From the NCBI GenBank assembly GCA_026014725.1, contig JAOZHV010000008.1, forward strand, positions 62,001 through 126,000: a stretch of 64,000 bases of DNA. Direction: 5' to 3'. The DNA comes from Candidatus Bathyarchaeota archaeon. GTDB lineage: Archaea > Thermoproteota > Bathyarchaeia > Bathyarchaeales > Bathycorpusculaceae. The notes beneath the pieces were generated by a model. The model did no database searches. It worked only from the letters and a program-made list of their open reading frames with translations, and was not told the DNA's origin. This document shows, in pieces, positions 1-64,000 of this stretch. The translations under genes were made by a program, and so were the position numbers. Position 1 is the stretch's first letter. Each line of letters begins with the position of its first letter.

Positions 1-279
1 TGTCTCTTAATTCTGTGTGTTTTAGTTGTGAATGGTAATTTTTAAGAGGTTTTTTGTCTTGATTGAACATCAAGCTAACAATTTTCTAACTCGTTAAAGC
101 GTGGTCGAAGTCGAATCAATAACTCGCTTCTACTGCCTTTTGATGTCGCTTCTCAAAGAAAGCCTAACTTAGTTGGCGCCTTGAAGCGAAAAAAGGGGAA
201 AGATACGGGAAATGGAGAAGTCGCCATTGAAAGGGTTAATATAGACTAAGGTAACGCTATTTAACTGAACGGTGAGCGC
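1..279. promoter_or_regulatory. 5' flank and putative NAD kinase promoter
   Basis: No convincing coding frame is visible in these 279 bases. An AT-rich TATA-like stretch (TTAATATAG, about 235-243) lies roughly 25 bases before the likely transcript start of the NAD kinase gene. A purine-rich GGTGAG at 271-276 precedes its GTG start at 280. The remainder could be the leader of a gene to the left of the window; I see nothing definable in it. Confidence 0.35.
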
Positions 280-1119
280 GTGTTTAAAAGTGTCGGCATA
301 GTTGCCCGCTACGACAAAAAACAAGCATTAAAGCTCACAGAGGAGCTTGCGGATTACCTAAAAAGCAAAGGGTTAGAAGTTCACATAGAAGACACGCTGT
401 CAGGCAAAATTAAAACTGAGTACGATTTTGTTCCGCTCTCAAAAATGAAAGCAGACTTTGTAGTATCTATGGGCGGAGACGGCACAATACTACGTACAAG
501 CATCACTCTGCCTAAGCCTGAACCGCCGATTTTAGGAATCAACATGGGTGTTAGGGGTTTCTTAACAGAGGTAGAGCCGAAAAATGCCTGCGAAGCCGTG
601 GAGCGAATCCTCAAAGGCGAGTACAAGATAGAAAAAAGCGCTAAACTCGCTGTTTCAGCAGGCGGCGAAGCTTTACCTGATGCCCTCAACGAGGTGGTGA
701 TTTCTGCGGGGGAACCTTCTAAAATTCTTTATTCGCAGATATGCAAGGATGGAAAGCCTATTCTAAAGTGCCAAGCAGACGGCTTAATCGTGGCGACCCA
801 AACAGGCTCAACAGGCTACAATCTTTCGGCAGGAGGCCCAGTTTTAGACCGCAATGTGGATGCTTTTGTTTTAACGCCGATTTGCTCATTAACCGTGTTT
901 CACTCACTTGTTTTTCCAGCGAACTCGAAAATAACCTTCAATGTAATCCGTCCGAAAAACATGTTGGTTTTGATTGATGGGAACTACCGCAAACTGCTAG
1001 ACACAAAAGACCCCGTGCTAGAAGTCACAAGGTCCAAGAACGTGACATCCTTCATCCGTTTTGAAACCGATTTCTACGATAGGCTACGCAACAGGTTGCT
1101 CTTTAAGGGAACAGAATGA
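280..1119 (+). CDS. NAD(+) kinase
   Basis: Cytoplasmic NAD kinase that phosphorylates NAD(+) to NADP(+) with ATP or polyphosphate. The 279-aa length fits the family. Family motifs are visible: the nucleotide-binding GGDGT within SMGGDGTILR at about residues 64-73, the NEVVIS motif at about 137-142, and the ATQTGSTGYNLSAGGP signature at about 171-186. Translation starts at GTG 280 behind GGTGAG. The stop overlaps the start of the Nob1-like gene by four bases (ATGA), so the two are probably co-transcribed and translationally coupled. NADPH supply fits with the NADP-type isocitrate dehydrogenase elsewhere in the window, but that link is only contextual. Confidence 0.93.
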   Translation: MFKSVGIVARYDKKQALKLTEELADYLKSKGLEVHIEDTLSGKIKTEYDFVPLSKMKADFVVSMGGDGTILRTSITLPKPEPPILGINMGVRGFLTEVEPKNACEAVERILKGEYKIEKSAKLAVSAGGEALPDALNEVVISAGEPSKILYSQICKDGKPILKCQADGLIVATQTGSTGYNLSAGGPVLDRNVDAFVLTPICSLTVFHSLVFPANSKITFNVIRPKNMLVLIDGNYRKLLDTKDPVLEVTRSKNVTSFIRFETDFYDRLRNRLLFKGTE

Positions 1120-1661
1120 AAAGCCCAATAAACAACCAGCACAGAAAAATTGTTGTTTTAGATACTTCCGCTTTTTTAGCCGGGTTTGACCCTTTCTCTC
1201 TCGGCGAAGAGCAAGTAACCGTGCCAGAGGTTGAAGAGGAGATTAAAAGAAACACGCTGATAAAAACACGTTTCAAAACAGCCGTGGAAAGCGGCAGGCT
1301 AAGGGTTAAAGCGCCTTCTGAAGAGTTTGTAACCCAAGCTAAAGTTTATGCTTGTAATGTTGGCGACTCGTTTAAGCTGTCTCAAGCGGATATGCAGCTG
1401 TTAGCTTTAGCGTTAGAGCTGAAAAAGCAGGGGTATTCTCCACAGCTTGTTACTGACGATTATTCTATCCAGAACGTTGCCAAGCAGATGGGCATAGAAT
1501 TTGTTGCTCTCGCTACCTTCGGCATCAAACGCCTTTTAGAGTGGATAAGATACTGCCCCGCTTGCCACCGCAAGTACCCAGTAGACTGTACATTTAAAGA
1601 ATGCCAAATATGCGGTACCGAACTCAAAAGAAAACCAAGTAGACCGCAAAAACCAAGGTAA
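1116..1661 (+). CDS. Nob1-like PIN-domain rRNA endonuclease
   Basis: Probable Nob1, the endonuclease that makes the mature 3' end of 16S rRNA during small-subunit maturation. The PIN domain begins with VLDTSAFLAG (about residues 14-23), which supplies the first catalytic Asp; further acidic residues follow (SQADMQLLALALE, then VTDDYSIQN). A C-terminal zinc ribbon has the pairs CPAC (about 149-152) and CQIC (about 163-166) and ends in a basic tail. The PIN plus zinc ribbon order and the 181-aa length are those of archaeal Nob1. It overlaps the NAD kinase gene by four bases and ends 16 bases from the convergent DUF2070 gene. Confidence 0.88.
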   Translation: MKSPINNQHRKIVVLDTSAFLAGFDPFSLGEEQVTVPEVEEEIKRNTLIKTRFKTAVESGRLRVKAPSEEFVTQAKVYACNVGDSFKLSQADMQLLALALELKKQGYSPQLVTDDYSIQNVAKQMGIEFVALATFGIKRLLEWIRYCPACHRKYPVDCTFKECQICGTELKRKPSRPQKPR

Positions 1662-1676
1662 ACAAGCCGTTTTCCC

Positions 1677-3584
1677 TTAGAAAAAGGCTAAAAGCAACAC
1701 CAAAAGCAACCCTTCCACCCCAAAGACGGGAACTATAATTTGTTTTGCCTTTTGAATTGCTTTGTCAACCAGCAGGGACAATGATTGTAAGCGTTCTTCC
1801 CCGATAACTCTGACTTGGGGCACAACCAGTTGCAGAAAGCCAGCCTTGGAAGCTTCAAGGTTTGCCTGCGCTTTCTTCGCGGTTTCAGTAATGTGGCGAA
1901 TCAAAATGTCGTGATCCATGACTTCGCCGACAGTGTGATAACCACGCCTTCCAGTAACTAAGGCGCTGACCGCATGAGTATCGGTGGTAAAAACTTCACT
2001 CTCATCAAACCCTTGGGAGGCTAAAGCGATAATAATTTTCTCACGCAAGTTGGGAACCACGTTGTTACCGTCAATTACTACGTAGGCGGTTTTCTGCTTT
2101 TCCACTTGAACAACTATTACTGTGATTCCGCCTGTTCCCATGCCCTGCTTTAGAGTAAATTCCTCAGGAAAAGTCGTGGCGGCACCAACCAAGAAGGGTT
2201 TCCGCTCCAAGGTTATCGCTTTTTGTAGGCATTTAGAAGCAGCAATCTGCAGTGCATCAACATGTTTTTGGGTGTCAATTTCATTGTCGTTGAGACTGTT
2301 ATGGGAATTAATTATCAGGGCGTTTTTTAAGCCGTATTTTTTTGCTTCTTCGCTGACGACGTGGCCCAACTCTTGAGGCAAATCTTCAGTTGTTTTAGGA
2401 GCAAGGGTAAAAGAGAGGAGAGCAGTATCGCCAAAGATTTGGCAGGAAGCAGTAGCGACGCCCTCAGTAGCTTTTACAAAAGAGGTAGCTACGCCTTCTG
2501 AGGCCTCAAACTTTGCAGAAGCGATTATGTTTGAAATTATTTTGTGATTCTGCGCTTGAGAAGTTAAATCGAGTTCGTGCCCAAGAATACCTAACGGGGT
2601 GCAGGTTTCACAGCCAAATTCTTTTTCAAAGTCTTGTTTGAGAAGCGAAGGAAGGAGACTGCTTCCGATGTTTTTGAAAGGTCCTGGATGAACGGATGGA
2701 ACTATAATTGCGGCTTTTGGTTTAGCAGAGTCAAACTTTAGAAGCGATACTTCGATGTCTACGTCTTGCCCCAGGCTTTCAAGAAAACCTTCCAGAGGCG
2801 CGTTGTCGCCAGTCAGCCAGTTTAGCAGGAAAGCTCGAAACATGGGCAACGTTGGCAGGGAATAAGTTTGTCTGCCTAAACGGTCTATGACAAAGAGGAA
2901 AGAGTATACCGCAGCAAAAGCGATAATTGGCGAAACAACCAGAAAAGGAAAGACTTGCAGCAGTAACGCGCTTGAGATGCCAGTCCAAAACGCAAGAAAA
3001 GCTATGACGCTGAGAACTGGCTGAAGTAAGGTTGATACTAACTGTCGCCAAAAAGAGGAAAAAGAGGTCGCTACCAGAACCATAAACCTTAGTGTCACAA
3101 CTGTGGCATATCCTAAAAGGGATAGCTTGACCCACCATGTCCAATCAAACGCAAAGCCTAGAGCAACACCGATTAGTATAAAAAATACCCAAAAAATCCA
3201 GCAAAACATTGATAGTGCAATAGTGCGCCGCAACAAAAAAACAGGGTCTTTTCTTAGAACAATTCTGCTTACCACTAAATCAGCCGCAAAGGTCAAAACA
3301 AAGAGGGAAAAACCAAGTGCCAAACTACTGAGTAATCCGATTGCGGGGAAAAAGGCAAAAGTGGAAAGGCCAATTACACCAATGCAGATTACTGCGATTG
3401 CCAGAAGGGATTTTTTGGCTGATGGAAGAAAGAACATGGAAGAGTAGTGTTTTTTCGCACTATCCATTGAGGCATTAAGTGAATTTTCAGTCGCCATCGC
3501 TATGCTTCCATCCCAAGGTCGGTTCTTAAGGAAGTGGAAGGGCTTATTAATATTTAGCGAGTTTCCTATCTTAGGACCAGCCAA
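1677..3584 (-). CDS. DUF2070 archaeal membrane protein
   Basis: A 635-aa archaeal protein of the DUF2070 family, function unknown. The N-terminal half (about residues 50-260) carries six to seven hydrophobic segments, followed by a soluble domain with the family-type motif HPGPFKNIGSSLLPSLL near residue 300. The extreme C-terminus (VEGLLLVLLLAFF) is a last hydrophobic helix, so both ends are membrane-associated. Family membership is recognised from the motif and architecture. The gene is divergent from the Sm-like gene and is the only minus-strand gene among the first few, so it is probably monocistronic. No catalytic residues can be assigned with confidence. Confidence 0.82.
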   Translation of the reverse strand: MAGPKIGNSLNINKPFHFLKNRPWDGSIAMATENSLNASMDSAKKHYSSMFFLPSAKKSLLAIAVICIGVIGLSTFAFFPAIGLLSSLALGFSLFVLTFAADLVVSRIVLRKDPVFLLRRTIALSMFCWIFWVFFILIGVALGFAFDWTWWVKLSLLGYATVVTLRFMVLVATSFSSFWRQLVSTLLQPVLSVIAFLAFWTGISSALLLQVFPFLVVSPIIAFAAVYSFLFVIDRLGRQTYSLPTLPMFRAFLLNWLTGDNAPLEGFLESLGQDVDIEVSLLKFDSAKPKAAIIVPSVHPGPFKNIGSSLLPSLLKQDFEKEFGCETCTPLGILGHELDLTSQAQNHKIISNIIASAKFEASEGVATSFVKATEGVATASCQIFGDTALLSFTLAPKTTEDLPQELGHVVSEEAKKYGLKNALIINSHNSLNDNEIDTQKHVDALQIAASKCLQKAITLERKPFLVGAATTFPEEFTLKQGMGTGGITVIVVQVEKQKTAYVVIDGNNVVPNLREKIIIALASQGFDESEVFTTDTHAVSALVTGRRGYHTVGEVMDHDILIRHITETAKKAQANLEASKAGFLQLVVPQVRVIGEERLQSLSLLVDKAIQKAKQIIVPVFGVEGLLLVLLLAFF

Positions 3585-3767
3585 GAAAAACAGATTTTTC
3601 TATACCAAACCTTAACTACAGGAAAGTTTTAACATAAATCTGTTAAAAAAATGGAGGATAAAAGAGCAATCTGCCCCGAAAGAAACCCAATTCAACATTG
3701 TTCTCGAGGCGAATGGTTTTAACTTTAGAATACTAATCATAGTAGTTTACGGTAGTTTGCAAAGTAT

Positions 3768-4064
3768 ATGTCAGATCAAGGTTTGCCCCCTTCGATATTT
3801 CATATGCTCGAACGAAATGTGGGCAAAAAAATCAGAGTCATAATAGATCCCGCTTATGGTTTCGAAGGCACTCTTGCAGCGGTAACACACGAACCAGCAG
3901 GAATCTGGCTGTCCGATGCCGAAGCCATCGTTTTAAGATCAACTATTGCGCAACCTATTCCGCAGGTGGCAAGCCGCGAAGAAAGAAGCGAACTATATCT
4001 TCACTTGAATTCAGTTCAAAGAATAGAAGTCCTACACACTACTGCACCCTCAAGAAGAGGGTAA
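3768..4064 (+). CDS. Sm-like (LSm) family protein
   Basis: Small 98-aa protein that resembles the Sm fold: an N-terminal helix (IFHMLERNVGK), an Sm1-like strand region (KKIRVIIDPAYGFEGTLAAV) and a later strand (VQRIEVLH). Sm proteins form rings that bind U-rich RNA. A long insertion between the two Sm halves (about residues 50-80) makes it atypical, and the canonical RG motif of Sm2 is not obvious, so the call is moderate. It is preceded by an AT-rich region with TTTTAACTTTAG about 45 bases upstream as a possible TATA element. It ends 11 bases before the convergent Sec61-beta gene. Confidence 0.6.
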   Translation: MSDQGLPPSIFHMLERNVGKKIRVIIDPAYGFEGTLAAVTHEPAGIWLSDAEAIVLRSTIAQPIPQVASREERSELYLHLNSVQRIEVLHTTAPSRRG

Positions 4065-4075
4065 AATAAAAGCGT

Positions 4076-4240
4076 TTAGAAGAAGATTTTTGCTAAAACC
4101 GAAACAACAATCAACGATACTGCCAAAGCTACTAGCAGTTCAGGTCGAACCTTGATTCCTTCGGTTTCTTCCTCAAAAAACCTTAGCAAACCTGCACTTG
4201 CGGCCGGCATTGGACCAGTATCTTTTTTCTTTTTGCTCAC
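4076..4240 (-). CDS. Preprotein translocase subunit Sec61-beta
   Basis: A 54-aa protein read on the minus strand from GTG 4240 to TAA 4076. It begins with a Lys-rich segment (VSKKKKDTGPMPAA), continues with AGLLRFFEEETEGIKVRP, and ends with one hydrophobic helix (LLVALAVSLIVVSVLAKIFF). This is the layout of archaeal Sec61-beta, the small tail-anchored subunit of the SecYE-beta channel. The GTG is favoured because TAGGG sits six bases before it; an in-frame ATG two codons upstream (4246) has the purines directly against it. The gene is easily missed because of its size. Confidence 0.88.
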   Translation of the reverse strand: MSKKKKDTGPMPAASAGLLRFFEEETEGIKVRPELLVALAVSLIVVSVLAKIFF

Positions 4241-4403
4241 TAACATCCCTACTGAATTGATGTGTTATCATGCCTAATATCTGCTTGGACTAATTAATCT
4301 TGCGCCGAAAGGTTGCTTCGGCTTTCCGTATACAAAAGCATCAACAAAACACAGTTTAACCTTTAATAGCCGCCAGAACACAACACCTTGAGAGTGAAAC
4401 CAT

Positions 4404-4691
4404 ATGCACATTCATGAATTCCAAGAAATGATGAAACACCTCTATTTCAAACGTGACTCGGAACGCGGAGTAGAAGGCACCTTTAACTGGTTGGTTGACG
4501 AAGTCGCTGAACTCGGCCAAGAACTAAACGGGACCAACCGTGAAGCAACCGAGAAAGAATTCGCCGATGTCATCGCTTGGCTATCGTCACTTGCCAATGT
4601 CATGGGAATTGACCTTGAAAAAGCCGCCATCAACAAATACAACAACATGTGCCCGAAATGCCAGCACTCACCATGCCAATGCACGTTCTAA
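4404..4691 (+). CDS. MazG-like nucleotide pyrophosphohydrolase
   Basis: 95-aa protein of the MazG/all-alpha NTP pyrophosphohydrolase group, which hydrolyses (d)NTPs to monophosphates and may clean the nucleotide pool. The helical metal-binding pattern is visible: a Glu cluster in LVDEVAELGQEL (about residues 30-41) and EFADVIAWLSSLAN (about 51-64), the usual EEx2E...Ex2D arrangement. The C-terminus adds a cysteine motif, CPKCQHSPCQC, that may bind zinc and is not part of the basic MazG domain. The stop overlaps the convergent winged-helix gene by four bases. Confidence 0.8.
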   Translation: MHIHEFQEMMKHLYFKRDSERGVEGTFNWLVDEVAELGQELNGTNREATEKEFADVIAWLSSLANVMGIDLEKAAINKYNNMCPKCQHSPCQCTF

Positions 4692-4918
4692 CCAAGCCGT
4701 TTCTGCCCTAACCCCGTTGACAACCAAACATAGCGTCCACTGCCCCTGCGTTCAACGATGCCCTCATTCTTTAGAAGCTTAAGATGATACGTCACAACAC
4801 CATACGAGAGCGCAGATTGTTTGGCAACCGTGGTTGCGCTAAAAGGCTGGTCGTCTAGCAAAGACAAGATTTTTGTTCTTGCCGCAAGTCCACCACGTAC
4901 ATTTCGGATGTTGCTCAA
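4688..4918 (-). CDS. Winged helix-turn-helix regulator (ArsR-like)
   Basis: 76-aa DNA-binding protein consisting of a single winged helix. The helix-turn-helix is SATTVAKQSALSYGVVTYHL (about residues 27-46), followed by the wing GIVERRGSGRYVWL. This pattern matches short archaeal ArsR/MarR-like regulators; no metal-binding cysteines are present, so metal sensing is unlikely. It lies between the MazG gene (convergent, 4-base overlap) and the DP2 gene, which runs in the same direction 79 bases beyond. The target is unknown; the short intergenic region before DP2 or its own promoter is possible. Confidence 0.7.
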   Translation of the reverse strand: MSNIRNVRGGLAARTKILSLLDDQPFSATTVAKQSALSYGVVTYHLKLLKNEGIVERRGSGRYVWLSTGLGQKRLG

Positions 4919-4997
4919 GTAAGCGTTGGGGTGCCAAGAGCCCTTTATTGCAATTCACCGATACAATAAAGCGCGGTCTTTATTGAAAAGCTTTAGT

Positions 4998-7900
4998 CTA
5001 ATTAAAATCGAAAAGTGTTGCCTGTTTTGGCTTTTTGTTATCAAACATGGAAGCTAATTCTTCCTTGATGAGGTCCATGCGCTGAGTGTAGTACTTGGGC
5101 AATCCATACTTGTCAACAAGTTGCTGCGCCGCCACCAGGTACTTCTCGATGCCGCCACGGTAAACGGTAAGTGTCAACTGGCCGCCACAGAACGGACATT
5201 TACCGCGAAGAGGCAAGCGGCGGAATTTTTTGTTGCAAGACTTGCATCTGAAGCCTTGCGTGGAAAATGCGCGCAGGTTACCAGCGATATCGCGCATAAA
5301 ATGAGTGTTGAGAACTTTTAGTGCAACCTGCCTTGCATCGACAGCGTCAATTTTCTCTCCCAGTGATAGTTGCATGTTGAGTTTATCAATCATGGACTTG
5401 AACTCTTTATATGAGCTGTTAGCGTTGCCAAGATTAATGTTGGAAACAGGGGTCGTGTACTGGAACCCCTCAAACTGTGCTTCAGTCCCAAGCCGATGAC
5501 TAACCACATCCATAATGGCGCTGACGGGCCGCACTTCAGCCTTCTCGAGTGTTTTCTTATAAAACTCAAGCGGATAAGACGCGGCAACATCACAATCATG
5601 CGCCTGCCGCTGCACTTCTTGAGTGTTCACAAACGGAATCAGCAAAATAGGAGCATCCATAATTCCGCCAATCTGCGCTGGTAAGTAAACCCGCGAAAAA
5701 TTAAGAAGAGTATCCAATGCCAACATGATGGCGTCCTCGTCGCCGTCACAATCTCGACGTTTAGCGGAGTGCCAAACAGGATGAGCATAGATAACATTGC
5801 GGTCAGTGAAACCAACCACGCGCCCCAAGATGCAAGCGCATGTGTGCGGAGCTAAACCAAAAATCAAGTGCCCCACAAGGTCTTCAGCCTTCTTAACATT
5901 ATAGAACGCAGGTAACTTGTAGACTCTTCTCAGTAAATCATCAATGAAAGCGGCAATCTGCACAAAATAGTCACCTGCACGCCAAGGAATCACAACATCC
6001 TGCAGCTTAAGCTCACAAACCTGCTCAGGATCAGTCAAGGGGGCGCCATAAGTGTCGCAGTTGTAGCCTAGCTGCCGAATCTTCTCCACTGGCACTCCGA
6101 CTTCAGCAGGTGTAAAATGCGTTAAAGGCGCGTTCGTAGCGTCAAACCGAATAGTACCATCCTTATAGACAGACAGCTCGTGCTTTGCCCGCAAAATCCC
6201 CTTCTCAATAATTTCAGGGGTTTTATCCTGATTGGTTAAGCCTTTGACGCCGCGGAGAAGTTTTGGCGCCGAGTAACCAAGAGAGCCGCACGCAGCATCA
6301 ATCATTTCCCTGAAATTGATGGGCTGACGCTGATACTGAATCGCCTCCACCTTACAAGCGGGGCAAGCATTATCTTTAAGTGCCCTGCCGCAACGTGGGC
6401 AGCTGTTCTCTGGCACAGTTTCACACCCGCAACTGGCGCATTTCACTTTGAAAGTGTAAGTCTTACAGTTTGGGCACTTCCTTTTTGTCACTTCAACAAA
6501 AACTGGACCTTTCTTTGCCGCCTCCATGAGGTCTCTGTGAGTCCCGCCTGCGAGGCTGACTGGGAAAAGCACGTGAACAAGAGGCCTCATCTCCCGCCGT
6601 TTAGCCTTCTCTGGGCGTCCCATGCGTCCACCCACATAAGTAGGCGCTTTATCCTTAACTTGCACTCCAGAAAGCAAACTAACCGCCGCCAAAACCGAAG
6701 GCGCATCAGACAGTTCGGGCGGGGCGGTTTTGTCGTAACCGAGACTGAACGCTAAAGCCGCGGCGTCCTCACCTGCCACCACAGCCTTGCCGTCCACAAT
6801 TTTGTGCGGAACCAGAATTTTACGCAAGAAGCCAACGACGGTTTCATCAGCTTTGCCCATTATTCTGCAAACAGTTCCTTCGTTCAAGGTGACTTCACAA
6901 GTATCCAACCATTTCTTGAGCAGGGCAACTTCTTGAGACGAGGATAAGCTCGTCCAGAAGAAAGTGGCGCTCGGATGCAAAGGCACACCCAAGTTCAAAC
7001 TTAGCGCGATGGCTTCTTTAACGGTTGGTTTGGTTTTGAAAGGGTCAGAGAGGAAAGCCTTTATTTTTTCTGCAGGAATTTTGGATGCTTCTGCAGCTTT
7101 TTCATAATCTGAGCTGAATCCTTGAGCAAGGGCGTTTTGCAGGTCTTTAACCCACCATTCCTCCACGTAGCCTGAAGGCGGAAGCGCCTTGTTGGTGTAG
7201 AGGAAATCGCCAAAACTAATCAGCATGTCTCCTAAGAACAAGATTTTTTGAATCTTTCCCTTGACCTTCTCAAAGTTCTCAAGAGAAACACGAACCACGG
7301 AACCATCTTTGAGCAACACGACGGGGCATTCAATCGTGTCCACTGGAACCGTAACGCCACCCTTCCCAGGCAACTCCAGACGCATCTGAGTGCCAGCAGC
7401 AAGAAAGCCCTCAACCACAAGCATGGTCGCAGGATGAATCCCAACAGCAGAAAGCCCAGTGTTTCTTGACCTGCCATACCTTAATCTGAAGCCCCCGCGA
7501 CGGGATGGGAAAGCGAAGATTGGTCTGCCAGCTATGACGTCATCCATGAAGCCGCCTGACTTCTTTTCAGACTTCTTCTTAAAATCTCGAAGCCAGTCCC
7601 AGCCTTGAAAGCCTATTTTTTCCACAATCACCAAAACTTTTTGGGCACGCCCAACAATACCGTCGTTGACCACGCGGAGCGCTCCGCCTCTGACGCGGTT
7701 GGTTTCAACTCTTTGCAGGTTCCTGTATGAAGAAACTTCAACGGGGTCAGATTCCGTGCCAGTAACCTCAACAGGAAGCAAACTCAACGCTTTCCTTAAC
7801 TCCTCATCAGGAATGTGATATTGAAAACGCCCCACTGACCGCTCATAAAGGCGTAGTTCTTCCACGAATCGGGCGATTTCTTCCTCAGTTGGCTTATACT

Positions 7901-8408
7901 TATCCAAGCCGAGTTGCCGACGAACAAAATCGCCAACGATTAAGGTTAATGCTTGGTCTGTTCCGCCTGCTGAACGGATTGGCCCTGCAAAGTATATAGC
8001 CAGATACCGTGTTCTATCGGGGTTTGTTTTTATTTTTACTTGCGCTATTCCTTGTATGGGTGCTGCTGTCAAGCCCTCAGTAAAAATGGCAAGAGCTGTT
8101 CTGATAGCTTGCTCAGCCGCTTTTTCAGGCTCCATATGCCCGAATTTACCAAGGGAAATTTCTTCCGCGACTTTGAATGCTATTTCTTCTCTTTGAATCT
8201 TTGAATTGTATTCCCTTATGCTGAGGGCTACACCTTTTGGACCAACCAAGCCTTCCACTAAGTCAGCAATGTCCTGTGCGATGATGCATTCGGTTTTCAG
8301 GGCTGGGTCTAACCCTTTAGACCTGGCGCTGTCGCTAATTGCATATAGTTCTTTTAGTTGGCTTTCCATGATTTGTACGTAGTTTTGGTAGCTCTTGCTA
8401 ATGTTCAA
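4998..8408 (-). CDS. polC: DNA polymerase D large subunit (DP2)
   Basis: Catalytic large subunit of the archaeal replicative D-family polymerase. The 1136-aa length is normal and no intein is present. Zinc-binding clusters occur at about residues 643-690 (CPNC, CASC, CPRC, CPAC) and again at about 1054-1079 (CKSC, CPFC). The acidic catalytic motif DCDGDEDAIM is at about residue 885. The extreme C-terminus (KPKQATLFDFN) has the form of a PCNA-interacting peptide, QxxLxxF. The DP1 partner is 10 kb away next to orc1/cdc6 and the origin. The upstream neighbour in the same direction is the GGGP synthase gene. Confidence 0.97.
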   Translation of the reverse strand: MNISKSYQNYVQIMESQLKELYAISDSARSKGLDPALKTECIIAQDIADLVEGLVGPKGVALSIREYNSKIQREEIAFKVAEEISLGKFGHMEPEKAAEQAIRTALAIFTEGLTAAPIQGIAQVKIKTNPDRTRYLAIYFAGPIRSAGGTDQALTLIVGDFVRRQLGLDKYKPTEEEIARFVEELRLYERSVGRFQYHIPDEELRKALSLLPVEVTGTESDPVEVSSYRNLQRVETNRVRGGALRVVNDGIVGRAQKVLVIVEKIGFQGWDWLRDFKKKSEKKSGGFMDDVIAGRPIFAFPSRRGGFRLRYGRSRNTGLSAVGIHPATMLVVEGFLAAGTQMRLELPGKGGVTVPVDTIECPVVLLKDGSVVRVSLENFEKVKGKIQKILFLGDMLISFGDFLYTNKALPPSGYVEEWWVKDLQNALAQGFSSDYEKAAEASKIPAEKIKAFLSDPFKTKPTVKEAIALSLNLGVPLHPSATFFWTSLSSSQEVALLKKWLDTCEVTLNEGTVCRIMGKADETVVGFLRKILVPHKIVDGKAVVAGEDAAALAFSLGYDKTAPPELSDAPSVLAAVSLLSGVQVKDKAPTYVGGRMGRPEKAKRREMRPLVHVLFPVSLAGGTHRDLMEAAKKGPVFVEVTKRKCPNCKTYTFKVKCASCGCETVPENSCPRCGRALKDNACPACKVEAIQYQRQPINFREMIDAACGSLGYSAPKLLRGVKGLTNQDKTPEIIEKGILRAKHELSVYKDGTIRFDATNAPLTHFTPAEVGVPVEKIRQLGYNCDTYGAPLTDPEQVCELKLQDVVIPWRAGDYFVQIAAFIDDLLRRVYKLPAFYNVKKAEDLVGHLIFGLAPHTCACILGRVVGFTDRNVIYAHPVWHSAKRRDCDGDEDAIMLALDTLLNFSRVYLPAQIGGIMDAPILLIPFVNTQEVQRQAHDCDVAASYPLEFYKKTLEKAEVRPVSAIMDVVSHRLGTEAQFEGFQYTTPVSNINLGNANSSYKEFKSMIDKLNMQLSLGEKIDAVDARQVALKVLNTHFMRDIAGNLRAFSTQGFRCKSCNKKFRRLPLRGKCPFCGGQLTLTVYRGGIEKYLVAAQQLVDKYGLPKYYTQRMDLIKEELASMFDNKKPKQATLFDFN

Positions 8409-8486
8409 AGCGACAGCTCACCCGCAAGATATAGAGAGACAGGTTATTTTTGGCTTTTCTAAAACTACGGAAAAAGTTGACGAACA

Positions 8487-9236
8487 TCAGACTTTGTTCT
8501 TAATCGCCTGAATAATTTCAGAAAGCCGTTGCTTTGCATCGCTCGACTCAGTAATGTTCCCCGTTACAATTATGTCTGCTCCAGCATTAGCCGCCATCAA
8601 CGCCTGCTCCTTACTGCGTATCCCTCCACCTACAATCAAGGGAATATCAATTAAATGCTTCACAGCCGCTATCATTTCAGGAGGCACAGGGGTTGCTGCG
8701 CCAGAACCGCCCTCCAGATAAATGAAACGCATCCCTAGATACTGCCCAGCTAGAGCATGAGCCGCAGCCAATTCAGGCTTGTTATAAGGCACCGATATTG
8801 CTTTACCGACTATACCAGCGGTGCCCCCTTCCCCCACGATTATGTAACCCATAGAAATTGGTTCCAAACCATACTTTTTGACAAGCGGCGCACCCAAGAT
8901 TTGGGCACCAATGAGAAAATACGGATCAACTGAATTTAGAAGAGACATAAACCAAATTGCGTCTGCATGACTACTGATGCCTGTGATATTGTTGGGAAAA
9001 AGAATCGTTGGGAGTTGTACATCACTTTTAATAGCTTTTACAACATTGTCAAGATGTTCTTGTGAAACAAAAGTTGAGCCACCAATCATTATGGCAGCAG
9101 TCCCGCTGTTTTTAGCGTTCTCAGCAATCTGCGAGGCATTGGAAGCTGTGACCTTTTCTGGGTCCAAGAGGGTCATGTGGATTGTCCCTTCAGCTTTGAT
9201 TTTGTCAAGCAAGTACCTTTCAATAGGTCCTAGCAT
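8487..9236 (-). CDS. Geranylgeranylglyceryl phosphate synthase
   Basis: 249-aa TIM-barrel prenyltransferase that joins sn-glycerol-1-phosphate to geranylgeranyl diphosphate, the first committed step of archaeal ether lipids. Diagnostic segments are visible: HMTLLDPEK near the N-terminus (about residues 20-28), the MIGGST motif (about 51-56), YLEGGSGA (about 174-181) and the phosphate-binding IVGGGIRS (about 202-209). It sits between DP2 and the Elf1-like gene on the same strand. The end of the Elf1 gene is only about 25 bases upstream, so the two may be co-transcribed. Confidence 0.93.
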   Translation of the reverse strand: MLGPIERYLLDKIKAEGTIHMTLLDPEKVTASNASQIAENAKNSGTAAIMIGGSTFVSQEHLDNVVKAIKSDVQLPTILFPNNITGISSHADAIWFMSLLNSVDPYFLIGAQILGAPLVKKYGLEPISMGYIIVGEGGTAGIVGKAISVPYNKPELAAAHALAGQYLGMRFIYLEGGSGAATPVPPEMIAAVKHLIDIPLIVGGGIRSKEQALMAANAGADIIVTGNITESSDAKQRLSEIIQAIKNKV

Positions 9237-9260
9237 AGCAGCAATCCTTCACTTCTTTGA

Positions 9261-9545
9261 CTATTCTTCCTTTACGTTAGGTGTAGCCCTTTTTTGAACA
9301 CCGTAAACACGGTCGGTTAACATACAGTAAACATCAACTTCGCCTTGCGCGGCTTTGATTTGGAATTCTTCCTTAAGGCCGCAACTGCTGCATTGTGCAA
9401 TTGAACGACCGCCCTCTTCCCTGAAGATTTCCACTCGAACGGTTTCTTTCCCGCATCTAGGGCAAGAGAAGAATTTAGGCAAACGCTTCTTAGGAATATG
9501 AACAACTTTCTTCCTTCTTCGCCCCAATATAACAACCTTCTGCAT
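9261..9545 (-). CDS. Elf1-like transcription elongation factor
   Basis: 94-aa zinc-ribbon protein resembling archaeal/eukaryotic Elf1, which binds elongating RNA polymerase. A basic N-terminus (LGRRRKK) precedes one four-cysteine ribbon: CPRC and CSSC. The tail EVDVYCMLTDRVYG matches the Elf1 C-terminal region, where PVDVY followed by an acidic helix is usual. An open frame continues upstream to ATG 9605, but I chose ATG 9545 because the family begins near this basic stretch and because a TATA-like AGTATTTAAG lies at about 9580-9590, which would put the transcript start near 9556. The divergent NAD synthase gene starts at 9623. Confidence 0.8.
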   Translation of the reverse strand: MQKVVILGRRRKKVVHIPKKRLPKFFSCPRCGKETVRVEIFREEGGRSIAQCSSCGLKEEFQIKAAQGEVDVYCMLTDRVYGVQKRATPNVKEE

Positions 9546-9622
9546 TGACTGATAATGTCCATAATATTTATGCTTGTCCTTAAATACTTGCCTACTAACC
9601 ATCAATAAGAGGCAATATAGCA

Positions 9623-10465
9623 GTGAAATTAACGCCCTCCGTGTTAGAAATCAATTTTGATGAAGCACAAAAAAGAATCTGCCGATTCATCAAAGAATAT
9701 GTTGAAAATGCAGATGCCAAAGGAATTGTGCTTGGGCTGTCGGGGGGAGTAGATAGCGCAACCGTTGCGGGTCTTTCAAGTCTTGCTATCGGCGGCGAAA
9801 AAGTCTTAGGGCTTATGCTTCCTGAGAAAGAGAATTTTAACCAAAAAGACATTGACGATGCTAAAGTTATCGCAGACCAATTTCATATAGAAACGCAGGT
9901 CTGTGATATGACAGAAGCTTTAGAGGTGGTCTATAAGGCTATTCCAGTGTTTGACCACTCAGACAGGCTCTGCAAGGGGAACATCAAAGCAAGGACACGG
10001 ATGATTTACCTTTACTATTACGCTAACAAGCAAAACCGCATAGTCTGCGGTAGCTCCGATAAGTCAGAAACAATGATGGGCTACTTCACCAAGTGGGGAG
10101 ATGCCGCAGCGGACATAACCCCAATTATGGACCTGTACAAAACTCAAGTGCGCAAGCTTGCAATCCATTTGGGAATCCCAAAAGAATTGGCGCTAAAACC
10201 ATCCACGCCAGCGCTTTGGCCAAACCAGCTTGCAGAAACAGAACTTGGCATAAAATACGAAACCTTAGACCTAATCCTATACGGGCTTGAACGTTTCATG
10301 AGCGCTCAAGAGATTGCTGAACAGCTTAACATCAAGAAGGCTATCGTCGGCAAAGTAAAAAGTCGATGGCTTGCAAACGAACACAAAAGAAAAATGCCCA
10401 TAGCCCCAAAAATCGGCTACCGAACGGTCGGAAACGATTTTAGGCTTCCAAGACATACCTACTAA
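9623..10465 (+). CDS. nadE: NAD(+) synthase, ammonia-dependent type
   Basis: 280-aa adenylating enzyme of the N-type ATP pyrophosphatase family that converts nicotinic acid adenine dinucleotide to NAD(+). The PP-loop LGLSGGVDSAT (about residues 36-46) and the conserved region CGSSDKSETMMGYFTKWGD (about 144-162) are clear. It has no N-terminal glutaminase domain, so by length it is the NH3-type NadE. The start is GTG 9623 behind AAGAGGC. The gene 14 bases downstream encodes a free-standing nitrilase-fold amidase, the same fold as the glutaminase domain of two-domain NadE enzymes; the pair may form a split glutamine-dependent synthetase. Confidence 0.93.
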   Translation: MKLTPSVLEINFDEAQKRICRFIKEYVENADAKGIVLGLSGGVDSATVAGLSSLAIGGEKVLGLMLPEKENFNQKDIDDAKVIADQFHIETQVCDMTEALEVVYKAIPVFDHSDRLCKGNIKARTRMIYLYYYANKQNRIVCGSSDKSETMMGYFTKWGDAAADITPIMDLYKTQVRKLAIHLGIPKELALKPSTPALWPNQLAETELGIKYETLDLILYGLERFMSAQEIAEQLNIKKAIVGKVKSRWLANEHKRKMPIAPKIGYRTVGNDFRLPRHTY

Positions 10466-10479
10466 AAGCGGGAAAGCCC

Positions 10480-11313
10480 ATGAAAGACAAAATCAAAATT
10501 GCCCTCTGCCAGATAAGCAGCAAACGCGAAAGCAAAAAAGAAAACATATCCAAAATCGAAAACCTAACAAGGAAAGCAAAGCAGCAAGGGGCAGACATAG
10601 CTATCTTTCCAGAACTCTCACTAACAGGGTACGTCGTGCTGGACCAAATCTACGAGTTGGCTGAACCCATCCCTGGACCCTCAACCCAACGAATCCAAGC
10701 CTTAGCAAAGGAAACAGGGATTTGCATAATTTTTGGGATGCCTGAGCTAAGCGAGAAAACAAAAGCAACAGTCTACAACACCGCCGTCATGGTTGGGCCA
10801 AAAGGCTTGATCGGCACATACCGCAAAATGTACCTGCCAACGCACAGCGTCTTTGAAGAGAAGAGATATTTCCGTCCTGGTTATGAGCCCGCCACTTTCC
10901 AAACTGAACTGGGAAACATCGGGCTTACAATCTGTTATGATGTTTTCTTTCCAGAAGTGTTTAGGCTTACACGTCTGAGGGGAGCGCAACTTATCGTTTG
11001 TATATCGGCGTCTCCAGCCATCCGCAGAGGATACTTTGAAATCCTAACAGCGGCAAGAGCTCTAGAAAATACGGCATACCTTGCGTACGTTAATCTGGCG
11101 GGTGTTGAGGATGGCTTGCAATTCTGGGGCGGAAGCAGACTCGTAAGCCCAGCAGGAGACGTTTTAGCGGTGGCAAAATATGACGAAGAAGATTTTGTAG
11201 TTTGTGAAGTGGATTATTCGGATTTGAGAACTGCTGAAACGTTTATTCCTGCTCTTCGAGACCTGCGACCCGAACTTTTTGATAAATTAAAGGAACTTTC
11301 AGAGCAAATCTAG
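10480..11313 (+). CDS. Carbon-nitrogen hydrolase (nitrilase superfamily)
   Basis: 277-aa amidase of the nitrilase superfamily. The Glu-Lys-Cys catalytic triad is visible in its usual contexts: FPELSLTGY (Glu near residue 46), YRKMYLP (Lys near 113) and ICYDVFFPE (Cys near 146). Such enzymes hydrolyse amides, nitriles or N-carbamoyl compounds. It starts 14 bases after nadE, so it is probably in one operon with it. That placement makes glutamine the most attractive substrate (ammonia for NadE), but the sequence also fits ordinary N-carbamoylputrescine amidase or omega-amidase relatives, and the true substrate cannot be read from the sequence. Confidence 0.88.
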   Translation: MKDKIKIALCQISSKRESKKENISKIENLTRKAKQQGADIAIFPELSLTGYVVLDQIYELAEPIPGPSTQRIQALAKETGICIIFGMPELSEKTKATVYNTAVMVGPKGLIGTYRKMYLPTHSVFEEKRYFRPGYEPATFQTELGNIGLTICYDVFFPEVFRLTRLRGAQLIVCISASPAIRRGYFEILTAARALENTAYLAYVNLAGVEDGLQFWGGSRLVSPAGDVLAVAKYDEEDFVVCEVDYSDLRTAETFIPALRDLRPELFDKLKELSEQI

Positions 11314-11348
11314 CAAGTCACATATAAGCCGAACTCTTGGAGCTAGAA

Positions 11349-11462
11349 ATCACAAGCGTATCACAGGGCTGTGATATCAAGTGATTTATGGAGAAAACAG
11401 CGTGATTTGACCGTGATTTGGTTGTGGGGGGTGACGTCACGACGGCTTTTTTGCTGTATCAC
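11349..11462. repeat. Helically phased GTGAT/ATCAC array, left
   Basis: Part of a 500-base gene-free region. The pentamer ATCAC or its complement GTGAT begins at 11349, 11360, 11371, 11381, 11402, 11413 and 11458. Steps of 11, 11, 10, 21 and 11 bases keep six copies on one helical face. Two copies form the perfect dyad TATCACA-GGGC-TGTGATA (11359-11376), and the palindrome GTGACGTCAC lies at 11431-11440. A cooperative DNA-binding protein covering this array is the simplest reading; the neighbouring genes encode candidate binders. The rest of the region (11470-11815) is AT-rich with no visible gene. Confidence 0.65.
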
Positions 11463-11815
11463 ACGTGAGTTAGAGCGTAGGGCAGTTTTTACGTTTATTA
11501 TGAATTGACCAGAAAAACTGTGTTTTATTTTAGATGTTGATGTTAAAAAGGGAAAGAGCAAGTGTTTGAGGCTTTTGCAAAACTGCAATTTTTATGTAAA
11601 GTTGAGGCATACACAGATAAAAAATAATCGAGCAAATAGACGTTTATATGTTAAAAATACATAATTCAGCTTAAATACAGCAAAAAGGCGCATAAAAAAC
11701 TCATTTAACAAAATAAGGAACGTTTTAGCTGTTTTTTAGTGCCACTAATACGCCTTTACACCCTCAGAAACGTTAAAAACGGGAGGCAGTATACAAAACT
11801 GTATCCATTTCAACT

Positions 11816-12313
11816 ATGGAGGAAAACGACGATTTGAAACTAAAAGACAGTGTAACTGCATGGCTAAACGGGGCATTAAACGACCCTATTGTTCAAACAC
11901 TGGCTAAAAACAGCAATTTAACAAAAATACAGCTTGAAACATACCTTATTGACGTTTTAGCTGAAAATTTATCAGGTAAACAACTTAAATATGATGAAAA
12001 AGCCAGCTTAAGGCTGACAAAGGCTAAAATAAGTCGCGGTTCGTTTAATAGGACTTTAAAACAGTCTAAAGAAAACGTCATCAAGTCAATCTACACGGTG
12101 CTGCTTTTAGGGTATTTGGGAGTGTTTGATAGTACAACTCTCGACCCGTATCTCGAAATAGCCAACAAACTGCATGAATATGTGGAAGCCCACCAAGATA
12201 TACCTAACAAGGAAGAAGAACTAAAAGACCATGTAAAAGTCATAGAAATCATCCGAGAGGAGCTCGAAACAAGCCTAAAACGGCTTTCTAGTCCATCAAA
12301 AGAGCCTTTGTGA
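11816..12313 (+). CDS. Uncharacterised 165-aa protein between repeat arrays
   Basis: I do not recognise this family. The protein is predicted to be mostly helical and soluble, with charged N- and C-termini. A stretch at about residues 62-95 (ending KSIYTVLLLGYLGVF) could be a helix-turn-helix followed by a hydrophobic helix, but this is weak. It is flanked on both sides by clusters of GTGAT/ATCAC pentamers, and its stop codon region already contains the next ones. That makes a role as the array-binding protein, or autoregulation by it, plausible. No good Shine-Dalgarno sequence lies close to the ATG; a GGGAGG is about 30 bases upstream. Confidence 0.6.
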   Translation: MEENDDLKLKDSVTAWLNGALNDPIVQTLAKNSNLTKIQLETYLIDVLAENLSGKQLKYDEKASLRLTKAKISRGSFNRTLKQSKENVIKSIYTVLLLGYLGVFDSTTLDPYLEIANKLHEYVEAHQDIPNKEEELKDHVKVIEIIREELETSLKRLSSPSKEPL

Positions 12314-12314
12314 C

Positions 12315-12587
12315 ATCACAAATCACAGAAAAAATGTGTTTCTTGCATGGAAACATGAAGGAAAAGCGAGGCCTGTTTAATCATCAATTTACGCCGTATT
12401 TATTAAAATAAGGCTAAATAGAAGAGATTTTTAGAGGGGGTTAGTCCCTAAAAGGCACACAAGAAGAGCGTGATGTGTGATATCATGGAAGCATGGGAGA
12501 ACAGCACCGTAAACCTTAAAAAGTCCATGGGATAACTGTGATGTGTGATGCAACCGCTTGTATCACGCCTAAATCACGGTAAATCAC
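12315..12587. repeat. GTGAT/ATCAC array, right
   Basis: Intergenic region between the 165-aa gene and the coiled-coil/winged-helix gene. Pentamers begin at 12315, 12322, 12470, 12477, 12538, 12545, 12562, 12573 and 12583. The 12-base unit GTGATGTGTGAT occurs twice exactly (12470-12481 and 12538-12549), and the last three ATCAC copies are 11 and 10 bases apart, again on one helical face. The last copy is about 15 bases before the next start codon, so occupancy should affect that gene. Together with the left array there are 16 copies in about 1.2 kb. Confidence 0.62.
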
Positions 12588-12602
12588 AGGAGAGAGAAAA
12601 GC

Positions 12603-13355
12603 ATGGTTGACTTAGCACCAGTAGTCTTAGGCATTCTATTGGCAACAACAGCGGTAGCGTCAATTGAGTATTATCGGCAGGTGCGCAAGGCACAAAAGGA
12701 ATATGAGAAAGCCAGAAACTTTGTGGAGGACCTTGTGTTAAGTTTCAACAGGGAACTTAAACGGGAAGCAGACAAGGTAGAGTTAATTTCGTTTAAGGTT
12801 GAAGGAAGTCTCTCTAAGGCTGACGCGAGCTTAGACAAGATAGACACTATAGAGAAAAGAGTAATGCCTCTTGAAGAAAAAATAGGAACTATAAACCAAA
12901 CAATATCAGAAACGTTCTCTCAGAACAGCAACAGCGTCCTATCGGGACTAACGGGGTTGGAAGCTAAAATAAAAGACATCGAAACCGCTCAAGAGGACTT
13001 GAGGATAAAAATATCAGGGATAGAAGAGCAGATCCAAAAAGGCACATTGACACCCCAAGAAATCACCAGTGCCCCTGTTATACCTATCAAGCGTGACAAA
13101 GCAATGGCCGCCCTCACTGACACAGAAATTGCAGTGCTGGAAATGTTGTCAAAGGAGGGCGCGAAAACGGCGCCTGAAATTAAGGAGAGGGTTCAGCTTA
13201 GCCGAGAGCACACAGCACGGTTGATGAAGAAACTCTATGAGGAAGGCTATCTGGAGCGGGAATCGGGTAAAATTCCGTTCAGGTATAGCATCAAAAAAGA
13301 AATGGAAAACTTGATGCAGAAGACCGAGCCCCAATCACCGTCTTCTACAGGATAA
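12603..13355 (+). CDS. Membrane-anchored coiled-coil protein with winged helix
   Basis: 250-aa protein with three parts. An N-terminal hydrophobic segment (VVLGILLATTAVASIEYY, about residues 7-24) can anchor it in the membrane. A long coiled coil rich in Glu, Lys and Ile spans about 30-145. The C-terminus (about 165-235) is a MarR/TrmB-like winged helix, with APEIKERVQLSREHTARLMK as the helix-turn-helix and YLERESGKIPFRY as the wing. A membrane-tethered DNA-binding protein next to phased repeats and the replication origin could hold DNA at the envelope or act as a one-component regulator. It starts behind GGAGAGAG and overlaps the convergent herA by 11 bases. Confidence 0.72.
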   Translation: MVDLAPVVLGILLATTAVASIEYYRQVRKAQKEYEKARNFVEDLVLSFNRELKREADKVELISFKVEGSLSKADASLDKIDTIEKRVMPLEEKIGTINQTISETFSQNSNSVLSGLTGLEAKIKDIETAQEDLRIKISGIEEQIQKGTLTPQEITSAPVIPIKRDKAMAALTDTEIAVLEMLSKEGAKTAPEIKERVQLSREHTARLMKKLYEEGYLERESGKIPFRYSIKKEMENLMQKTEPQSPSSTG

Positions 13356-14904
13356 CTTTTTCTTGACCGTTTAACCGTTTAAGTTGCTGGTCTATCTCTG
13401 AGAGTTTTTGTGAATCTGACAGACCATAGTCAACTGGCGGGTGCTTCGCTAGATATTCTGGGTAATGTGAAACTTTTATGGGGACAGCGAATTTTATTTT
13501 TGGCTCAGAAATAAGCAAGGCTTCGCCGACGTCAAGCATCTTGATTTCGGTTTCACTGTACTCCATGTAAGGCGTGTTCTCAGTGAGGTATATGCGGTCT
13601 TTCTTTAGTTCCGTCTTCATTATTACTTTGGTCCAAAGCTCTGCGAACACATCAAAGTTGATCCGTGAGGGTCGTGGTGTCACCGCGTTGAGGCCGACCC
13701 TGTATTTGCGGTAGGTTAACGCTATGTCAGAGAAGATTGTTCGCGGCTTGTTTGGGTCCAAAAACTCGTGTGCTTCCTCAAGCGTTATCAACAGAGTGGG
13801 GAGTTTGCGCCATTCTTCAAAGTTGTTCTCCCAAGTGCGCTTGTAATATTCAGCGATTGTGGATGCGGACAAGCAAACCATGCGGTTTTGGTCTTCGGAA
13901 CGCAATCCAGAGATATCGACTAGGCAGGTTATGCCTTTGCAGATGTTTTGTAGGGCGCTGTCCACGAATGTGTAGTCTGATGAAGGAAACAGCTCGCCGG
14001 ATAAGGAAGAGAGTTTTTGCATTAACGCTTCAACAACGACCTTCTGCGCTCTAATCCCTACGTTGCCTTCAGTGCGGTAGAGTTCTCGGGCACTTTCAAT
14101 CCAGTCAGCTCCGAAGTGCCGGTACAATGCCCAAGCTAGCCGTTTTTGTGGCGGCTGAATGTCTGGAAAGAGAGTGTCAAGTTTGCTGGGGGTTATGGTT
14201 TTTAATCCTACAGCCATTTTGCCTTGTTGGGATGAATAATATTGGACTTTAGTGTGGAATAAGGGGTGGTCTTTTAGCCCCTTCTGTGATTTTATTTCTT
14301 TGCCTTCTAAGAGTTGCCCAGCAAAATCATAAATAAGTGCCGCTGTTTTGGGACTGTTGTCGATTAATTGTGCATTTAGGATTAGTTCTGTGTTTGTTTT
14401 TCCTGAGCCCGTCATGCCAAACATGCCCATCATTCGAGGTATCGCATCAATGTTTATGCCAACAGAACTTAGCAACTGGTTTTCTGAGCGTAATCGACCA
14501 AGTTCAAGCTCGCCAGATAGTCTAAGAACTGCGCAGTCTTCGTCGGTTGCAGCGTACACTTTGTCACGGTAGTTTGGGTTGAAAGTTGGGGAACGAAGAG
14601 TTTCCGCTCTCTTTTCCAAGAACAGGACAGCCTCTACGCTTCTATAGGCGGAGTATGGTCCAAAGGCTTCTTTTCCTTCTGCCTCTCGCAGTTGCTCTAT
14701 AGTCTCAAGAGTGGAACTGCTCTCGGAGTTGACGACACGCGCATAGAATTTTCGTTCTCCAGCAGAATCAATGCGAACAATTTGTCCAAACGATAAAGCA
14801 ACATCTTTGTTTACTAGGAAAGAGACAGAATCTCCTTTTGTTCCACAAACAAAGCCTATTGAGTCAATATTGGTTGCCATCCCACCATTCCCTCTCAAAC
14901 GCAT
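13345..14904 (-). CDS. herA: HerA-type DNA translocase/helicase ATPase
   Basis: 519-aa FtsK/HerA-superfamily ATPase. An N-terminal beta-barrel-like HAS domain (about residues 10-110) is followed by the Walker A motif GMTGSGKT (about 162-169). The Walker B region LLITLEEAHEF is near 375, and a C-terminal part follows (RVGLNAVTPRPSRIN). HerA hexamers pump DNA into the NurA nuclease during end resection, and related HerA proteins also power antiviral systems. It starts at ATG 14904, six bases after GGAG, and overlaps nurA by 41 bases, so the two are one operon. No mre11 or rad50 is adjacent, unlike the usual archaeal repair operon. Confidence 0.88.
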   Translation of the reverse strand: MRLRGNGGMATNIDSIGFVCGTKGDSVSFLVNKDVALSFGQIVRIDSAGERKFYARVVNSESSSTLETIEQLREAEGKEAFGPYSAYRSVEAVLFLEKRAETLRSPTFNPNYRDKVYAATDEDCAVLRLSGELELGRLRSENQLLSSVGINIDAIPRMMGMFGMTGSGKTNTELILNAQLIDNSPKTAALIYDFAGQLLEGKEIKSQKGLKDHPLFHTKVQYYSSQQGKMAVGLKTITPSKLDTLFPDIQPPQKRLAWALYRHFGADWIESARELYRTEGNVGIRAQKVVVEALMQKLSSLSGELFPSSDYTFVDSALQNICKGITCLVDISGLRSEDQNRMVCLSASTIAEYYKRTWENNFEEWRKLPTLLITLEEAHEFLDPNKPRTIFSDIALTYRKYRVGLNAVTPRPSRINFDVFAELWTKVIMKTELKKDRIYLTENTPYMEYSETEIKMLDVGEALLISEPKIKFAVPIKVSHYPEYLAKHPPVDYGLSDSQKLSEIDQQLKRLNGQEKVIL

Positions 14905-15916
14905 GTTTTACTCCATGAATTTCATCTGCAAAACTGCAGGAACGCTCTTCTCGCCGTAGAAGCTCAAGCAAGCCTGCCTCATTTAGTTTCTCTTCAACGT
15001 GATCGTGATACGATAGCAACATAGAATCTGAAGGCGCTGAGAACTCATGCGCCAAATAAAGGCTAATAGGGTAACCTAAACATCGGGGGTCCTCAGAAAC
15101 GCTAGTTAAGGGGGAGAGAATTTCTTCTATGTTGTGCTGTGTTAGGTAATCCATTATATCGCAGCGAAAAACATAGGGACTTTCTGCACACAACTTAACA
15201 ATTCCAATATCCCCATATAGACTTTTGTCCTTATCGGCTTTTTTTACTGGGTGATAGAACCAAATGTCTTGTGTTGTCAATCCTTGAGCGAGTGCCATAA
15301 AATCTCTGCCCCGTTCATCCCGCAAGGTTGGGGAATTTTTACTTATGGCAAGAAGCCGAATATTTTCTTTTTTACATTTCTCATAGAGAGAAACTCTAAA
15401 GCGTCTCTCGCCGCCGAAGTAGCCTGCGCCATCAAGCAACAGGTAGACACTACGACCATACTGATGGTCGTAGTAAATGCCATTGTTGGGTTGGTCGTAG
15501 TAAAGGTCTTGCTTGGTTTGGAGAATGTTTAGTGCCATTTGGCTTTCTAGTTCAATTCGTGAGTCCTTGAGGTAGTTACTACGACCATAGACGTCTCCGA
15601 CTGCCGTGCATATCCTTTCTTGAAAGCCCCAATCAACCGCACGGTTTCTTACTATAGTGTAAGATGCCCGCATTAAGTAGATGCCCCAGTTGTTGGCTCG
15701 TTTAAGAGTTCTTGTGGAGCAGTCAATTGCTATGAAGCTTCCAGGGTGCGTTTTAATTTTTTTGAGGGGCTTAATCAAGGAAGCATCAGGTCGTAAAGCT
15801 GTCAGAACTTCTGGTTTTGTTTGGTTATCTATAGCAACTCTGCCATTGTCACAATAGCATTTTAGTTTATGTTGCATTTCGGCGAAGTCTAGTTCAAGAC
15901 TCTTGTTCAACACCAT
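14864..15916 (-). CDS. nurA: NurA-domain nuclease
   Basis: 350-aa protein that matches NurA, the 5'-3' nuclease partner of HerA. Visible motifs are IAIDCSTRT (about residues 63-71, first metal-binding Asp), VYLLLDGAGYFGG (about 152-164, second Asp) and LLAISKNSP (about 183-191). It overlaps herA by 41 bases. The segment just before the second motif reads YYDQPNN then YYDHQYGRS and is encoded by three copies of the TACTACGACCAT repeat; a fourth copy encodes YGRSNY further upstream. The reading frame stays open through all of them, so the repeats seem to have been absorbed into the protein. Confidence 0.82.
   Translation of the reverse strand: MVLNKSLELDFAEMQHKLKCYCDNGRVAIDNQTKPEVLTALRPDASLIKPLKKIKTHPGSFIAIDCSTRTLKRANNWGIYLMRASYTIVRNRAVDWGFQERICTAVGDVYGRSNYLKDSRIELESQMALNILQTKQDLYYDQPNNGIYYDHQYGRSVYLLLDGAGYFGGERRFRVSLYEKCKKENIRLLAISKNSPTLRDERGRDFMALAQGLTTQDIWFYHPVKKADKDKSLYGDIGIVKLCAESPYVFRCDIMDYLTQHNIEEILSPLTSVSEDPRCLGYPISLYLAHEFSAPSDSMLLSYHDHVEEKLNEAGLLELLRREERSCSFADEIHGVKHAFEREWWDGNQY
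15449..15588. repeat. TACTACGACCAT repeats inside nurA
   Basis: Four copies of the dispersed motif lie within the nurA coding sequence. ACTACGACCAT at 15449-15459 and ATGGTCGTAGT at 15464-15474 form a perfect 11-base inverted repeat around a 4-base spacer. Another inverse copy, TGGTCGTAGTAAA, is at 15492-15504, and GTTACTACGACCAT is at 15575-15588. All are read in frame by nurA. The same motif recurs in non-coding DNA at 20.15-20.20 kb and 21.35-21.47 kb, and singly in the DP1 and pyrE genes. Confidence 0.75.
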
Positions 15917-15980
15917 TACCTTTGCATTAAGGAAGTAATTCTTAGTTTGCAGGCGTGGTTTTATGTTTTGTGTTAAAAAT

Positions 15981-16454
15981 CTACTTTATGCGTTGTTTTA
16001 TGGTTGCTTGGGGAATGTTGGTGGCAGTCTTGTATTTGAGGTTGTTTGGTCCACCAGTCCTCAAGAGCATGCCTTTACTTGCCATCCGTGACAGGTATGT
16101 AGAGATAGTGCTCAAGCTAACTGGTTCCTTAAGCTCCTGCTCATAGACTGATTGAATATCCTTTGAAGAAAACCAGATTAAGGGAAAATTTTTCTGAATT
16201 ACAGCTTGAACCTTCTCAAAACGTGAAAGAACTCTATTTGGTAAAGCAGACCCTGCGCTTACAGTTGGGCTTTCACTTGGTGCACCGCCTAGCAATTCTA
16301 CAAGGTCTAAGAGGCGTAGAGCTTTATCACGGGTTACTTGACCCTCAAAAGCAATAGTATATCGATTACCATCGCTGTCGAATAGCTCCACGCGCATTTT
16401 ACGAGCGGGCACTTGATTGTACACCTTAAGGTTGTTCACAGTTTTACACTTCAC
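15981..16454 (-). CDS. Probable DNA-binding regulator beside the origin
   Basis: 157-aa protein. The N-terminal part (about residues 20-50, RVELFDSDGNRYTIAFEGQV) looks like a small beta domain; the C-terminal half (about 85-150) resembles a winged helix, with PVSLSTISTYLSRMASKGMLLRT written here as two adjoining pieces: PVSLSTISTYLSRM then ASKGMLLRT. The longest frame begins at GTG 16454; ATG 16397 is an alternative that lacks a Shine-Dalgarno sequence. It lies between nurA and the origin, on the strand pointing away from the origin. Function is unknown; the position suggests regulation of nurA-herA or a role near the origin. Confidence 0.6.
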   Translation of the reverse strand: MKCKTVNNLKVYNQVPARKMRVELFDSDGNRYTIAFEGQVTRDKALRLLDLVELLGGAPSESPTVSAGSALPNRVLSRFEKVQAVIQKNFPLIWFSSKDIQSVYEQELKEPVSLSTISTYLSRMASKGMLLRTGGPNNLKYKTATNIPQATIKQRIK

Positions 16455-16606
16455 AACTTATAGCTGTTATGGTGAACCAAGTATTTGTGAAAAACAATTT
16501 TTAGGCTTATTTTCTCCAAATTTCCTGTATTTGGAAAGATTTTGCTATTACCACTTTCACAGTAATAGGAAACAGGTGAAAGAATTTAGTTATTGCTTGA
16601 TTTGGT

Positions 16607-16632
16607 TTTTCCAGTAGAAGTGTAGGGGTGGC
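16607..16632 (+). other. ORB-like box 1
   Basis: TTTTCCAGTAGAAG followed by TGTAGGGGTGGC. The TTCCAGT-GAA core and the GGGG tail match the archaeal origin recognition box pattern bound by Orc1/Cdc6. It has the same orientation as box 3. Confidence 0.72.
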
Positions 16633-16864
16633 TTATTCACTTGTAAAAGACAGAAAAAGGGTAATTTCTGGGAAAAAAAGCTTGTAAAAGCGACATCATT
16701 AATGCTATTTCACATGTATTCACAATTTTGTGAACGAAATCAACAGAGAAAACTGTTAGGAAATATCAGAAAAATTCTTGAACTACACCTTTGCAAATAT
16801 CTTGTTGAAAAAGCAATTTATTGTTACTAAAGACATATTTATACATGGAAAAATTTGTGTTAGG

Positions 16865-16889
16865 GGCACCCCTATGTTTCCTCTCGAAG
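16865..16889 (-). other. ORB-like box 2 (inverted)
   Basis: Read on the minus strand it is CTTCGAGAGGAAAC followed by ATAGGGGTGCC. It is weaker in the CCAGT core than boxes 1 and 3 but keeps GGAAAC and the GGGGTG tail. It lies at the left edge of the AT-rich stretch with its G string pointing away from it. Confidence 0.55.
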
Positions 16890-17048
16890 TTTTAGGTGGA
16901 AAAACGTTTGTTAGAGGTTAAAAAAATTTGTCCAGAAAATTAGTCTAAATTCTTGGATAGTAATTATTAATATGGTATTTTGCTTTTTACCTATCAGAGT
17001 ATATCTATATATTATTTCCTTTAATGTTTTATTCTAATTTTTCCAAAT

Positions 17049-17074
17049 TTTTCCAGTAGAAACTTTGGGGTGCG
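17049..17074 (+). other. ORB-like box 3
   Basis: TTTTCCAGTAGAAACT followed by TTGGGGTGCG, the best match to the ORB pattern in the region. It lies at the right edge of the AT-rich stretch, inverted with respect to box 2 and about 150 bases before the orc1/cdc6 start. Confidence 0.75.
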
Positions 17075-17220
17075 TCTTCATTGATAGACATGACTTGTTA
17101 CCTACTGTTTTTCTCTATTTTTAGAATAGTTGTGTGGTAAAACCAGTTTTTTGTACTATATCCTTTATCTGTTCCACACGAAATAACGGTTGTGCCACTG
17201 AAAAAAGAGGAGATAGCTTG

Positions 17221-18453
17221 ATGGGGAATGTATTAGATGATGTATTCGACAGTTTCGTTAATGGAGTACACCTTTTCAAAGACAGAGAAGTTTTAAGGCA
17301 TGATTATTTGCCTGAAAAATTACCTCATCGAGAAGAACAAATTCGTTTGTTAGGTGGAACAATTGCACCGGTGTTACGGAATGCTAGGTGTTCTAACATT
17401 TTTATTTATGGAAAAACAGGAACTGGAAAAACCGCTGTTACTAAGTATGTTTTAGGACATTTGGAGTCAAAAGCAAAAGAATACGGGGCATCAGTGAAAT
17501 TCTGCTACATTAATTGCCGCATGACAGGTTCAGAATATCGTGTTTTTGCAAACTTGAGTCAAAGCGTCGGCTTAACTATCCCTTTTACAGGGTTATCTGT
17601 TGGAGAGGTGTTTGACAGGTTCCGCTCGGGGTTAGATTCCTCAAAAATAATCTTCATCATTGTCTTAGATGAGGTTGATGCGTTGATTAAAGACCGCGGC
17701 GACGCTTTCATGTATGAATTAACAAGAATAAACGAAACCCTAAAGAAAAGTAAAGTCGCTATAATTGGTATATCCAACGACCTGCGCTTAAAAGAGTTCT
17801 TAGACCCGCGTGTATTCAGCTCTTTAAGCGAGGAAGAGCTAGTTTTTAGACCATACGACGCTAGTGAACTGAGAAATATTTTGCTTGAACGCTCAAAACT
17901 ATCTTTCCACGATGGCGTTTTATCAGAGTCTGCATTGAGTATTTGTTCAGCTTTGGCTGCTGCAGAACATGGTGATGCAAGGCGCGCACTGGATTTGTTG
18001 CGTGTTGCAGGAGAAGTTGCTGAGCGACAAGGCGCAAAAATGATTACGGAGGAACATGTCCGCCAAGCGGAAAAGCATATTGAGCATAACCGTGTAATTG
18101 AAGCTCTCAAAAACTTAACGTTGCATTCTAAGCTTGTTTTATTGAGTGTTTATCACTTAAACAAGTCTAGCGCTACAACAGGTGAAATATATGACGTTTA
18201 CAATGAACTGTGCGGCGAAATGGGTGCTGGTCTTTTAACTCAAAGGCGGTTGGGTACTTTAGTTAATGAATTAGATTCGATGGGGCTGGTGAACGCAAAA
18301 GTTGTGAGCATGGGGCGCTATGGTCGCACAAAAAAAATTCGGCTTGAAATTTCAAGGAGTCTCATAAAAGATGTTTTTGCTGATGATGGCAGGTTTGGTC
18401 GCTTAGTTAGTTACTCGCCTCAAGCTTCACATAAGCGTTCAATTGAAGTCTAG
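17221..18453 (+). CDS. Orc1/Cdc6 replication initiator
   Basis: 410-aa AAA+ initiator that binds ORB boxes and helps load MCM. Counting from the chosen start, Walker A GKTGTGKT is near residue 63 and Walker B IIVLDEVDALI near 145. Sensor-like residues follow (IIGISNDLRLKEFLDPRV), and a C-terminal winged helix begins near 315 with TLHSKLVLLSVYHL. An open frame extends back to GTG 17134, but I chose ATG 17221 because AGAGGAG lies eight bases before it and the family begins with a sequence like MGNVLDDVFDSF. It immediately follows the origin and ends in a 15-base overlap with the convergent DP1 gene. Confidence 0.95.
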   Translation: MGNVLDDVFDSFVNGVHLFKDREVLRHDYLPEKLPHREEQIRLLGGTIAPVLRNARCSNIFIYGKTGTGKTAVTKYVLGHLESKAKEYGASVKFCYINCRMTGSEYRVFANLSQSVGLTIPFTGLSVGEVFDRFRSGLDSSKIIFIIVLDEVDALIKDRGDAFMYELTRINETLKKSKVAIIGISNDLRLKEFLDPRVFSSLSEEELVFRPYDASELRNILLERSKLSFHDGVLSESALSICSALAAAEHGDARRALDLLRVAGEVAERQGAKMITEEHVRQAEKHIEHNRVIEALKNLTLHSKLVLLSVYHLNKSSATTGEIYDVYNELCGEMGAGLLTQRRLGTLVNELDSMGLVNAKVVSMGRYGRTKKIRLEISRSLIKDVFADDGRFGRLVSYSPQASHKRSIEV

Positions 18454-20022
18454 AACAGTTACCTCTAGCGTTTGCAGGTTCACCACTGGCACTTTACCAG
18501 GTGTTGGCACCAAGCCTAATTTTTCCATATACTCTGTTTGTTCTTGCCACCCGCCCGAGTTCACCACCAGTACGCCTCGGTAGTTACAGTAACCGATGAC
18601 GTGTACGTGGCCAGCAAGAAAGATGTCTGGAACCTTGTCAATTACAAGGTAATCTCTGTTTTCTGGGGACAGCATGGTTTTCCCACCATAAACAGGTGCT
18701 AAATGGCGACTCTGCATGAGAAGGCGCATTGATTTCTCTGGGTGCTCGTGGTCCATACCGGGGATTACTGAGACTATGTCGTCTAGACTACGACCATGGT
18801 ACATAAGGACTTCTACGCCGTGAATATTAAGTAAGCACGGGCTTCCTACCGAGTGAATGTTCTTTTTTCCTTGAATTGCAGTTAAGTAACCTTCTGGTAT
18901 GGCTGGTTGGGGCAGGGATTTGCGTGTAGCGTCGTGATTCCCCGGCGAGATGAAGATTTCTATGTACTCTGGGATTTTTTCGAGATATTTGGCGGCGTAA
19001 TTGTATTGTTTGTGTACGTCTCGTATGGTTAGTTCTTTTTGTTGGTCGGGGTATATTCCCACGCCGTCTACTATGTCGCCTGCGATTAAGACGTATTTTA
19101 CGCGGCTTGCTATTTGCCGCATTTGTTCGTTGCCGTACTTGCCTTTTAGCCAGAGTATGAAACGTTTGAATGCTTCTTTTTGAAATTTTGTGCTGCCGAT
19201 ATGCGTGTCTGATGTTAGTACGGCGTAGACGGGTTCTTGTGCTCTTTGCGGGGGTTTTCTGCCTACTTCTGGGAAGATTATGTCTTCAGCTAGTAATAGG
19301 TTGCTTCTTGTTTTTATTACTGCTAGGCAGATGACTTGGTCTGGTAGCAGTGTGAGTGCTTTCCTTTTGACTTCTTCAGGTGCTTTCTGCGGCACAAGTA
19401 CGGTTGCGCTTCCTTGTAGGTCTTCGACTGAGAGTATGGTGTGGTTTTTTGAGTCTCTTTTTTCGGTTAGCATGCATATGATTTTTAGTTTGGTTTTTGG
19501 CGGTGATTTGAGTGCTTCTAGAATCGGTGTTGCTGCTTTAACGTCAATTCTTTGCCTCAGTAAGCGTTCGATTCTTTTGAATCGGTCTTGAAAATACAGC
19601 AAATACTCCTCTAATGTTCCGTTTGAGCTTAGTTTGCCAGTGGCGTCTTCGAGGATGCTAAAGTTTGCTGGGCTGTCTTTGGCGTATGCATAGAAAGGGG
19701 TTTTTAGTGTGTCCTTCTGCTCTTCGATGCTTGGCGTTGATGATGGTGTAACTGGCAGTTGTTGGGTGAATTGTTGCTCTTGTTGTTGTAGTTGTTGGCT
19801 ACTTGCTTTTGGTTGTTGGAGTAGCGCTTCTAAGAATGCCCTTTCAATGAACATGGGTTTTTCTTGCTGTTCCTGCAATTTTTCAAGCGCTATGTTCATG
19901 ATGCTGAGTGGGTCTTGGCTTTCTGAGTTTTGGCATAGATATTCGAAGGCTTCGCTGTTTAGTTGGTATCCTGCCGCGATTGTTGCTTGGATGGCTCTTT
20001 GGAGTTTTTCTTGGGTACTCAT
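18439..20022 (-). CDS. polB: DNA polymerase D small subunit (DP1)
   Basis: 527-aa small subunit of PolD with the 3'-5' proofreading exonuclease. An N-terminal helical domain and a Gln-rich linker (about residues 50-100) precede an OB-fold and a calcineurin-like phosphoesterase domain. Metal-binding motifs are intact: TSDTHIGS (near 270), GDIVDG (near 315), SPGNHD (near 360), and GHVH (near 475). It overlaps orc1/cdc6 at the 3' end. One TACTACGACCAT-type motif lies within the gene at 18788-18797. The symbol polB follows archaeal PolD usage and is not the B-family polymerase. Confidence 0.96.
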   Translation of the reverse strand: MSTQEKLQRAIQATIAAGYQLNSEAFEYLCQNSESQDPLSIMNIALEKLQEQQEKPMFIERAFLEALLQQPKASSQQLQQQEQQFTQQLPVTPSSTPSIEEQKDTLKTPFYAYAKDSPANFSILEDATGKLSSNGTLEEYLLYFQDRFKRIERLLRQRIDVKAATPILEALKSPPKTKLKIICMLTEKRDSKNHTILSVEDLQGSATVLVPQKAPEEVKRKALTLLPDQVICLAVIKTRSNLLLAEDIIFPEVGRKPPQRAQEPVYAVLTSDTHIGSTKFQKEAFKRFILWLKGKYGNEQMRQIASRVKYVLIAGDIVDGVGIYPDQQKELTIRDVHKQYNYAAKYLEKIPEYIEIFISPGNHDATRKSLPQPAIPEGYLTAIQGKKNIHSVGSPCLLNIHGVEVLMYHGRSLDDIVSVIPGMDHEHPEKSMRLLMQSRHLAPVYGGKTMLSPENRDYLVIDKVPDIFLAGHVHVIGYCNYRGVLVVNSGGWQEQTEYMEKLGLVPTPGKVPVVNLQTLEVTVLDFN

Positions 20023-20147
20023 GATGTGATTGCGCGCCTTAGCCCATTGTTAAAGCTGACTTTTTATGCTTAGGCAGTTATGATTTTGAGTTATTTACTT
20101 TTTTCTTTTCTGAGAGCAATCTGGGGTTAATAATTGATTGACCGTTT

Positions 20148-20201
20148 TTTTACTGCGACCATACTAACGGATACCTTGCATATCCAAGTGGTCGTAGTAA
20201 A
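20148..20201. repeat. Palindromic TTTACTACGACCAT unit upstream of phoU-like gene
   Basis: Imperfect 54-base palindrome. The left arm TTTACTGCGACCA pairs with the right arm TGGTCGTAGTAAA, with one G-T mismatch. Inside are the nested arms GGATA and TATCC around a short centre. It lies between the divergent DP1 and PhoU-like genes, about 110 bases before the latter, and could act as an operator or as a mobile palindromic unit. The rest of the 20023-20311 intergenic region is AT-rich promoter DNA. Confidence 0.7.
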
Positions 20202-20311
20202 CAAATTGGGTAGAGCGCGTTGATGGTATTTTTAGCTTAAAACTATTCTTAAACGTGTTAATTTATATAACTGATTGATAGTTTAAATGTGTTATATCTT
20301 GAGGAATGACT

Positions 20312-21286
20312 ATGGGCGAATTGCGTAAAGTTCAGCAGACGCCAACAGGCACTTTTTTTGTTTGTTTGCCAAGGGATTGGGCTAAAGAGAACGGTTTACA
20401 GAAGGGCAGTCAGGTAAGTTTGGAGGTGACTGCTGATGGTAAGCTGTTGGTTGATTCTAAATATGATGTTGAGCCACAGCCTAGGACGGCTATTTTGACT
20501 GTTGGTCCATATTTGAGTCGTGAGATTGTTGGTCGGTATTTGCTTGGTTATGATGTTATTCGTATTGAGGCAAAGGACCGTATTGATTCTGCTGTTAGAA
20601 ACTTGGTTAAATCGACTGCTGATTCGCTGGCTGGGCTGATGATTGTTGAGGAAACGGCTTCGATGATTTCTTTGCAATGTTTGATGCAGCAACAACCCTC
20701 GACTTCTCCGCAGAAGATTTTGCAGCGCAATCATGGCAGTGCGGCGAGAATGATTCGTGATGCTGTTGCTTCTTTTGTTAATGGTGATTTGGATTTAGCT
20801 AAGAATGTGGTTGAAAGAGATGTAGAAAATAACAAGTTCTTTTTCTTGTTAGTTAGGATTTTGCGAACGATTATTCAGAATCCACGGTTAAGTGAAAAGC
20901 TTGAACTCTCTCCTATTGAATGTTTAGATTACCGCTTGGCGGCAAGTTTAATCGAGGGTATCGGTGACGCATGCGTCCAAGTGGCTTCAAACACCATATC
21001 CCTCAAGGGAGTCAAATTATCTGATGACCTTCGCAAGCTATTGTTTGAATTACAATCTGCTTGTTATGATGCAAGTGAGCAAGCACTCAAAGCGTTCCTT
21101 ACAAAAGATATCGCATCGGCAGAAAATGTGCGCAAGCTGAGAGGAAAAATTGATCAAAACTATTCAAATATCGAGCGCGCCGCAAAAGAATCGTCGGTTG
21201 ATTTGATGCCGCAGATTTTGGCGGTAGTGTCTTTTTTGAGGCAGATTTATGAGCGAAGCGTAGATATGGCTGATTTGGTTGCGTGA
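20312..21286 (+). CDS. AbrB/PhoU-domain phosphate regulator
   Basis: About 324 aa. The N-terminus is a SpoVT/AbrB-like DNA-binding domain (LRKVQQTPTGTFFVCLPRDW, about residues 3-22), and two PhoU-like helical-bundle halves follow (about 125-215 and 220-320). This archaeal arrangement is usually annotated as a phosphate uptake regulator. No pst transporter is in the window. Of two ATGs, 20306 and 20312, I prefer 20312 because GAGGA ends six bases before it. The gene is divergent from DP1, and a palindromic repeat lies in the shared upstream region. Confidence 0.82.
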   Translation: MGELRKVQQTPTGTFFVCLPRDWAKENGLQKGSQVSLEVTADGKLLVDSKYDVEPQPRTAILTVGPYLSREIVGRYLLGYDVIRIEAKDRIDSAVRNLVKSTADSLAGLMIVEETASMISLQCLMQQQPSTSPQKILQRNHGSAARMIRDAVASFVNGDLDLAKNVVERDVENNKFFFLLVRILRTIIQNPRLSEKLELSPIECLDYRLAASLIEGIGDACVQVASNTISLKGVKLSDDLRKLLFELQSACYDASEQALKAFLTKDIASAENVRKLRGKIDQNYSNIERAAKESSVDLMPQILAVVSFLRQIYERSVDMADLVA

Positions 21287-21352
21287 TTATCTTGGCTTTG
21301 CCGTGACCCCTATCCCCCTATAAAAAGCGGGGTGCGCTGGGGGTTGTGGCGG

Positions 21353-21466
21353 TTTACTACGACCATCAAAGAGTTGGCTGGCGCATCCTCGGCAGTTCTT
21401 TACCACGACCATCCATGAGGACGATGGTTGCCGTAATGGTCGTAGTAGCGGATGGTCGCAGTAAAA
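21353..21466. repeat. Cluster of TTTACTACGACCAT repeats between phoU-like gene and pyrE
   Basis: Within 114 bases there are two forward copies (TTTACTACGACCAT at 21353-21366; TTTACCACGACCATCC at 21399-21414) and two inverse copies (ATGGTCGTAGTAG at 21436-21448; GGATGGTCGCAGTAAA at 21450-21465). The second forward and last inverse copies pair over 16 bases with one mismatch, enclosing a smaller hairpin. A GC-rich stem (CCCCCT ... GGGGG, 21314-21343) just before the cluster may terminate the phoU-like transcript. The remaining DNA up to 21619 holds the pyrE promoter with the inverted repeat TAGGTT-CGCAC-AACCTA. Confidence 0.75.
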
Positions 21467-21619
21467 ATCAAGATGCTACTTGCTTGAGACGCCGCCAATA
21501 GGTTCGCACAACCTACCCTCTATAGGTTTGTACATAGAACCACTAATAGGATACAAATATGGTCTTCTTTGGTAAAGGGTTAAATCTGCAATTTCCCATT
21601 CACAACAGGGAACCCTCAA

Positions 21620-22243
21620 ATGCCAACAAACATTGATAAAGTTGCAGAAGCGCTCTATCTGTCTGGGTGTTTAAAGTTTGGAACCTTCAAAATTAAATCT
21701 GGCGCAACAAGTCCTTACTATATTGACCTTGCACGGGTGCTTTCAGCTCCAGAACACTTGTGCACCATTGCTGATGTGGCATCTGAGAAAATTAAGCAAA
21801 TAATGACTACTGACAAAATAGATAAATTAGCCTCCATCGAGCTCAAAGGAGCCTTAATAGTCCCCAGTATCGCTTGCAGGCTAAATTTGCCCTGCATCAT
21901 CGTTAGAAAAGAGGACAAAACTTACGGTGTCACAGGCAGAATCGCTGGTGCAGACGTAACCAACGGAGATAACGTGCTCTTTTTCGATGATGTAATAAGT
22001 GAAGGCTTGTCAAAGGTGGAGGGCATAAAGCCGCTACAGGACTTAGGTGCTAACGTTAAACATCTATTGGTCGTAGTAAATCGTGAGCACGGCGGCAAGG
22101 AAAATCTAGAAAAACTGGGTTACCACGTACATGCCTTGGCCAAAATGTCAGACATCGCTAATTCCCTCTATGATACAAAGCGCATTTCAAAAGAGGAAGC
22201 CAAAAAAGTTTTGGATTACATAAAAAGCTTTCAAAACTTCTGA
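21620..22243 (+). CDS. pyrE: Orotate phosphoribosyltransferase
   Basis: 207-aa enzyme that converts orotate and PRPP to orotidine monophosphate in pyrimidine synthesis. The N-terminal GTFKIKSGATSPYYIDLA (about residues 21-38) matches the substrate-binding segment. The PRPP-binding loop is VLFFDDVISEGLSK (about 120-133), and a VVVNREHGG segment follows. The acidic pair in the PRPP loop is kept (DD), although the usual DDVxTTG has become DDVISEG, which I note as slightly atypical. One TGGTCGTAGTAAA repeat-like sequence (22068-22080) encodes part of VVVN; here ordinary conservation may explain it. Confidence 0.88.
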   Translation: MPTNIDKVAEALYLSGCLKFGTFKIKSGATSPYYIDLARVLSAPEHLCTIADVASEKIKQIMTTDKIDKLASIELKGALIVPSIACRLNLPCIIVRKEDKTYGVTGRIAGADVTNGDNVLFFDDVISEGLSKVEGIKPLQDLGANVKHLLVVVNREHGGKENLEKLGYHVHALAKMSDIANSLYDTKRISKEEAKKVLDYIKSFQNF

Positions 22244-22335
22244 TTATATACTTTTATTATTTTTTCTGCAGTGCTAAGGGAATAACCTTTCCTGAGTAGT
22301 GCATTTATTAACTCTTTTTCACGTTCAGCTTTCAC
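22231..22335 (-). CDS. Possible 34-aa protein overlapping pyrE end
   Basis: Short minus-strand frame from GTG 22335 to TGA 22231. The product is Lys/Glu-rich with KAEREKELINALLRKG followed by YSLSTAEKIIK, an amphipathic pattern that looks like real protein rather than noise. It overlaps the 3' end of pyrE by 13 bases and has no clear Shine-Dalgarno sequence. It may be the remnant of a larger gene. I do not recognise it. Confidence 0.25.
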   Translation of the reverse strand: MKAEREKELINALLRKGYSLSTAEKIIKVYNQKF

Positions 22336-22473
22336 TTTTTATCCGCGCAAACGTGTTTTGTTAAGTTAAATATAAAGTTAACCAAAAGTGATGTGTAGAC
22401 CCTTCACTGTCCAACATTATTACCCTACACATATTTATTGGAAACAGTTCACAAATACCCTAAAGGATGAAAG

Positions 22474-23481
22474 ATGCAAACCCAGAACACCGTGGTCGAA
22501 GCGCTGTTAAAAGCTGAAACCTACCCTGAAAAAACTAGCAAGGTCGACCTTATTCAAACTCACATATCCTTCGTCTTCATCACTGACAATTTGGTCTATA
22601 AAGTAAAAAAAGCAGTAAATTTTGGCTTTCTAGACTTTTCTACCCTTGAAAAAAGGCGTGTTTTCTGCGAAAAAGAGCTAGAACTCAACAGGCGCCTCTG
22701 CCCAGACATCTACCTAGAAGTAGTGCCTATCAACAAAGCGGAAAGCATCAAGATAAAGGGCGACGGTGAAACCGTTGAATACGCACTAAAGATGAAACGC
22801 TTACCTCAAGAAAGAATCATGACAACACTCATCAAACAGAACAAGGTCACCAAACAGATAGTTGATGAAATAGCCCATATAGTCTCGCAGTTTCACTCCA
22901 AAGCACAAACAAACCCCACAATTAATGAATTCGGTTCCCTGAAAATAGTGAAAACTAACTGGGATGAGAACTTTTCTCAAACCCAAAAATACATCAATCA
23001 AACTATCACCCAAGAACAATACTGCTTTCTCCAAAACCAAATCAACCGCTTCATGGAAAACAATCAACCGCTCTTTGAGGACAGAATAACTCATAATTTC
23101 GTTCGAGACTGCCATGGCGACCTCCACTCAGGCAACATATTCATAACAGAAAAAATCTGCATATTCGATGCAATAGAATTCAACGACCGCTTCCGGTACT
23201 CAGACGTTGCCTCCGACGTTGCTTTCTTGGCAATGGACCTAGACTACCAACAAAGACCCGACCTCGCAACACACTTCATACAAAGATACATCGAATACTC
23301 CAAAGACCACAAACTAAAACAACTGTTGCCCTTCTACAAATGCTACCGCGCGTATGTACGTGGTAAAGTCATAAGCTTCAAACTCGACGACCCCAACATA
23401 ACCAAACAAGAAAAAGAATCAGCTATTCAAGAGGCACAAGCATACTTCAAACTTGCCACCGACTACGCGAAAAACCTCTAA
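22474..23481 (+). CDS. Aminoglycoside phosphotransferase-like kinase
   Basis: 335-aa protein-kinase-fold phosphotransferase of the COG2187 type. The nucleotide-binding Lys is in VYKVKKAVNFGFLDF (near residue 45). The catalytic loop is CHGDLHSGNIF (near 213-223) and the metal-binding segment is IFDAIEFND (near 230). In bacteria this domain is often fused to a P-loop kinase of the COG0645 type; here the P-loop partner is a separate gene on the opposite strand 0.9 kb away (24378-24983), with a PHP gene between. Substrate unknown; antibiotic resistance is not implied. Confidence 0.8.
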   Translation: MQTQNTVVEALLKAETYPEKTSKVDLIQTHISFVFITDNLVYKVKKAVNFGFLDFSTLEKRRVFCEKELELNRRLCPDIYLEVVPINKAESIKIKGDGETVEYALKMKRLPQERIMTTLIKQNKVTKQIVDEIAHIVSQFHSKAQTNPTINEFGSLKIVKTNWDENFSQTQKYINQTITQEQYCFLQNQINRFMENNQPLFEDRITHNFVRDCHGDLHSGNIFITEKICIFDAIEFNDRFRYSDVASDVAFLAMDLDYQQRPDLATHFIQRYIEYSKDHKLKQLLPFYKCYRAYVRGKVISFKLDDPNITKQEKESAIQEAQAYFKLATDYAKNL

Positions 23482-23505
23482 TGCCCCTCCCTTTACTACG
23501 TGCAA

Positions 23506-24372
23506 CTAGACAAACTGGTTGGCTACCCAATCTGGGATTTGAACAGTGCCCATAACAATTGGTTTCTGATGGCAATCACTACCGCCAGTCATAAGTAAGT
23601 TGTTTTGTTTCGCAAATGCTAAGTAATGGCTTGCGGTTTCAAGTGTGTGCCTTGAATGCCAACATTCAACACCGTCAATGTATGGCAACATTTTTTCTTC
23701 AATAATTGCTGTCTGTTCAGAAAGCACCTTAGTCAACGTTGCAAGCGATGTTCCATGTGGGTCATTAGGGTGGGCCAGCACCAATTTGCCGCCCGCGTCT
23801 CTGACAAGTTTTGAGGCTTCCTCCAAATAGAGAGGGTACTTGGGCACATCACATTTGACAAGGTACTTATCGAATGCTTCTTGACGCGTTTTAACGATGT
23901 TTTTTTTGACAAGATAGTCGGCTATGTGGGGTCTGCCTAATGTGCCATCCACTGACTCCTCAATCTGCCTAAAATCTTCATTTGTTAACACTGCGATGCC
24001 TTCTTTAGTAAATTCAGCGTTAAGGTTCTCTAGGATTTTAGCCGCTCTTTCCTCTCGGTACTTAGCCATCGTTTCAAGTTTGCTCTTAAGCTCAGGGTTT
24101 TCTTCGTCAAACTGGTAACCTAAAAAATCCAGCGAAACAGGCTTGCCCTCATGCAGTTTTGGGTGAGCAAAAGTTACGTTTAACTCTACACCTGTAATGT
24201 AGTTAATGCCTGCGTTTTTTGCCGTTTCAACGGCTTGGGCTTGGCAACTGATAGAATCGTGGTCCGTAATCGACAAAAAAGTGATGTTGCGGGCTTTAGC
24301 TTCCTGTATAATCTCTTCTACTGTTAGTTTGCCATCTGAACTCTTTGAGTGAATGTGTAAATCAATCTTCAA
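23506..24372 (-). CDS. PHP-domain phosphoesterase
   Basis: 288-aa protein of the PHP superfamily. Metal-binding motifs are visible: IDLHIHSKSSDG at the N-terminus, SITDHDS (near residue 36), GVELNV (near 61), LAHPND (near 198) and GGSDCHQ near 270. Relatives hydrolyse nucleoside 3',5'-bisphosphates, small phosphate esters or oligoribonucleotides; the precise substrate cannot be read. It lies five bases downstream of the P-loop kinase gene on the same strand, so the two are co-transcribed. Confidence 0.85.
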   Translation of the reverse strand: MKIDLHIHSKSSDGKLTVEEIIQEAKARNITFLSITDHDSISCQAQAVETAKNAGINYITGVELNVTFAHPKLHEGKPVSLDFLGYQFDEENPELKSKLETMAKYREERAAKILENLNAEFTKEGIAVLTNEDFRQIEESVDGTLGRPHIADYLVKKNIVKTRQEAFDKYLVKCDVPKYPLYLEEASKLVRDAGGKLVLAHPNDPHGTSLATLTKVLSEQTAIIEEKMLPYIDGVECWHSRHTLETASHYLAFAKQNNLLMTGGSDCHQKPIVMGTVQIPDWVANQFV

Positions 24373-24377
24373 AGCGG

Positions 24378-24983
24378 CTACCTTTTGTCTACGGCGACAA
24401 CGTACCAGCGGTCGGTTTCATCATAACAGGTGTCAACCGTCAAATGCACAATTTTCAACGAAGGATACTTCTGCTTCAAGTCGTCAATATCTACAGGTTC
24501 AAACTTGTTCTTGTTGGCAAGGTACGCTTCTTCTGTTAAGGCGTTTGATTCGTACTTCTCTTTAGTTCGCTTCTTAATTCTGGCAAGAGAAACCTCTTGG
24601 GGGCAACTGGTTTGCAGGATAACAAACGTCATGTTGTTTTTTGCTGCAATCTCAGCCGCGCGCCTGCGAAGCTCCTGAGTAACAAATGTTGCATCCAAAA
24701 TTAAACCCCCCTCCTTTTTGGCTGCTTGCTCATCTGCACGACGGAATAATTCATCATAAACAGATAACCTCTTGCTCATGTTGCCTGCAACTTTGGCATC
24801 AAAAATATCTTCGTTCTTGAGCACTTCTAACCTTATCAAGTCACTTCGGAGAATAGGATACCCTTTAATTTTGGAAATTTCCTCTGAAGTTTCAGTTTTG
24901 TAACTTGCTGGCAACCCGCATGTTATCAGTAACGTTCTGGGTTCTAATTGTGTCTTTACAAAAGAGACAAAAGGTTCTTTCAC
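24378..24983 (-). CDS. P-loop kinase (COG0645-like)
   Basis: 201-aa P-loop protein. The Walker A-like segment is CGLPASYKTE (about residues 23-32), shaped like GxPxxxKS/T motifs of small-molecule kinases, and LRSDLIRLEV follows. A later DATFVTQELRRRAAEIA matches the region where COG0645 kinases read LDATFxxxxxR. It is the free-standing counterpart of the C-terminal domain of bacterial proteins that also carry the phosphotransferase encoded at 22474-23481. Co-directional with the PHP gene. Confidence 0.75.
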   Translation of the reverse strand: MKEPFVSFVKTQLEPRTLLITCGLPASYKTETSEEISKIKGYPILRSDLIRLEVLKNEDIFDAKVAGNMSKRLSVYDELFRRADEQAAKKEGGLILDATFVTQELRRRAAEIAAKNNMTFVILQTSCPQEVSLARIKKRTKEKYESNALTEEAYLANKNKFEPVDIDDLKQKYPSLKIVHLTVDTCYDETDRWYVVAVDKR

Positions 24984-25133
24984 GTAATATCCCCTCTAAC
25001 AGTTAGCTTGCGTACAGTGTAATTTTAACTTTTCCAGCTTAGATAAGGGCTTGTCCTACTTTACACCTTATGAAAGCGAGGTAAATTCTAAATAAGGAGA
25101 ACCGCCAAGAGTCAATAAAAAGAAGGAATATTC

Positions 25134-26390
25134 ATGGAACACTTCCAAGTTAAAGACAAAAGTTTAGCACCTCAAGGACATTTACAGATTGAATGGGCAT
25201 CAAAACACATGCCCGTCCTCAACATAATCAAGGAACGTTTTGAAAAAGAAAAACCACTAAAGGGGCAAACCCTAGCTGCATGCCTCCACGTTACCAAAGA
25301 AACAGCCGTCCTCATCAAAGTACTGCTTGCAGGAGGCGCCAACGTTGCCCTCTGCGGCTCTAACCCACTTTCAACCCAAGATGACGTCGCCGCAGCCCTA
25401 GCAGACAGTGGTGTACACGTTTTCGCTTGGAGAGGCCAGAACACTGAGGACTATTATAAGTGTATTGAAAAAGTCCTTGAATTTAACCCCACTTTAACAA
25501 TGGATGATGGTGCAGACGTTGTCGGCATGTTACATAGTAAGCGCCAAGAGTTAATTAAAAACATCAAAGGCGGAACCGAAGAAACCACCACAGGCGTTAT
25601 TCGCCTAAAAGCAATGGAACTAGATGGTAGCCTAAAGTACCCAATAGTAGCAGTAAACGACGCCTACACAAAATACCTCTTTGATAACCGCTACGGCACA
25701 GGGCAGAGCACAATCGATGGCATTCTACGCGCAACTTCGGTTCTGCTTGCAGGCAAAAACTTTGTGGTGGGCGGATACGGATGGTGCAGCAGAGGCATCG
25801 CAATGCGTGCACAAGGCATGGGCGCAAACGTCATTGTTACTGAAGTGCAACCCACCCGTGCACTGGAAGCTGTCATGAGCGGTCTCCGCGTCATGCCTAT
25901 GGCTGAGGCAGCCCCAATCGGCGACATCTTCGTAACAGCCACCGGCGACATCAGCGTAATTCGCAAAGAGCACATGCAAAAAATGAAAGACGGCGCCATA
26001 ATATGCAACAGCGGCCACTTCAACGTAGAAATCAACATCCCAGATTTGGAATCACTCTCCAAATCCAAGCGCACAATGCGCCCAAACATGGAAGAATACA
26101 CACTCAAAGACGGCAGAAAACTCTACCTTCTAGCCGAAGGCAGACTTGTGAACCTAGCCGCCGCAGAAGGTCACCCCTCAGAAGTCATGGACATGTCCTT
26201 TGCCAACCAAGCGTTATGCTCAGAATTCATAGCAAAAGCAGGTAAACTGCAAACCAAAGTCTACTCTGTACCGAAAGAGATCGACGAGAAAATCGCTGAG
26301 CTAAAACTGCAAAGTATGGGCGTTAAAATTGATACTCTTACAGCGGAACAGAAAAAATATCTCTCAACATGGGAAGTGGGAACCACCTAA
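25134..26390 (+). CDS. ahcY: S-adenosylhomocysteine hydrolase
   Basis: 418-aa NAD-dependent hydrolase that splits S-adenosylhomocysteine into adenosine and homocysteine, removing the inhibitory by-product of methyltransferases. Characteristic segments: [15 protein letters not shown] (about residues 46-60), [24 protein letters not shown], the Rossmann motif [16 protein letters not shown] (near 213-228) and NSGHFNVEI near 295. The C-terminus is the shorter archaeal form, without the full Lys/Tyr tail of eukaryotic enzymes. It is monocistronic, with an AT-rich 150-base upstream region. Confidence 0.95.
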
Positions 26391-26471
26391 TCAAACAAGC
26401 GCTCAGAAAAGCATGACAAACTTTAAATTGATTAAGAAGTACAATGGCTAATAAAGTGGTGAAATCACTAA

Positions 26472-26831
26472 ATGGTTAGTAAAGATCAAGCAATAGGTGG
26501 AGCAATACTTGCTGTTTGCGTTATAGTTGCAGTTAGTTATATCGTTGCACTATTCGGATATTCATGGATAATAACTCAACTACCATGGCTAAAAATCGCA
26601 GAACCAGACGTTGTAGCTTATTGGCTCATAGCCGCACCAGTATTCATTGCATTCGTAGCAATACTTTTCATTGGTGCCTGGATCGGTTGGACAATGGCAA
26701 CAACACCGCCTCCAAAACCAATCGAAGAAATCACAACTGAAATCGAAGACAAGAAAGAAGAACCAAAAACAGAAGAAGCAGCACCAGAAGCTCCTGCCGA
26801 AGAAAAACCAGTAAACAAGAAAAAGAAGTAA
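26472..26831 (+). CDS. Small two-helix membrane protein
   Basis: 119-aa protein with two hydrophobic segments (about residues 9-32 and 53-76) and a polar C-terminal tail rich in Glu, Pro, Ala and Lys, ending KKKK. No enzyme motif is present. The gene is well spaced behind ahcY and is preceded by AAGTGGTGAAATC, a poor Shine-Dalgarno sequence. I do not recognise the family; an Ala/Pro/Glu-rich cytoplasmic tail suggests a flexible linker or interaction region. Confidence 0.65.
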   Translation: MVSKDQAIGGAILAVCVIVAVSYIVALFGYSWIITQLPWLKIAEPDVVAYWLIAAPVFIAFVAILFIGAWIGWTMATTPPPKPIEEITTEIEDKKEEPKTEEAAPEAPAEEKPVNKKKK

Positions 26832-26911
26832 TCACCTTCATTTTTCCTTATTATTCTTCTTAACAGTTTTTTCTTTTACACTTAGCGGGCATACTTACTA
26901 ATTTATGAGTA

Positions 26912-27238
26912 TTAGCGCATTCTACTTAACATGCACTCAACAATGTTCTTGCAGACAAGACACTCTTCAGGAATCTTCTCCTTCTGCCCTCTCTCACTCA
27001 AATAACCCAGATGATGCCGACACTCTGAAGACTCAGCCTTCTTAGGTGGCGCTTTCAATTCGGGCTCAGGTTTCTTTTCGATTATCAGGCGGCTTTCTTT
27101 TTTTATCGACGGGGCATCAATTTTTGTGAGACAATACGGGCAAGCGTCGTATGGTTCTGTTGCGTCCTCTTGAAGATTAAGTGTCTTAAGAGGTTTACTG
27201 AACGTTCTTTTACACGCTGGGTTCGGACAGGTAGGCAC
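26912..27238 (-). CDS. Small zinc-binding protein
   Basis: 108-aa protein with several cysteine pairs: CPNPAC at the N-terminus, CPYC near residue 33, and CLVCKNIVEC near the C-terminus together with CRHH. It probably binds one or two zinc ions (or an iron-sulfur cluster) and has a charged linker rich in Lys, Pro and Glu. No known family is recognised; the role may be in protein or nucleic-acid binding. It stands alone between a membrane protein gene and the PhoU/TrkA-C gene. Confidence 0.65.
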   Translation of the reverse strand: MPTCPNPACKRTFSKPLKTLNLQEDATEPYDACPYCLTKIDAPSIKKESRLIIEKKPEPELKAPPKKAESSECRHHLGYLSERGQKEKIPEECLVCKNIVECMLSRMR

Positions 27239-27331
27239 TCTTTTTCCCCGTTTTTCTTAATTTATTGTTAAACCTATAGACTTAGTTGCGGGCGCATATA
27301 GTTTTAATGAATTCAAAATTAGGATTACCAC

Positions 27332-28528
27332 TTAATCAACCGGGCAGGCTTGCGCTGGTGAAGCAAGCTTCTTTAAGTCATCAGCTCCTTCAGCATAACC
27401 TGAAGCAACCAGTATATCTCCCTCTTTTATTCTCGAGTCAGCGCGCGGACGCAAACACATGTCATTTCTTTTTATAACTAAAACCCACATGCCTGTTTCT
27501 TCACTTACGCGGGCTTCTTTTAGTGTCTTTCCCACGAGCGGTGACCCCGCGGTAACACATGCTTGAGTAACCGTTTCTTCCGCTTCTTTAATTGCAAGCG
27601 TTAAGATAGGATGCGGCTTGATTTCTCTTAAAACAACTTCTGCCATGTCCGCGGCGGCATCAGCTATTTTTTCTGTAGCTACCCCTAATCTGATTAATCC
27701 AAGAAAGCCTGAGGCTTCTTCTTTTTTAAAATCACTTGATAGAGCAAGCAACTCAAACTCTGTATGCATTTTATCCATGCGCTCTTCAAGCTGCTCAACT
27801 TCTTCCGCAAGTTCCTTACTATTCAGCATCAAGGCAGAGTATGCCAAATCCATCATTAACTCGGAAGTATCCTTGAGTTCAACAAATCTCGAAACGATTT
27901 CCTCAAACTTGGCGCGTTTTTCGTGCTCCAAGCTTGCAAGTTCCCCTCCCGCTAAATCCTTGAATTCTTCGACCCCCACCGGCGCTCCACGAGTTATGAG
28001 AATGTCTCCTTCGAGAACTTTCTCTGTTTTCTTCGGGTCAAGTTTCCAATCGTTATTTCGGCGGATGGCCAAGATGTCTACGCCCATGCGCGCCGCTAAA
28101 TTCAATTCACCAATTTGCTTATTGATTATCTCCGAGTTGGGTTTAACAGTTACTTTCATCAATCGTTCTTCTACTTTTTCGAAGATTTCACCAACTATAG
28201 GATGAATACCAATGTTCCTCGTAACTATCGCTGCTATGTCCGCGGCGGCATCTGAAATTTTATCCGTTGACGCTGCAACAGTAGAGACACCGATTAATGC
28301 TTCCGCGTCCTCTGGGCCCCTTGCCGCAACCATTATCTCAATCTCAAGCAAGTAGCCTAACGTATCTACACGACTCTCAAGTGCAAGAACGTCTTCCGCG
28401 AGGTCTTTATCGTTGTATAATGCTGCGGAATAGGCTAAATCAATCATTAATTCAGAGAGGTTCTTCATTTCAAGCAGAAGCTCTCTAACTGGGATGGGCT
28501 TATACTCTATTTTTTCAAAGTGAGGCAA
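27332..28528 (-). CDS. PhoU/TrkA-C domain regulator of ion transport
   Basis: 398-aa protein built as two tandem units. Each unit has a PhoU-like helical region (about residues 1-115 and 205-310) followed by a TrkA-C domain (about 120-200 and 315-390; EGDILITRGAP and EGDILVASGYA mark the ends). This soluble archaeal type is usually found with an MgtE/SLC41-like transporter, and such a gene is next upstream on the same strand (28598-29764, 69 bases apart). It probably gates or regulates that transporter through a TrkA-C ligand. Confidence 0.85.
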   Translation of the reverse strand: MPHFEKIEYKPIPVRELLLEMKNLSELMIDLAYSAALYNDKDLAEDVLALESRVDTLGYLLEIEIMVAARGPEDAEALIGVSTVAASTDKISDAAADIAAIVTRNIGIHPIVGEIFEKVEERLMKVTVKPNSEIINKQIGELNLAARMGVDILAIRRNNDWKLDPKKTEKVLEGDILITRGAPVGVEEFKDLAGGELASLEHEKRAKFEEIVSRFVELKDTSELMMDLAYSALMLNSKELAEEVEQLEERMDKMHTEFELLALSSDFKKEEASGFLGLIRLGVATEKIADAAADMAEVVLREIKPHPILTLAIKEAEETVTQACVTAGSPLVGKTLKEARVSEETGMWVLVIKRNDMCLRPRADSRIKEGDILVASGYAEGADDLKKLASPAQACPVD

Positions 28529-28597
28529 TATTGAAATAGCGCTCCACGGTCAAAATAAAGGCAGTTCTAGAATATTTTACTTATGCTTCTATTAGTA

Positions 28598-29764
28598 TTA
28601 AATCGTTAGAAGCAACGCTGCAAATAGAGCCATCGTCATAAAACTATCGGCTAACGCGCTGCCAACAGGAATAACAAAATTATCAGGGTCTAAGCCTCTC
28701 TTAAATGTTAAAATCGAAATCCAATAAGATATTATGCTAATCGCAACAAACGCAATAACGTTTGAAATGGCAAACACAGGCAACAGTCTAGCAATTCCTT
28801 CCAAAGAAAGTGCTCTATTTATAATCAGAGAAAGGAAACCTAAAACGATAAAGAGCAAGAAAGACGCAGCCCAAATGCTGAAGATGTTTTTGGCATGACT
28901 TTTTATTGATGAAAAAGAGGGGTTAAGGACGCCTAAGGCAAGCTTTGTTGTGGCAGTAGCGCCAACAATCAATCCTGCGTCTCCCATAATGTCAATCATT
29001 GCAGGGTAAGCGGTAAAAATTGTTGCTTGCTCAAACGCAAGACTGTTCACTGCTAACAGGAAGGTTCCAGTAATGTTAACAAGAAAAGACACTAGAAGCA
29101 TTGTCCCTAACGACTCTTTTAATGCGCCAGTAAACTCTGTTTGCCGTATGCTTCTGGGCAATATAGCTAAAACTAATGAAACGTTAACGAGGCCAAATAG
29201 TATTATCGCCCCTCTGCCCCACGCGCCAAAAAAGTAAAGGTTCAGAACCGCTATGTAAAAGAATGTTATAATTATGTTCGCCACTATGGAGACTGCTGGG
29301 TACACCGTAGTCTCTGGGTCTAAACTTCTCTTAAATGAAATAAACGCTAACTTGACAGTTGCTAACGTAATGAGTAAACTCAAAGACATTGTTGCAACTA
29401 TAACTGTTAAAATAGCTGAAAAATCAGCGATTGTCAGTCCCCAAAGCAAACTTCCAAAAAAGAGTGAAATAACACTGATTGTTCCTGCCGTGGCTAAAGT
29501 TAAAACAACCATTGCTTCAATTAGCTTCTTGAAGCTTTTTGTGTTTCCAAAGAATTTGGGATAAATACTTCCAAGATGTAATGCGGTGATTAAGCGACCA
29601 GACAGTAATCCGTTGATAACCCCTCTTGCACTTAGAACAGCTGGATACAGCGCTATAGCCCACAGAGGTAGTTGCTCAAAAACGCCAAGTTGCAGAGCAA
29701 TCATGTAACCTGCAAATAACCCGATTAAATCAAATATTGATGCGAATGAGGCTTCTTTAAACAT
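28598..29764 (-). CDS. MgtE/SLC41-type divalent cation transporter
   Basis: 388-aa integral membrane protein with about ten hydrophobic segments in two homologous halves. Family marks are present in each half: SARGVINGLLSGRLI (about residues 45-59) and GDAGLIVGATATTKLALG near 255, plus SLDPETTVYP and GLDPDNFVIP, the duplicated Asp-Pro motifs. The cytoplasmic N and CBS domains of bacterial MgtE are missing, as in SLC41-like archaeal members. Regulation may instead come from the PhoU/TrkA-C protein encoded immediately downstream. Magnesium is the most likely substrate. Confidence 0.85.
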   Translation of the reverse strand: MFKEASFASIFDLIGLFAGYMIALQLGVFEQLPLWAIALYPAVLSARGVINGLLSGRLITALHLGSIYPKFFGNTKSFKKLIEAMVVLTLATAGTISVISLFFGSLLWGLTIADFSAILTVIVATMSLSLLITLATVKLAFISFKRSLDPETTVYPAVSIVANIIITFFYIAVLNLYFFGAWGRGAIILFGLVNVSLVLAILPRSIRQTEFTGALKESLGTMLLVSFLVNITGTFLLAVNSLAFEQATIFTAYPAMIDIMGDAGLIVGATATTKLALGVLNPSFSSIKSHAKNIFSIWAASFLLFIVLGFLSLIINRALSLEGIARLLPVFAISNVIAFVAISIISYWISILTFKRGLDPDNFVIPVGSALADSFMTMALFAALLLTI

Positions 29765-30092
29765 TGCAAAGAAACTCTTAGAGAGGCTGGTGCGTGAAAT
29801 ATTTTAGGCCTCCTAACATTTAGCAAACGAAACAGAGCGCTGTTTTAATGTTGTTAAAAAGGCATTAACTTCGATATGTACCTCTCTCATTACGACCGCC
29901 TTTATCGACTTTTGGGAATCTGCAATCACGTTTTCGCCTTCCAGTTTTGGTTGGCGGTCCACAGTCAAACTAGACCCTGTGTTTTACGGACGCCAAAGCC
30001 GCTTAACTATCCTTGTTAAAGTTTTGAAAGAGGTCAATGTCTTAAATAGTTTCTGTATCAAGCTAATGGTGGCACAAAAGGCAGTTTAGCTT
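29765..30092. other. Intergenic region, no gene seen
   Basis: About 330 bases between the MgtE-like start and the end of the radical SAM gene. The left part holds the transporter promoter. The middle (about 29870-30060) is less AT-rich than usual spacers but contains no frame or motif I can support. A structured leader for the transporter is possible but not shown. Confidence 0.3.
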
Positions 30093-32189
30093 CTATCTGC
30101 CTTTTTCTTTTTGGTTCTTCGGTTGGTAGACGCACCACGGGTCTTCAGCCAAGTAATCACTCTTCACATCTGCAGGTTCATGGAGGTCACCGCAGTAATC
30201 AATGAAATCACTTGAAAGACCATAAGCGCGTGCTCGGCAACCGCCGCATACTGTACGGAATTCACAGGCTCCACACTTTCCCTTTAGACAGTCAGGGTTT
30301 CGTAAGTCCTTGAATACCTTTGAGTTGAACCATATGTCTTTGAAACTTGTTTCTTTGACGTTCCCAAGTTTGATGGGCAAGTAGGGACATGGTGTTACGT
30401 CACCGTTTGGATAGATACGACAGTAATGTAATCCTGCGATGCAACCGCGAATCCACTGCCTCATGTCCAAGCCCATGCCTTGAGCGATACGCATGAATTG
30501 TGGTGCACATGAGGGGCGAACGTTTAATCTGTGTTTGTGGACTTTTGCGAAGGTTTTGGTAATCATGTCCTCGTATTTTTGGGGAGAAATATCCGCGATT
30601 TTTGAGCCTCGCCCCGTTGGAACTAAAAAGAACAGGTGGAAGTTCTCTACGCCTATACTTTCAGCTAAGGACATGATATCGTCGATTTGATTATAGTTTT
30701 GTTGGGTCAACGTAGTATTGACTTGAACGAGCACATTGTTATTTCTTAGGGCTTTACATGCATTGACGGCTTTCTCCCACGCACCTGCTACCCCTCTGAA
30801 TTCATCATGTTGCTCTGGAATGTGAGAATCCAAACTTATCGAAACAGTTGTTATGCCCGCTGCCTTGAGCTTTCTTGCCGCAACATCGTCAATTAGGCTT
30901 CCGTTGCTTCCTAACCCAATCTTCAAACCCTTAGACGCACCGTACTGGATAAGCTCAAAAACATCGGAGCGCAACATCGGCTCGCCGCCGCTGAGAACAA
31001 GCAGCGGTCTGCTGACTTGGTAAATCTGATCCATGAGTGCTTTGGCTTCTTTAGTGGTTAATTCATCGTCAAGTTTTTTCTCAGTTGCGTTGATGTAGCA
31101 GTGGCTACATTTCATGTTGCATTCGCGGGTAACGTTCCAAGACATTATGAGTGGGGCAAACCGTTCGGCTTTCTGAGCTTGGGGTGAATAGGCTAATTTG
31201 AGGTAATACTCGCAAATTCCCTCGTTTGCCATGAGTTTAGGCTGCCACAACGTAAAAGGAAACGGCAAAACGGTGTCGAGCATGGCTTTGGCGTGGGCAA
31301 AACAGAAATGCTTACAAAAAAGCGCTGAAACTTTGGGGTCAATGCCGTATTTTTCTTGGGCAAGCTTATGTCCACCGTATATGGGGCAGTTTAAGAACTC
31401 CATTTTTCCATCGAGTTTTTCGATGTCCATGTTCATGTTGATAAAGTGGTCGCTTAACATGACCGACTGCAGTTTTTCACGTCTCATACCAACCTTGAGG
31501 GTTACGTCAAGAGCGATGTTTACGGTTTCCTGCCCAAACTTTTCCTGAACCTGCATCATCGTAGCTTCTACTTTCTCAAAACCCGTGCTTTTTACAAGTT
31601 CATTTAATACAAGTAACCCTTTAATCGTTTCAAACTCTTGAATAAGCCGCATAAGAACAACTTGGCGTGTCCACTCCCCAAACACCTTCTCCAATGCCTC
31701 AGCCGCCTTTGGATCTTTATTAACCAAGAGGACTTCAACTTTGGCGTTCTCTTGCTTTAGTTTGCTGAAAAGGGTGATTTTTTCTTTGGAATTCAACCGT
31801 TTGGTTGCAACTATCGTGTTATAGTCGAGGTTCAGGTTCATTATGCCTTTTGTAAGTTCTTGAGCATCTGCGTAGAATTCACCATAAAGCTTGCTAAGAC
31901 CTAAAGAGACATTGGGCAACTCAACATTCAATTCCTCAAGCAAAACGCGCGTTTCTGACTCCATCTTTGTAGCCATAGCCATATGATACAGCAGTGAACC
32001 AGCCATGCCGGGGTCAACTTGTTTACGACCATAAGCGCCAGAAAAGATTTCGGAAAATAATCTTTTGGCTAAATCAAAATTTTGTTCAGCTATTGCTGTT
32101 TGAGCTTGCTGTAACTTTTGTTGGCGTTCGGAAAGAAGTTGTGCCCATTTGTGGCAATGTCTGGGGTCAAAGTTTGTTAATGTATCCAC
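30093..32189 (-). CDS. Radical SAM/SPASM protein with long N-terminal domain
   Basis: 698-aa protein. The radical SAM domain starts near residue 345 with the iron-sulfur motif CNMKCSHC (near 358-365), followed by LVLSGGEPMLR. The C-terminal SPASM-like region has cysteines at CIAGLHYC, CPYLP, CLKGKCGACEFRTVCGGC and ends in CGD and CVY. The first 330 residues are mostly helical, then show a Cys-containing segment (LNCPIYGG, CKHFCFAHA). Relatives mature peptides or cofactors or, as AhbD/NirJ types, modify tetrapyrroles; the substrate cannot be fixed here. No precursor peptide gene is adjacent. Confidence 0.82.
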   Translation of the reverse strand: MDTLTNFDPRHCHKWAQLLSERQQKLQQAQTAIAEQNFDLAKRLFSEIFSGAYGRKQVDPGMAGSLLYHMAMATKMESETRVLLEELNVELPNVSLGLSKLYGEFYADAQELTKGIMNLNLDYNTIVATKRLNSKEKITLFSKLKQENAKVEVLLVNKDPKAAEALEKVFGEWTRQVVLMRLIQEFETIKGLLVLNELVKSTGFEKVEATMMQVQEKFGQETVNIALDVTLKVGMRREKLQSVMLSDHFINMNMDIEKLDGKMEFLNCPIYGGHKLAQEKYGIDPKVSALFCKHFCFAHAKAMLDTVLPFPFTLWQPKLMANEGICEYYLKLAYSPQAQKAERFAPLIMSWNVTRECNMKCSHCYINATEKKLDDELTTKEAKALMDQIYQVSRPLLVLSGGEPMLRSDVFELIQYGASKGLKIGLGSNGSLIDDVAARKLKAAGITTVSISLDSHIPEQHDEFRGVAGAWEKAVNACKALRNNNVLVQVNTTLTQQNYNQIDDIMSLAESIGVENFHLFFLVPTGRGSKIADISPQKYEDMITKTFAKVHKHRLNVRPSCAPQFMRIAQGMGLDMRQWIRGCIAGLHYCRIYPNGDVTPCPYLPIKLGNVKETSFKDIWFNSKVFKDLRNPDCLKGKCGACEFRTVCGGCRARAYGLSSDFIDYCGDLHEPADVKSDYLAEDPWCVYQPKNQKEKGR

Positions 32190-32327
32190 ACACCTTTAAG
32201 ACTTAAAGACTCTTTGCTGAGGGTAAAAAAAGGTAGCGGTATTCAACGTGCTTAGGCTATAGGCTTGTTAATTAGATAAACTAATTAAGCCCAAATGGGA
32301 ACATAGCCAGCTTGAAAGGTGATTAGT

Positions 32328-32615
32328 TTGAGTTACGATTGGATTTACGCCTTAGTCGGCTTTCTGATTATGCTAGGAATCTTGGGTGGAATAGGCATTA
32401 ACAAACCAAGAGGAATGAGCGTGAAAACATGGTGTATAGGCTACTTAGCAGTCGCGTTGGGTTTTGACGCACTCGTCGTTATAGGTCTATTTGGACAGTA
32501 TGCATGGCTAACTAATTTACTCTTAGGGCTCTCCGCAGGTGCTGCTACTGGTTTAGCTATTCATGTGATGCATCATATCTCGGAAGAAGGCGAACATCCA
32601 ACGTTCATGGGCTAA
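32328..32615 (+). CDS. Small three-helix membrane protein
   Basis: 95 aa from TTG 32328, with three hydrophobic segments (about residues 5-22, 35-55 and 60-80) and a His-rich end (HVMHHISEEGEH). The frame also allows GTG 32319, but AAAGGTG then lies at the wrong distance; for TTG 32328 the spacing is five bases. The His pairs in the last segment could bind metal or heme, which is only a guess. It converges with the sensor kinase gene, ending about 40 bases from its stop. Confidence 0.6.
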   Translation: MSYDWIYALVGFLIMLGILGGIGINKPRGMSVKTWCIGYLAVALGFDALVVIGLFGQYAWLTNLLLGLSAGAATGLAIHVMHHISEEGEHPTFMG

Positions 32616-32652
32616 CCGCCAGCGTAGAGCATTGGTTATTTCGGTAATGTGT

Positions 32653-35600
32653 TTATGCAGCGGATTGTAAATTGCTTTTTCTTTTCGGTAAGCGAACAAT
32701 GAACTTTGTTCCTTTCCCTGCTTGGCTCTCAAACGTTACTGTGCCGCCTAATGCTTCAGCCATGCGTTTTACCACTGCTAAACCGAAGCCTTGACCTTTT
32801 GACTTGGTGGTGAAGAGTGGTGTGAATAATTTTTCTTTAATATCTTCAGGTATACCCACTCCTGTATCTGCAACCGTTACTATAACATCGCTTCTTTCAG
32901 TGTAAGCTTCAACACTTAACCTCCCGCCTGAGGGCATGGCTTGAAGAGCGTTGTTCACCAAGTTGCTTAGGATACGTTTAACATATGATGCATCTGACAT
33001 TATGATATGAGCGTCTTTTTGGACGTTGCTTTGCACTTGAATGTTCTCTGGGATACTGTGGTTATATAAGACTTCATTGATTATTTGTTCAAGGTTAGTT
33101 TGTGAAACGTTGGGTTTTAGTGGTTTGGCAAAATCTTGCAAGTCTGCAACAATCTTGTTTATGTATTCAATGTTTTTCTCAATTCCCAATAAACTTTCTT
33201 TCATTGAGGCCTTACATGTGCTGTCTGGGCATGAATCCAACTCGGTTCTAGCCAAGTACAAGTCGCAAGTGATAGCCTGCAAAGGGTTACGGATATCATG
33301 CCCAACCATGCCTGCTGTTGCGCCGATAGCAGCAAGCCTCTCTGAATCTCTCAACTGTTTGGTTTTCTCTTCAACCATTTTTTCTAGATGCTCTGAGTGG
33401 GATTTCAACAGTTTCTCATTTGCCTCTAGCTTTTCCAGTATCCTGCTATTTATTAAGGCAATAGACGCTATTTCGCCGAAAGCCGTCGCCATCTGAGCAT
33501 CGTGTTCAGTGAAAGAGCCTTCTTTGTTGGCTAAGCCTATAATTCCCACAGTTTTATTGTCGATTGTCAAAGGGGCAAACAAGACATTCTTTAATTGCAC
33601 GTGTCCTTTTGGCAATAACTTTGCCCATTTACTGTTGGGAAACTCGTTATCGTATACCGTCTTGCCTGTGTCGTAAGCTTTAGCTCTTAACCCGCGGATA
33701 GGCATTTCAAGCGAAGGATCAACTAAACACACCAGCCCTCCAGAATCTAAAAACAGAACATTGTTTTCTTTTTCATCATTGCTCATGAGTGCTACATACC
33801 CTGCCTTTGCTCCAAGTAGACCTTTACAGGAATCAAATATTGCTCTCGCTGCATCGCTGAATTCGTGACGAACCAAAACTGCTTTGGATGCCTCAAGAAG
33901 TGCTGAAACCTCAGACTGCCTATCTTGCGAAGCTTTTAGAGTATCAAGAAGTTCATTCTCCATTTCTTTACGACTAGTAATATCAATACAGGTGCCTACC
34001 CATTCTCTAACGCTTCCATCTTCCGTAAATACTGGAACTCCGCGCGCTAGGAAATGGCGATAAACGCCGTCACTTCTCCTGAGTCTATATTCAACGTCAT
34101 ATTGACTTTTTGTTGCTACTGCGTTTTTCCAAATCCTGATGGTTTTTTCAAAATCTTCAGGATGAAGAGCTTTTGACCAGCCCCACCCTTTTACTTCTTC
34201 AAAAGATTGCCCCGTGAATTTTCTAAACGCTGGAATATCCTCAACCACCTCTCCCTGAGCATTTGTGGTCCAACCTAACTCTCCAGTTACTTCGATGTAG
34301 GAACGGTATCTTTCTTCACTTTTTTTGAGGGAATCTTCAGATTTTTTACGTTCTGTTATATCTCGAGCAACATGCACTGAACCAATCATGCGTCCATGTT
34401 CATCTTTTAGAGGGGTAGTGCTTACTATGAAATCGCCACCAAGCCTATCCTCATGAACTTCCACCGTGTGTTCCTGTTCATCCGACAAGGATTCTGAGTG
34501 TGGACAGAAAATAGGTGGCTTATCTGTTCCATGCATACATTTGTAGCAGGGCAAGCCTATGCATTTTTCTGGCGTTGTACCTAATGCCTTTGCCAATGCT
34601 TTGTTAGCACGCACAATCTTATGTTTGTCGTCTAGAATAGCGATTAAGTCTGGGACACTGTTGAAGGTTCGTTCCCAATCAACCTTGGCTCTTTGGAGTG
34701 CTTCCTCAGCTTTTTTACGTTCAGTGATATCTCGGAATACCAGAACTACGCCTGTTATGTTGCCCTTTTTGTCTTTGATAGGTGCTCCACTGTCATCTAT
34801 TGGGACTTCGGTTCCATCTTTCCGAACAAGGATGGTGTGGTTAGCTAAGCCAACAACTAAACCTTCCCTGATCACTCTATCAACAGGGCTTTCAATTTCT
34901 TCGCGTGTAAACGCGTTTATTATACCGAAAACTTGTTTGAGCGGCTTCTGCTGTGCGTCTTGTAACTCCCACCCAGTTATTTTTTCGGCGACACTATTCA
35001 AGAATGTGATGTTTCCCTTCACATCAGTGGCGATGACTGCGTCACCGATGCTTGACACTGTTGTAGCCCACCGTTCCTCACTTTCACGGAGCATTTTTTC
35101 TGCCTGTTTAACTTGGTCAATCTGTATTGTGTAGCTGCGAATAGACTGGCTGTGTGGAACAAGATAGAACTGCTGATGGTACCAGCGGTCACCTATTTTG
35201 TGTTCTCTGCTGAACGCTCCTTTTTTTTCGGCCTTGACTGATTTGAGAATTTCTTCCCAACCAGAGAAAAAGGGATGTTGCAAAGGGTGCTTTTGGATGT
35301 TAGGAAAAGTTGTGAGGGCTGAGGCGTTAGCATACTTTAGGTTGCCATTAGTGTCCACTTCGATAATTGGATTTGGATTCATCGCTGGGAAAGAAGCTAA
35401 CTTTGCGATTTCAGCATCTGCTTTTTTGCGCCTAACACTATCTTCAATTAGACTCCATTTTTCACCTTGCTTGATTAAAGTGCCCACGTGATTACGAACA
35501 ACATCTAACACGTCTGTACCGACGCAGTTCTTTAGGCAGTAAGTGCACAATGCAAGCATACGGTGCTGTCCAATTACCTTATTTATTGCTTCTTCATAAT

Positions 35601-35871
35601 CGACAAAACTATTCCAAAGCTCCCGTTCAACCCAAAATGTGTTTCCTGTTAAACGGAGCCCTTCAAAGCCGTGCGCTAAAGCGGCTTTTTCTTTTCTCAC
35701 CCATCCTTCCAAAATCATGTTTGTATCAAATTTGCCGTCAAGCAGGTACCAATTGTCATAAGATATAATCTCGATTTGTCCCTGCTTAATGTATTCATCG
35801 AGGTTAGGAATCGCCTTTTGGAGGGCAAGTTTTGCTTCTTCTACTTCTAGAGGCGGCGAGGTAATCCACAT
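32653..35871 (-). CDS. MEDS-PAS-GAF sensor histidine kinase
   Basis: 1072 aa from ATG 35871, cytoplasmic, no membrane helices. Order: MEDS-type sensory domain (start to about 150), four PAS domains (about 165-265, 268-390, 395-515, 520-640), GAF (about 660-810), and a coiled coil. A phospho-acceptor helix with GHDIRNPLQ (His near 857) and an HATPase domain (N box near 970, VADTGVGIPEDI near 1010) follow. The frame stays open for 61 codons above the ATG and encodes the missing start of MEDS (IPWGTHLCQFYETKQDL), but contains no ATG, GTG or TTG. ACG 36036, six bases after AGGAG, is the likely original start. Confidence 0.85.
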   Translation of the reverse strand: MWITSPPLEVEEAKLALQKAIPNLDEYIKQGQIEIISYDNWYLLDGKFDTNMILEGWVRKEKAALAHGFEGLRLTGNTFWVERELWNSFVDYEEAINKVIGQHRMLALCTYCLKNCVGTDVLDVVRNHVGTLIKQGEKWSLIEDSVRRKKADAEIAKLASFPAMNPNPIIEVDTNGNLKYANASALTTFPNIQKHPLQHPFFSGWEEILKSVKAEKKGAFSREHKIGDRWYHQQFYLVPHSQSIRSYTIQIDQVKQAEKMLRESEERWATTVSSIGDAVIATDVKGNITFLNSVAEKITGWELQDAQQKPLKQVFGIINAFTREEIESPVDRVIREGLVVGLANHTILVRKDGTEVPIDDSGAPIKDKKGNITGVVLVFRDITERKKAEEALQRAKVDWERTFNSVPDLIAILDDKHKIVRANKALAKALGTTPEKCIGLPCYKCMHGTDKPPIFCPHSESLSDEQEHTVEVHEDRLGGDFIVSTTPLKDEHGRMIGSVHVARDITERKKSEDSLKKSEERYRSYIEVTGELGWTTNAQGEVVEDIPAFRKFTGQSFEEVKGWGWSKALHPEDFEKTIRIWKNAVATKSQYDVEYRLRRSDGVYRHFLARGVPVFTEDGSVREWVGTCIDITSRKEMENELLDTLKASQDRQSEVSALLEASKAVLVRHEFSDAARAIFDSCKGLLGAKAGYVALMSNDEKENNVLFLDSGGLVCLVDPSLEMPIRGLRAKAYDTGKTVYDNEFPNSKWAKLLPKGHVQLKNVLFAPLTIDNKTVGIIGLANKEGSFTEHDAQMATAFGEIASIALINSRILEKLEANEKLLKSHSEHLEKMVEEKTKQLRDSERLAAIGATAGMVGHDIRNPLQAITCDLYLARTELDSCPDSTCKASMKESLLGIEKNIEYINKIVADLQDFAKPLKPNVSQTNLEQIINEVLYNHSIPENIQVQSNVQKDAHIIMSDASYVKRILSNLVNNALQAMPSGGRLSVEAYTERSDVIVTVADTGVGIPEDIKEKLFTPLFTTKSKGQGFGLAVVKRMAEALGGTVTFESQAGKGTKFIVRLPKRKSNLQSAA

Positions 35872-36227
35872 GCAAAATTCGTTACTTTTTAGGCCTTCAG
35901 CAAAATAGGGAACTAAAATATCGATTAGGTCTTGTTTTGTCTCATAGAACTGGCAAAGATGGGTCCCCCACGGAATTGAACCTACTAGGGTTATTCCAAA
36001 AAGCCTGAAGTCATCAGAATGATTGCTGGTTGACGTTCCTATCTCCTGTTGTCCTTAAGTATCAGAGCTTAAATTTAAAACTTACATAAATCAGTCAAGA
36101 AAAACGCCCTGCGCTTATTGTCCAAAAAATCGAAATTATTACTACTTTTTAAGTATTAAAGTATTAAAAAAAGTCTAATTTGTTTAGTTAACTATGGAAA
36201 TCTCAAGGCTCTCTTGCAAATTGACAA

Positions 36228-36237
36228 CATTTATATG
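36228..36237 (+). promoter_or_regulatory. TATA element of the aconitase operon
   Basis: CATTTATATG lies 41-50 bases before the aconitase ATG, in an AT-rich spacer. Transcription would begin near 36258, leaving a short leader with ATAGGACGAG as ribosome-binding site. It is the only good promoter seen before the four-gene operon. Confidence 0.5.
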
Positions 36238-36277
36238 TTCTAAAGCAAGAGAAAGTTTTCCATAGGACGAGTTATTT

Positions 36278-38209
36278 ATGGGAAAGTCCCTTACACGAAA
36301 AATACTTGAAGAGCACCTCGTAGTAGGTAAATACGTACCCGGCACTGAAATTGGAATAAAAATTGACCAAACCCTAACTCAAGACGCTACAGGAACCATG
36401 GCGTACCTGCAGTTTGAGGCAATGGGGTTAAAACAGGTAAAAACTGAACTCTCAGTCAGCTATGTTGACCACAATACCATTCAAGTTGGTTACGAGAACG
36501 CTGACGACCACAAATATCTCCAAACAGTAGCCGCAAAGTACGGCATCATTTACTCAAAAGCAGGAAACGGCATATGCCACCAAGTTCACCTTGAACGGTT
36601 CGGCAAGCCTGGAAAAACTCTTCTCGGCTCAGACAGCCACACAACAACAGGCGGCGGCATCGGCATGATAGCGATTGGAGCAGGTGGGCTTGATGTCGCA
36701 GTTGCCATGGGTGGCGGTGAATTCTACATTACTTGCCCAAAAGTCTACAAGATAAACCTCACAGGCAAGCTTCAGCCTTGGGTCACCGCCAAAGACGTTG
36801 TCTTAAAGATGTTAGAGGTGTTCTCGGTAAAAGGCAACGTCGGGGTTATCATGGAGTATGCTGGACCAGGAGTAAAGACTCTGACGGTGCCAGAGAGAGC
36901 CACAATCACCAACATGGGCGCTGAAATGGGTGTAACCACCTCAATATTCCCCTCCGATGAGGAGACAAGAAAATTCCTCAAAGCACAAGGTAGAGAAGTA
37001 GACTGGGTTGAATTAAAGGCAGACGACGACGCCGAATATGACAAGGTCGTTGAGCTTGACCTTAGCCAAATAGAACCTCTTGCTGCGGCGCCGCACAGTC
37101 CAGGCAACATAGTTAAAGTCAGCGACATGAAGGATTTGAAAGTAGACCAAGTTATGATTGGCTCCTGCACCAATTCCTCCTACAAAGAAATTGCCACAGT
37201 TGCCAAAATAATGAAGGGCAAAAAAGTTCATCCTGACGTGTCCTTTGGCGTTGCGCCAGGCTCAAGACAAGTGTTGCAGATGACGGCAAAAGACGGTTAT
37301 CTCCTTGATTTGCTTAATTCTGGTGTGAGACTGCTGGAGGCAGCATGCGGATTCTGCATCGGCAACAGCCAAAGTCCCAGATCAACAGGCGTTTCTCTTA
37401 GGACTAGTAACAGAAATTTTGAGGGCAGAAGCGGAACCGCGGATGCGCAGGTTTACCTTGTGAGCCCAGAAGTTGCAGCCGTGTCCGCAATCACAGGGAA
37501 ATTAACTGACCCAAGAACAACTGGCATAGAGTATCCCAAAGTTGATATGCCAACGAGTTTCCTCATCGATGACTCCATGTTCATTTTCCCAAAGGACGCT
37601 GACAAAAACGTTGAGATTTTCCGTGGCCCCAACATTGGCACGCCGCCAGTTAACGATAAAATGCCTGAGAGCATAGTGGGCAATGTCGGAATAAAAGTCG
37701 GAGACAAAATCACAACAGACCACATCATGCCCGCAGGCGCCAGGCTCAAGTACAGGTCCAACGTGCCCAAATACTCGGAATATGTCTTTGAACCCATCGA
37801 CCCAGCGTTCCCCAAACGTGCGATGGAAACCAAAAAGAAAGGACTACACACCGTGATAGTTGCCGGTGAGTCGTATGGTCAAGGAAGTTCCAGAGAGCAT
37901 GCAGCGTTGTGCCCAATGTATCTCGGTGTCAAAGCAATAATTGCAAAATCAGTTGAGAGGATTCACGCGGCGAACCTTGTGAACTTTGGCATAATTTCAC
38001 TGTCTTTCAAGAACATGGCTGACTACGACAAAATAGACCAAGGTGACGAAATCGAAATTCCTGACATCAAAAAGAAGTTGCAGAACAACGAGCCAGTGAT
38101 ATTGGTCAACAAGACCAAGAACCTAAAGATAGAACTCGGTTACAACCTTTCGCAGAGGCAAAAAGACATTCTTTATGAGGGCGGTTTGCTCTCGTACACG
38201 GTTAAGTGA
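36278..38209 (+). CDS. Aconitate hydratase
   Basis: 643-aa iron-sulfur enzyme that interconverts citrate and isocitrate. It has all four aconitase domains in one chain: substrate residues in GSDSHTTTGGG (near residue 113), the cluster-ligand motif IGSCTNSS (near 292-299) and CGFCIGNS (near 356-363), and the swivelling domain with GESYGQGSSREHAA (near 530). The length fits the short bacterial/archaeal single-chain form. It begins an operon with isocitrate dehydrogenase and ATP-citrate lyase, and its partner icd starts 17 bases after the stop. Confidence 0.95.
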   Translation: MGKSLTRKILEEHLVVGKYVPGTEIGIKIDQTLTQDATGTMAYLQFEAMGLKQVKTELSVSYVDHNTIQVGYENADDHKYLQTVAAKYGIIYSKAGNGICHQVHLERFGKPGKTLLGSDSHTTTGGGIGMIAIGAGGLDVAVAMGGGEFYITCPKVYKINLTGKLQPWVTAKDVVLKMLEVFSVKGNVGVIMEYAGPGVKTLTVPERATITNMGAEMGVTTSIFPSDEETRKFLKAQGREVDWVELKADDDAEYDKVVELDLSQIEPLAAAPHSPGNIVKVSDMKDLKVDQVMIGSCTNSSYKEIATVAKIMKGKKVHPDVSFGVAPGSRQVLQMTAKDGYLLDLLNSGVRLLEAACGFCIGNSQSPRSTGVSLRTSNRNFEGRSGTADAQVYLVSPEVAAVSAITGKLTDPRTTGIEYPKVDMPTSFLIDDSMFIFPKDADKNVEIFRGPNIGTPPVNDKMPESIVGNVGIKVGDKITTDHIMPAGARLKYRSNVPKYSEYVFEPIDPAFPKRAMETKKKGLHTVIVAGESYGQGSSREHAALCPMYLGVKAIIAKSVERIHAANLVNFGIISLSFKNMADYDKIDQGDEIEIPDIKKKLQNNEPVILVNKTKNLKIELGYNLSQRQKDILYEGGLLSYTVK

Positions 38210-38226
38210 TATGGAGAAGGGACTGA

Positions 38227-39441
38227 TTGAGCAAAATTAAAGTTAAGAATACAATTGTAGAGATAGACGGCGACGAAATGACTAGGGTAATGTGGAAGAT
38301 GGTAAAAGAAAAGCTTCTTTTGCCCTACTTGGACATGGACCTAGCATACTATGACCTTGCACTCAAAAAGAGAGATGAGACAGACGACAAAATAACTCTG
38401 GAAGCTGCTGAGGCTATAAAGAAGTACGGTGTAGGTGTAAAATGCGCAACAATCACGCCTAACAAGGACCGCGTAAAAGAATACAACCTGAAGAAAGAGT
38501 GGAGTAGCCCCAACGGAACCATCCGCGCTGCACTTGACGGCACAGTTTTCAGGGCGCCGATACTGGTTAAGAATATTCTACCCGCAGTGAGGTCATGGAA
38601 AAAGCCCATCCATATCGGAAGGCACGCTTATGGTGATGTCTACAAGAACTGTGAGTACCGTATTCCAGAAGCTGGCAAAGCAGAATTAGTGTTTACCAAC
38701 AGTGGCGGTCAAGAACTTTGGCGCGGGACCATCCAAGAGTTCAAAGGCCCAGGCATTATTCAGGGCATCCACAACACTGACAAATCCATACTTAGTTTTG
38801 CTAAGGCATGCTTCACTTATGCTTATGACCAAAAAATCCACCTGTGGTTTGGAGCAAAAGACACAATATCAAAAACATACGATGCCCAATTCAAGAAGAT
38901 TTTTGAGCAGGAATTCGAAGCAAACTGGAAAACGAAATTCAAGGAAGCTGGGCTTGAGTATTTCTTTACTTTGATTGATGATGCAGTTGCTAGAATAATG
39001 AAGACTGAAGGCGGTTTGCTTTGGGCATGCAAGAACTATGACGGCGACGTTATGAGTGACATGTTAGGCTCAGCCTACGGCAGCTTAGCGATGATGACTT
39101 CCGTGCTTGTCAGTCCACAGGGCCTCTACGAATTTGAAGCTTCCCACGGTACCGTGCAAAAGCACTACTACAAACATCTCAAGGGCGAAAAAACTTCAAC
39201 CAACCCCATGGCGCTAATCTTCGCTTGGACTGGCTGTCTTAAAAAACGCGGCGAACTCGACAAAACACCCGAAGTAGTGGCATTTGCTGAAAAGTTGGAA
39301 GCAGCGGCTCTTGAAACCGTTGAAAGCGGCATCATGACTGGCGATTTAATGCAGGTTGCTACACCAGCCCCAAATAATAGGTTGGTCTATACTGAGGAAT
39401 TCATAGACGCCGTAGCAAAGCGGCTACACAGCAAACTTTAG
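38227..39441 (+). CDS. icd: Isocitrate dehydrogenase, eukaryote-type (NADP)
   Basis: 404-aa enzyme that interconverts isocitrate and 2-oxoglutarate plus CO2. It closely follows the NADP-dependent family found in eukaryotes and some bacteria: [12 protein letters not shown] at the N-terminus, [14 protein letters not shown] (near residue 74), [16 protein letters not shown] (near 95-110), GRHAYGDVY (near 132) and [13 protein letters not shown] (near 305). Start is TTG 38227 behind GGAGAAGGG. It lies 17 bases after aconitase and 13 bases before aclB. In a reductive TCA cycle this enzyme fixes CO2 onto 2-oxoglutarate; the direction here is inferred from context. Confidence 0.94.
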
Positions 39442-39454
39442 TGAGGAAACATTA

Positions 39455-40768
39455 ATGGCGCATAAGGCAATCAGAGAAGCAGACGGCAAACGCATGCTTG
39501 CCCGCTTATTCAAAGAATACTCGAATGGAAAATACACTATCCAAGACAAGATTGTCAGCGTTGGGCCAGACACTGACCTGACAAAGTTGCCCACCGAACA
39601 CAAATGGCTAACCACTGAGAAGTTAGTGGTTAAACCCGACCAGTTGATAAAGCGCAGGGGAAAGAACAACCTCATTTTGCTCGGCGCAAACTACGACCAA
39701 GCCAAAGCATGGATACAAGAAAAATCTAAAGCACCGATAACCATATACGGCAAGTTTGATACTGACGGAAAACCCGCCGACAAGGGCACAGTCGGGCAAC
39801 TAACCCACTTTATTATTGAGCCTATGGTACCTCACAAAGAGTCTGATGAATGCTACATTGCCATAGTCTCCACAAGAGACGGCGACGAAATCCTCTTCTA
39901 CCATCAAGGCGGAATCAACGTAGGCGACGTAGACGCTAAAGCATCACGCTTGGCTGTTCCAATCGGCACACTCCCAAACCAAGAAGAAATCGAGACGAAG
40001 CTTTTGGGAAAAGTTCCAGCCAACCGCAAAAAACTTGTTTCAGGCTTCATCGAAGCGCTATTCAAGTTCTATGCCGATTTGAACTTCACCTACTTGGAGA
40101 TAAACCCAGTTGTCGTAACAGAGGCTACTGTTATTCCATTAGACCTTGCGGCAAAACTTGACAGTTGCGCAGAATTTGAGAGCGGTGCAAAGTGGGGCAA
40201 AATAGAGTTTCCAGCACCGTTTGGCAGAACACTCACAAAGGAAGAAGCTTACATCGAAGAGTTAGACTCTAAGACTGGTGCGTCTCTAAAGTTAACCGTG
40301 CTTAACCCTGAAGGAAGAGTTTGGACAATGGTGGCAGGCGGCGGCGCCTCGGTCATTTATGCTGACACCATAACCGACCTTGGCTACATGAATGAACTTG
40401 CAAATTACGGGGAATATTCAGGTGACCCCAATGAAGAGTTCACTTACCTCTACGCCAAAACAATCCTTGACCTCATGACCCGAAAGAAAAATCCAAAAGG
40501 CAAGTTTTTACTTATAGGCGGCGGCATAGCAAACTTCACCGACGTTGCCAACACGTTCAAGGGTATAATCAGGGCGCTAAAAGAGTATCAAAAACAACTT
40601 CAAGAAAACAAGGTGAAAATCTACGTTCGCAGAGGCGGCCCCAACTATCAAGAAGGACTGGCGCAGATGAGGCAACTTGGAGAAAGCATAGGTGTTCCAA
40701 TTGAAGTTTATGGTCCTGAAACACACATGACTAAGATTGTTTCTATAGCTCTCAAGGGAGGAGCATAG
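39455..40768 (+). CDS. aclB: ATP-citrate lyase, small (beta) subunit
   Basis: 437 aa, equivalent to the N-terminal ATP-grasp and CoA-ligase part of human ACLY. Visible: [14 protein letters not shown] (about residues 53-66), YLEINPVVV (near 211), the [13 protein letters not shown] segment (near 289), [11 protein letters not shown] and [11 protein letters not shown] (near 390). Together with AclA it makes acetyl-CoA and oxaloacetate from citrate, CoA and ATP. The split into two genes with aclB first follows the green sulfur bacterial arrangement. It starts 13 bases after icd and ends one base before the aclA start. Confidence 0.95.
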
Positions 40769-40769
40769 C

Positions 40770-42611
40770 ATGGCAGAAGCTACCAAGCCTCCAATTGAGC
40801 TCTTTCATAGGAATACGCAGGCATTTATCTACAACAACCAAATCAACGCCACCCAAAGAATGCTTGACTTTGATTATGCTTGTGGCCGAGAAACGCCGTC
40901 TGTGGCTGCCATAATCAACCCAACAGGTGCTGACAGTTATGCAAAGCTCTTCTTTGGCACACGCGAAATCCTAATACCTATCTACAAGTCGCTTGAGAAA
41001 GCAGCCAAACTGCATCCAAACGCTGACGTGATGATTAACTTTGCATCGTTTAGGTCAGCGGCACCATCCACAGAAGAAGCCTTAGCCATACCACAGATAA
41101 AAACAATCGTTATAATCGCTGAAGGTGTACCTGAGCGGCGCATGAAACTGCTCACCGCCAAAGCTAAAGCTTTAGGCAAAGTCATTATAGGCCCAGCAAC
41201 TGTCGGCGGCATAAAAGCTGGCTGTTTCAAGATTGGAAACGCAGGCGGCACAATAGAAAACATCATCGAATCAAAACTTCACAGGCCAGGCTCTGTTGGG
41301 TTTGTTTCAAAATCAGGAGGCTTAAGCAATGAAGCCTACAACATAATCGCTAGGAACACGGACGGCTTGTATGAGGGCATAGCCATCGGCGGCGACATGT
41401 ACCCAGGCTCCACCCTGTTAGATCACCTTCTCAGATTCGAAAGCATTCCAGAAATTAAGATGCTTGTGTGCTTGGGTGAGGTGGGTGGAAGCGACGAATA
41501 TGACATCGTGCGTGCACTCAAGGATAAGAAGATAACTAAGCCGTTGGTGATTTGGGTTACTGGCACCTGCACTAAAGCTTTCAAGACTGAAGTTCAGTTC
41601 GGTCACGCTGGCGCCAAAGCTGGTTCTGAAGAGGAAACGGCTGATGCAAAAAACGTTGCTCTACGCGAGGCTGGCGCCGTAGTCCCTAACTCGTATGATG
41701 ATTATGACTTGAAAATAAAAGAAACCTACGAGAACTTGGTCAAAAAGGGAATCATCAAGCCAAAGCCTGAGCCACCTGTGCCAAAAATCCCAATGGACTA
41801 CGCTAAAGCTCTAAAAGCAGGAATCATCCGAAAACCATCCAACTTTATCTGCACAATCTCAGACGACCGAGGCGAAGAACTCCTCTACGGCAAAATGCCT
41901 ATCTCAGAGGTATTCAGGCAGGACATAGGCATCGGCGGGGTGCTGAGCATTCTATGGTTTAAACGGTTGCTTCCAGCATACGCAACTAAATTCATCGAAA
42001 TGACCATAATGGTGACGGCTGACCATGGCCCTGCAGTATCAGGCGCCCACAACACAATTGTCACAGCCAGAGCGGGCAAGGACTTGATTTCCTCCATCGT
42101 TAGCGGCATGCTGACGATTGGCCCAAGGTTCGGTGGTGCCATTGATGGTGCAGCGCAGATGTTCTCTGATGCCTATGATAGGGGTTTAACTCCACAGCAG
42201 TTTGTTGATGAGATGAAGCAGAAAGGCGTTAACATTCAGGGCATCGGGCACCTGATAAAGAGCGTAAACAACCCTGACATGCGTGTCAGCATCATGAAGG
42301 AGTACGCGAAAAAGCATTTCAAAGCTACCCCGCTTCTTGATTACGCTCTCGAGGTAGAGAAGATAACGACAGCCAAGAAAGACAACCTTATCCTCAACGT
42401 TGACGGTTGTATCGGAATCTGCTTTGTTGACATGCTAAGGAACGAAATGCCAAAGAACGAAGCCGACGAATACATTCAGATGGGCGCACTAAACGGCTTG
42501 TTCGTGCTTGGCAGAACCATCGGCATGACAGGGCACTATCTAGACCAGAAGCGGCTAAAGCAAGGACTCTACCGACATCCGTGGGACGACATTACTTACA
42601 TGACAGAATAG
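40770..42611 (+). CDS. aclA: ATP-citrate lyase, large (alpha) subunit
   Basis: 613 aa, equivalent to the C-terminal part of human ACLY: CoA-binding and succinyl-CoA-synthetase-like domains (up to about residue 340) and a citrate-synthase-like lyase domain (about 350-613). The phosphohistidine loop FGHAGAKAG is intact (His near 277). Lyase-domain residues are visible in [14 protein letters not shown] (near 412) and the C-terminal [14 protein letters not shown] and [14 protein letters not shown]. The start is ATG 40770 with GGGAGGAG nine bases upstream. It ends the acn-icd-aclB-aclA operon. All catalytic elements look intact, so the complex should be active. Confidence 0.95.
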
Positions 42612-42694
42612 TCAAAACTGCCCTTGCGGTTTTCAACCGCCAACTTTTCTTTACTTAAAAGAGGAGTTCATGTTTTGATAGGTTCTGTTGTTGC

Positions 42695-42898
42695 CTAGCA
42701 GTGTTGGTTGTATGCCAAGCACCTGAGCCACTCCAAATAGTCGTTGCCTCGGAGCCACTCAACATGGGGTTTTTCTGTACTATTCAAAGGTTCATACCGC
42801 ACAAAGTGGCGTCCGTCAGAAGTTTTAAACAGGATGGCTTTGAAATCGCCAAAGTCGCTGATGCCTTCAGCAATCTTTTCCATGTCTAACCCACTCAA
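42695..42898 (-). CDS. Hypothetical 67-aa protein
   Basis: Small soluble protein with a Phe/Tyr/Trp-rich sequence (ILFKTSDGRHFVRYEP, then HVEWLRGNDYLEWLRCL). It starts at ATG 42898 and lies about 95 bases from the next gene on the same strand. It is not recognised and has no membrane segment. The coding look (regular use of charged residues, sensible composition) supports a real gene, but with moderate certainty only. Confidence 0.45.
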   Translation of the reverse strand: MSGLDMEKIAEGISDFGDFKAILFKTSDGRHFVRYEPLNSTEKPHVEWLRGNDYLEWLRCLAYNQHC

Positions 42899-42993
42899 TA
42901 GAAAGTATTTGCTAGTTTCATATAAAATTAACCCGAATATCGCTCTTTTGGTGTGGCTTCTTTATAAAAAAAGAGAGGGTTGGGGGATAGTTT

Positions 42994-43575
42994 TTATGGT
43001 GCAACCGAGGATACGGTGGGCACTGGGAACAGCACATAGCTGCCGCGTGAATATCTCAAACCGAATAGGTATTCTGCTTTCCATTGGCCATTGTTGTATG
43101 AGCCCCAGAAGAATTCGCCATCGTAGAAGCCTGCAAAGATGCCGTTGCCATAGATGCCCCAGCAACGTTTGCCATTGTTGTCTGTTCCAGTGAATATGCC
43201 GTTGCCGTAGTATCCCCACATGATGTGGGCGCCGTCGCGTGTGTACATGAGGTATCGGTTTCTGACTGGGAGTATGCTTGCATCTGCCTCTTCGAAGGTT
43301 TTTGGGATTCTTTCCCTTAGTTTTTCCATATTATTGGCTGTGACTGGTTCTGCTTCGTCTGCATTATCGGTTTGAGTTCTAGTTTGGACATTTGCAGTAG
43401 CGGTTGGGTTAATGTTGCTTGGTGAAATTGCAGTGGCTGAGATTTCAGTCTTGATGCTGACAGCATTGCTTGCCGCTATAGGCAGGGATGTGGATGCTGC
43501 TGCTATGTTTACTGCTAAGGCTACAAGCAAAAGCAACGCAACTATTGCAGCTGAGATTTTTGCTTTGTTGTGCAT
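42994..43575 (-). CDS. Secreted protein with aromatic YGNG repeats
   Basis: 193-aa protein with an N-terminal signal-like helix (AAIVALLLLVALAVNIAAA, about residues 10-28), a Ser/Thr/Ala-rich linker (about 30-75) and a C-terminal repeat domain. The repeats are WGYYGNGIFTG, WGIYGNGIFAG and WGSYNNGQWKA, spaced about 17 residues, with a final RYSRGSY. The pattern resembles MORN-like or glycine/aromatic beta repeats that bind surfaces or carbohydrates, but I do not recognise it. Probably exported and attached to the cell surface or released. Confidence 0.6.
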   Translation of the reverse strand: MHNKAKISAAIVALLLLVALAVNIAAASTSLPIAASNAVSIKTEISATAISPSNINPTATANVQTRTQTDNADEAEPVTANNMEKLRERIPKTFEEADASILPVRNRYLMYTRDGAHIMWGYYGNGIFTGTDNNGKRCWGIYGNGIFAGFYDGEFFWGSYNNGQWKAEYLFGLRYSRGSYVLFPVPTVSSVAP

Positions 43576-43690
43576 TTTTTCACCAGCAAGCGTTATGTGC
43601 GCGGTTTATTTTAGGAAACCCGTGGAAACATCTGAAAGACTTATTCCAAACACTAAAAGAGGTTGATTATAGGTTAAAATGTGAAATAAG

Positions 43691-44632
43691 CTATTTTATT
43701 TGCTTTTTTAAATATTTATCGCGTATTAATACGATGTTTTGCCGCCTTGACTTCTTAACGTAAACTATCTCCATGCCCTCAAGCCGTCTTATCAAACGCC
43801 AAGTCGTCGTTCGCGGAAGATTTAGCAACTCAAAAAGCTCCGATTCAAAAGCTTTACCGTGATTATCAGCCAGAAAACGTACAACTTGGATTTCATCCTG
43901 CCGCAATTCCCGATTCTTACTCAAAAGTTTGTCGATGTCAACTTCGGCAACAGTTTCTTGTGCTTGAGGTTTCGTTTTGCTTTTTCTGTTTTTTAGCAAC
44001 CCCCAGCCTACAAGCGAGAGCACAAGGATTAGCGATAATGATGCAACGGTTATTATCTGCCATAATTCAAGACTGTTGTTTTTTTCAGTTGTGTTTGTTT
44101 GCTCTGTGAATACAGGTTGTGCTGTGTAAGTTACCTCATTGTTACCCGGCGGCATTGTCAACGTTAAAAGGCCATCCGCGTTTTCAATCAACTCAGGAAC
44201 GCAGTTGAGGCTTATTATCGAAGCATTCTTAGGCATAACAAGCACTATACTCGCAGGATAACTGGTGCTAATCGTCCAGTACTGCCCCATTTTTGTAGTC
44301 AGGTCCTGCGTAAGATAAGATATGCTGATTTTTGTTGAGCCTATATTTAGAATTTCTGCCTTGTTTCCTTTTATGGAGTACTCAAGCGGAAGGCCCTCCC
44401 CATCTGTGACAATGAGACTTTGGCGTGTTTCGCCAAGAAGAGTCGTGTTAACTGATATGGTGAATTGGCCAAGTTCGATTTTTTGCTTTACTTGGACAAA
44501 GCCATCCAAATAAGCAGTTAATACGGTGGTTTGCTGTTTTATTTCTGGGGTAGCAGAAACAGCGCTGGGCATGAAAACGAACCCTAACAGTAAGATAACG
44601 AAAATCTCAGTTGTTACTGTCCGTTTGTTCAC
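43691..44632 (-). CDS. Membrane-bound winged-helix regulator
   Basis: 313 aa. An N-terminal signal/anchor segment (about residues 8-28), an extracellular beta-rich domain (about 30-190), one membrane helix (IITVASLSLILVLSLVGWGLL, about 192-212, given here in full at 21 residues split as IITVASLSLI and LVLSLVGWGLL), then a cytoplasmic winged helix (about 245-313; ELFELLNLPRTTTWRLIRRLEG). Such archaeal proteins sense an external signal and act directly on DNA. It neighbours secreted-protein genes on the same strand. Confidence 0.72.
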   Translation of the reverse strand: MNKRTVTTEIFVILLLGFVFMPSAVSATPEIKQQTTVLTAYLDGFVQVKQKIELGQFTISVNTTLLGETRQSLIVTDGEGLPLEYSIKGNKAEILNIGSTKISISYLTQDLTTKMGQYWTISTSYPASIVLVMPKNASIISLNCVPELIENADGLLTLTMPPGNNEVTYTAQPVFTEQTNTTEKNNSLELWQIITVASLSLILVLSLVGWGLLKNRKSKTKPQAQETVAEVDIDKLLSKNRELRQDEIQVVRFLADNHGKAFESELFELLNLPRTTTWRLIRRLEGMEIVYVKKSRRQNIVLIRDKYLKKQIK

Positions 44633-44698
44633 CCATCATCACTTCAAGGAGCTAATCCGTCTTATATCTTGATGCCATTTTAGTTTTATCCACCCGAA

Positions 44699-45730
44699 TT
44701 ATGGCGTGTCTGCTTTAGTGGCTGATGCATTCAAGCTTGAAGTATTACTTTTTCTACTGCTAGTGTTTGGTGTTGCTGTCGGCGTCGCTGTTGGTGCTGG
44801 AGTAGTTACTGCATTTATACGGTCGGTAACTGTTTGCGCACTTTCTTGCACCTTTGCAAGCTCATCAATTGTTTGGCTTACCAACTGGCTATCCAGGAAC
44901 AGTTTTGCATTGACCAAACTAGTTTCTGCTTTGGTTATTGCAGCAGACGCCTCGGCTTGCGCAGTAACTGAGAGCTGGTTTGACACAGAATTCAATTCTT
45001 GTTTTAGACTTGAGAGGCTTTGCTCTGCGGTATCTATGTATGCAGCTACTCTTTCAAATTTAAAGGAAACAGCTAATGAATCAAAATATGCAGTTAGTTC
45101 ATCAATTAACATTTTAGCTTGGTTGTTTTTATCTTCGGCTTGAGAGAGGTTTCCTTGGTCTAGGCTAGAGGTTGCAGCATCCAAGGTCGCTTTGATTGTG
45201 CTCGTTTTTTGCTTGATTGAAGTAACGTCGGTTCCGTGTGTTGCGGTTGAGTTTGCCATGTTTTCTAGTAACTGCAAGGTTTCGTAGTTGCGCTCAATCA
45301 TGTTTCTTAAGTTGATGGTTCGTTGAGTGGTTATTTCCTGTTCTGTTTGAGTCACATTGGTTGTTCCGTAAATTATGGATAGGCTGTCTTTCAATTTTTG
45401 AAGCGCCTGCACCGCTAAGTTACTAGCTTCTGAAAAGGCCCCTTCTCGAGTTTTCATTACTGATTGGTTAGCTAAAACTTGCGCTTCTTTAAGTGCTGTA
45501 ATGCTTGATTGCGGGATTATAATGCCTCTTTCTCTTAGGTTTGCTATTGTTTGGGTAACGCTAGCGTTCGAGTTGTTGAATGTTGAGATGAGAAAGGCAG
45601 CTTTGTTTTTTAGTTCTTCCTCTGTTGGGTTGAGGGCTTGAATTTTAGGTAGAAGTAATCCTGCCGTAATCAGCGATAGAATGATTACTGCTGTAGTGAT
45701 ACTCTTGGCTTTTTTGTACTTTGGCTTCAA
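44699..45730 (-). CDS. Secreted helical protein with Thr/Pro/Ser-rich tail
   Basis: 343 aa with a signal-like N-terminal helix (ITTAVIILSLITAGLLLP, about residues 11-28), a long predicted helical/coiled region (about 35-300) with many Ala, Gln, Ser and Leu, and a low-complexity C-terminus (TPAPTATPTATP followed by SSRKSNTSS). The tail may be glycosylated. No C-terminal membrane helix is seen, so the protein may be released or held by other means. Family not recognised; composition suggests an elongated helical surface protein. Confidence 0.6.
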   Translation of the reverse strand: MKPKYKKAKSITTAVIILSLITAGLLLPKIQALNPTEEELKNKAAFLISTFNNSNASVTQTIANLRERGIIIPQSSITALKEAQVLANQSVMKTREGAFSEASNLAVQALQKLKDSLSIIYGTTNVTQTEQEITTQRTINLRNMIERNYETLQLLENMANSTATHGTDVTSIKQKTSTIKATLDAATSSLDQGNLSQAEDKNNQAKMLIDELTAYFDSLAVSFKFERVAAYIDTAEQSLSSLKQELNSVSNQLSVTAQAEASAAITKAETSLVNAKLFLDSQLVSQTIDELAKVQESAQTVTDRINAVTTPAPTATPTATPNTSSRKSNTSSLNASATKADTP

Positions 45731-45822
45731 GGTGAACCTAACTATAGCTATAATGTATTATATATTTTAGGAAATCAGTGAAAATAAGTGAAAACAAAAA
45801 TTTAGACCTAAACGATATCTAA

Positions 45823-46416
45823 TCACCTATCATTTTTGCCAGCGCTAACTAATTCTTTGGCTGCTTTGAGGCACTTCTCAAAGCCCCCAAGATAAGTGTA
45901 CAATTGGTCAGCAGGTGTTTGTTCAACCACTAACTTTTTACTGCTTGCATGGATGCAGCCATCAATCATCAAATTATCCACTAATTCTACTTCTTCAATA
46001 AACATGCCTTGAGAATCTCTTAACCTGCCGTCACTGCTACGACTAACTTGTGCGTTGAGGGCTTTCATTGTGCGCTCAGTAAAAGGCACGGCGACGTTGG
46101 TGTATGCAAACACTTTCTTTCCTAAAGCATGAGCAAACCCCATCTCATACGCTGTTCCAACATCAGCGCTTGGTCCCCGAAACGGAGTAATGTTAGCAAT
46201 CACAATGTCACAACTCTTAATCAGGTTCTCATTTATGCCGCTAATGCATAAACCCACTTCTTTTGGACTTTTGCCCTTGGCGTCTACTTCGATGTCTATG
46301 GGGAACACGCCTTCAAACCCGTATTTTCTGCATAGGGCTTTTTTGTTTTCACCGATTTCCTTTGCGTTGGTGAGGAAGACTTCGGGGCCAGCAAGGTAAA
46401 CGCGTATCGACGGCAT
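45823..46416 (-). CDS. Nucleoside 2-deoxyribosyltransferase
   Basis: 197-aa enzyme of the nucleoside deoxyribosyltransferase superfamily. The N-terminal VYLAGPEVF (about residues 6-14) is the base-binding start, CDIVIANITPFRGPSADVGTAYEMGFA (here in two parts: CDIVIANITPFRG and PSADVGTAYEMGFA, about 69-95) contains the conserved Asp and the catalytic Glu. It salvages deoxynucleosides by base exchange or cleaves nucleotide glycosidic bonds. Standing alone, not obviously linked to neighbours. Confidence 0.85.
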   Translation of the reverse strand: MPSIRVYLAGPEVFLTNAKEIGENKKALCRKYGFEGVFPIDIEVDAKGKSPKEVGLCISGINENLIKSCDIVIANITPFRGPSADVGTAYEMGFAHALGKKVFAYTNVAVPFTERTMKALNAQVSRSSDGRLRDSQGMFIEEVELVDNLMIDGCIHASSKKLVVEQTPADQLYTYLGGFEKCLKAAKELVSAGKNDR

Positions 46417-46498
46417 AAATTATCTCAATAGAATAGCGATTGTCTTAAAGGCTATGGTGTGTTGTAGTTTAATAAACTTCATTATTGCCGTGCTTAAT

Positions 46499-47179
46499 TC
46501 AAATGGCGGATGGAGCATTTTTTTGTGCATTAGCCCAAACATTTTCAAAATGATCTAAAAAGCTTATCAGCAAACTCGGGTGATTTGTCCACACCATCAT
46601 GGGTGACTCAGAAAAAGATTTCGAAGGATAAAAACAAAAAAAGGCTTCTTTGCGGTCAAAGATCGCTGCGTTTAATTTAAGTTGATCGGCTGTCCACCTT
46701 ACTTGGATGTTGGGGTGTTCCAATAACGATTTAATCTCTTCCGATAAGTTGATTTGCCCTTTAGGTTTTTCTAATACGAATTGAATCTTTACCCCTCTAT
46801 CCAAGGCGTTTTTGACGTTCGGAAAAATTTCTTGTGTTATTTGAACCCATCGCTGGAGCGCAGAGCAGCAGTAAACGCAATTTTGCACGTTATCATGAAT
46901 TATCCTGTGTCTTTTTAAGAGTGTTTCTTTTCCCTCGACAAAACTAATCTTAAACTCCTCTTCATCTGCTGATTTTTCTTTTGCAATATTTACTTTTAGT
47001 AAAAAGTCTTTAGTTTTTTGCAACATTTTGGCATATTCATTTGCTTTTTGATTTAGCATTATGGATAGTCCATCTTGGATTGGAACGGCTTCATACTCTT
47101 GTGGTAGGGCAATTATTCTTTCACAAATACCTTTTTCCTGTAGTTCACCCAGCGTCCTATACGTTGCTTGCCTAGGCAC
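46499..47179 (-). CDS. TrmB-type transcription regulator, frameshifted near its start
   Basis: From GTG 47179 the frame gives 226 aa, but that start lies inside the helix-turn-helix. The same frame is open further upstream to 47322 and encodes the missing TrmB part (FLLQVGFTATQAKLYLALLK and ARTLSNYAKVPRQATYRTL). No start codon exists in that extension. ATG 47313, behind AGAAGGA, lies one base out of frame; adding one base near 47296 would give a complete regulator. The C-terminal half is a TrmB effector-binding domain (about 70-226). Possibly a decayed gene, an assembly error, or a recoded one. Confidence 0.75.
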   Translation of the reverse strand: MPRQATYRTLGELQEKGICERIIALPQEYEAVPIQDGLSIMLNQKANEYAKMLQKTKDFLLKVNIAKEKSADEEEFKISFVEGKETLLKRHRIIHDNVQNCVYCCSALQRWVQITQEIFPNVKNALDRGVKIQFVLEKPKGQINLSEEIKSLLEHPNIQVRWTADQLKLNAAIFDRKEAFFCFYPSKSFSESPMMVWTNHPSLLISFLDHFENVWANAQKNAPSAI

Positions 47180-47364
47180 TTTTGCATAATTTGAGAGTGT
47201 TCTTGCATCTGTTCTGCCTAATTTTAAGAGGGCTAGATAGAGTTTTGCTTGGGTTGCGGTGAATCCTACCTGTAAGAGGAACTCGATTTCGTCATCTTGA
47301 CGGAGCAGTCCATATTCCTTCTAGGAAATTTGCTTTTAACTAACGTAACCGTGGATTTAACTTT

Positions 47365-47387
47365 TGTCACACCAACGTGTTGTGACA
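47365..47387. promoter_or_regulatory. Inverted repeat between TrmB-type gene and PQQ surface gene
   Basis: TGTCACACCA and TGTTGTGACA (three-base spacer) form a 10-base inverted repeat with one mismatched pair. It lies about 80 bases before the surface protein start and about 50 bases from the TrmB start. That is a natural place for an operator, perhaps for the divergent regulator. Confidence 0.5.
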
Positions 47388-47463
47388 CGAATTTATTAGC
47401 AAATATGCTGGAGGAGTTGCAGAAGCAACAGTTTGCTTCTCAAAAACTACAGGAGATAGAAAA

Positions 47464-50007
47464 ATGAAAATACAAACAAAGAACAACACGGCTATTGGAA
47501 TCGCTTTAATTCTGATAATTGCTATGCTTTCATCATCTCTGATGATTATTCCAACAGTACAAGCATTAGAGTTAGAAATGAAACTACTGCTCAACATTAA
47601 CCCCAACCCCGTCGGAGTTGGTCAAACAGTATACGTTAACGCCTTCTTCACCCATACAATGCCAACATCTACTGGTTTCTATGGTGACCGACATGAAAAC
47701 ATCACAATAGTAGTCGAGCGACCTAACGGAGTAAAGGACACCTATGGCCCATTCATGGCAGATTCCACTGGAGGAACATGGTGTTCATTTGTCCCAACTG
47801 AAGCTGGAAACTACACTGCACAAGCTTTCTACCCTGGACAAATCTTAACAGGCACTAACCCCCTTGCACCAACGCTTGCTCCCGGTTTTGATCCTTCGAT
47901 GGGTGGCGCAGGTGGAAACCTTGAATTGATAGGTTCCCACGTGAAAGCTGCAACCAGCGAAAAAATAACGTTTGTTGTACAGGACGAACCGGTACTGCCA
48001 AAATACGTGACTCCACCGCTTCCAACCGAATACTGGTCTCGCCCCATATACTCAACCAACTACAACTGGGCTCAGCTTGGCGGGAACTGGTTCGGAGAAA
48101 CCAACGTTCAACTGTATTCGCAAGCACCAAACACTGGACATATTCTCTGGACAAAACCAACACATTTCGGAGGACAAGTAGGGGAACCAATTAAAGGTGA
48201 CCAAGAAAGCCAATACATGTCAACATCTTTGCTTGTAACTTACTTCACCCCCTTAGTGCTCAACGGAATACTCTTTAACAACAAGTATGCGAGCTCAAAC
48301 TCAAAAGTAATCGGATGGGAAGCTATTGACTTACGCACAGGAGAAACCCTCTGGTCCAGAACCGCAGGAGAAACAGGTGCAGAAACAATGACTAGAGTTC
48401 AAGCACTAAACTGGCACACAATACAGGAATACGGATGTACCGCATACATATGGAGTTCTTCAGGAAGCAGTCTAAGGTTATATGACGCAATGACCGGCGT
48501 ATACCTAGCTAACATCACAGGAGCCCAAAACCAACTCAACTTAGTAGATTACGACTGCACCGAGCAAGGAACCTTCCTAGGCTGGTATACTACTTCCAAC
48601 GCTACTGGCACCTATCTCAATCTCTGGAACTCAACACGGTGCATTGCTTACCCATATGGTCAGGGACCGTACTATATGCCACAGAACGTTTCTTATCAAA
48701 GCACTATTCGCCCATCAGGCAACATCGGCTTTGATAAAGGAATAATGTGGACAGTTCGTCTCGACACAGCCGCAGGTATACCGACAAGTATTGCTCTAAA
48801 AACTCTTGACGTAATCCTGTTACGTAGCGCTCCTACCGTTGCTCTAAGAATGTCTGCCGGTTATCAGGTTACAGCAGGTTATGACGCAAAAACAGGAGAG
48901 AAACTTTGGGGACCACTAAATCAATCAATACCTATGGATGAAGACATAAACGTTGTATGTAGCGGTGATGGTGTCTACGTGTTAACAAGCAAGACATCGC
49001 ATCAAGCATGGGGCTACTCTCTGAAGACAGGGCAGAAACTATGGGGACCAGTACAACTTAAAGGAAACGCTTTCAGTCACCTTTCAAATACTGGGGCATG
49101 CGCTTACGGCATGGCTTATATTTCTGACTTCGGCGGCTACGTGAATGCTATTGATCTCCAAACAGGAAAACTCAACTGGACATTCACCCGCGGGAGCTCA
49201 GGATACGACACTCCATTCGGCATCTATCCACTATGGTACTTCAGCGTCGGATCTATCGGTGACGGAAAGATATTCCTCTCAGAAGGGCACGTCTACGACC
49301 CACCGCTATTCCCAGCTGGTCAACAGCTTGCAATAAACGCAACTACTGGCGAATTGGTCTGGAGCATAATGGCATGCACAATTAAATCTACTGAAGCAAT
49401 CGCAGACGGCATGATAACAACGTGGAACAGCTATGACAACCAGATATACGTTTTCAGCAAGGGTCAAACTGCCACAACAGTGTCAATACAAGATGACGTA
49501 GTCGCATATGGCGATCGCGTACTCATAAAAGGCACTGTAATGGACGAATCTCCAGGCACAAAGAACGCTGATCGTGTAGCTCGTTTTCCACACGGTGTTC
49601 CAGCAATCGCTGACGAGTTCATGTCTCCATGGATGGAGTACGTGTACATGCAGCAGACGAAACCAACCAACGCGACTGGTGTCCCCGTTACCCTTAGTGC
49701 CATTGATTCTAACGGTAACTACAGAGAAATCGGAACGACGACAACTGACATCAACGGCAACTTTAACTACGTTTGGGATCCTGACATTGAAGGCTTATAC
49801 ACAGTAACTGCTACATTCGGCGGTTCAGAATCTTACTGGCCATCCAACGCTCAAACAGCTTTCGTAGTAACTGCACCTGAGCCCACTGCATCACCTTACC
49901 CAGAGATTGCCTTGCCACCAACTGAAATGTATTTCATCGGAAGCACAATCGCAATCATCATTGCAATTGCCATAGTCGGTTTACTGATACTGAGAAAAAA
50001 ACAGTAA
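47464..50007 (+). CDS. PQQ-propeller surface protein, paralogue 1
   Basis: 847-aa exported protein. Signal peptide about residues 1-35 (ALILIIAMLSSSLMII). An Ig-like N-terminal domain (about 40-180, NPNPVGVGQTVYVNAFF) is followed by a PQQ-like beta-propeller (about 195-670; repeats such as GEKLWGPL, GQKLWGPV and GKLNWTF). A further Ig-like domain follows (about 675-815) ending with GSESYWPSNAQTAF. A C-terminal helix (about 822-843) with RKK anchors it to the membrane. It is paralogous to 51415-53994. Function unknown: cell-surface structure or solute binding. A pseudoknot-forming sequence directly follows the stop. Confidence 0.82.
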   Translation: MKIQTKNNTAIGIALILIIAMLSSSLMIIPTVQALELEMKLLLNINPNPVGVGQTVYVNAFFTHTMPTSTGFYGDRHENITIVVERPNGVKDTYGPFMADSTGGTWCSFVPTEAGNYTAQAFYPGQILTGTNPLAPTLAPGFDPSMGGAGGNLELIGSHVKAATSEKITFVVQDEPVLPKYVTPPLPTEYWSRPIYSTNYNWAQLGGNWFGETNVQLYSQAPNTGHILWTKPTHFGGQVGEPIKGDQESQYMSTSLLVTYFTPLVLNGILFNNKYASSNSKVIGWEAIDLRTGETLWSRTAGETGAETMTRVQALNWHTIQEYGCTAYIWSSSGSSLRLYDAMTGVYLANITGAQNQLNLVDYDCTEQGTFLGWYTTSNATGTYLNLWNSTRCIAYPYGQGPYYMPQNVSYQSTIRPSGNIGFDKGIMWTVRLDTAAGIPTSIALKTLDVILLRSAPTVALRMSAGYQVTAGYDAKTGEKLWGPLNQSIPMDEDINVVCSGDGVYVLTSKTSHQAWGYSLKTGQKLWGPVQLKGNAFSHLSNTGACAYGMAYISDFGGYVNAIDLQTGKLNWTFTRGSSGYDTPFGIYPLWYFSVGSIGDGKIFLSEGHVYDPPLFPAGQQLAINATTGELVWSIMACTIKSTEAIADGMITTWNSYDNQIYVFSKGQTATTVSIQDDVVAYGDRVLIKGTVMDESPGTKNADRVARFPHGVPAIADEFMSPWMEYVYMQQTKPTNATGVPVTLSAIDSNGNYREIGTTTTDINGNFNYVWDPDIEGLYTVTATFGGSESYWPSNAQTAFVVTAPEPTASPYPEIALPPTEMYFIGSTIAIIIAIAIVGLLILRKKQ

Positions 50008-50020
50008 AATAAACATCAAA

Positions 50021-50172
50021 AAACCACCTTTCCCCTTTTTTAGTCCTAAAATGCAAAGGAGAAATGTTGGGGCTGAATAGGCTCTGGTTAATGTTTCCAC
50101 GGCTTGATTGCCCAATATGTCGTGGCTGTAACATTTTATTCTCCTTAAATTTGGTCCAGAGCCTCAGCAAAC
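50021..50172 (+). ncRNA. Candidate structured RNA A downstream of surface gene 1
   Basis: Starts 14 bases after the surface gene stop. Stems: A, AAGGAGAA (50056-50063) with TTCTCCTT (50139-50146), extended by ATGTT (50064-50068) with AACAT (50130-50134); B, GGCTCTGG (50080-50087) with CCAGAGCC (50156-50163); C, CCACG (50097-50101) with CGTGG (50121-50125). The order A, B, C, C', A', B' makes stems A and B a pseudoknot. The same arrangement with changed bases recurs after the second surface gene. A T-run (TTTTTT) precedes it. Could be part of the 3' UTR or a separate RNA. Confidence 0.6.
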
Positions 50173-50256
50173 TACAAATGCGCTACTACTTATTTTCCCT
50201 TCCAATTATATTAACATTTAACTAACCATAAAACCAAAGACAGAACCTGCAAATAC

Positions 50257-50291
50257 AAACCCTTGCGAGCACGGAGCCCGCTGACTGTCTT
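50257..50291 (-). pseudogene. tRNA-Ser-like fragment
   Basis: On the + strand TTGCGAGCACGGAGCCCGCT followed by GACTGTCT aligns with the variable-arm and anticodon-stem part of the intact tRNA-Ser at 56.9 kb (CTGCGAGCACGAAGCCCACT, then GGCTATCT), differing at five of 28 positions, all transitions. The T-arm is no longer recognisable. An inverted repeat (AAAACCAA/AGACAG with CTGTCTT/TTGGTTTT) flanks it. Probably a decayed tRNA piece; it lies between the two surface genes, just past the end of a regulator gene. Confidence 0.55.
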
Positions 50292-50309
50292 GTCCTTGGT
50301 TTTAGGAAG

Positions 50310-50606
50310 CTATGTTGACAGTCTAAGGCGGGGGAATTTGAGTTGCCCTACATGCTTAATTATCCACTTCACAAGCTCATCGTATGCTTCCGACCCTGCC
50401 TCAGTTAAAACTACTGAACCGTTTTCGTCAAGTATAACAAAGCCTTTTTTTGACATCCAATCCAAATATTTAACCAACTTATCATATGATAGTTCAGTAG
50501 AAAGAGCCAGCGCAGTTTTGTTTACTTTATTCTTTTTCTTCAATGACTGGATAATTCGAGCAACGACATAGAGGTCAGGTTTAGAGCTCAGCGCTCCTGA
50601 GTTCAT
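50310..50606 (-). CDS. Small winged-helix protein
   Basis: 98 aa, a single winged helix of the kind common in archaea: IIQSLKKKNKVNKTALALST (about residues 18-37), recognition helix YDKLVKYLDWMSKKG, wing FVILDENGSVVLTEAG. Its start overlaps the 3' end of the membrane protein gene upstream by 26 bases, so translation is coupled. It may regulate the operon or the nearby surface-protein genes. No ligand domain. Confidence 0.7.
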   Translation of the reverse strand: MNSGALSSKPDLYVVARIIQSLKKKNKVNKTALALSTELSYDKLVKYLDWMSKKGFVILDENGSVVLTEAGSEAYDELVKWIIKHVGQLKFPRLRLST

Positions 50607-51261
50607 GGCTCAACCTCCGAAGCTCCCACTGGAGTTTCTCTATTGCTCGAATTTCATTAAACCGTTTTGAAAGGTCATACTTCAAAAAGATGATAAGAGC
50701 TAGAAAAGAAAAGTGAAATGATGCGTAGCCAAGTGCACCTATTCGATGAAGAACTATGGAGGTTATGAGATTTAACACAAAACCTATTATAAAGAAGAAT
50801 ATGAACCCATAAGCAGCTCCCTTAACAAGACTGTACATGGCATAACCCAATCTACCCGAAGAAACTACATCGAAAGACGTATTCCAATCGATCTCTGATA
50901 AAAGTTTTAGTGCTGAAGGAAATCCCTTAGAAAGCTCCTCTTTCCACTCGCCAGTCTTTACCTCATTTATCTTTCTCTTAATAAAAAGAATACCTACTAC
51001 AACTCCTACTGATGGAATAAGTACTATAGGAAAATTCAGGAAGAACCGCTCAAATTCATTAAACGCGCTTAGTAGTCCAAAGAACGAAATTAAGAGGTTG
51101 ACCACCATGCAAATCACGATAGAGCCGATAACGATTATAGTAAATCTTTTGAGGTGCCTGTCGAGTACATTGTATTTCTTGATTTCGTCGAGTGTTTCCA
51201 TTAGTTCGGCTACTTTCTTAACAACGTTTTCTTCTGTCATTGAACTGCTTTTTTCAGACAT
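50581..51261 (-). CDS. Four-helix membrane protein
   Basis: 226 aa from ATG 51261. Four hydrophobic segments at about residues 40-60, 75-95, 148-170 and 175-195, with charged helical ends (VKKVAELMETLDEIKK and FNEIRAIEKLQWELRR). The frame opens at ATG 51336, but I prefer ATG 51261 because a TATA-like TTTTATATTC lies at about 51319-51329 on this strand and would put transcription start near 51297. Family not recognised. Coupled to a winged-helix gene by overlap; possibly a membrane sensor with its regulator. Confidence 0.6.
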   Translation of the reverse strand: MSEKSSSMTEENVVKKVAELMETLDEIKKYNVLDRHLKRFTIIVIGSIVICMVVNLLISFFGLLSAFNEFERFFLNFPIVLIPSVGVVVGILFIKRKINEVKTGEWKEELSKGFPSALKLLSEIDWNTSFDVVSSGRLGYAMYSLVKGAAYGFIFFFIIGFVLNLITSIVLHRIGALGYASFHFSFLALIIFLKYDLSKRFNEIRAIEKLQWELRRLSHELRSAEL

Positions 51262-51336
51262 AATATCCAGATGTACCCCCTCAGCGAACTCTGCCCCGCA
51301 GGCTGATAAAGTAACTTTACGATGAATATAAAACAT

Positions 51337-51353
51337 ACTCTCTCGCAGAGAGT
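51337..51353. promoter_or_regulatory. Perfect palindrome upstream of surface gene 2
   Basis: ACTCTCTCGCAGAGAGT is a perfect 7-base inverted repeat with a CGC centre. It lies 62 bases before the start of the second surface gene and next to the likely TATA box of the divergent membrane protein gene, so one bound factor could affect both. Confidence 0.5.
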
Positions 51354-51414
51354 CAGTCTAATTAATTCATTTTCTCAACAAGGCATTATAAAAAATAAAG
51401 AAAAGTGAACTAAA

Positions 51415-53994
51415 ATGAAAATCAAAACTAATCTGAAAACAAAAGCCTCTATAGCCTTGATTCTTATGTTGACTATTGCTATCCCACTTTTTTCTATACC
51501 GACAACTAATGGTCAAACATCTGCTGGGAAGACAACTACTCATCCCATGCTCACTGTTAACCCCAACCCTGTAGGCGTCGGTCAACCCGTGAATATTGTG
51601 ATGTGGGTTGGCATGCTCTTGCCATCAGCATCCGTGACCAACGACATACGCTTCCACGATTACACTCTTACTATCACTAAGCCTGACGGAAAAACAGAAA
51701 CAATGAAATGGGCTATCGTTCAAGACACGACATCAACACAATACACAAAGTACACGCCTGATCAAGTTGGCACATACACTTTAAACTTCAGCTATCCCGA
51801 TCAAGTTTACACTTGGAATGCCACAGCCGCAATGAGAACATGGACAAACCATGTTTTTCTCGGAGCAAGCAAAACAGTCACCCTTACAGTACAGGAAGAA
51901 CAACTACCTGAGCCAATAAGCAGTTACCCACTTCCAACAGAATACTGGACGCGCCCAATAGAAGGACAGAACACTGACTGGTGGGCTATTTCGTCACACT
52001 GGCTTGGCTGTGACCACCCCTTACATTATAATCTAGTAGCGGCAGACGCGATGTACCAGCCAGACGGCACAGCTCCTAACAGCCCCCATGTAATGTGGAC
52101 TAAACGTATTGATGAAGGAGGCGTTGTCGGTGGCAGCTTTGCTGGCATCGAAGGAGAAATGTACTACAGCGGTTCAGCATACCAACCAAGATTTTACAAT
52201 CCAATAATAATGAATGGTTTGCTCTTCTACGCGGTCCCATCCCAGAATTCTATGTCAGGAGGCGGATACATGTGCGTTGATTTACACACTGGCGAAAAAA
52301 TATGGTTCAACGAAAAAATAGGCGTTGACACGAGTTGGCCTATTCCATCCTTTGGATACCTTTATTCTGCACACACCGAGAACCAACATGGCGCAATCCC
52401 CAATGGCGTCTTGTTCTCAAGCAACTTTGCCGTAGCATATGAACCATGGACAGGACAACGTCTATTCAACGTAACTAATGTACCTTCAGGCATGGCTGCA
52501 GTTGGACCACAAGGCGAGATACTACGCTACCAGATAAATATTGCAAGCAGATGGCTGGCTCAATGGAACTCTTCTCGGCTATGGTCCACCGCTTCAAGTG
52601 GCTGGGTACCTGACTGGAACACAACAAACGGCTGGGTAAACGCGAGCACAAGTGCACGTTATGACTGGAACGTATCCATACCAACAACTATACCCACAAA
52701 CACCTCTCCATTTAAAGCAATTTGTGACGATATACTGCTTGGCTCTACCTCGTTTTCAGGATCTTCAGGCATCGGGACTCCAAACCCATATACCATGTGG
52801 GCTATCAGTCTGAAGCCAGAATCACGAGGACAACTGATGTGGCTAAAACAGTACGATGCGCCGCCAGACAATGTTACCCGAATGTTACGCGCAGTAGATC
52901 CAGTAAATCGCGTTATCATTATGTTAGACAAAGAAACTTTCCAATATTTAGGCTACAGCATGGACACTGGAAATTATATGTGGACAACAGCAGTACCTGC
53001 TGGCATTTCTGACTTTGCATACTTTGACTCAACTCATGGCTCAGTATTCTGCACAGTTGACCACGGTGTTCTCTATAATAGCGGTTTTGGAGGAGTACTA
53101 TACGCCTACGACACAAAAGACGGTAAACTACTATGGACTTACGGTAATGGCGGCGAAGGCAACAGTACTTTCAGTGGTTTTCAAACGCCTTGGGGAAACT
53201 ATCCACAATTCATATCAAACACTGCTGACGGCAAAGTCTTTTTGTTTAGTGGCGAACACTCTCCTAACACTCCTCTATACAAAGGCTTACGGGTAAGGGC
53301 GGTTAACGCTACCACAGGCGAAGAAATATGGACTCTACTCGGCTCAATGGGCTATCCTCCGCGTCAATGGTATCCTGTTGCAGACGGCTTTATTGCATAC
53401 CATAACATGTACGATGGGCAGATATACTGCATTGGCAAAGGTCCCAGTGCCGTCACCGTGGACGTACCCATGACCGCAGCCGCACTTGGTCAAAGCGTTG
53501 TAATCAGAGGCACCGTTACAGACATCGCCGCAGGCACCAAACAAACGCAACAAGCCGCACGATTCCCCAACGGTGTCCCAGCAGTTTCCGATGAAAGCCA
53601 AGGCGAATGGATGGAATACGTTTACATGCAAAAGCCACGCCCGACTAACGTCACAGGAGTTCCCATTGTCATAAGCGTCCTCGATGCTAACAATAATTAT
53701 AGGGAAATCGGCACAGTCACAAGCGACGCAGACGGCTTCTATAGTTTGAGCTGGAAACCAGACATCGAAGGCAAATACACAGTCTACGCTTCATTCGGCG
53801 GTAGCGAATCCTACTGGCCATCACATGCAGTAACAGCATTCACAGTTGACCCAGCACCACCAACACCAGCACCAACGCAACCAGTCCAGACCTCAATGGC
53901 TGACATATACCTGGTCCCAGGCATAGCGGCAATTATTGTTGCAATCGCAATAGTGGGCGCAATGATAATGCTCATGCTCAGAAAGCGACCATAA
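51415..53994 (+). CDS. PQQ-propeller surface protein, paralogue 2
   Basis: 859-aa paralogue of the protein at 47464-50007. Shared plan: signal peptide (ALILMLTIAIPLF), Ig-like domain beginning VNPNPVGVGQPVNI, the segment PLPTEYWTRPIEGQN (near residue 178), a propeller with GEKIWFNEK, GKLLWTYGNG and GEEIWTLLG, then a second Ig-like domain with GSESYWPSHAVTAF, a Pro/Thr linker (APPTPAPTQPVQ) and a C-terminal helix ending RKRP. Both proteins share the phrase GVPAIxDE/GVPAVSDE before WMEYVYMQ. Probably surface exposed with the C-terminus in the membrane. Confidence 0.82.
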   Translation: MKIKTNLKTKASIALILMLTIAIPLFSIPTTNGQTSAGKTTTHPMLTVNPNPVGVGQPVNIVMWVGMLLPSASVTNDIRFHDYTLTITKPDGKTETMKWAIVQDTTSTQYTKYTPDQVGTYTLNFSYPDQVYTWNATAAMRTWTNHVFLGASKTVTLTVQEEQLPEPISSYPLPTEYWTRPIEGQNTDWWAISSHWLGCDHPLHYNLVAADAMYQPDGTAPNSPHVMWTKRIDEGGVVGGSFAGIEGEMYYSGSAYQPRFYNPIIMNGLLFYAVPSQNSMSGGGYMCVDLHTGEKIWFNEKIGVDTSWPIPSFGYLYSAHTENQHGAIPNGVLFSSNFAVAYEPWTGQRLFNVTNVPSGMAAVGPQGEILRYQINIASRWLAQWNSSRLWSTASSGWVPDWNTTNGWVNASTSARYDWNVSIPTTIPTNTSPFKAICDDILLGSTSFSGSSGIGTPNPYTMWAISLKPESRGQLMWLKQYDAPPDNVTRMLRAVDPVNRVIIMLDKETFQYLGYSMDTGNYMWTTAVPAGISDFAYFDSTHGSVFCTVDHGVLYNSGFGGVLYAYDTKDGKLLWTYGNGGEGNSTFSGFQTPWGNYPQFISNTADGKVFLFSGEHSPNTPLYKGLRVRAVNATTGEEIWTLLGSMGYPPRQWYPVADGFIAYHNMYDGQIYCIGKGPSAVTVDVPMTAAALGQSVVIRGTVTDIAAGTKQTQQAARFPNGVPAVSDESQGEWMEYVYMQKPRPTNVTGVPIVISVLDANNNYREIGTVTSDADGFYSLSWKPDIEGKYTVYASFGGSESYWPSHAVTAFTVDPAPPTPAPTQPVQTSMADIYLVPGIAAIIVAIAIVGAMIMLMLRKRP

Positions 53995-54011
53995 AAGAAC
54001 CGATAAAACAA

Positions 54012-54168
54012 CAATCTTTCCCCTTTTTTAGTTACAAATGCATCGGAGAAAAGCGGGGGCTAAATGGGCCTTGGTTTCAAGTTCCGCGATCTGCCCAGTA
54101 ATTGCGGCTTAACTTTAAACTTGCATTCTTTTCTCCCTAACAGTGTCCCAGAGCCCTAGCAAACCCTG
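54012..54168 (+). ncRNA. Candidate structured RNA B downstream of surface gene 2
   Basis: Starts about 18 bases after the stop and is homologous to the element at 50021-50172. Stems: A, GGAGAAAAG (54045-54053) with CTTTTCTCC (54128-54136); B, GGGCCTTGG (54066-54074) with CCAGAGCCC (54148-54156), with one C-A mismatch; C, CCGC (54084-54087) with GCGG (54104-54107). Conserved blocks between copies include CTTTCCCCTTTTTTAGT, GGGGCT, TGCCCA and AGCAAAC. Stems A and C keep pairing while their bases differ between copies, which supports a functional RNA. Confidence 0.6.
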
Positions 54169-54358
54169 CTTACTAAAACTGAAACAAACAGGCGTATAAT
54201 TAACTTTGAAAATTCGGATGAGAATGCCGTATTTGGTCCAAAATATTACAAAATTAATCGGTGTCATAAATTCGAGAATTCACTTTTTGGAGATATTCCA
54301 TATCAGAAGTACTACAAAACTCTATTTAAAATTCGATACTGTTAAGTTACCCAGTTTT

Positions 54359-54574
54359 TCAGAGGGGTTTATCGGCAGGTTTTTTCCGCCTTCTATTATT
54401 TTTTGATTGACTGGTGGCAGAATTACTCTTTAGAAAATCTTTTGGCAAGTACTCAACAGCTTTCTTGATAAACTCTTCGTTTCCAAACTTTTTAACTAAT
54501 TCGTTGACTGCGTTTTTTAGCTCTTCTTCAGGTGAAATAGCTTGTTCAAGTGTCAAAAAAACCCTTAAAGTCAT
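54359..54574 (-). CDS. Small charged protein
   Basis: 71 aa, helical and highly charged (ISPEEELKNAVNELVKKFG, then EEFIKKAVEYLPKDFL), ending in a basic tail (NNRRRKKPADKPL). No known domain is recognised. The N-terminus MTLRVFLTLEQ is plausible. It lies in an AT-rich region with decaying elements, so it may be an orphan of an insertion. Confidence 0.45.
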   Translation of the reverse strand: MTLRVFLTLEQAISPEEELKNAVNELVKKFGNEEFIKKAVEYLPKDFLKSNSATSQSKNNRRRKKPADKPL

Positions 54575-54621
54575 GATTTGTTTGGGTTAACCTGACTGGG
54601 TGGCGCAATTCTAACAATACT

Positions 54622-54646
54622 TGGGGCTGGGAAGGGATTCGAACTT
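54622..54646 (-). pseudogene. tRNA 3'-end-like fragment
   Basis: Read on the minus strand it is GTTCGAATCCC followed by TTCCCAGCCCCA: a T-loop, the 3' T-stem strand, an acceptor 3' strand and a terminal CCA. The 5' side of the T-stem does not pair and no 5' tRNA half is found nearby, so it is not a working tRNA. Integrating archaeal elements leave such 3' ends behind at attachment sites. The surrounding 54575-54975 bases are otherwise AT-rich with no gene seen. Confidence 0.5.
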
Positions 54647-54975
54647 CAGAGAGTGGTGTCATAGCCAACCACCTAGTTTCTTCGCAGTTAATTTCTCTTT
54701 TTTATACGTTGTCTGCTTTTTTTATCAAACCCAAAAACCTTTTTTCTGTTGTAGAAATTCATGGATAACCATACCCCGCCCAAAAATAAACAGACAGTTA
54801 GAAAATGATTTATAAGAAGTCTATCGGTCGGTTTTTTCTTTATGCGTTATTTAAGTTCGCTCTCTTGCAAGCAAGGAGCTCATTATTTAGAATGTTCAGA
54901 AGATGGTCAAGATAACTGCTAATAAGATACAACTTCAAATCTATAACTTAGCTTGCAGATTATTGCCTTAAAGAA

Positions 54976-55083
54976 ATGACAAAGGAACTTCCTATCAATC
55001 GGGCTCTAACAAATCTGGGGTTGCCTTCTTTTGTTCTTGAGCCAATTCTCATAGACCCAACAATTACGCAAGACGTATTATAA
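54976..55083 (+). CDS. Possible 35-aa protein
   Basis: Short open frame from ATG 54976 to TAA 55083 (MTKELPINRALTNLGLPS followed by FVLEPILIDP). The composition looks protein-like, but no ribosome-binding site is clear, and it may be a remnant or chance. It ends ten bases from the stop of the convergent nuclease gene. I do not recognise it. Confidence 0.25.
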   Translation: MTKELPINRALTNLGLPSFVLEPILIDPTITQDVL

Positions 55084-55092
55084 CCATAATTG

Positions 55093-55941
55093 CTATTGAA
55101 ATTTGGCTAGCGCTTTTTTGATTAATTCTAATGCTTCATTTAATTTTGTTTCGTTTTCCAAATGATAGTATCCCCATCCACCCCATTTCTCACTCCAATA
55201 ATAATCTGCGTTATTAGCCTCTTCTGAAGTAAGCGGAAAATCAAGTCTTAGCCAATTTTTCTTTATGTGTAAACCACAAAGGTTCTTTTTTCCCACGAAG
55301 GCAATGTAATCTTGCGGAGAAGGATTTATTTTTATGGTGTTATCAATTGAAAGCACTTCTTTTTTGAATTTTTCATACAAAGGTCGCATATGAGAATTTG
55401 ATTTGAAGTGATCGTCTTCTGACTTGGGTGGGTAGATGAAAGAATTGGTACCTACTGAAGTATCTAGTACTACAATGGGCGCAACAAGTATCTCATTGTC
55501 TTTTGGAGACTTTGTTAGTGTATAAGAAACAAGTTTTATAGATGGGCTCAGTGCCCAGCAAGCATTTTTTACTTCTTCGCTCACGCTACTCACGAGTGCC
55601 ATAAGCCTAATGTCTTGGGTAACTTCTCTGAAACCTTTCTTTTCGAAAACTGAGAAAAGAAGCCTTATGTGATTTTCGTCTTTAGAAAACCAGCTGTAGT
55701 ACTCCATAAGTTGGATAAGTGCATCTTTATCAAAATTCCCTATTCTCTTGCATTCAATTATTACAGGGTTATTTTCCTCGTCAATCGCCAATATGTCAAT
55801 TATACCAGTGCCTATATGGAGATAGGAATCAACATACCTGAGTCCTTCTTCTATAGAATCAAGGTTCTTCTCGAATAAGTCTTGCAGCTCTTTTTCAGGA
55901 ATATCCAAGTTAACGTTTTTTAGTATACTTAGTTTGACCAT
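55093..55941 (-). CDS. NucS/RecB-like nuclease with DUF5655-like C-terminus
   Basis: 282 aa. The N-terminal half is a RecB/NucS-type nuclease domain: IGTGIIDILAIDEENN (about residues 42-57) supplies the Asp, PVIIECKRI (about 58-66) the ExK motif, and ALIQLMEYYSWF the following helix. The C-terminal part (about 205-282; DYIAFVGKKNLCGLHI, then LIKKALAKF) resembles the DUF5655 domain often appended to such proteins. Probably acts on DNA; similar genes occur in defence and mobile contexts, though repair is possible. It stands alone in an AT-rich, decayed region. Confidence 0.75.
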   Translation of the reverse strand: MVKLSILKNVNLDIPEKELQDLFEKNLDSIEEGLRYVDSYLHIGTGIIDILAIDEENNPVIIECKRIGNFDKDALIQLMEYYSWFSKDENHIRLLFSVFEKKGFREVTQDIRLMALVSSVSEEVKNACWALSPSIKLVSYTLTKSPKDNEILVAPIVVLDTSVGTNSFIYPPKSEDDHFKSNSHMRPLYEKFKKEVLSIDNTIKINPSPQDYIAFVGKKNLCGLHIKKNWLRLDFPLTSEEANNADYYWSEKWGGWGYYHLENETKLNEALELIKKALAKFQ

Positions 55942-55974
55942 AAAAATGATTACCAGAACAAGTAGTATAAATTA

Positions 55975-56286
55975 TTAACTTCTGCTCCCTATGTTGTCAT
56001 TCAGCGCTAAATTGTTCCAGATTAGGATGGAGATGCAAAGAGTTAAAGTGAAGTTAGTGTTTTTTTGGTTGTGTTGAATTAAGAACCAGTAGGTTAGCAG
56101 GTTCTTTTCTTTGTTTTTGTGGTTTGGAAACCTCTTACTTATGAGCGCCCAAAAGTTGTCGTTGTGTTTTCTTTCTATGTTGTGTGCGGTTTCGTGGTAG
56201 ATTATGTAGCTGATCAGGTCTTCGGGTAAAAATTTGAGGAGCGTATTTACTGTTAGGTTTTGTTTTGGCTGTGACAGGATTTTGCA
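55975..56286 (-). pseudogene. Remnant of a YgjP-like zinc metallopeptidase
   Basis: On the minus strand the frame from 56286 to TAA 55975 is open for about 103 codons, but has no start codon and begins right after TGA. It encodes LPEDLISYIIYHETAHNIE, then KHNDNFWALISKRFP, which matches the metallopeptidase signature of YgjP/DUF45 proteins (HExxH with a later His and FW). The usual N-terminal half is absent. The motif HETAH keeps the zinc ligands. Probably the 3' end of a truncated gene. Confidence 0.65.
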
Positions 56287-56358
56287 TCATATCCCTGCAA
56301 TCGCAAAGCAATTAAAGAAAAAATTCGCTAACTAAAAAGCCAAAGGAGAAAAAGCCCA

Positions 56359-56664
56359 ATGGGCAGGATAGATTTGGATAATTCTTGTTCTGAAGAACAA
56401 AAACAGGCTTTAATGAATATTCGTGATGAGTTAATGGAGGCAGAGAAAACTCTAACAAGGGCAATCAAGGAAGCAGAGAAGTGCTACATAATCAGCAAAT
56501 CACAGATTGCTATAGATAATGAAATCGGCGGCATTCCTATTAAAGAGGCTTTCCAGAATGAGCTTGAACGCTCAATGAAGGAAAAAAGTAATCTGCAAAG
56601 TCTTATAGAAAAAGCGCTTGAACAGATGAGTAGTGCGAGAAGCAAAATAATCATACCCTTCTAG
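56359..56664 (+). CDS. Helical 101-aa protein
   Basis: Highly charged, all-helical protein with coiled-coil character (ALMNIRDELMEAEKTLTRAI and NLQSLIEKALEQMSSARSK). No known domain. Good Shine-Dalgarno sequence AAAGGAGAAAAA just upstream of the ATG. The 200 bases after its stop, up to the tRNA gene, contain nothing I can identify. It may belong with the truncated metallopeptidase as part of an inserted segment, but no direct evidence shows this. Confidence 0.5.
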   Translation: MGRIDLDNSCSEEQKQALMNIRDELMEAEKTLTRAIKEAEKCYIISKSQIAIDNEIGGIPIKEAFQNELERSMKEKSNLQSLIEKALEQMSSARSKIIIPF

Positions 56665-56867
56665 CCCTTCCATGAAAGAAGTCGACCTCTCACCTAAGTT
56701 CCATTTCCCGCTTGTAGCGCTCAGGCTTTTCGTGTATGAGTAAATTTTGCAATAGCAGACTACTGGAAACAGGGTTTTCCAACATATTCGCGACTACGAG
56801 AAGAGAAAAATCTTCAGAAAACCAAAGTAACCGCCACACGCCGGGTGTTTGTCCAAAAGTATGTTGA

Positions 56868-56994
56868 TGGCGCCGGGGAAGGGACTCGAACCCCTGCGAG
56901 CACGAAGCCCACTGGCTATCTCGCCGTTTTTCTGGCTTAGCCCTCTTTTCTTTAGATCTCGAGGCCAGCGCGATAACCACTCCGCCACCCCGGC
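56868..56994 (-). tRNA. tRNA-Ser (CGA) with intron and encoded CCA
   Basis: 5' acceptor GCCGGGG (56994 to 56988) pairs with CCCCGGC (56878 to 56872), followed by G and an encoded CCA (56870-56868). The anticodon stem is CTGGC with GCCAG, the anticodon CGA lies at 56961-56959, and a 40-nt intron (about 56918-56957) interrupts the loop after position 37, the usual archaeal place. A long variable arm (TGGGCTTCGTGCTCGC) marks a serine-type tRNA. T-arm is AGGGG-TTCGAGT-CCCTT. Confidence 0.93.
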
Positions 56995-56999
56995 TCCGA

Positions 57000-57223
57000 T
57001 GATAGATTTGGTGTTCTGGCTAAAAGAGTTTTCAGTAGTACCGCACCCATTCGCAATTATATTGTGGCGCGCTTCGGTTTCGCCAACATATTTGGAACAT
57101 ATTAGAAACTCATTGCAGAAACCTATAGGGGGTAGGTGCTATTGACGGTTTTCTAAGCCAAAAGCCTGTTGAAATTTAACGCTTTATATAGGAGGATAGG
57201 GTCTATCGGCAGAGCAACAAACT
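57000..57223. other. Intergenic region, no gene seen
   Basis: About 220 bases between the tRNA gene and the GNAT gene. It includes the tRNA promoter on the minus strand (an AT-rich stretch near 57055-57065). The rest, including a sequence near 57120-57140 that is rich in G and T, shows nothing I can assign. Confidence 0.3.
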
Positions 57224-57724
57224 TTAGACAGCTAAACGTTTTGTTACTTGTTTTAGCAGGGTTTGTCTGGGCAAAAAGCCGTAACGACCATAGAAACCAT
57301 ACACCTGCTCGTTGCCGACCGTAACCTCAAGGACTTTTGTTTCCGCGCCGTTTTGGTTCATCCATTCCAACGCATTCCGCATTAGCTCGTCACCGATACC
57401 CATACCACGATATGTCTCACACACAAAAATTGATTCAACCGTGCCTGTCTTTTTAGAATCAAGACTGCTCACAATGTAACCAACAGTTTCGCCTGTTGCC
57501 TCATCCACTGCCAAGTCGACAAGCAGTAAACCGCAAGAAGCTTTTTCTAACAATTCAGCCTTCCTTTTTTGGAAATTCATTTCTGCAAAATGTTGCTTAA
57601 AAAAGGTTGAACGCTCATACATGCATCGGTTGAGGGCTTCCCACAGAAACTTGATTTCATCAAGGATTGTATGGTCGCCATGCATGTACTTTATTGTGAT
57701 GGTTCGAGCTGCTTTCTTTGCCAT
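57224..57724 (-). CDS. GNAT-family N-acetyltransferase
   Basis: 166 aa from ATG 57724. The acetyl-CoA-binding signature is VCETYRGMGIGDELMRNAL (near residues 102-120), with the strand EVTVGNEQVYGFYGRYGF (near 133-150) following as usual. The frame is open to ATG 57817, but ATG 57724 has TTAGGTG six bases upstream and matches the usual N-terminus. The substrate is unknown. It lies about 55 bases after the ZIP transporter gene on the same strand. Confidence 0.8.
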   Translation of the reverse strand: MAKKAARTITIKYMHGDHTILDEIKFLWEALNRCMYERSTFFKQHFAEMNFQKRKAELLEKASCGLLLVDLAVDEATGETVGYIVSSLDSKKTGTVESIFVCETYRGMGIGDELMRNALEWMNQNGAETKVLEVTVGNEQVYGFYGRYGFLPRQTLLKQVTKRLAV

Positions 57725-57779
57725 GTTAACACCTAATCTGGAGACTGTTTCTTCAAGTAACAGACCTGCCAGAAATGTT

Positions 57780-58529
57780 TTACTCAAGCAGTAATAGTAA
57801 TGCCATGGGTACGACACCTAAAACCAAAGATATGAGTTGGAACGCAGATTTTTTTGGCTCAGGTGTGTCTTTGCGAAGTTCGGGAATAAGGTCTGACCCA
57901 GCAATGTAGATGAAGTTTCCTGCGGCGAAAGGGATCAATAAAGGCACGAACCCTTCAACAGCTGTGCCCAAAATCAACGCAATTATAGCTCCTAAAACTG
58001 CTGTCAGCGCCGTTACAAAATTGAAGATGAGAGCTTTTTTCTTTTGGAACCCACCGTAAATGAGGACACCAAAATCTCCTATTTCCTGAGGTATCTCGTG
58101 AAATATCACGGCTATGGTCGTAGCTATGCCTAAGGGTATGCTTGCAATGTAGCTACCGCCCACGATTAAGCCGTCAATGAGGTTGTGGACGCCATCTCCA
58201 AACAGGTTCATGTAAGCAAAAGAATGCGGGTGTTCAGCAGAAGTCGGAACATGGCAATGTCGCCACTGCAGAAAACGCTCAACCGCAAAAGAAGAAAAAA
58301 TACCTAACAAAATTACGAAGGACGCCAAGATATTAAATCCAGTTTCTTCCACCATCTCAGGGATCAGATGAAGAAACACGTCACCAAGCAAGCCTCCAGC
58401 AGCAAAACTAACCATGTACATGAAGGCTTTCTTGAGTTTCTTATCAGCGACCCAGTAAACTAGTATGCCGCATAAAGAAATCACGCTGACTAACGCAACG
58501 CTCAATATGCTTAGTGTCCATTCAAGCAT
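57780..58529 (-). CDS. ZIP-family metal transporter
   Basis: 249-aa membrane protein with about eight hydrophobic segments. The conserved helix IV/V residues are visible in NLFGDGVHNLIDG (near residues 105-117) and IFHEIPQEIGDFGVLIYGG (near 141-159), which hold the metal-binding His, Asn, Asp and Glu. A His-containing cytoplasmic loop precedes them (RHCHVPTSAEHPH). It imports Zn, Fe or Ni/Co-type metals. It is divergent from the NikR-type gene, and the inverted repeat at 58559-58591 lies between them. Confidence 0.88.
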   Translation of the reverse strand: MLEWTLSILSVALVSVISLCGILVYWVADKKLKKAFMYMVSFAAGGLLGDVFLHLIPEMVEETGFNILASFVILLGIFSSFAVERFLQWRHCHVPTSAEHPHSFAYMNLFGDGVHNLIDGLIVGGSYIASIPLGIATTIAVIFHEIPQEIGDFGVLIYGGFQKKKALIFNFVTALTAVLGAIIALILGTAVEGFVPLLIPFAAGNFIYIAGSDLIPELRKDTPEPKKSAFQLISLVLGVVPMALLLLLE

Positions 58530-58558
58530 TAGGATTCCTTGAACGTATAGCCCAAAAC

Positions 58559-58591
58559 TTTTATTAAAATCTTGCTAATTTCTTAATAAAA
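58559..58591. promoter_or_regulatory. Candidate NikR operator
   Basis: Perfect 9-base inverted repeat TTTTATTAA ... TTAATAAAA; the inner arms give TATTAA-N15-TTAATA. The spacing closely resembles the known bacterial NikR site GTATGA-N16-TCATAC. It lies between the divergent ZIP transporter and NikR-type genes, so the regulator may control both. Confidence 0.6.
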
Positions 58592-58630
58592 CCTTATATT
58601 TAGCCAAGCTCAATCTTAATAAGACCTGCC

Positions 58631-59017
58631 ATGAGCATCGTTAGTCTCTCAATCCCAAAAAACTTACTTGAAAAAGTCGACAGCTACATAAAAGAACAAG
58701 GTTACGCAAACCGTTCAGAAATCGTCAGGCAAGCCCTGAGAGCCTACATGTCCGAAGGCAAAAGACTCAGTGAACTCAAGGGAAGCTTAACTGCCGTGAT
58801 AACGATTATATACCAAAAAGGCGCCCGAACAGGACAGATAGTCGACGCCCAGCACAGTTACAGCAACATAGTTTTAACGTTTCTTCATACGCACATTGAA
58901 CAGGGTTACTGCGTGGAAATAATAGTCGCTAAAGGAGACGCAGAGGTCATGAAAGCATTCATCGAAGCTATGAAAACAAACAAGCAGATATCAGAGGTTA
59001 AACTCACGCTGCTTTAG
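58631..59017 (+). CDS. nikR: NikR-type metal-responsive regulator
   Basis: 128 aa. An N-terminal ribbon-helix-helix (IVSLSIPKNLLEKVD then NRSEIVRQALRAYM, about residues 3-42) is followed by a ferredoxin-like ACT domain with metal ligands typical of NikR: His in DAQHSYSN (near 76), HTHIEQGYCVEII (near 88-100) with His and Cys. This is the nickel-responsive repressor family; other metals are possible. It is divergent from the ZIP gene, and the operator-like repeat lies between. In archaea NikR homologues regulate metal uptake. Confidence 0.88.
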   Translation: MSIVSLSIPKNLLEKVDSYIKEQGYANRSEIVRQALRAYMSEGKRLSELKGSLTAVITIIYQKGARTGQIVDAQHSYSNIVLTFLHTHIEQGYCVEIIVAKGDAEVMKAFIEAMKTNKQISEVKLTLL

Positions 59018-59102
59018 GTCTCCTGATTTTTTGAAACAAAAGCTTTGGCGCAAAATGTCTATATCTACGTAGCGCTGATTAAGTGTTAATGAGGGAAGGG
59101 TA

Positions 59103-59390
59103 TTGCTATCTAAAATTCCAACACTGCTAGAGAAAGTAAGCAAAGAAAACTTGGACAAAGAAATACTAAGAGCAGCCATAATCGCCGAGTTGGACGCCAT
59201 AAACCTCTACGAGCAAATGGCAGCCGTAGCCGTAAACCCAATAATAAAGACGATTCTGCTGGATATAGCTAAAGAAGAAAAAACACACGTTGGCGAATTC
59301 CAAGCCCTACTGTTGAAAAACGATGCAGAGCAAGTTAAAGAGCTTGAAGAAGGCAAAAAAGAAGTCGAAGAAATAACAAGCGAAAATTAG
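59103..59390 (+). CDS. Short ferritin-like protein
   Basis: 95 aa, from TTG 59103 with GAGGGAAGGG just before. It is a short ferritin/rubrerythrin-like two-helix protein with Glu/His ligand pattern: AAIIAELDAINLYEQMA (about residues 24-40) and DIAKEEKTHVGEFQALL (about 55-71), giving E...E then ExxH. Such short proteins resemble encapsulated ferritins, which dimerise to form the di-iron site, and small archaeal rubrerythrin-like proteins. No encapsulin gene is in the window. Could bind iron or protect against oxidants; this is inferred from the fold alone. Confidence 0.75.
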   Translation: MLSKIPTLLEKVSKENLDKEILRAAIIAELDAINLYEQMAAVAVNPIIKTILLDIAKEEKTHVGEFQALLLKNDAEQVKELEEGKKEVEEITSEN

Positions 59391-59545
59391 TTCACTTTTA
59401 TCATTAAAAGAGAAAGGGTAGCGTTGCCGCTAAATTGATGAGACATGACTTCGTTAACAGCCACATGTTAACCTTCCAGATTTTTAAAACATTTATTTTG
59501 CTGGAAAACAATTACCATAAAAGGCAATAGTTTGGTTGATTTTTA

Positions 59546-60409
59546 ATGGCTCTCAACGGCAACAACACAATGGAAAAACGGAAAAACAATACTCTAAACG
59601 AAGCAAGGATAGAACAAGAATTGCTTAAAGGAACAGTAGACAAGAACCTTGGCGTGTACTGTGCACTTTTTTCTGCTAAAAGCACGATTGAGGGACAGAA
59701 CGGCGGAGTAATCACTGCTCTACTCATTAAAGGTCTTAGCGAAGGCATTTTTGACTCAACTGTAGTTGTCCGCAACAAGGATGGCTATAGCGCAGAAGCA
59801 GTAGTAGCAGAGAACGCCAATGACGTCTTGTCAGCAAAAGGAACAAAATATGTCAAAGTCAATGTTGCTGAGAAACTACGCGAACTTGTGGAGCAGGGCA
59901 AGAAAAAGATAGCAATCGTTTGTACACCATGCGAAGTTAGAGCGGCTAGAAAAATCCAGCAGACTTTACCTTCAGACTGCACAGTGACAATTATTGGCTT
60001 GTTCTGTTTTGAAGCCTTCAACGGTGCCAAGTTAAAAGAAGAAGTAGCAAAAAGGTTAGGTATTGACTTAGCGAAAGCCCAGAGAACACATATTCAGCAT
60101 GGAAAATTCACTGTGAGTTTGGATGGAAATGAGTACAGTTGCAGAATAAGAGAGCTGGCGAACGCCACTGAGAAAGTATGCCAGTATTGTGATGACTTCG
60201 CTGCTAGGCTCGCTGACGTTTCGGTTGGTTCTGCAGGCAGCAAAGAAGAGTATTCAACCGTAATCGTCAGGTCACCTATAGGAGAGAAAATCTTGCAGAA
60301 CCTTGAACTCGTAAAAGGAGCCGTTGATAGAGAAGAAATAATTAAATTGTGTAGCTTAAAAAAAGCTCGCGCTGAACGAAACTTCGCTGGGTTAGAAAAC
60401 AAGCGATAG
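59546..60409 (+). CDS. FrhB-like F420/ferredoxin oxidoreductase subunit
   Basis: 287 aa matching the beta-subunit family of F420-reducing hydrogenase and formate dehydrogenase. Signs: NGGVITALLIKGL (about residues 54-66), the Cys motif VCTPCEVRAARKI (near 130-142), GLFCFEAF (near 150) and CQYCDDFAA near 213-220. FrhB proteins bind flavin and F420 or take electrons from ferredoxin. It starts near AAAAGGCA, and a MetF-like reductase follows 98 bases later; together they might form an electron-linked methylene-reductase module. Confidence 0.82.
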   Translation: MALNGNNTMEKRKNNTLNEARIEQELLKGTVDKNLGVYCALFSAKSTIEGQNGGVITALLIKGLSEGIFDSTVVVRNKDGYSAEAVVAENANDVLSAKGTKYVKVNVAEKLRELVEQGKKKIAIVCTPCEVRAARKIQQTLPSDCTVTIIGLFCFEAFNGAKLKEEVAKRLGIDLAKAQRTHIQHGKFTVSLDGNEYSCRIRELANATEKVCQYCDDFAARLADVSVGSAGSKEEYSTVIVRSPIGEKILQNLELVKGAVDREEIIKLCSLKKARAERNFAGLENKR

Positions 60410-60507
60410 CCTATTTGCCTAGGAAAAACGTTGATTCTAAGGCAGCTTTGCGTATGCAAAAAGTTTTTAACCCAAACCTCTTATCCCTTTAACCGAGATG
60501 TATCTCC

Positions 60508-61233
60508 ATGAAAATACTAAACGAGTTTGTGCCAACACGTAAATTTCTAAAGCTTGCTGAAGAACTTAAAGACCTAGTTGATGGATGGAACGTAACTGAC
60601 AGTGCTGCCGGTTTTCCAGCGCCAAGCGGTGTAGTAGTAAGTTGCTTGCTCAAGTACAAGTACCCTGAAAAATATGTTTGCCCAATATTCATCCTTCACT
60701 ATAAAGGACCAGTTGAAGTTGGAGGCTTAGCTTTAGCATCAGACATCATTGGATTAGATGGTTTAGCAGTCACTATGGGAGACAAGCCACGTTACGGTGA
60801 ACCTATAAAGATGCTGCCATCATCTGAGGAAGCACGTGACTTCATACGCAACACAGTGAAAACAAAGAACCTCAAGCTCGGCTGCTTACTAACAGCAAGA
60901 CGCTCAATTGAAGAAACGCTTCAACGCGTACGCGAGCCATGGGACTTCGTGTACTTCATGAGACTAGAAGACTCATCCTTTGAAGCGCTCAAGGCGGTCT
61001 CAGCGGAATGCAAGAAACTAAACAAGCCGCTCTTCGCATACTTCCTAGTTGGAACAGCTAAGAACGTTGAAACAGTCAAAATGATTGGCTGGCCAACCGC
61101 TGCAACCATGGAAACTGTCGAGGAGAAAGCAGCAAAACTTGTCGGGCTCGTCGACGGCATCATCGCAACTTGTGCTGGTGACGCTGAAGGCGACAAACTG
61201 ATGCTGCAAAAGCTTCAGAAGTTCAGGTCTTAA
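60508..61233 (+). CDS. MetF-like methylenetetrahydro(pterin/folate) reductase
   Basis: 241-aa TIM-barrel protein resembling methylenetetrahydrofolate reductase. WNVTDSAAGFPAPSGVVVS (about residues 28-46) corresponds to the NVTD segment of MetF, and GGLALASDIIGLDGLAVTMG (about 72-91) to the loop where MetF reads LxxD...LxLTGD. This suggests a C1-methyl branch enzyme (methylene to methyl) using a pterin or folate. Typical archaeal Mer enzymes are F420-specific and of different sequence. It is separate from the convergent Pat-like gene by three bases. Confidence 0.7.
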   Translation: MKILNEFVPTRKFLKLAEELKDLVDGWNVTDSAAGFPAPSGVVVSCLLKYKYPEKYVCPIFILHYKGPVEVGGLALASDIIGLDGLAVTMGDKPRYGEPIKMLPSSEEARDFIRNTVKTKNLKLGCLLTARRSIEETLQRVREPWDFVYFMRLEDSSFEALKAVSAECKKLNKPLFAYFLVGTAKNVETVKMIGWPTAATMETVEEKAAKLVGLVDGIIATCAGDAEGDKLMLQKLQKFRS

Positions 61234-61236
61234 GCG

Positions 61237-63912
61237 TTAGGAAAAGAATGTAAGAGATATTTTAGCTATCTCTTCATCCAAATTTTCCACCTTAAAGCCT
61301 TTTTTATTGCATAACTGAACCATTTTTTTGTTATCAGTCATGACGTAACCGTAAATTCTCTGCAGACGCATATCCTTTGCTATATCAAACAGCGAGCACA
61401 TAAGCTTGGAACCCAAACCAAGACCTTGCCATTGGTCTCCAACTAAGATTGCAAATTCACCTTGCTTTCCATCTGGGTCAAGAATCAACCTGACGACGCC
61501 AATTATCTTTGAATCACCGTTCTCTTGTAGTTCTGCAACTATGGCGACTTCTCGGTCGTAGTCAATGTTACAGTAACGAGTCAGGGTGTCATGAGTCATT
61601 TCTTTTATAATTTGGAAGAATCTGAACCGCATCGTTTCCTTTGAAAGTGACGTGATAAGTCTGTTTAATCGGTCTTCGTCTTCAGGTTTTATAGGTCGCA
61701 ATAACACAGGAATGCCATTTTTTAGTTTTTGAGTTGATACGTATTTTTTGGGGTAGGGTGCAATCACAAGGTGTTCATGGGGGCGGGCAACTTCTTGCAT
61801 TATTTTACTTCTATCTAAAACTATACGTGCATCAACAGCTACCACATGGGATTCACTTGCAATTAAGGGATTAATGTCCATTGACTCTATTTCGGGGAAA
61901 TCACTGATTAGTTGAGAAAACTTGACTAATATTTCCTCCACAAGACTCACATTGAACTTCCGCTTTGAAGTTGAAGAATGCTTGTAGATTGTGGTGTTCT
62001 CTATTACTCGACGAGCTAGGACTTGATTGAGTACAGGAAACCCTATGCTTATGTCTTTGAACATTTCTGCAGATGTTCCGCCTGTTCCAAAGAGGATTAT
62101 TGAACCGAACTGGCGGTCTTTTCGCGCTCCAACGAACAGTTCATAGTTATTTTTGCGCACCATCGGTTGAATGGCAACGCCTTGAAACTCTGCCATGACA
62201 TGGGAGTTTTTAACCTTATCAGCTAGTTCATTAAATATGGCAGGAATTTCCGAGGGCGCGCATATGTTTAGAGCAACAGCCTCAAATTCAGTTTTATGAG
62301 AAAGTTGAGGAGAAACTGCCTTAATAGCAACAGGATAGCCCAGTTCAGTTGCAAAAGCTTTAGCTTCTTCGGGCGTTTTGGCAATGAGCGTCTTTACGGT
62401 TGGAATTTTATAGGCATCTAAGAAATCTAGCGATTCTGGCAGAGTAAGCAGTGCTCGTCCTTCGCAGAAAGCACGTCTTAAAATGCCCTTTAGAAAAGTG
62501 GGGACAGATAAGCCAACGGGGACTTCCTTGGGAGTTTGATAGAGAAGTTCCAAGTTCTGCGTGTACAGCCACATATACATGAAAGTAGAAACTGCCTCTT
62601 CAGGGGTTCTAAACGCTGGAATCCCATTTTTCTGTAGGAGCGCTCGTGCTTGGCGGCAACTGTTATCTTCACCAGTTAAGGCTACTATGAGGGGTTTTTT
62701 TGCTTGTTTTGTAATGTCTATGATTACCTTGGCTAGAGCAAGAGGTTCAGTTGTACCTTGCGGTGTAAAGATAATAATGGAACCGCTGTTGCTAGGGTCT
62801 TTCAGGCAGATTTCTGATGCAGCCTTAAACCGTTCTGGGGTGGCATCCTCAAAGATGTCCAGCGGATTTCCTGCGGTACAATAGAGCGGTAAAACTTTTT
62901 TTAATGCCTCTATAGACTCAGAGCTTAAACTTGCAAGTTGTCCGCCTCTTGCAATCAAGTGGTCAGCCGCAATTATCCCCAATCCACCAGCGTTTGTGAT
63001 TATGACGGGGTTAGGTCCAAGCGGGTTTGGTTGCACCATTAAGGCTTGTGCGCAGTTAAAGAGGTCACTTACGGCTTCTACCCTAACGACGCCGACACGT
63101 CTGAAAGCGGCATCGTAAACAGCATCTTGCCCACTCAAGCGACCGCTGTGAGTCAGCGTAGAAGCCATGGTCTCTTGGAAGCGGCCAGCTTTGAAAACAA
63201 TAATTGGTTTGGTTCGGGCAAACCCCCGTGCGGCGCTCATAAATTTTCGGGGGTTCGCGATAGATTCTAGGTATAATACTATGCTTCTAGTCTCAGAGTC
63301 CATCCCGAAGTAATCGATTAAATCACCGATATCCACGTCAAGCATGGATCCAGTGGAAACTACCGCGCTCAAGCCAATTTGAGCTTCAGCCGCCCAGTCC
63401 AAAGCCAAGGCACATAATGCGGCACTTTGAGAAATGAAGGCTATTTTTCCAGGGAGCGCGATTTGTTTTCCGAAGGTTGCGTACAGGTTTATGCTGGGTC
63501 TTATGACTCCAAAGCTGTTTGGCCCTATTATTCTCATGCCGTAGGTTTTTTTGTACTCTATGATTTGCTTCTCAGACAGTTCACCGTTTTTTCCAACTTC
63601 TTGAAAACCTGCAGAGGTAATGATCACTGCTTTCACTTGGGCTCTGCCGCATTCTTCAAGGATTTGTGGAACCGTATGAGCTGGAGTTGCAATTATAGCA
63701 AGGTCAACTATACGTGGGACTTTTTCTATGCTGGGATAAGCTCGCATACCCTGTACTATTGAGCGGAAGGAATTTACAGGAAAAACTTCAACATCATGGG
63801 CACTTTTAAGATTGCTCAGTATCATTGCACCAAACGAGCCTTCTCTGTCGCTGGCACCTATGACGGCTACACGCTTTGGGTTAAAGATACGTCCAAGGTC
63901 TGCTATCCCCAA
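61237..63912 (-). CDS. Acyl-CoA synthetase (NDP-forming) with GNAT domain (Pat-like)
   Basis: 891 aa. Domains: CoA-binding (about residues 1-130; RVAVIGASDREGSFG), succinyl-CoA-ligase-like (about 150-460), ATP-grasp (about 490-700) and C-terminal GNAT (about 735-891). The loop TLTHSGRLSG (His near 256) keeps the phosphohistidine position of ADP-forming acetyl-CoA synthetases. The same architecture occurs in bacterial Pat, which acetylates acetyl-CoA synthetase. Here the enzyme could be an acyl-CoA synthetase, a protein acetyltransferase or both. It ends three bases from the convergent MetF-like gene. Confidence 0.85.
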   Translation of the reverse strand: MGIADLGRIFNPKRVAVIGASDREGSFGAMILSNLKSAHDVEVFPVNSFRSIVQGMRAYPSIEKVPRIVDLAIIATPAHTVPQILEECGRAQVKAVIITSAGFQEVGKNGELSEKQIIEYKKTYGMRIIGPNSFGVIRPSINLYATFGKQIALPGKIAFISQSAALCALALDWAAEAQIGLSAVVSTGSMLDVDIGDLIDYFGMDSETRSIVLYLESIANPRKFMSAARGFARTKPIIVFKAGRFQETMASTLTHSGRLSGQDAVYDAAFRRVGVVRVEAVSDLFNCAQALMVQPNPLGPNPVIITNAGGLGIIAADHLIARGGQLASLSSESIEALKKVLPLYCTAGNPLDIFEDATPERFKAASEICLKDPSNSGSIIIFTPQGTTEPLALAKVIIDITKQAKKPLIVALTGEDNSCRQARALLQKNGIPAFRTPEEAVSTFMYMWLYTQNLELLYQTPKEVPVGLSVPTFLKGILRRAFCEGRALLTLPESLDFLDAYKIPTVKTLIAKTPEEAKAFATELGYPVAIKAVSPQLSHKTEFEAVALNICAPSEIPAIFNELADKVKNSHVMAEFQGVAIQPMVRKNNYELFVGARKDRQFGSIILFGTGGTSAEMFKDISIGFPVLNQVLARRVIENTTIYKHSSTSKRKFNVSLVEEILVKFSQLISDFPEIESMDINPLIASESHVVAVDARIVLDRSKIMQEVARPHEHLVIAPYPKKYVSTQKLKNGIPVLLRPIKPEDEDRLNRLITSLSKETMRFRFFQIIKEMTHDTLTRYCNIDYDREVAIVAELQENGDSKIIGVVRLILDPDGKQGEFAILVGDQWQGLGLGSKLMCSLFDIAKDMRLQRIYGYVMTDNKKMVQLCNKKGFKVENLDEEIAKISLTFFS

Positions 63913-64000
63913 ACGAAAATGTCACCTTTACTCTAAGAGAAGCACTCTTTAGTGTTAAGGGCAACAGATAGTTATAAAACCTTGCCAAAAAAGTTCATAA

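Follow-up and report, generated by a model that had tools for sequence, protein, structure and literature searches.

We analyzed a 64,000-nt stretch of DNA from Candidatus Bathyarchaeota archaeon (contig JAOZHV010000008.1, positions 62,001 to 126,000; hereafter the window, with positions counted from its first letter). Two surface-protein genes lie on the forward strand of this window. Gene 1 (47464–50007) encodes a PQQ_2 propeller with a signal peptide-like N-terminus and a C-terminal TM helix, and gene 2 (51415–53994) encodes a PQQ_2 propeller with a C-terminal TM helix. Their stop codons are at 50005–50007 and 53992–53994, respectively. Each gene is followed on the same strand by the same terminator-like pyrimidine/U-tract, TTTCCCCTTTTTTAGT (50029–50044 and 54017–54032), and then by a structured core (50066–50174, copy 1; 54053–54166, copy 2).

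A sequence-only reading of this region had described two related sequences of about 140 nt behind these genes, both able to form the same pseudoknot from stems A, B and C, and had proposed a new archaeal RNA. We found both sequences at the described places, and this observation is confirmed. Next, we tested whether they are related beyond chance. A 201-nt DNA query around copy 1 found copy 2 with an E-value of 7e-11, and also further copies on other contigs. A covariance model built from eight copies recovered those eight and a ninth at E ≤ 4e-9, plus three weaker ones at 0.016–0.04, which gives 9 strong and 3 weaker copies in this genome. Hits were also obtained in 44 of 257 genomes of its class (Bathyarchaeota), with up to 15 or more copies per genome. 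In a scan of the window against Rfam release 15, no RNA family other than a tRNA reached the gathering score, and a permissive search of copy 1 gave only matches far below that score. Hence, no described Rfam family matches.

We then examined the structure using an alignment of 129 copies. In copy 1, the 5′ strand of stem B (50069–50087; GGGGCUG-AAU-AGGCUCUGG) pairs with the 3′ strand at 50156–50174 (CCAGAGCCU-CAGC-AAA-CUA), and stem C is formed by 50097–50103 (CCACGGC) and 50119–50125 (GUCGUGG). In copy 2, stem B consists of 54057–54074 (GGGCUA-AAU-GGGCCUUGG) and 54147–54166 (CCCAGAGCCC-UAGC-AAA-CCC), and stem C of 54084–54090 (CCGCGAU) and 54101–54107 (AUUGCGG). Stem B is longer than previously drawn (GGG + GCUG + 3-nt bulge + 9 bp against 9 bp + CAGC + AAA + CCC), and stem B as originally written for copy 2 contains one C–A mismatch. 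Both stems covary strongly: 93.7% of the cells are paired, 19 of 22 pairs have two-sided changes, and the covariation score is 0.346 compared with 0.166 in shuffles and at most 0.084 in slid controls, although an alignment fitted by a covariance model favours its own structure. Further copies in relatives and covariation beyond the first two copies had been named beforehand among the points on which the proposal would stand or fall, and both were found. G–U pairs (152) exceeded A–C combinations (52), which points to an RNA of the gene strand. When folded alone, copy 1 is more stable than its shuffles (z = −2.65) but copy 2 is not clearly so (z = −1.19), so the evidence for the structure is comparative. 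Two loci (L132 and L121) have variant cores with doubtful context.

The pseudoknot was not upheld as the defining architecture. Its stem A can form in both window copies, where the 5′ strand is AAGGAGAA at 50056–50063 and GGAGAAAAG at 54045–54053. However, three sister copies in the same genome (loci L003, L004 and L007) lack this GGAGA strand. Complementarity of the 5′ purine strand to the 3′ tract was 15.4 for own pairs, only slightly above pairs swapped from other copies (14.8 ± 0.2), and 12.8 for shuffled sequences. GGAGA is present in only 33 of 120 non-solo copies, but this is far above the 1.8 expected, so it is a lineage-specific feature, which would be a Shine-Dalgarno mimic. An HDV-like nested pseudoknot was also considered, and was dropped because stem A is not conserved in all copies.

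Next, we looked at the genomic context. Of the 129 copies, 109 have an upstream ORF of at least 150 aa on the same strand, and 106 of these 109 belong to one homologous family of PQQ-propeller surface proteins. The core starts at a median of 59 nt after the stop, mostly just past a terminator-like U-tract, which is a plausible cleavage or termination site (PMC8716108). No enrichment of T-tracts was observed behind the core, so the element does not look like a terminator itself. Only a few copies lie ahead of a surface gene (loci L096, L126 and L127), and therefore the element does not have the location of a riboswitch or another 5′-UTR regulatory element. For stand-alone copies, TATA-like signals are only slightly above shuffled sequence (7.4 versus 6.8).

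The conserved 3′ strand of stem A is better read as an antisense tract, complementary to the Shine-Dalgarno, spacer and often the start codon of genes of the same surface-protein family. Its mean unpaired probability is 0.60, compared with 0.12 for the 5′ strand of stem B. In copy 1, the tract lies at 50132–50148, of which 50134–50146 is a 13-nt perfect complement of the start region of the surface gene on another contig of this genome, C22 (AAGGAGAATAAAA). In copy 2, the tract (54121–54140; TTGCATTCTTTTCTCCCTAA) has 12-nt perfect complements of the start regions of three paralogs lacking the element (on contigs C44, C17 and C52), and a 14-nt perfect complement to a fourth (C44) that includes its AUG. 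The start region of gene 1 itself (47449–47463; ACAGGAGATAGAAAA before the ATG) is a predicted target of the RNA copy on contig C1 (−32.1 kcal/mol) and of the stand-alone copy on C52. Perfect matches to siblings reach 13–14 nt in this genome, where the target search used retrieved regions only and its list covered 15 surface-gene start sites and not every paralog, 20 nt in another genome (G011) and 22 nt in a third (G048), whereas sampled non-surface genes reach at most 10 nt. The long matches in G048 include A-rich start sequence of low complexity. Several copies match the same few start sites, so the network is not one-to-one.

To test this complementarity quantitatively, we slid the tract along the surface genes, with start codons predicted without using the Shine-Dalgarno. 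The duplex energy has a sharp minimum at the start region (−13.3 against a background of −6.9, sd 0.57), and the minimum is there in 48 of 85 genes. Surface genes of genomes without the RNA have similar purine-rich start sites (−11.4, n = 20, not significantly different), so these sites do not exist because of the RNA. However, the tract and the surface-gene sites co-vary between genomes: the effect was −1.06 kcal/mol (p = 0.0003) over 12 genomes, and −0.57 (p = 0.0017) without the distant one. On a 6-genome subset, surface genes gave −1.63 (p = 0.003), while 340 non-surface genes gave −0.06 (p = 0.22). As non-surface genes of the same genomes also pair less, a generic anti-Shine-Dalgarno function was rejected. 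Several variants of the pairing tests were run without correction for multiple testing, and genomes of one genus are not independent.

We also observed that each copy's own gene is disfavoured as a partner. Own-gene pairing was weaker by 0.78 kcal/mol (p = 0.0006, 11 of 11 genomes), and the same direction was seen by match length (p = 0.007, 10 of 11) and with an extended region (p = 0.004, 10 of 11). Some copies do match their own gene fairly well (for example 10 nt for the C22 and C35 contig copies), so this self-avoidance is a tendency and not a rule.

The above results led us to propose, with reasonable but not full confidence, that the element is a ∼110-nt RNA, probably 3′-UTR-derived, encoded on the strand of the preceding surface-protein gene, in which the long imperfect stem B and hairpin C frame a pyrimidine tract in the large internal loop. 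It is likely that this RNA is made by read-through or cleavage at the U-tract behind the gene, or from its own promoter in a few stand-alone copies, and that it acts in trans to block translation initiation of sibling surface-protein mRNAs while largely sparing its own. As the U-tract between the stop and the element resembles an archaeal terminator, one of these routes would be needed. An expressed surface gene would thereby repress its siblings, and the 5′ GGAGA strand of some lineages would be a mimic that can cover the tract. Our computations establish the family, its conserved structure and genomic association, the complementarity to sibling start sites, the co-variation of tract and sites between genomes and the weaker match to the own gene. 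In contrast, transcription and release of the RNA, its pairing in the cell, any change in target expression, repression rather than activation, and any switching are inferred from sequence, without transcript data. The interpretation in the sequence-only reading is thus partly supported: a new structured archaeal RNA, linked to surface-protein genes, with compensatory changes, was correct, and a trans-acting RNA was among the roles it listed next to mRNA stabilization and termination, but the pseudoknot was not upheld.

A further possibility, which we hold only tentatively, is an RNA-based mutual-exclusion circuit for the archaeal cell coat. Each expressed surface-protein mRNA would carry behind it an antisense RNA silencing the translation starts of its siblings but not its own, so that a cell displays one or a few of its many paralogous surface proteins and can switch coats. 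The closest precedent is s-SodF of Streptomyces coelicolor, a bacterial sRNA released from the 3′ UTR of one mRNA that supports mutually exclusive expression (PMC9438474). It comprises one RNA and one target in a bacterium, whereas here a whole paralog family in archaea shares one structured scaffold with varying antisense tracts, for which release and regulation are inferred. In Methanosarcina mazei, sRNA162, sRNA41 and sRNA154 are archaeal trans-acting RNAs in which an unstructured or loop region masks the ribosome-binding site of target mRNAs (PMC3510493, PMC5867862). Our element likewise has a mostly single-stranded region complementary to the ribosome-binding sites of its predicted targets, the resemblance being one of predicted mode of action, with sequence compared through the Rfam scan only. 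The M. mazei RNAs are single intergenic or cis-antisense genes with metabolic or regulatory targets, and not multi-copy elements behind the genes of the target family. The present findings add a structured RNA family from a widespread, largely uncultured archaeal lineage, together with an explicit and testable function. If the model holds, it is a family-wide network of RNAs that ride behind the genes whose siblings they silence, wiring that in the papers we read is described only for a single gene pair in a bacterium. It would give a mechanism for choosing among many surface-protein paralogs in archaea, and the tract would be a readable targeting code, so that targets can be predicted from sequence alone.

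Other explanations appear unlikely on present evidence. The RNA could be a target, decoy or sponge that sequesters another regulator (a protein or RNA binding these start sites or pyrimidine tracts), or it could activate sibling translation. Its multi-copy, highly structured nature and the strongly conserved sequence at the base of stem B (GCUG/CAGC-AAA-CCC) suggest a bound protein, and the GGAGA mimic of some copies could compete for the tract. However, the direct co-variation of tract and surface-gene start sites, absent for non-surface genes, needs no third partner. About equally unlikely is a cis-acting element, in which the 3′-UTR tract folds back on the start region of its own mRNA in a 5′–3′ closed loop and sets its translation. 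This is consistent with the position of the element, with the few copies in front of a surface gene, and with own-gene complementarity well above shuffled controls (−12.96 against −8.6). It is disfavoured because the own gene pairs worse than siblings do within genomes, paralogs without the element hold some of the best matches, and stand-alone copies exist.

Less likely still is a 3′-end stability or termination element whose pyrimidine tract binds a protein and matches purine-rich start sites only incidentally. The position after the stop and next to a U-tract, and the pyrimidine-rich tract, would fit, but paralogs without the element have the U-tract anyway, and incidental complementarity predicts neither genome-specific co-variation limited to the surface family nor weaker own-gene pairing. 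The least likely explanation is a mobile or recombining DNA element without RNA function, although copies are numerous, patchy between genomes and more alike within than between genomes, and assemblies often break at them. A DNA cassette or attC-like site, considered because of the palindromic ends and gene-flanking position, was rejected on the G–U excess and the dispersed single copies, and exact-pattern searches gave no match in viral contigs. The covariation and the excess of G–U over A–C show selection on single-stranded RNA of one strand, and the copies sit at a fixed distance behind one gene family.

We first characterized the sequences that lie behind the two PQQ-propeller surface-protein genes of the window. 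Copies of about 140 nt follow the stop codons of these two genes, with the structured cores located at 50066-50174 and 54053-54166. A DNA query around the first copy found relatives on other contigs of the same genome, and a covariance model of the core built from eight of these found 9 strong and 3 weaker copies in the genome, as well as copies in 19 of 61 genomes, the window's own included. After one round of rebuilding, the model found them in 44 of 257 genomes of the class, often with 10 or more copies per genome; as no more than 15 copies were scored per genome in this search, these counts are lower bounds, and the E-values of the covariance model are rough. Assemblies often end inside or close to the element (contig ends in the genomes G147, G123, G029, G166 and G009), a sign of near-identical copies within genomes and hence of undercounting. 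In a sample of 398 genomes of the phylum, all hits fell in the same two families. The records found by an exact-pattern scan are deposited as Candidatus Bathyarchaeota, plus one MCG-1 and one Crenarchaeota MAG. Searches of Rfam returned nothing like this element. The sequence-only reading of two related structured sequences behind these genes held.

Next, we examined the structure in an alignment of 129 copies. Stem B consists of GGG + GCUG + a 3-nt bulge + 9 bp, closed on the 3' side by CAGC + AAA + CCC, and it encloses hairpin C. We observed that 93.7% of cells are paired, that 19 of 22 pairs show changes on both sides, and that the covariation score is 0.346, against 0.166 in shuffles and at most 0.084 in slid controls. 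One copy, L007, inserts a whole compensated base pair in stem B. The G-U pairs outnumber the A-C mismatches 152 to 52, which points to RNA of the gene strand rather than a DNA hairpin, although the model's own scoring leans the same way. The sequence-only reading had also drawn a pseudoknot with a further stem, A, and its interpretation was only partly supported. Stem A is not general: its 3' pyrimidine strand is conserved, but the 5' partner is missing in several copies, and own pairs are only slightly better than swapped ones. A GGAGA strand near the core is nevertheless enriched in some lineages, including this genome (33 of 120 against 1.8 expected).

We then analyzed the genomic context of the copies. 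Of 109 copies with an upstream ORF of at least 150 aa, 106 follow members of one protein family (median pairwise identity 34% over long alignments), and the core starts 59 nt (median) after the stop. A run of five or more T lies between the stop and the core in 102 of 109. Paralogs without the RNA, and genes of genomes without it, have a similar tract in that place, and therefore it is probably the ordinary terminator. In archaea, such U-tracts are bound by aCPSF1, which cleaves the RNA just downstream (PMC8716108). In family f6, the pyrimidine tract after the stop could also form a small hairpin (CTCCC, a T-rich loop, GGGAG) before the RNA, upstream of the core at loci L077, L078, L079 and L080 of genome G048. 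We also observed that the elements are more alike within a genome than between genomes, even for orthologous genes, as expected of a family that shares a partner or evolves in concert. A natural gain/loss pair is provided by the orthologs at L194/L251 (contig C15 of genome G018) against L193 (contig C7 of genome G011), which are 87-89% identical to window gene 2: the RNA is present behind one and absent behind the other right after the U-tract.

A few copies stand alone or ahead of a surface gene and lack this tract. The copies at L096:3955-4063 (genome G123), L126:4010-4114 and L127:1622-1734 (genome G029) lie in front of a surface-protein gene without the U-tract, and L096 and L126 carry a second copy behind the same gene. 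The stand-alone copies L067 (G000:C52:109526-109626), L072, L030, L042, L115 and L116 have AT-rich upstream sequence and TATA-like boxes 47-85 nt before the core. L096 and L115 share an upstream block (GAAGANGCACTTATT) and similar neighbours, although no surface gene was seen behind L115.

To look for a possible function, we compared the conserved pyrimidine tract with the start regions of the surface-protein genes. The tract is the reverse complement of these start regions, for example TTCTTTTCTCCT against AGGAGAAAAGAA-ATG in family f1, and TTTTTTCACCTTC against GAAGGTGAAAAA-ATG in family f6. When the start codons, which are predictions, were chosen without reference to the Shine-Dalgarno, the duplex energy along the genes had its minimum at the start region (-13.3 against a background of -6.9). 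Across genomes, the tract and the surface-gene sites co-vary after row and column effects are removed (p=0.0003; p=0.0017 within f1; p=0.014 with one genome per genus, genomes of one genus not being independent). On a 6-genome subset, surface genes gave p=0.003 and non-surface genes p=0.22, although the starts of the latter were picked to maximise Shine-Dalgarno strength. The pairing tests were not corrected for the number of variants tried.

We next asked whether this complementarity is directed to the gene that precedes each copy or to its siblings. Within genomes the own gene is disfavoured, by +0.78 kcal/mol relative to row and column means, positive in 11 of 11 genomes (p=0.0006), and this was also seen by perfect-match length (p=0.007) and on the extended start region (p=0.004). 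It is a tendency, as some copies match their own gene over 10 nt. Most copies have longer perfect matches to siblings, including siblings without an element. The first window copy matches the surface gene on contig C22 of this genome over 13 nt (own 6), whereas the second matches three element-less paralogs over 12 nt each and a fourth over 14 nt including the start codon (own 7 nt, -6.1 kcal/mol). Gene 1 of the window is itself the best target, by predicted pairing, of the copy on contig C1 (-32.1 kcal/mol). In the genomes G011 and G048, the matches reach 20 and 22 nt across the Shine-Dalgarno, spacer and start codon, although part of the G048 match is low-complexity A-rich sequence. Matches to the sampled non-surface genes do not exceed 10 nt.

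The simplest reading of these results is a family of mRNA-borne or mRNA-derived antisense RNAs by which surface-protein paralogs would repress each other's translation. Whereas the complementarity, the co-variation and the disfavoured own gene come from the computed comparisons, it remains an inference that the RNA is made or released, that it pairs in cells, that the effect is repression and that coat switching occurs. Surface genes of genomes lacking the RNA keep similar purine-rich start sites, and therefore the sites are not made by the RNA; it is the co-variation and the self-avoidance that constitute the specific evidence. The proposed logic resembles that of s-SodF in Streptomyces, where the 3' UTR of one superoxide dismutase mRNA silences the other (PMC9438474), and that of archaeal RNAs that mask ribosome-binding sites (PMC3510493; PMC5867862).

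We also recorded other features in the window. On the opposite strand between the two surface genes, a small winged-helix protein (HTH_45) is encoded beside a 251-aa membrane-like protein without a Pfam match (50310-51336, minus strand). A protein joining a NucS C-terminal nuclease domain with DUF5655 is encoded at 55093-55941 (minus strand). At 56871-56994 (minus strand), we observed a tRNA match of 124 nt against a 71-position model, which is probably intron-containing.
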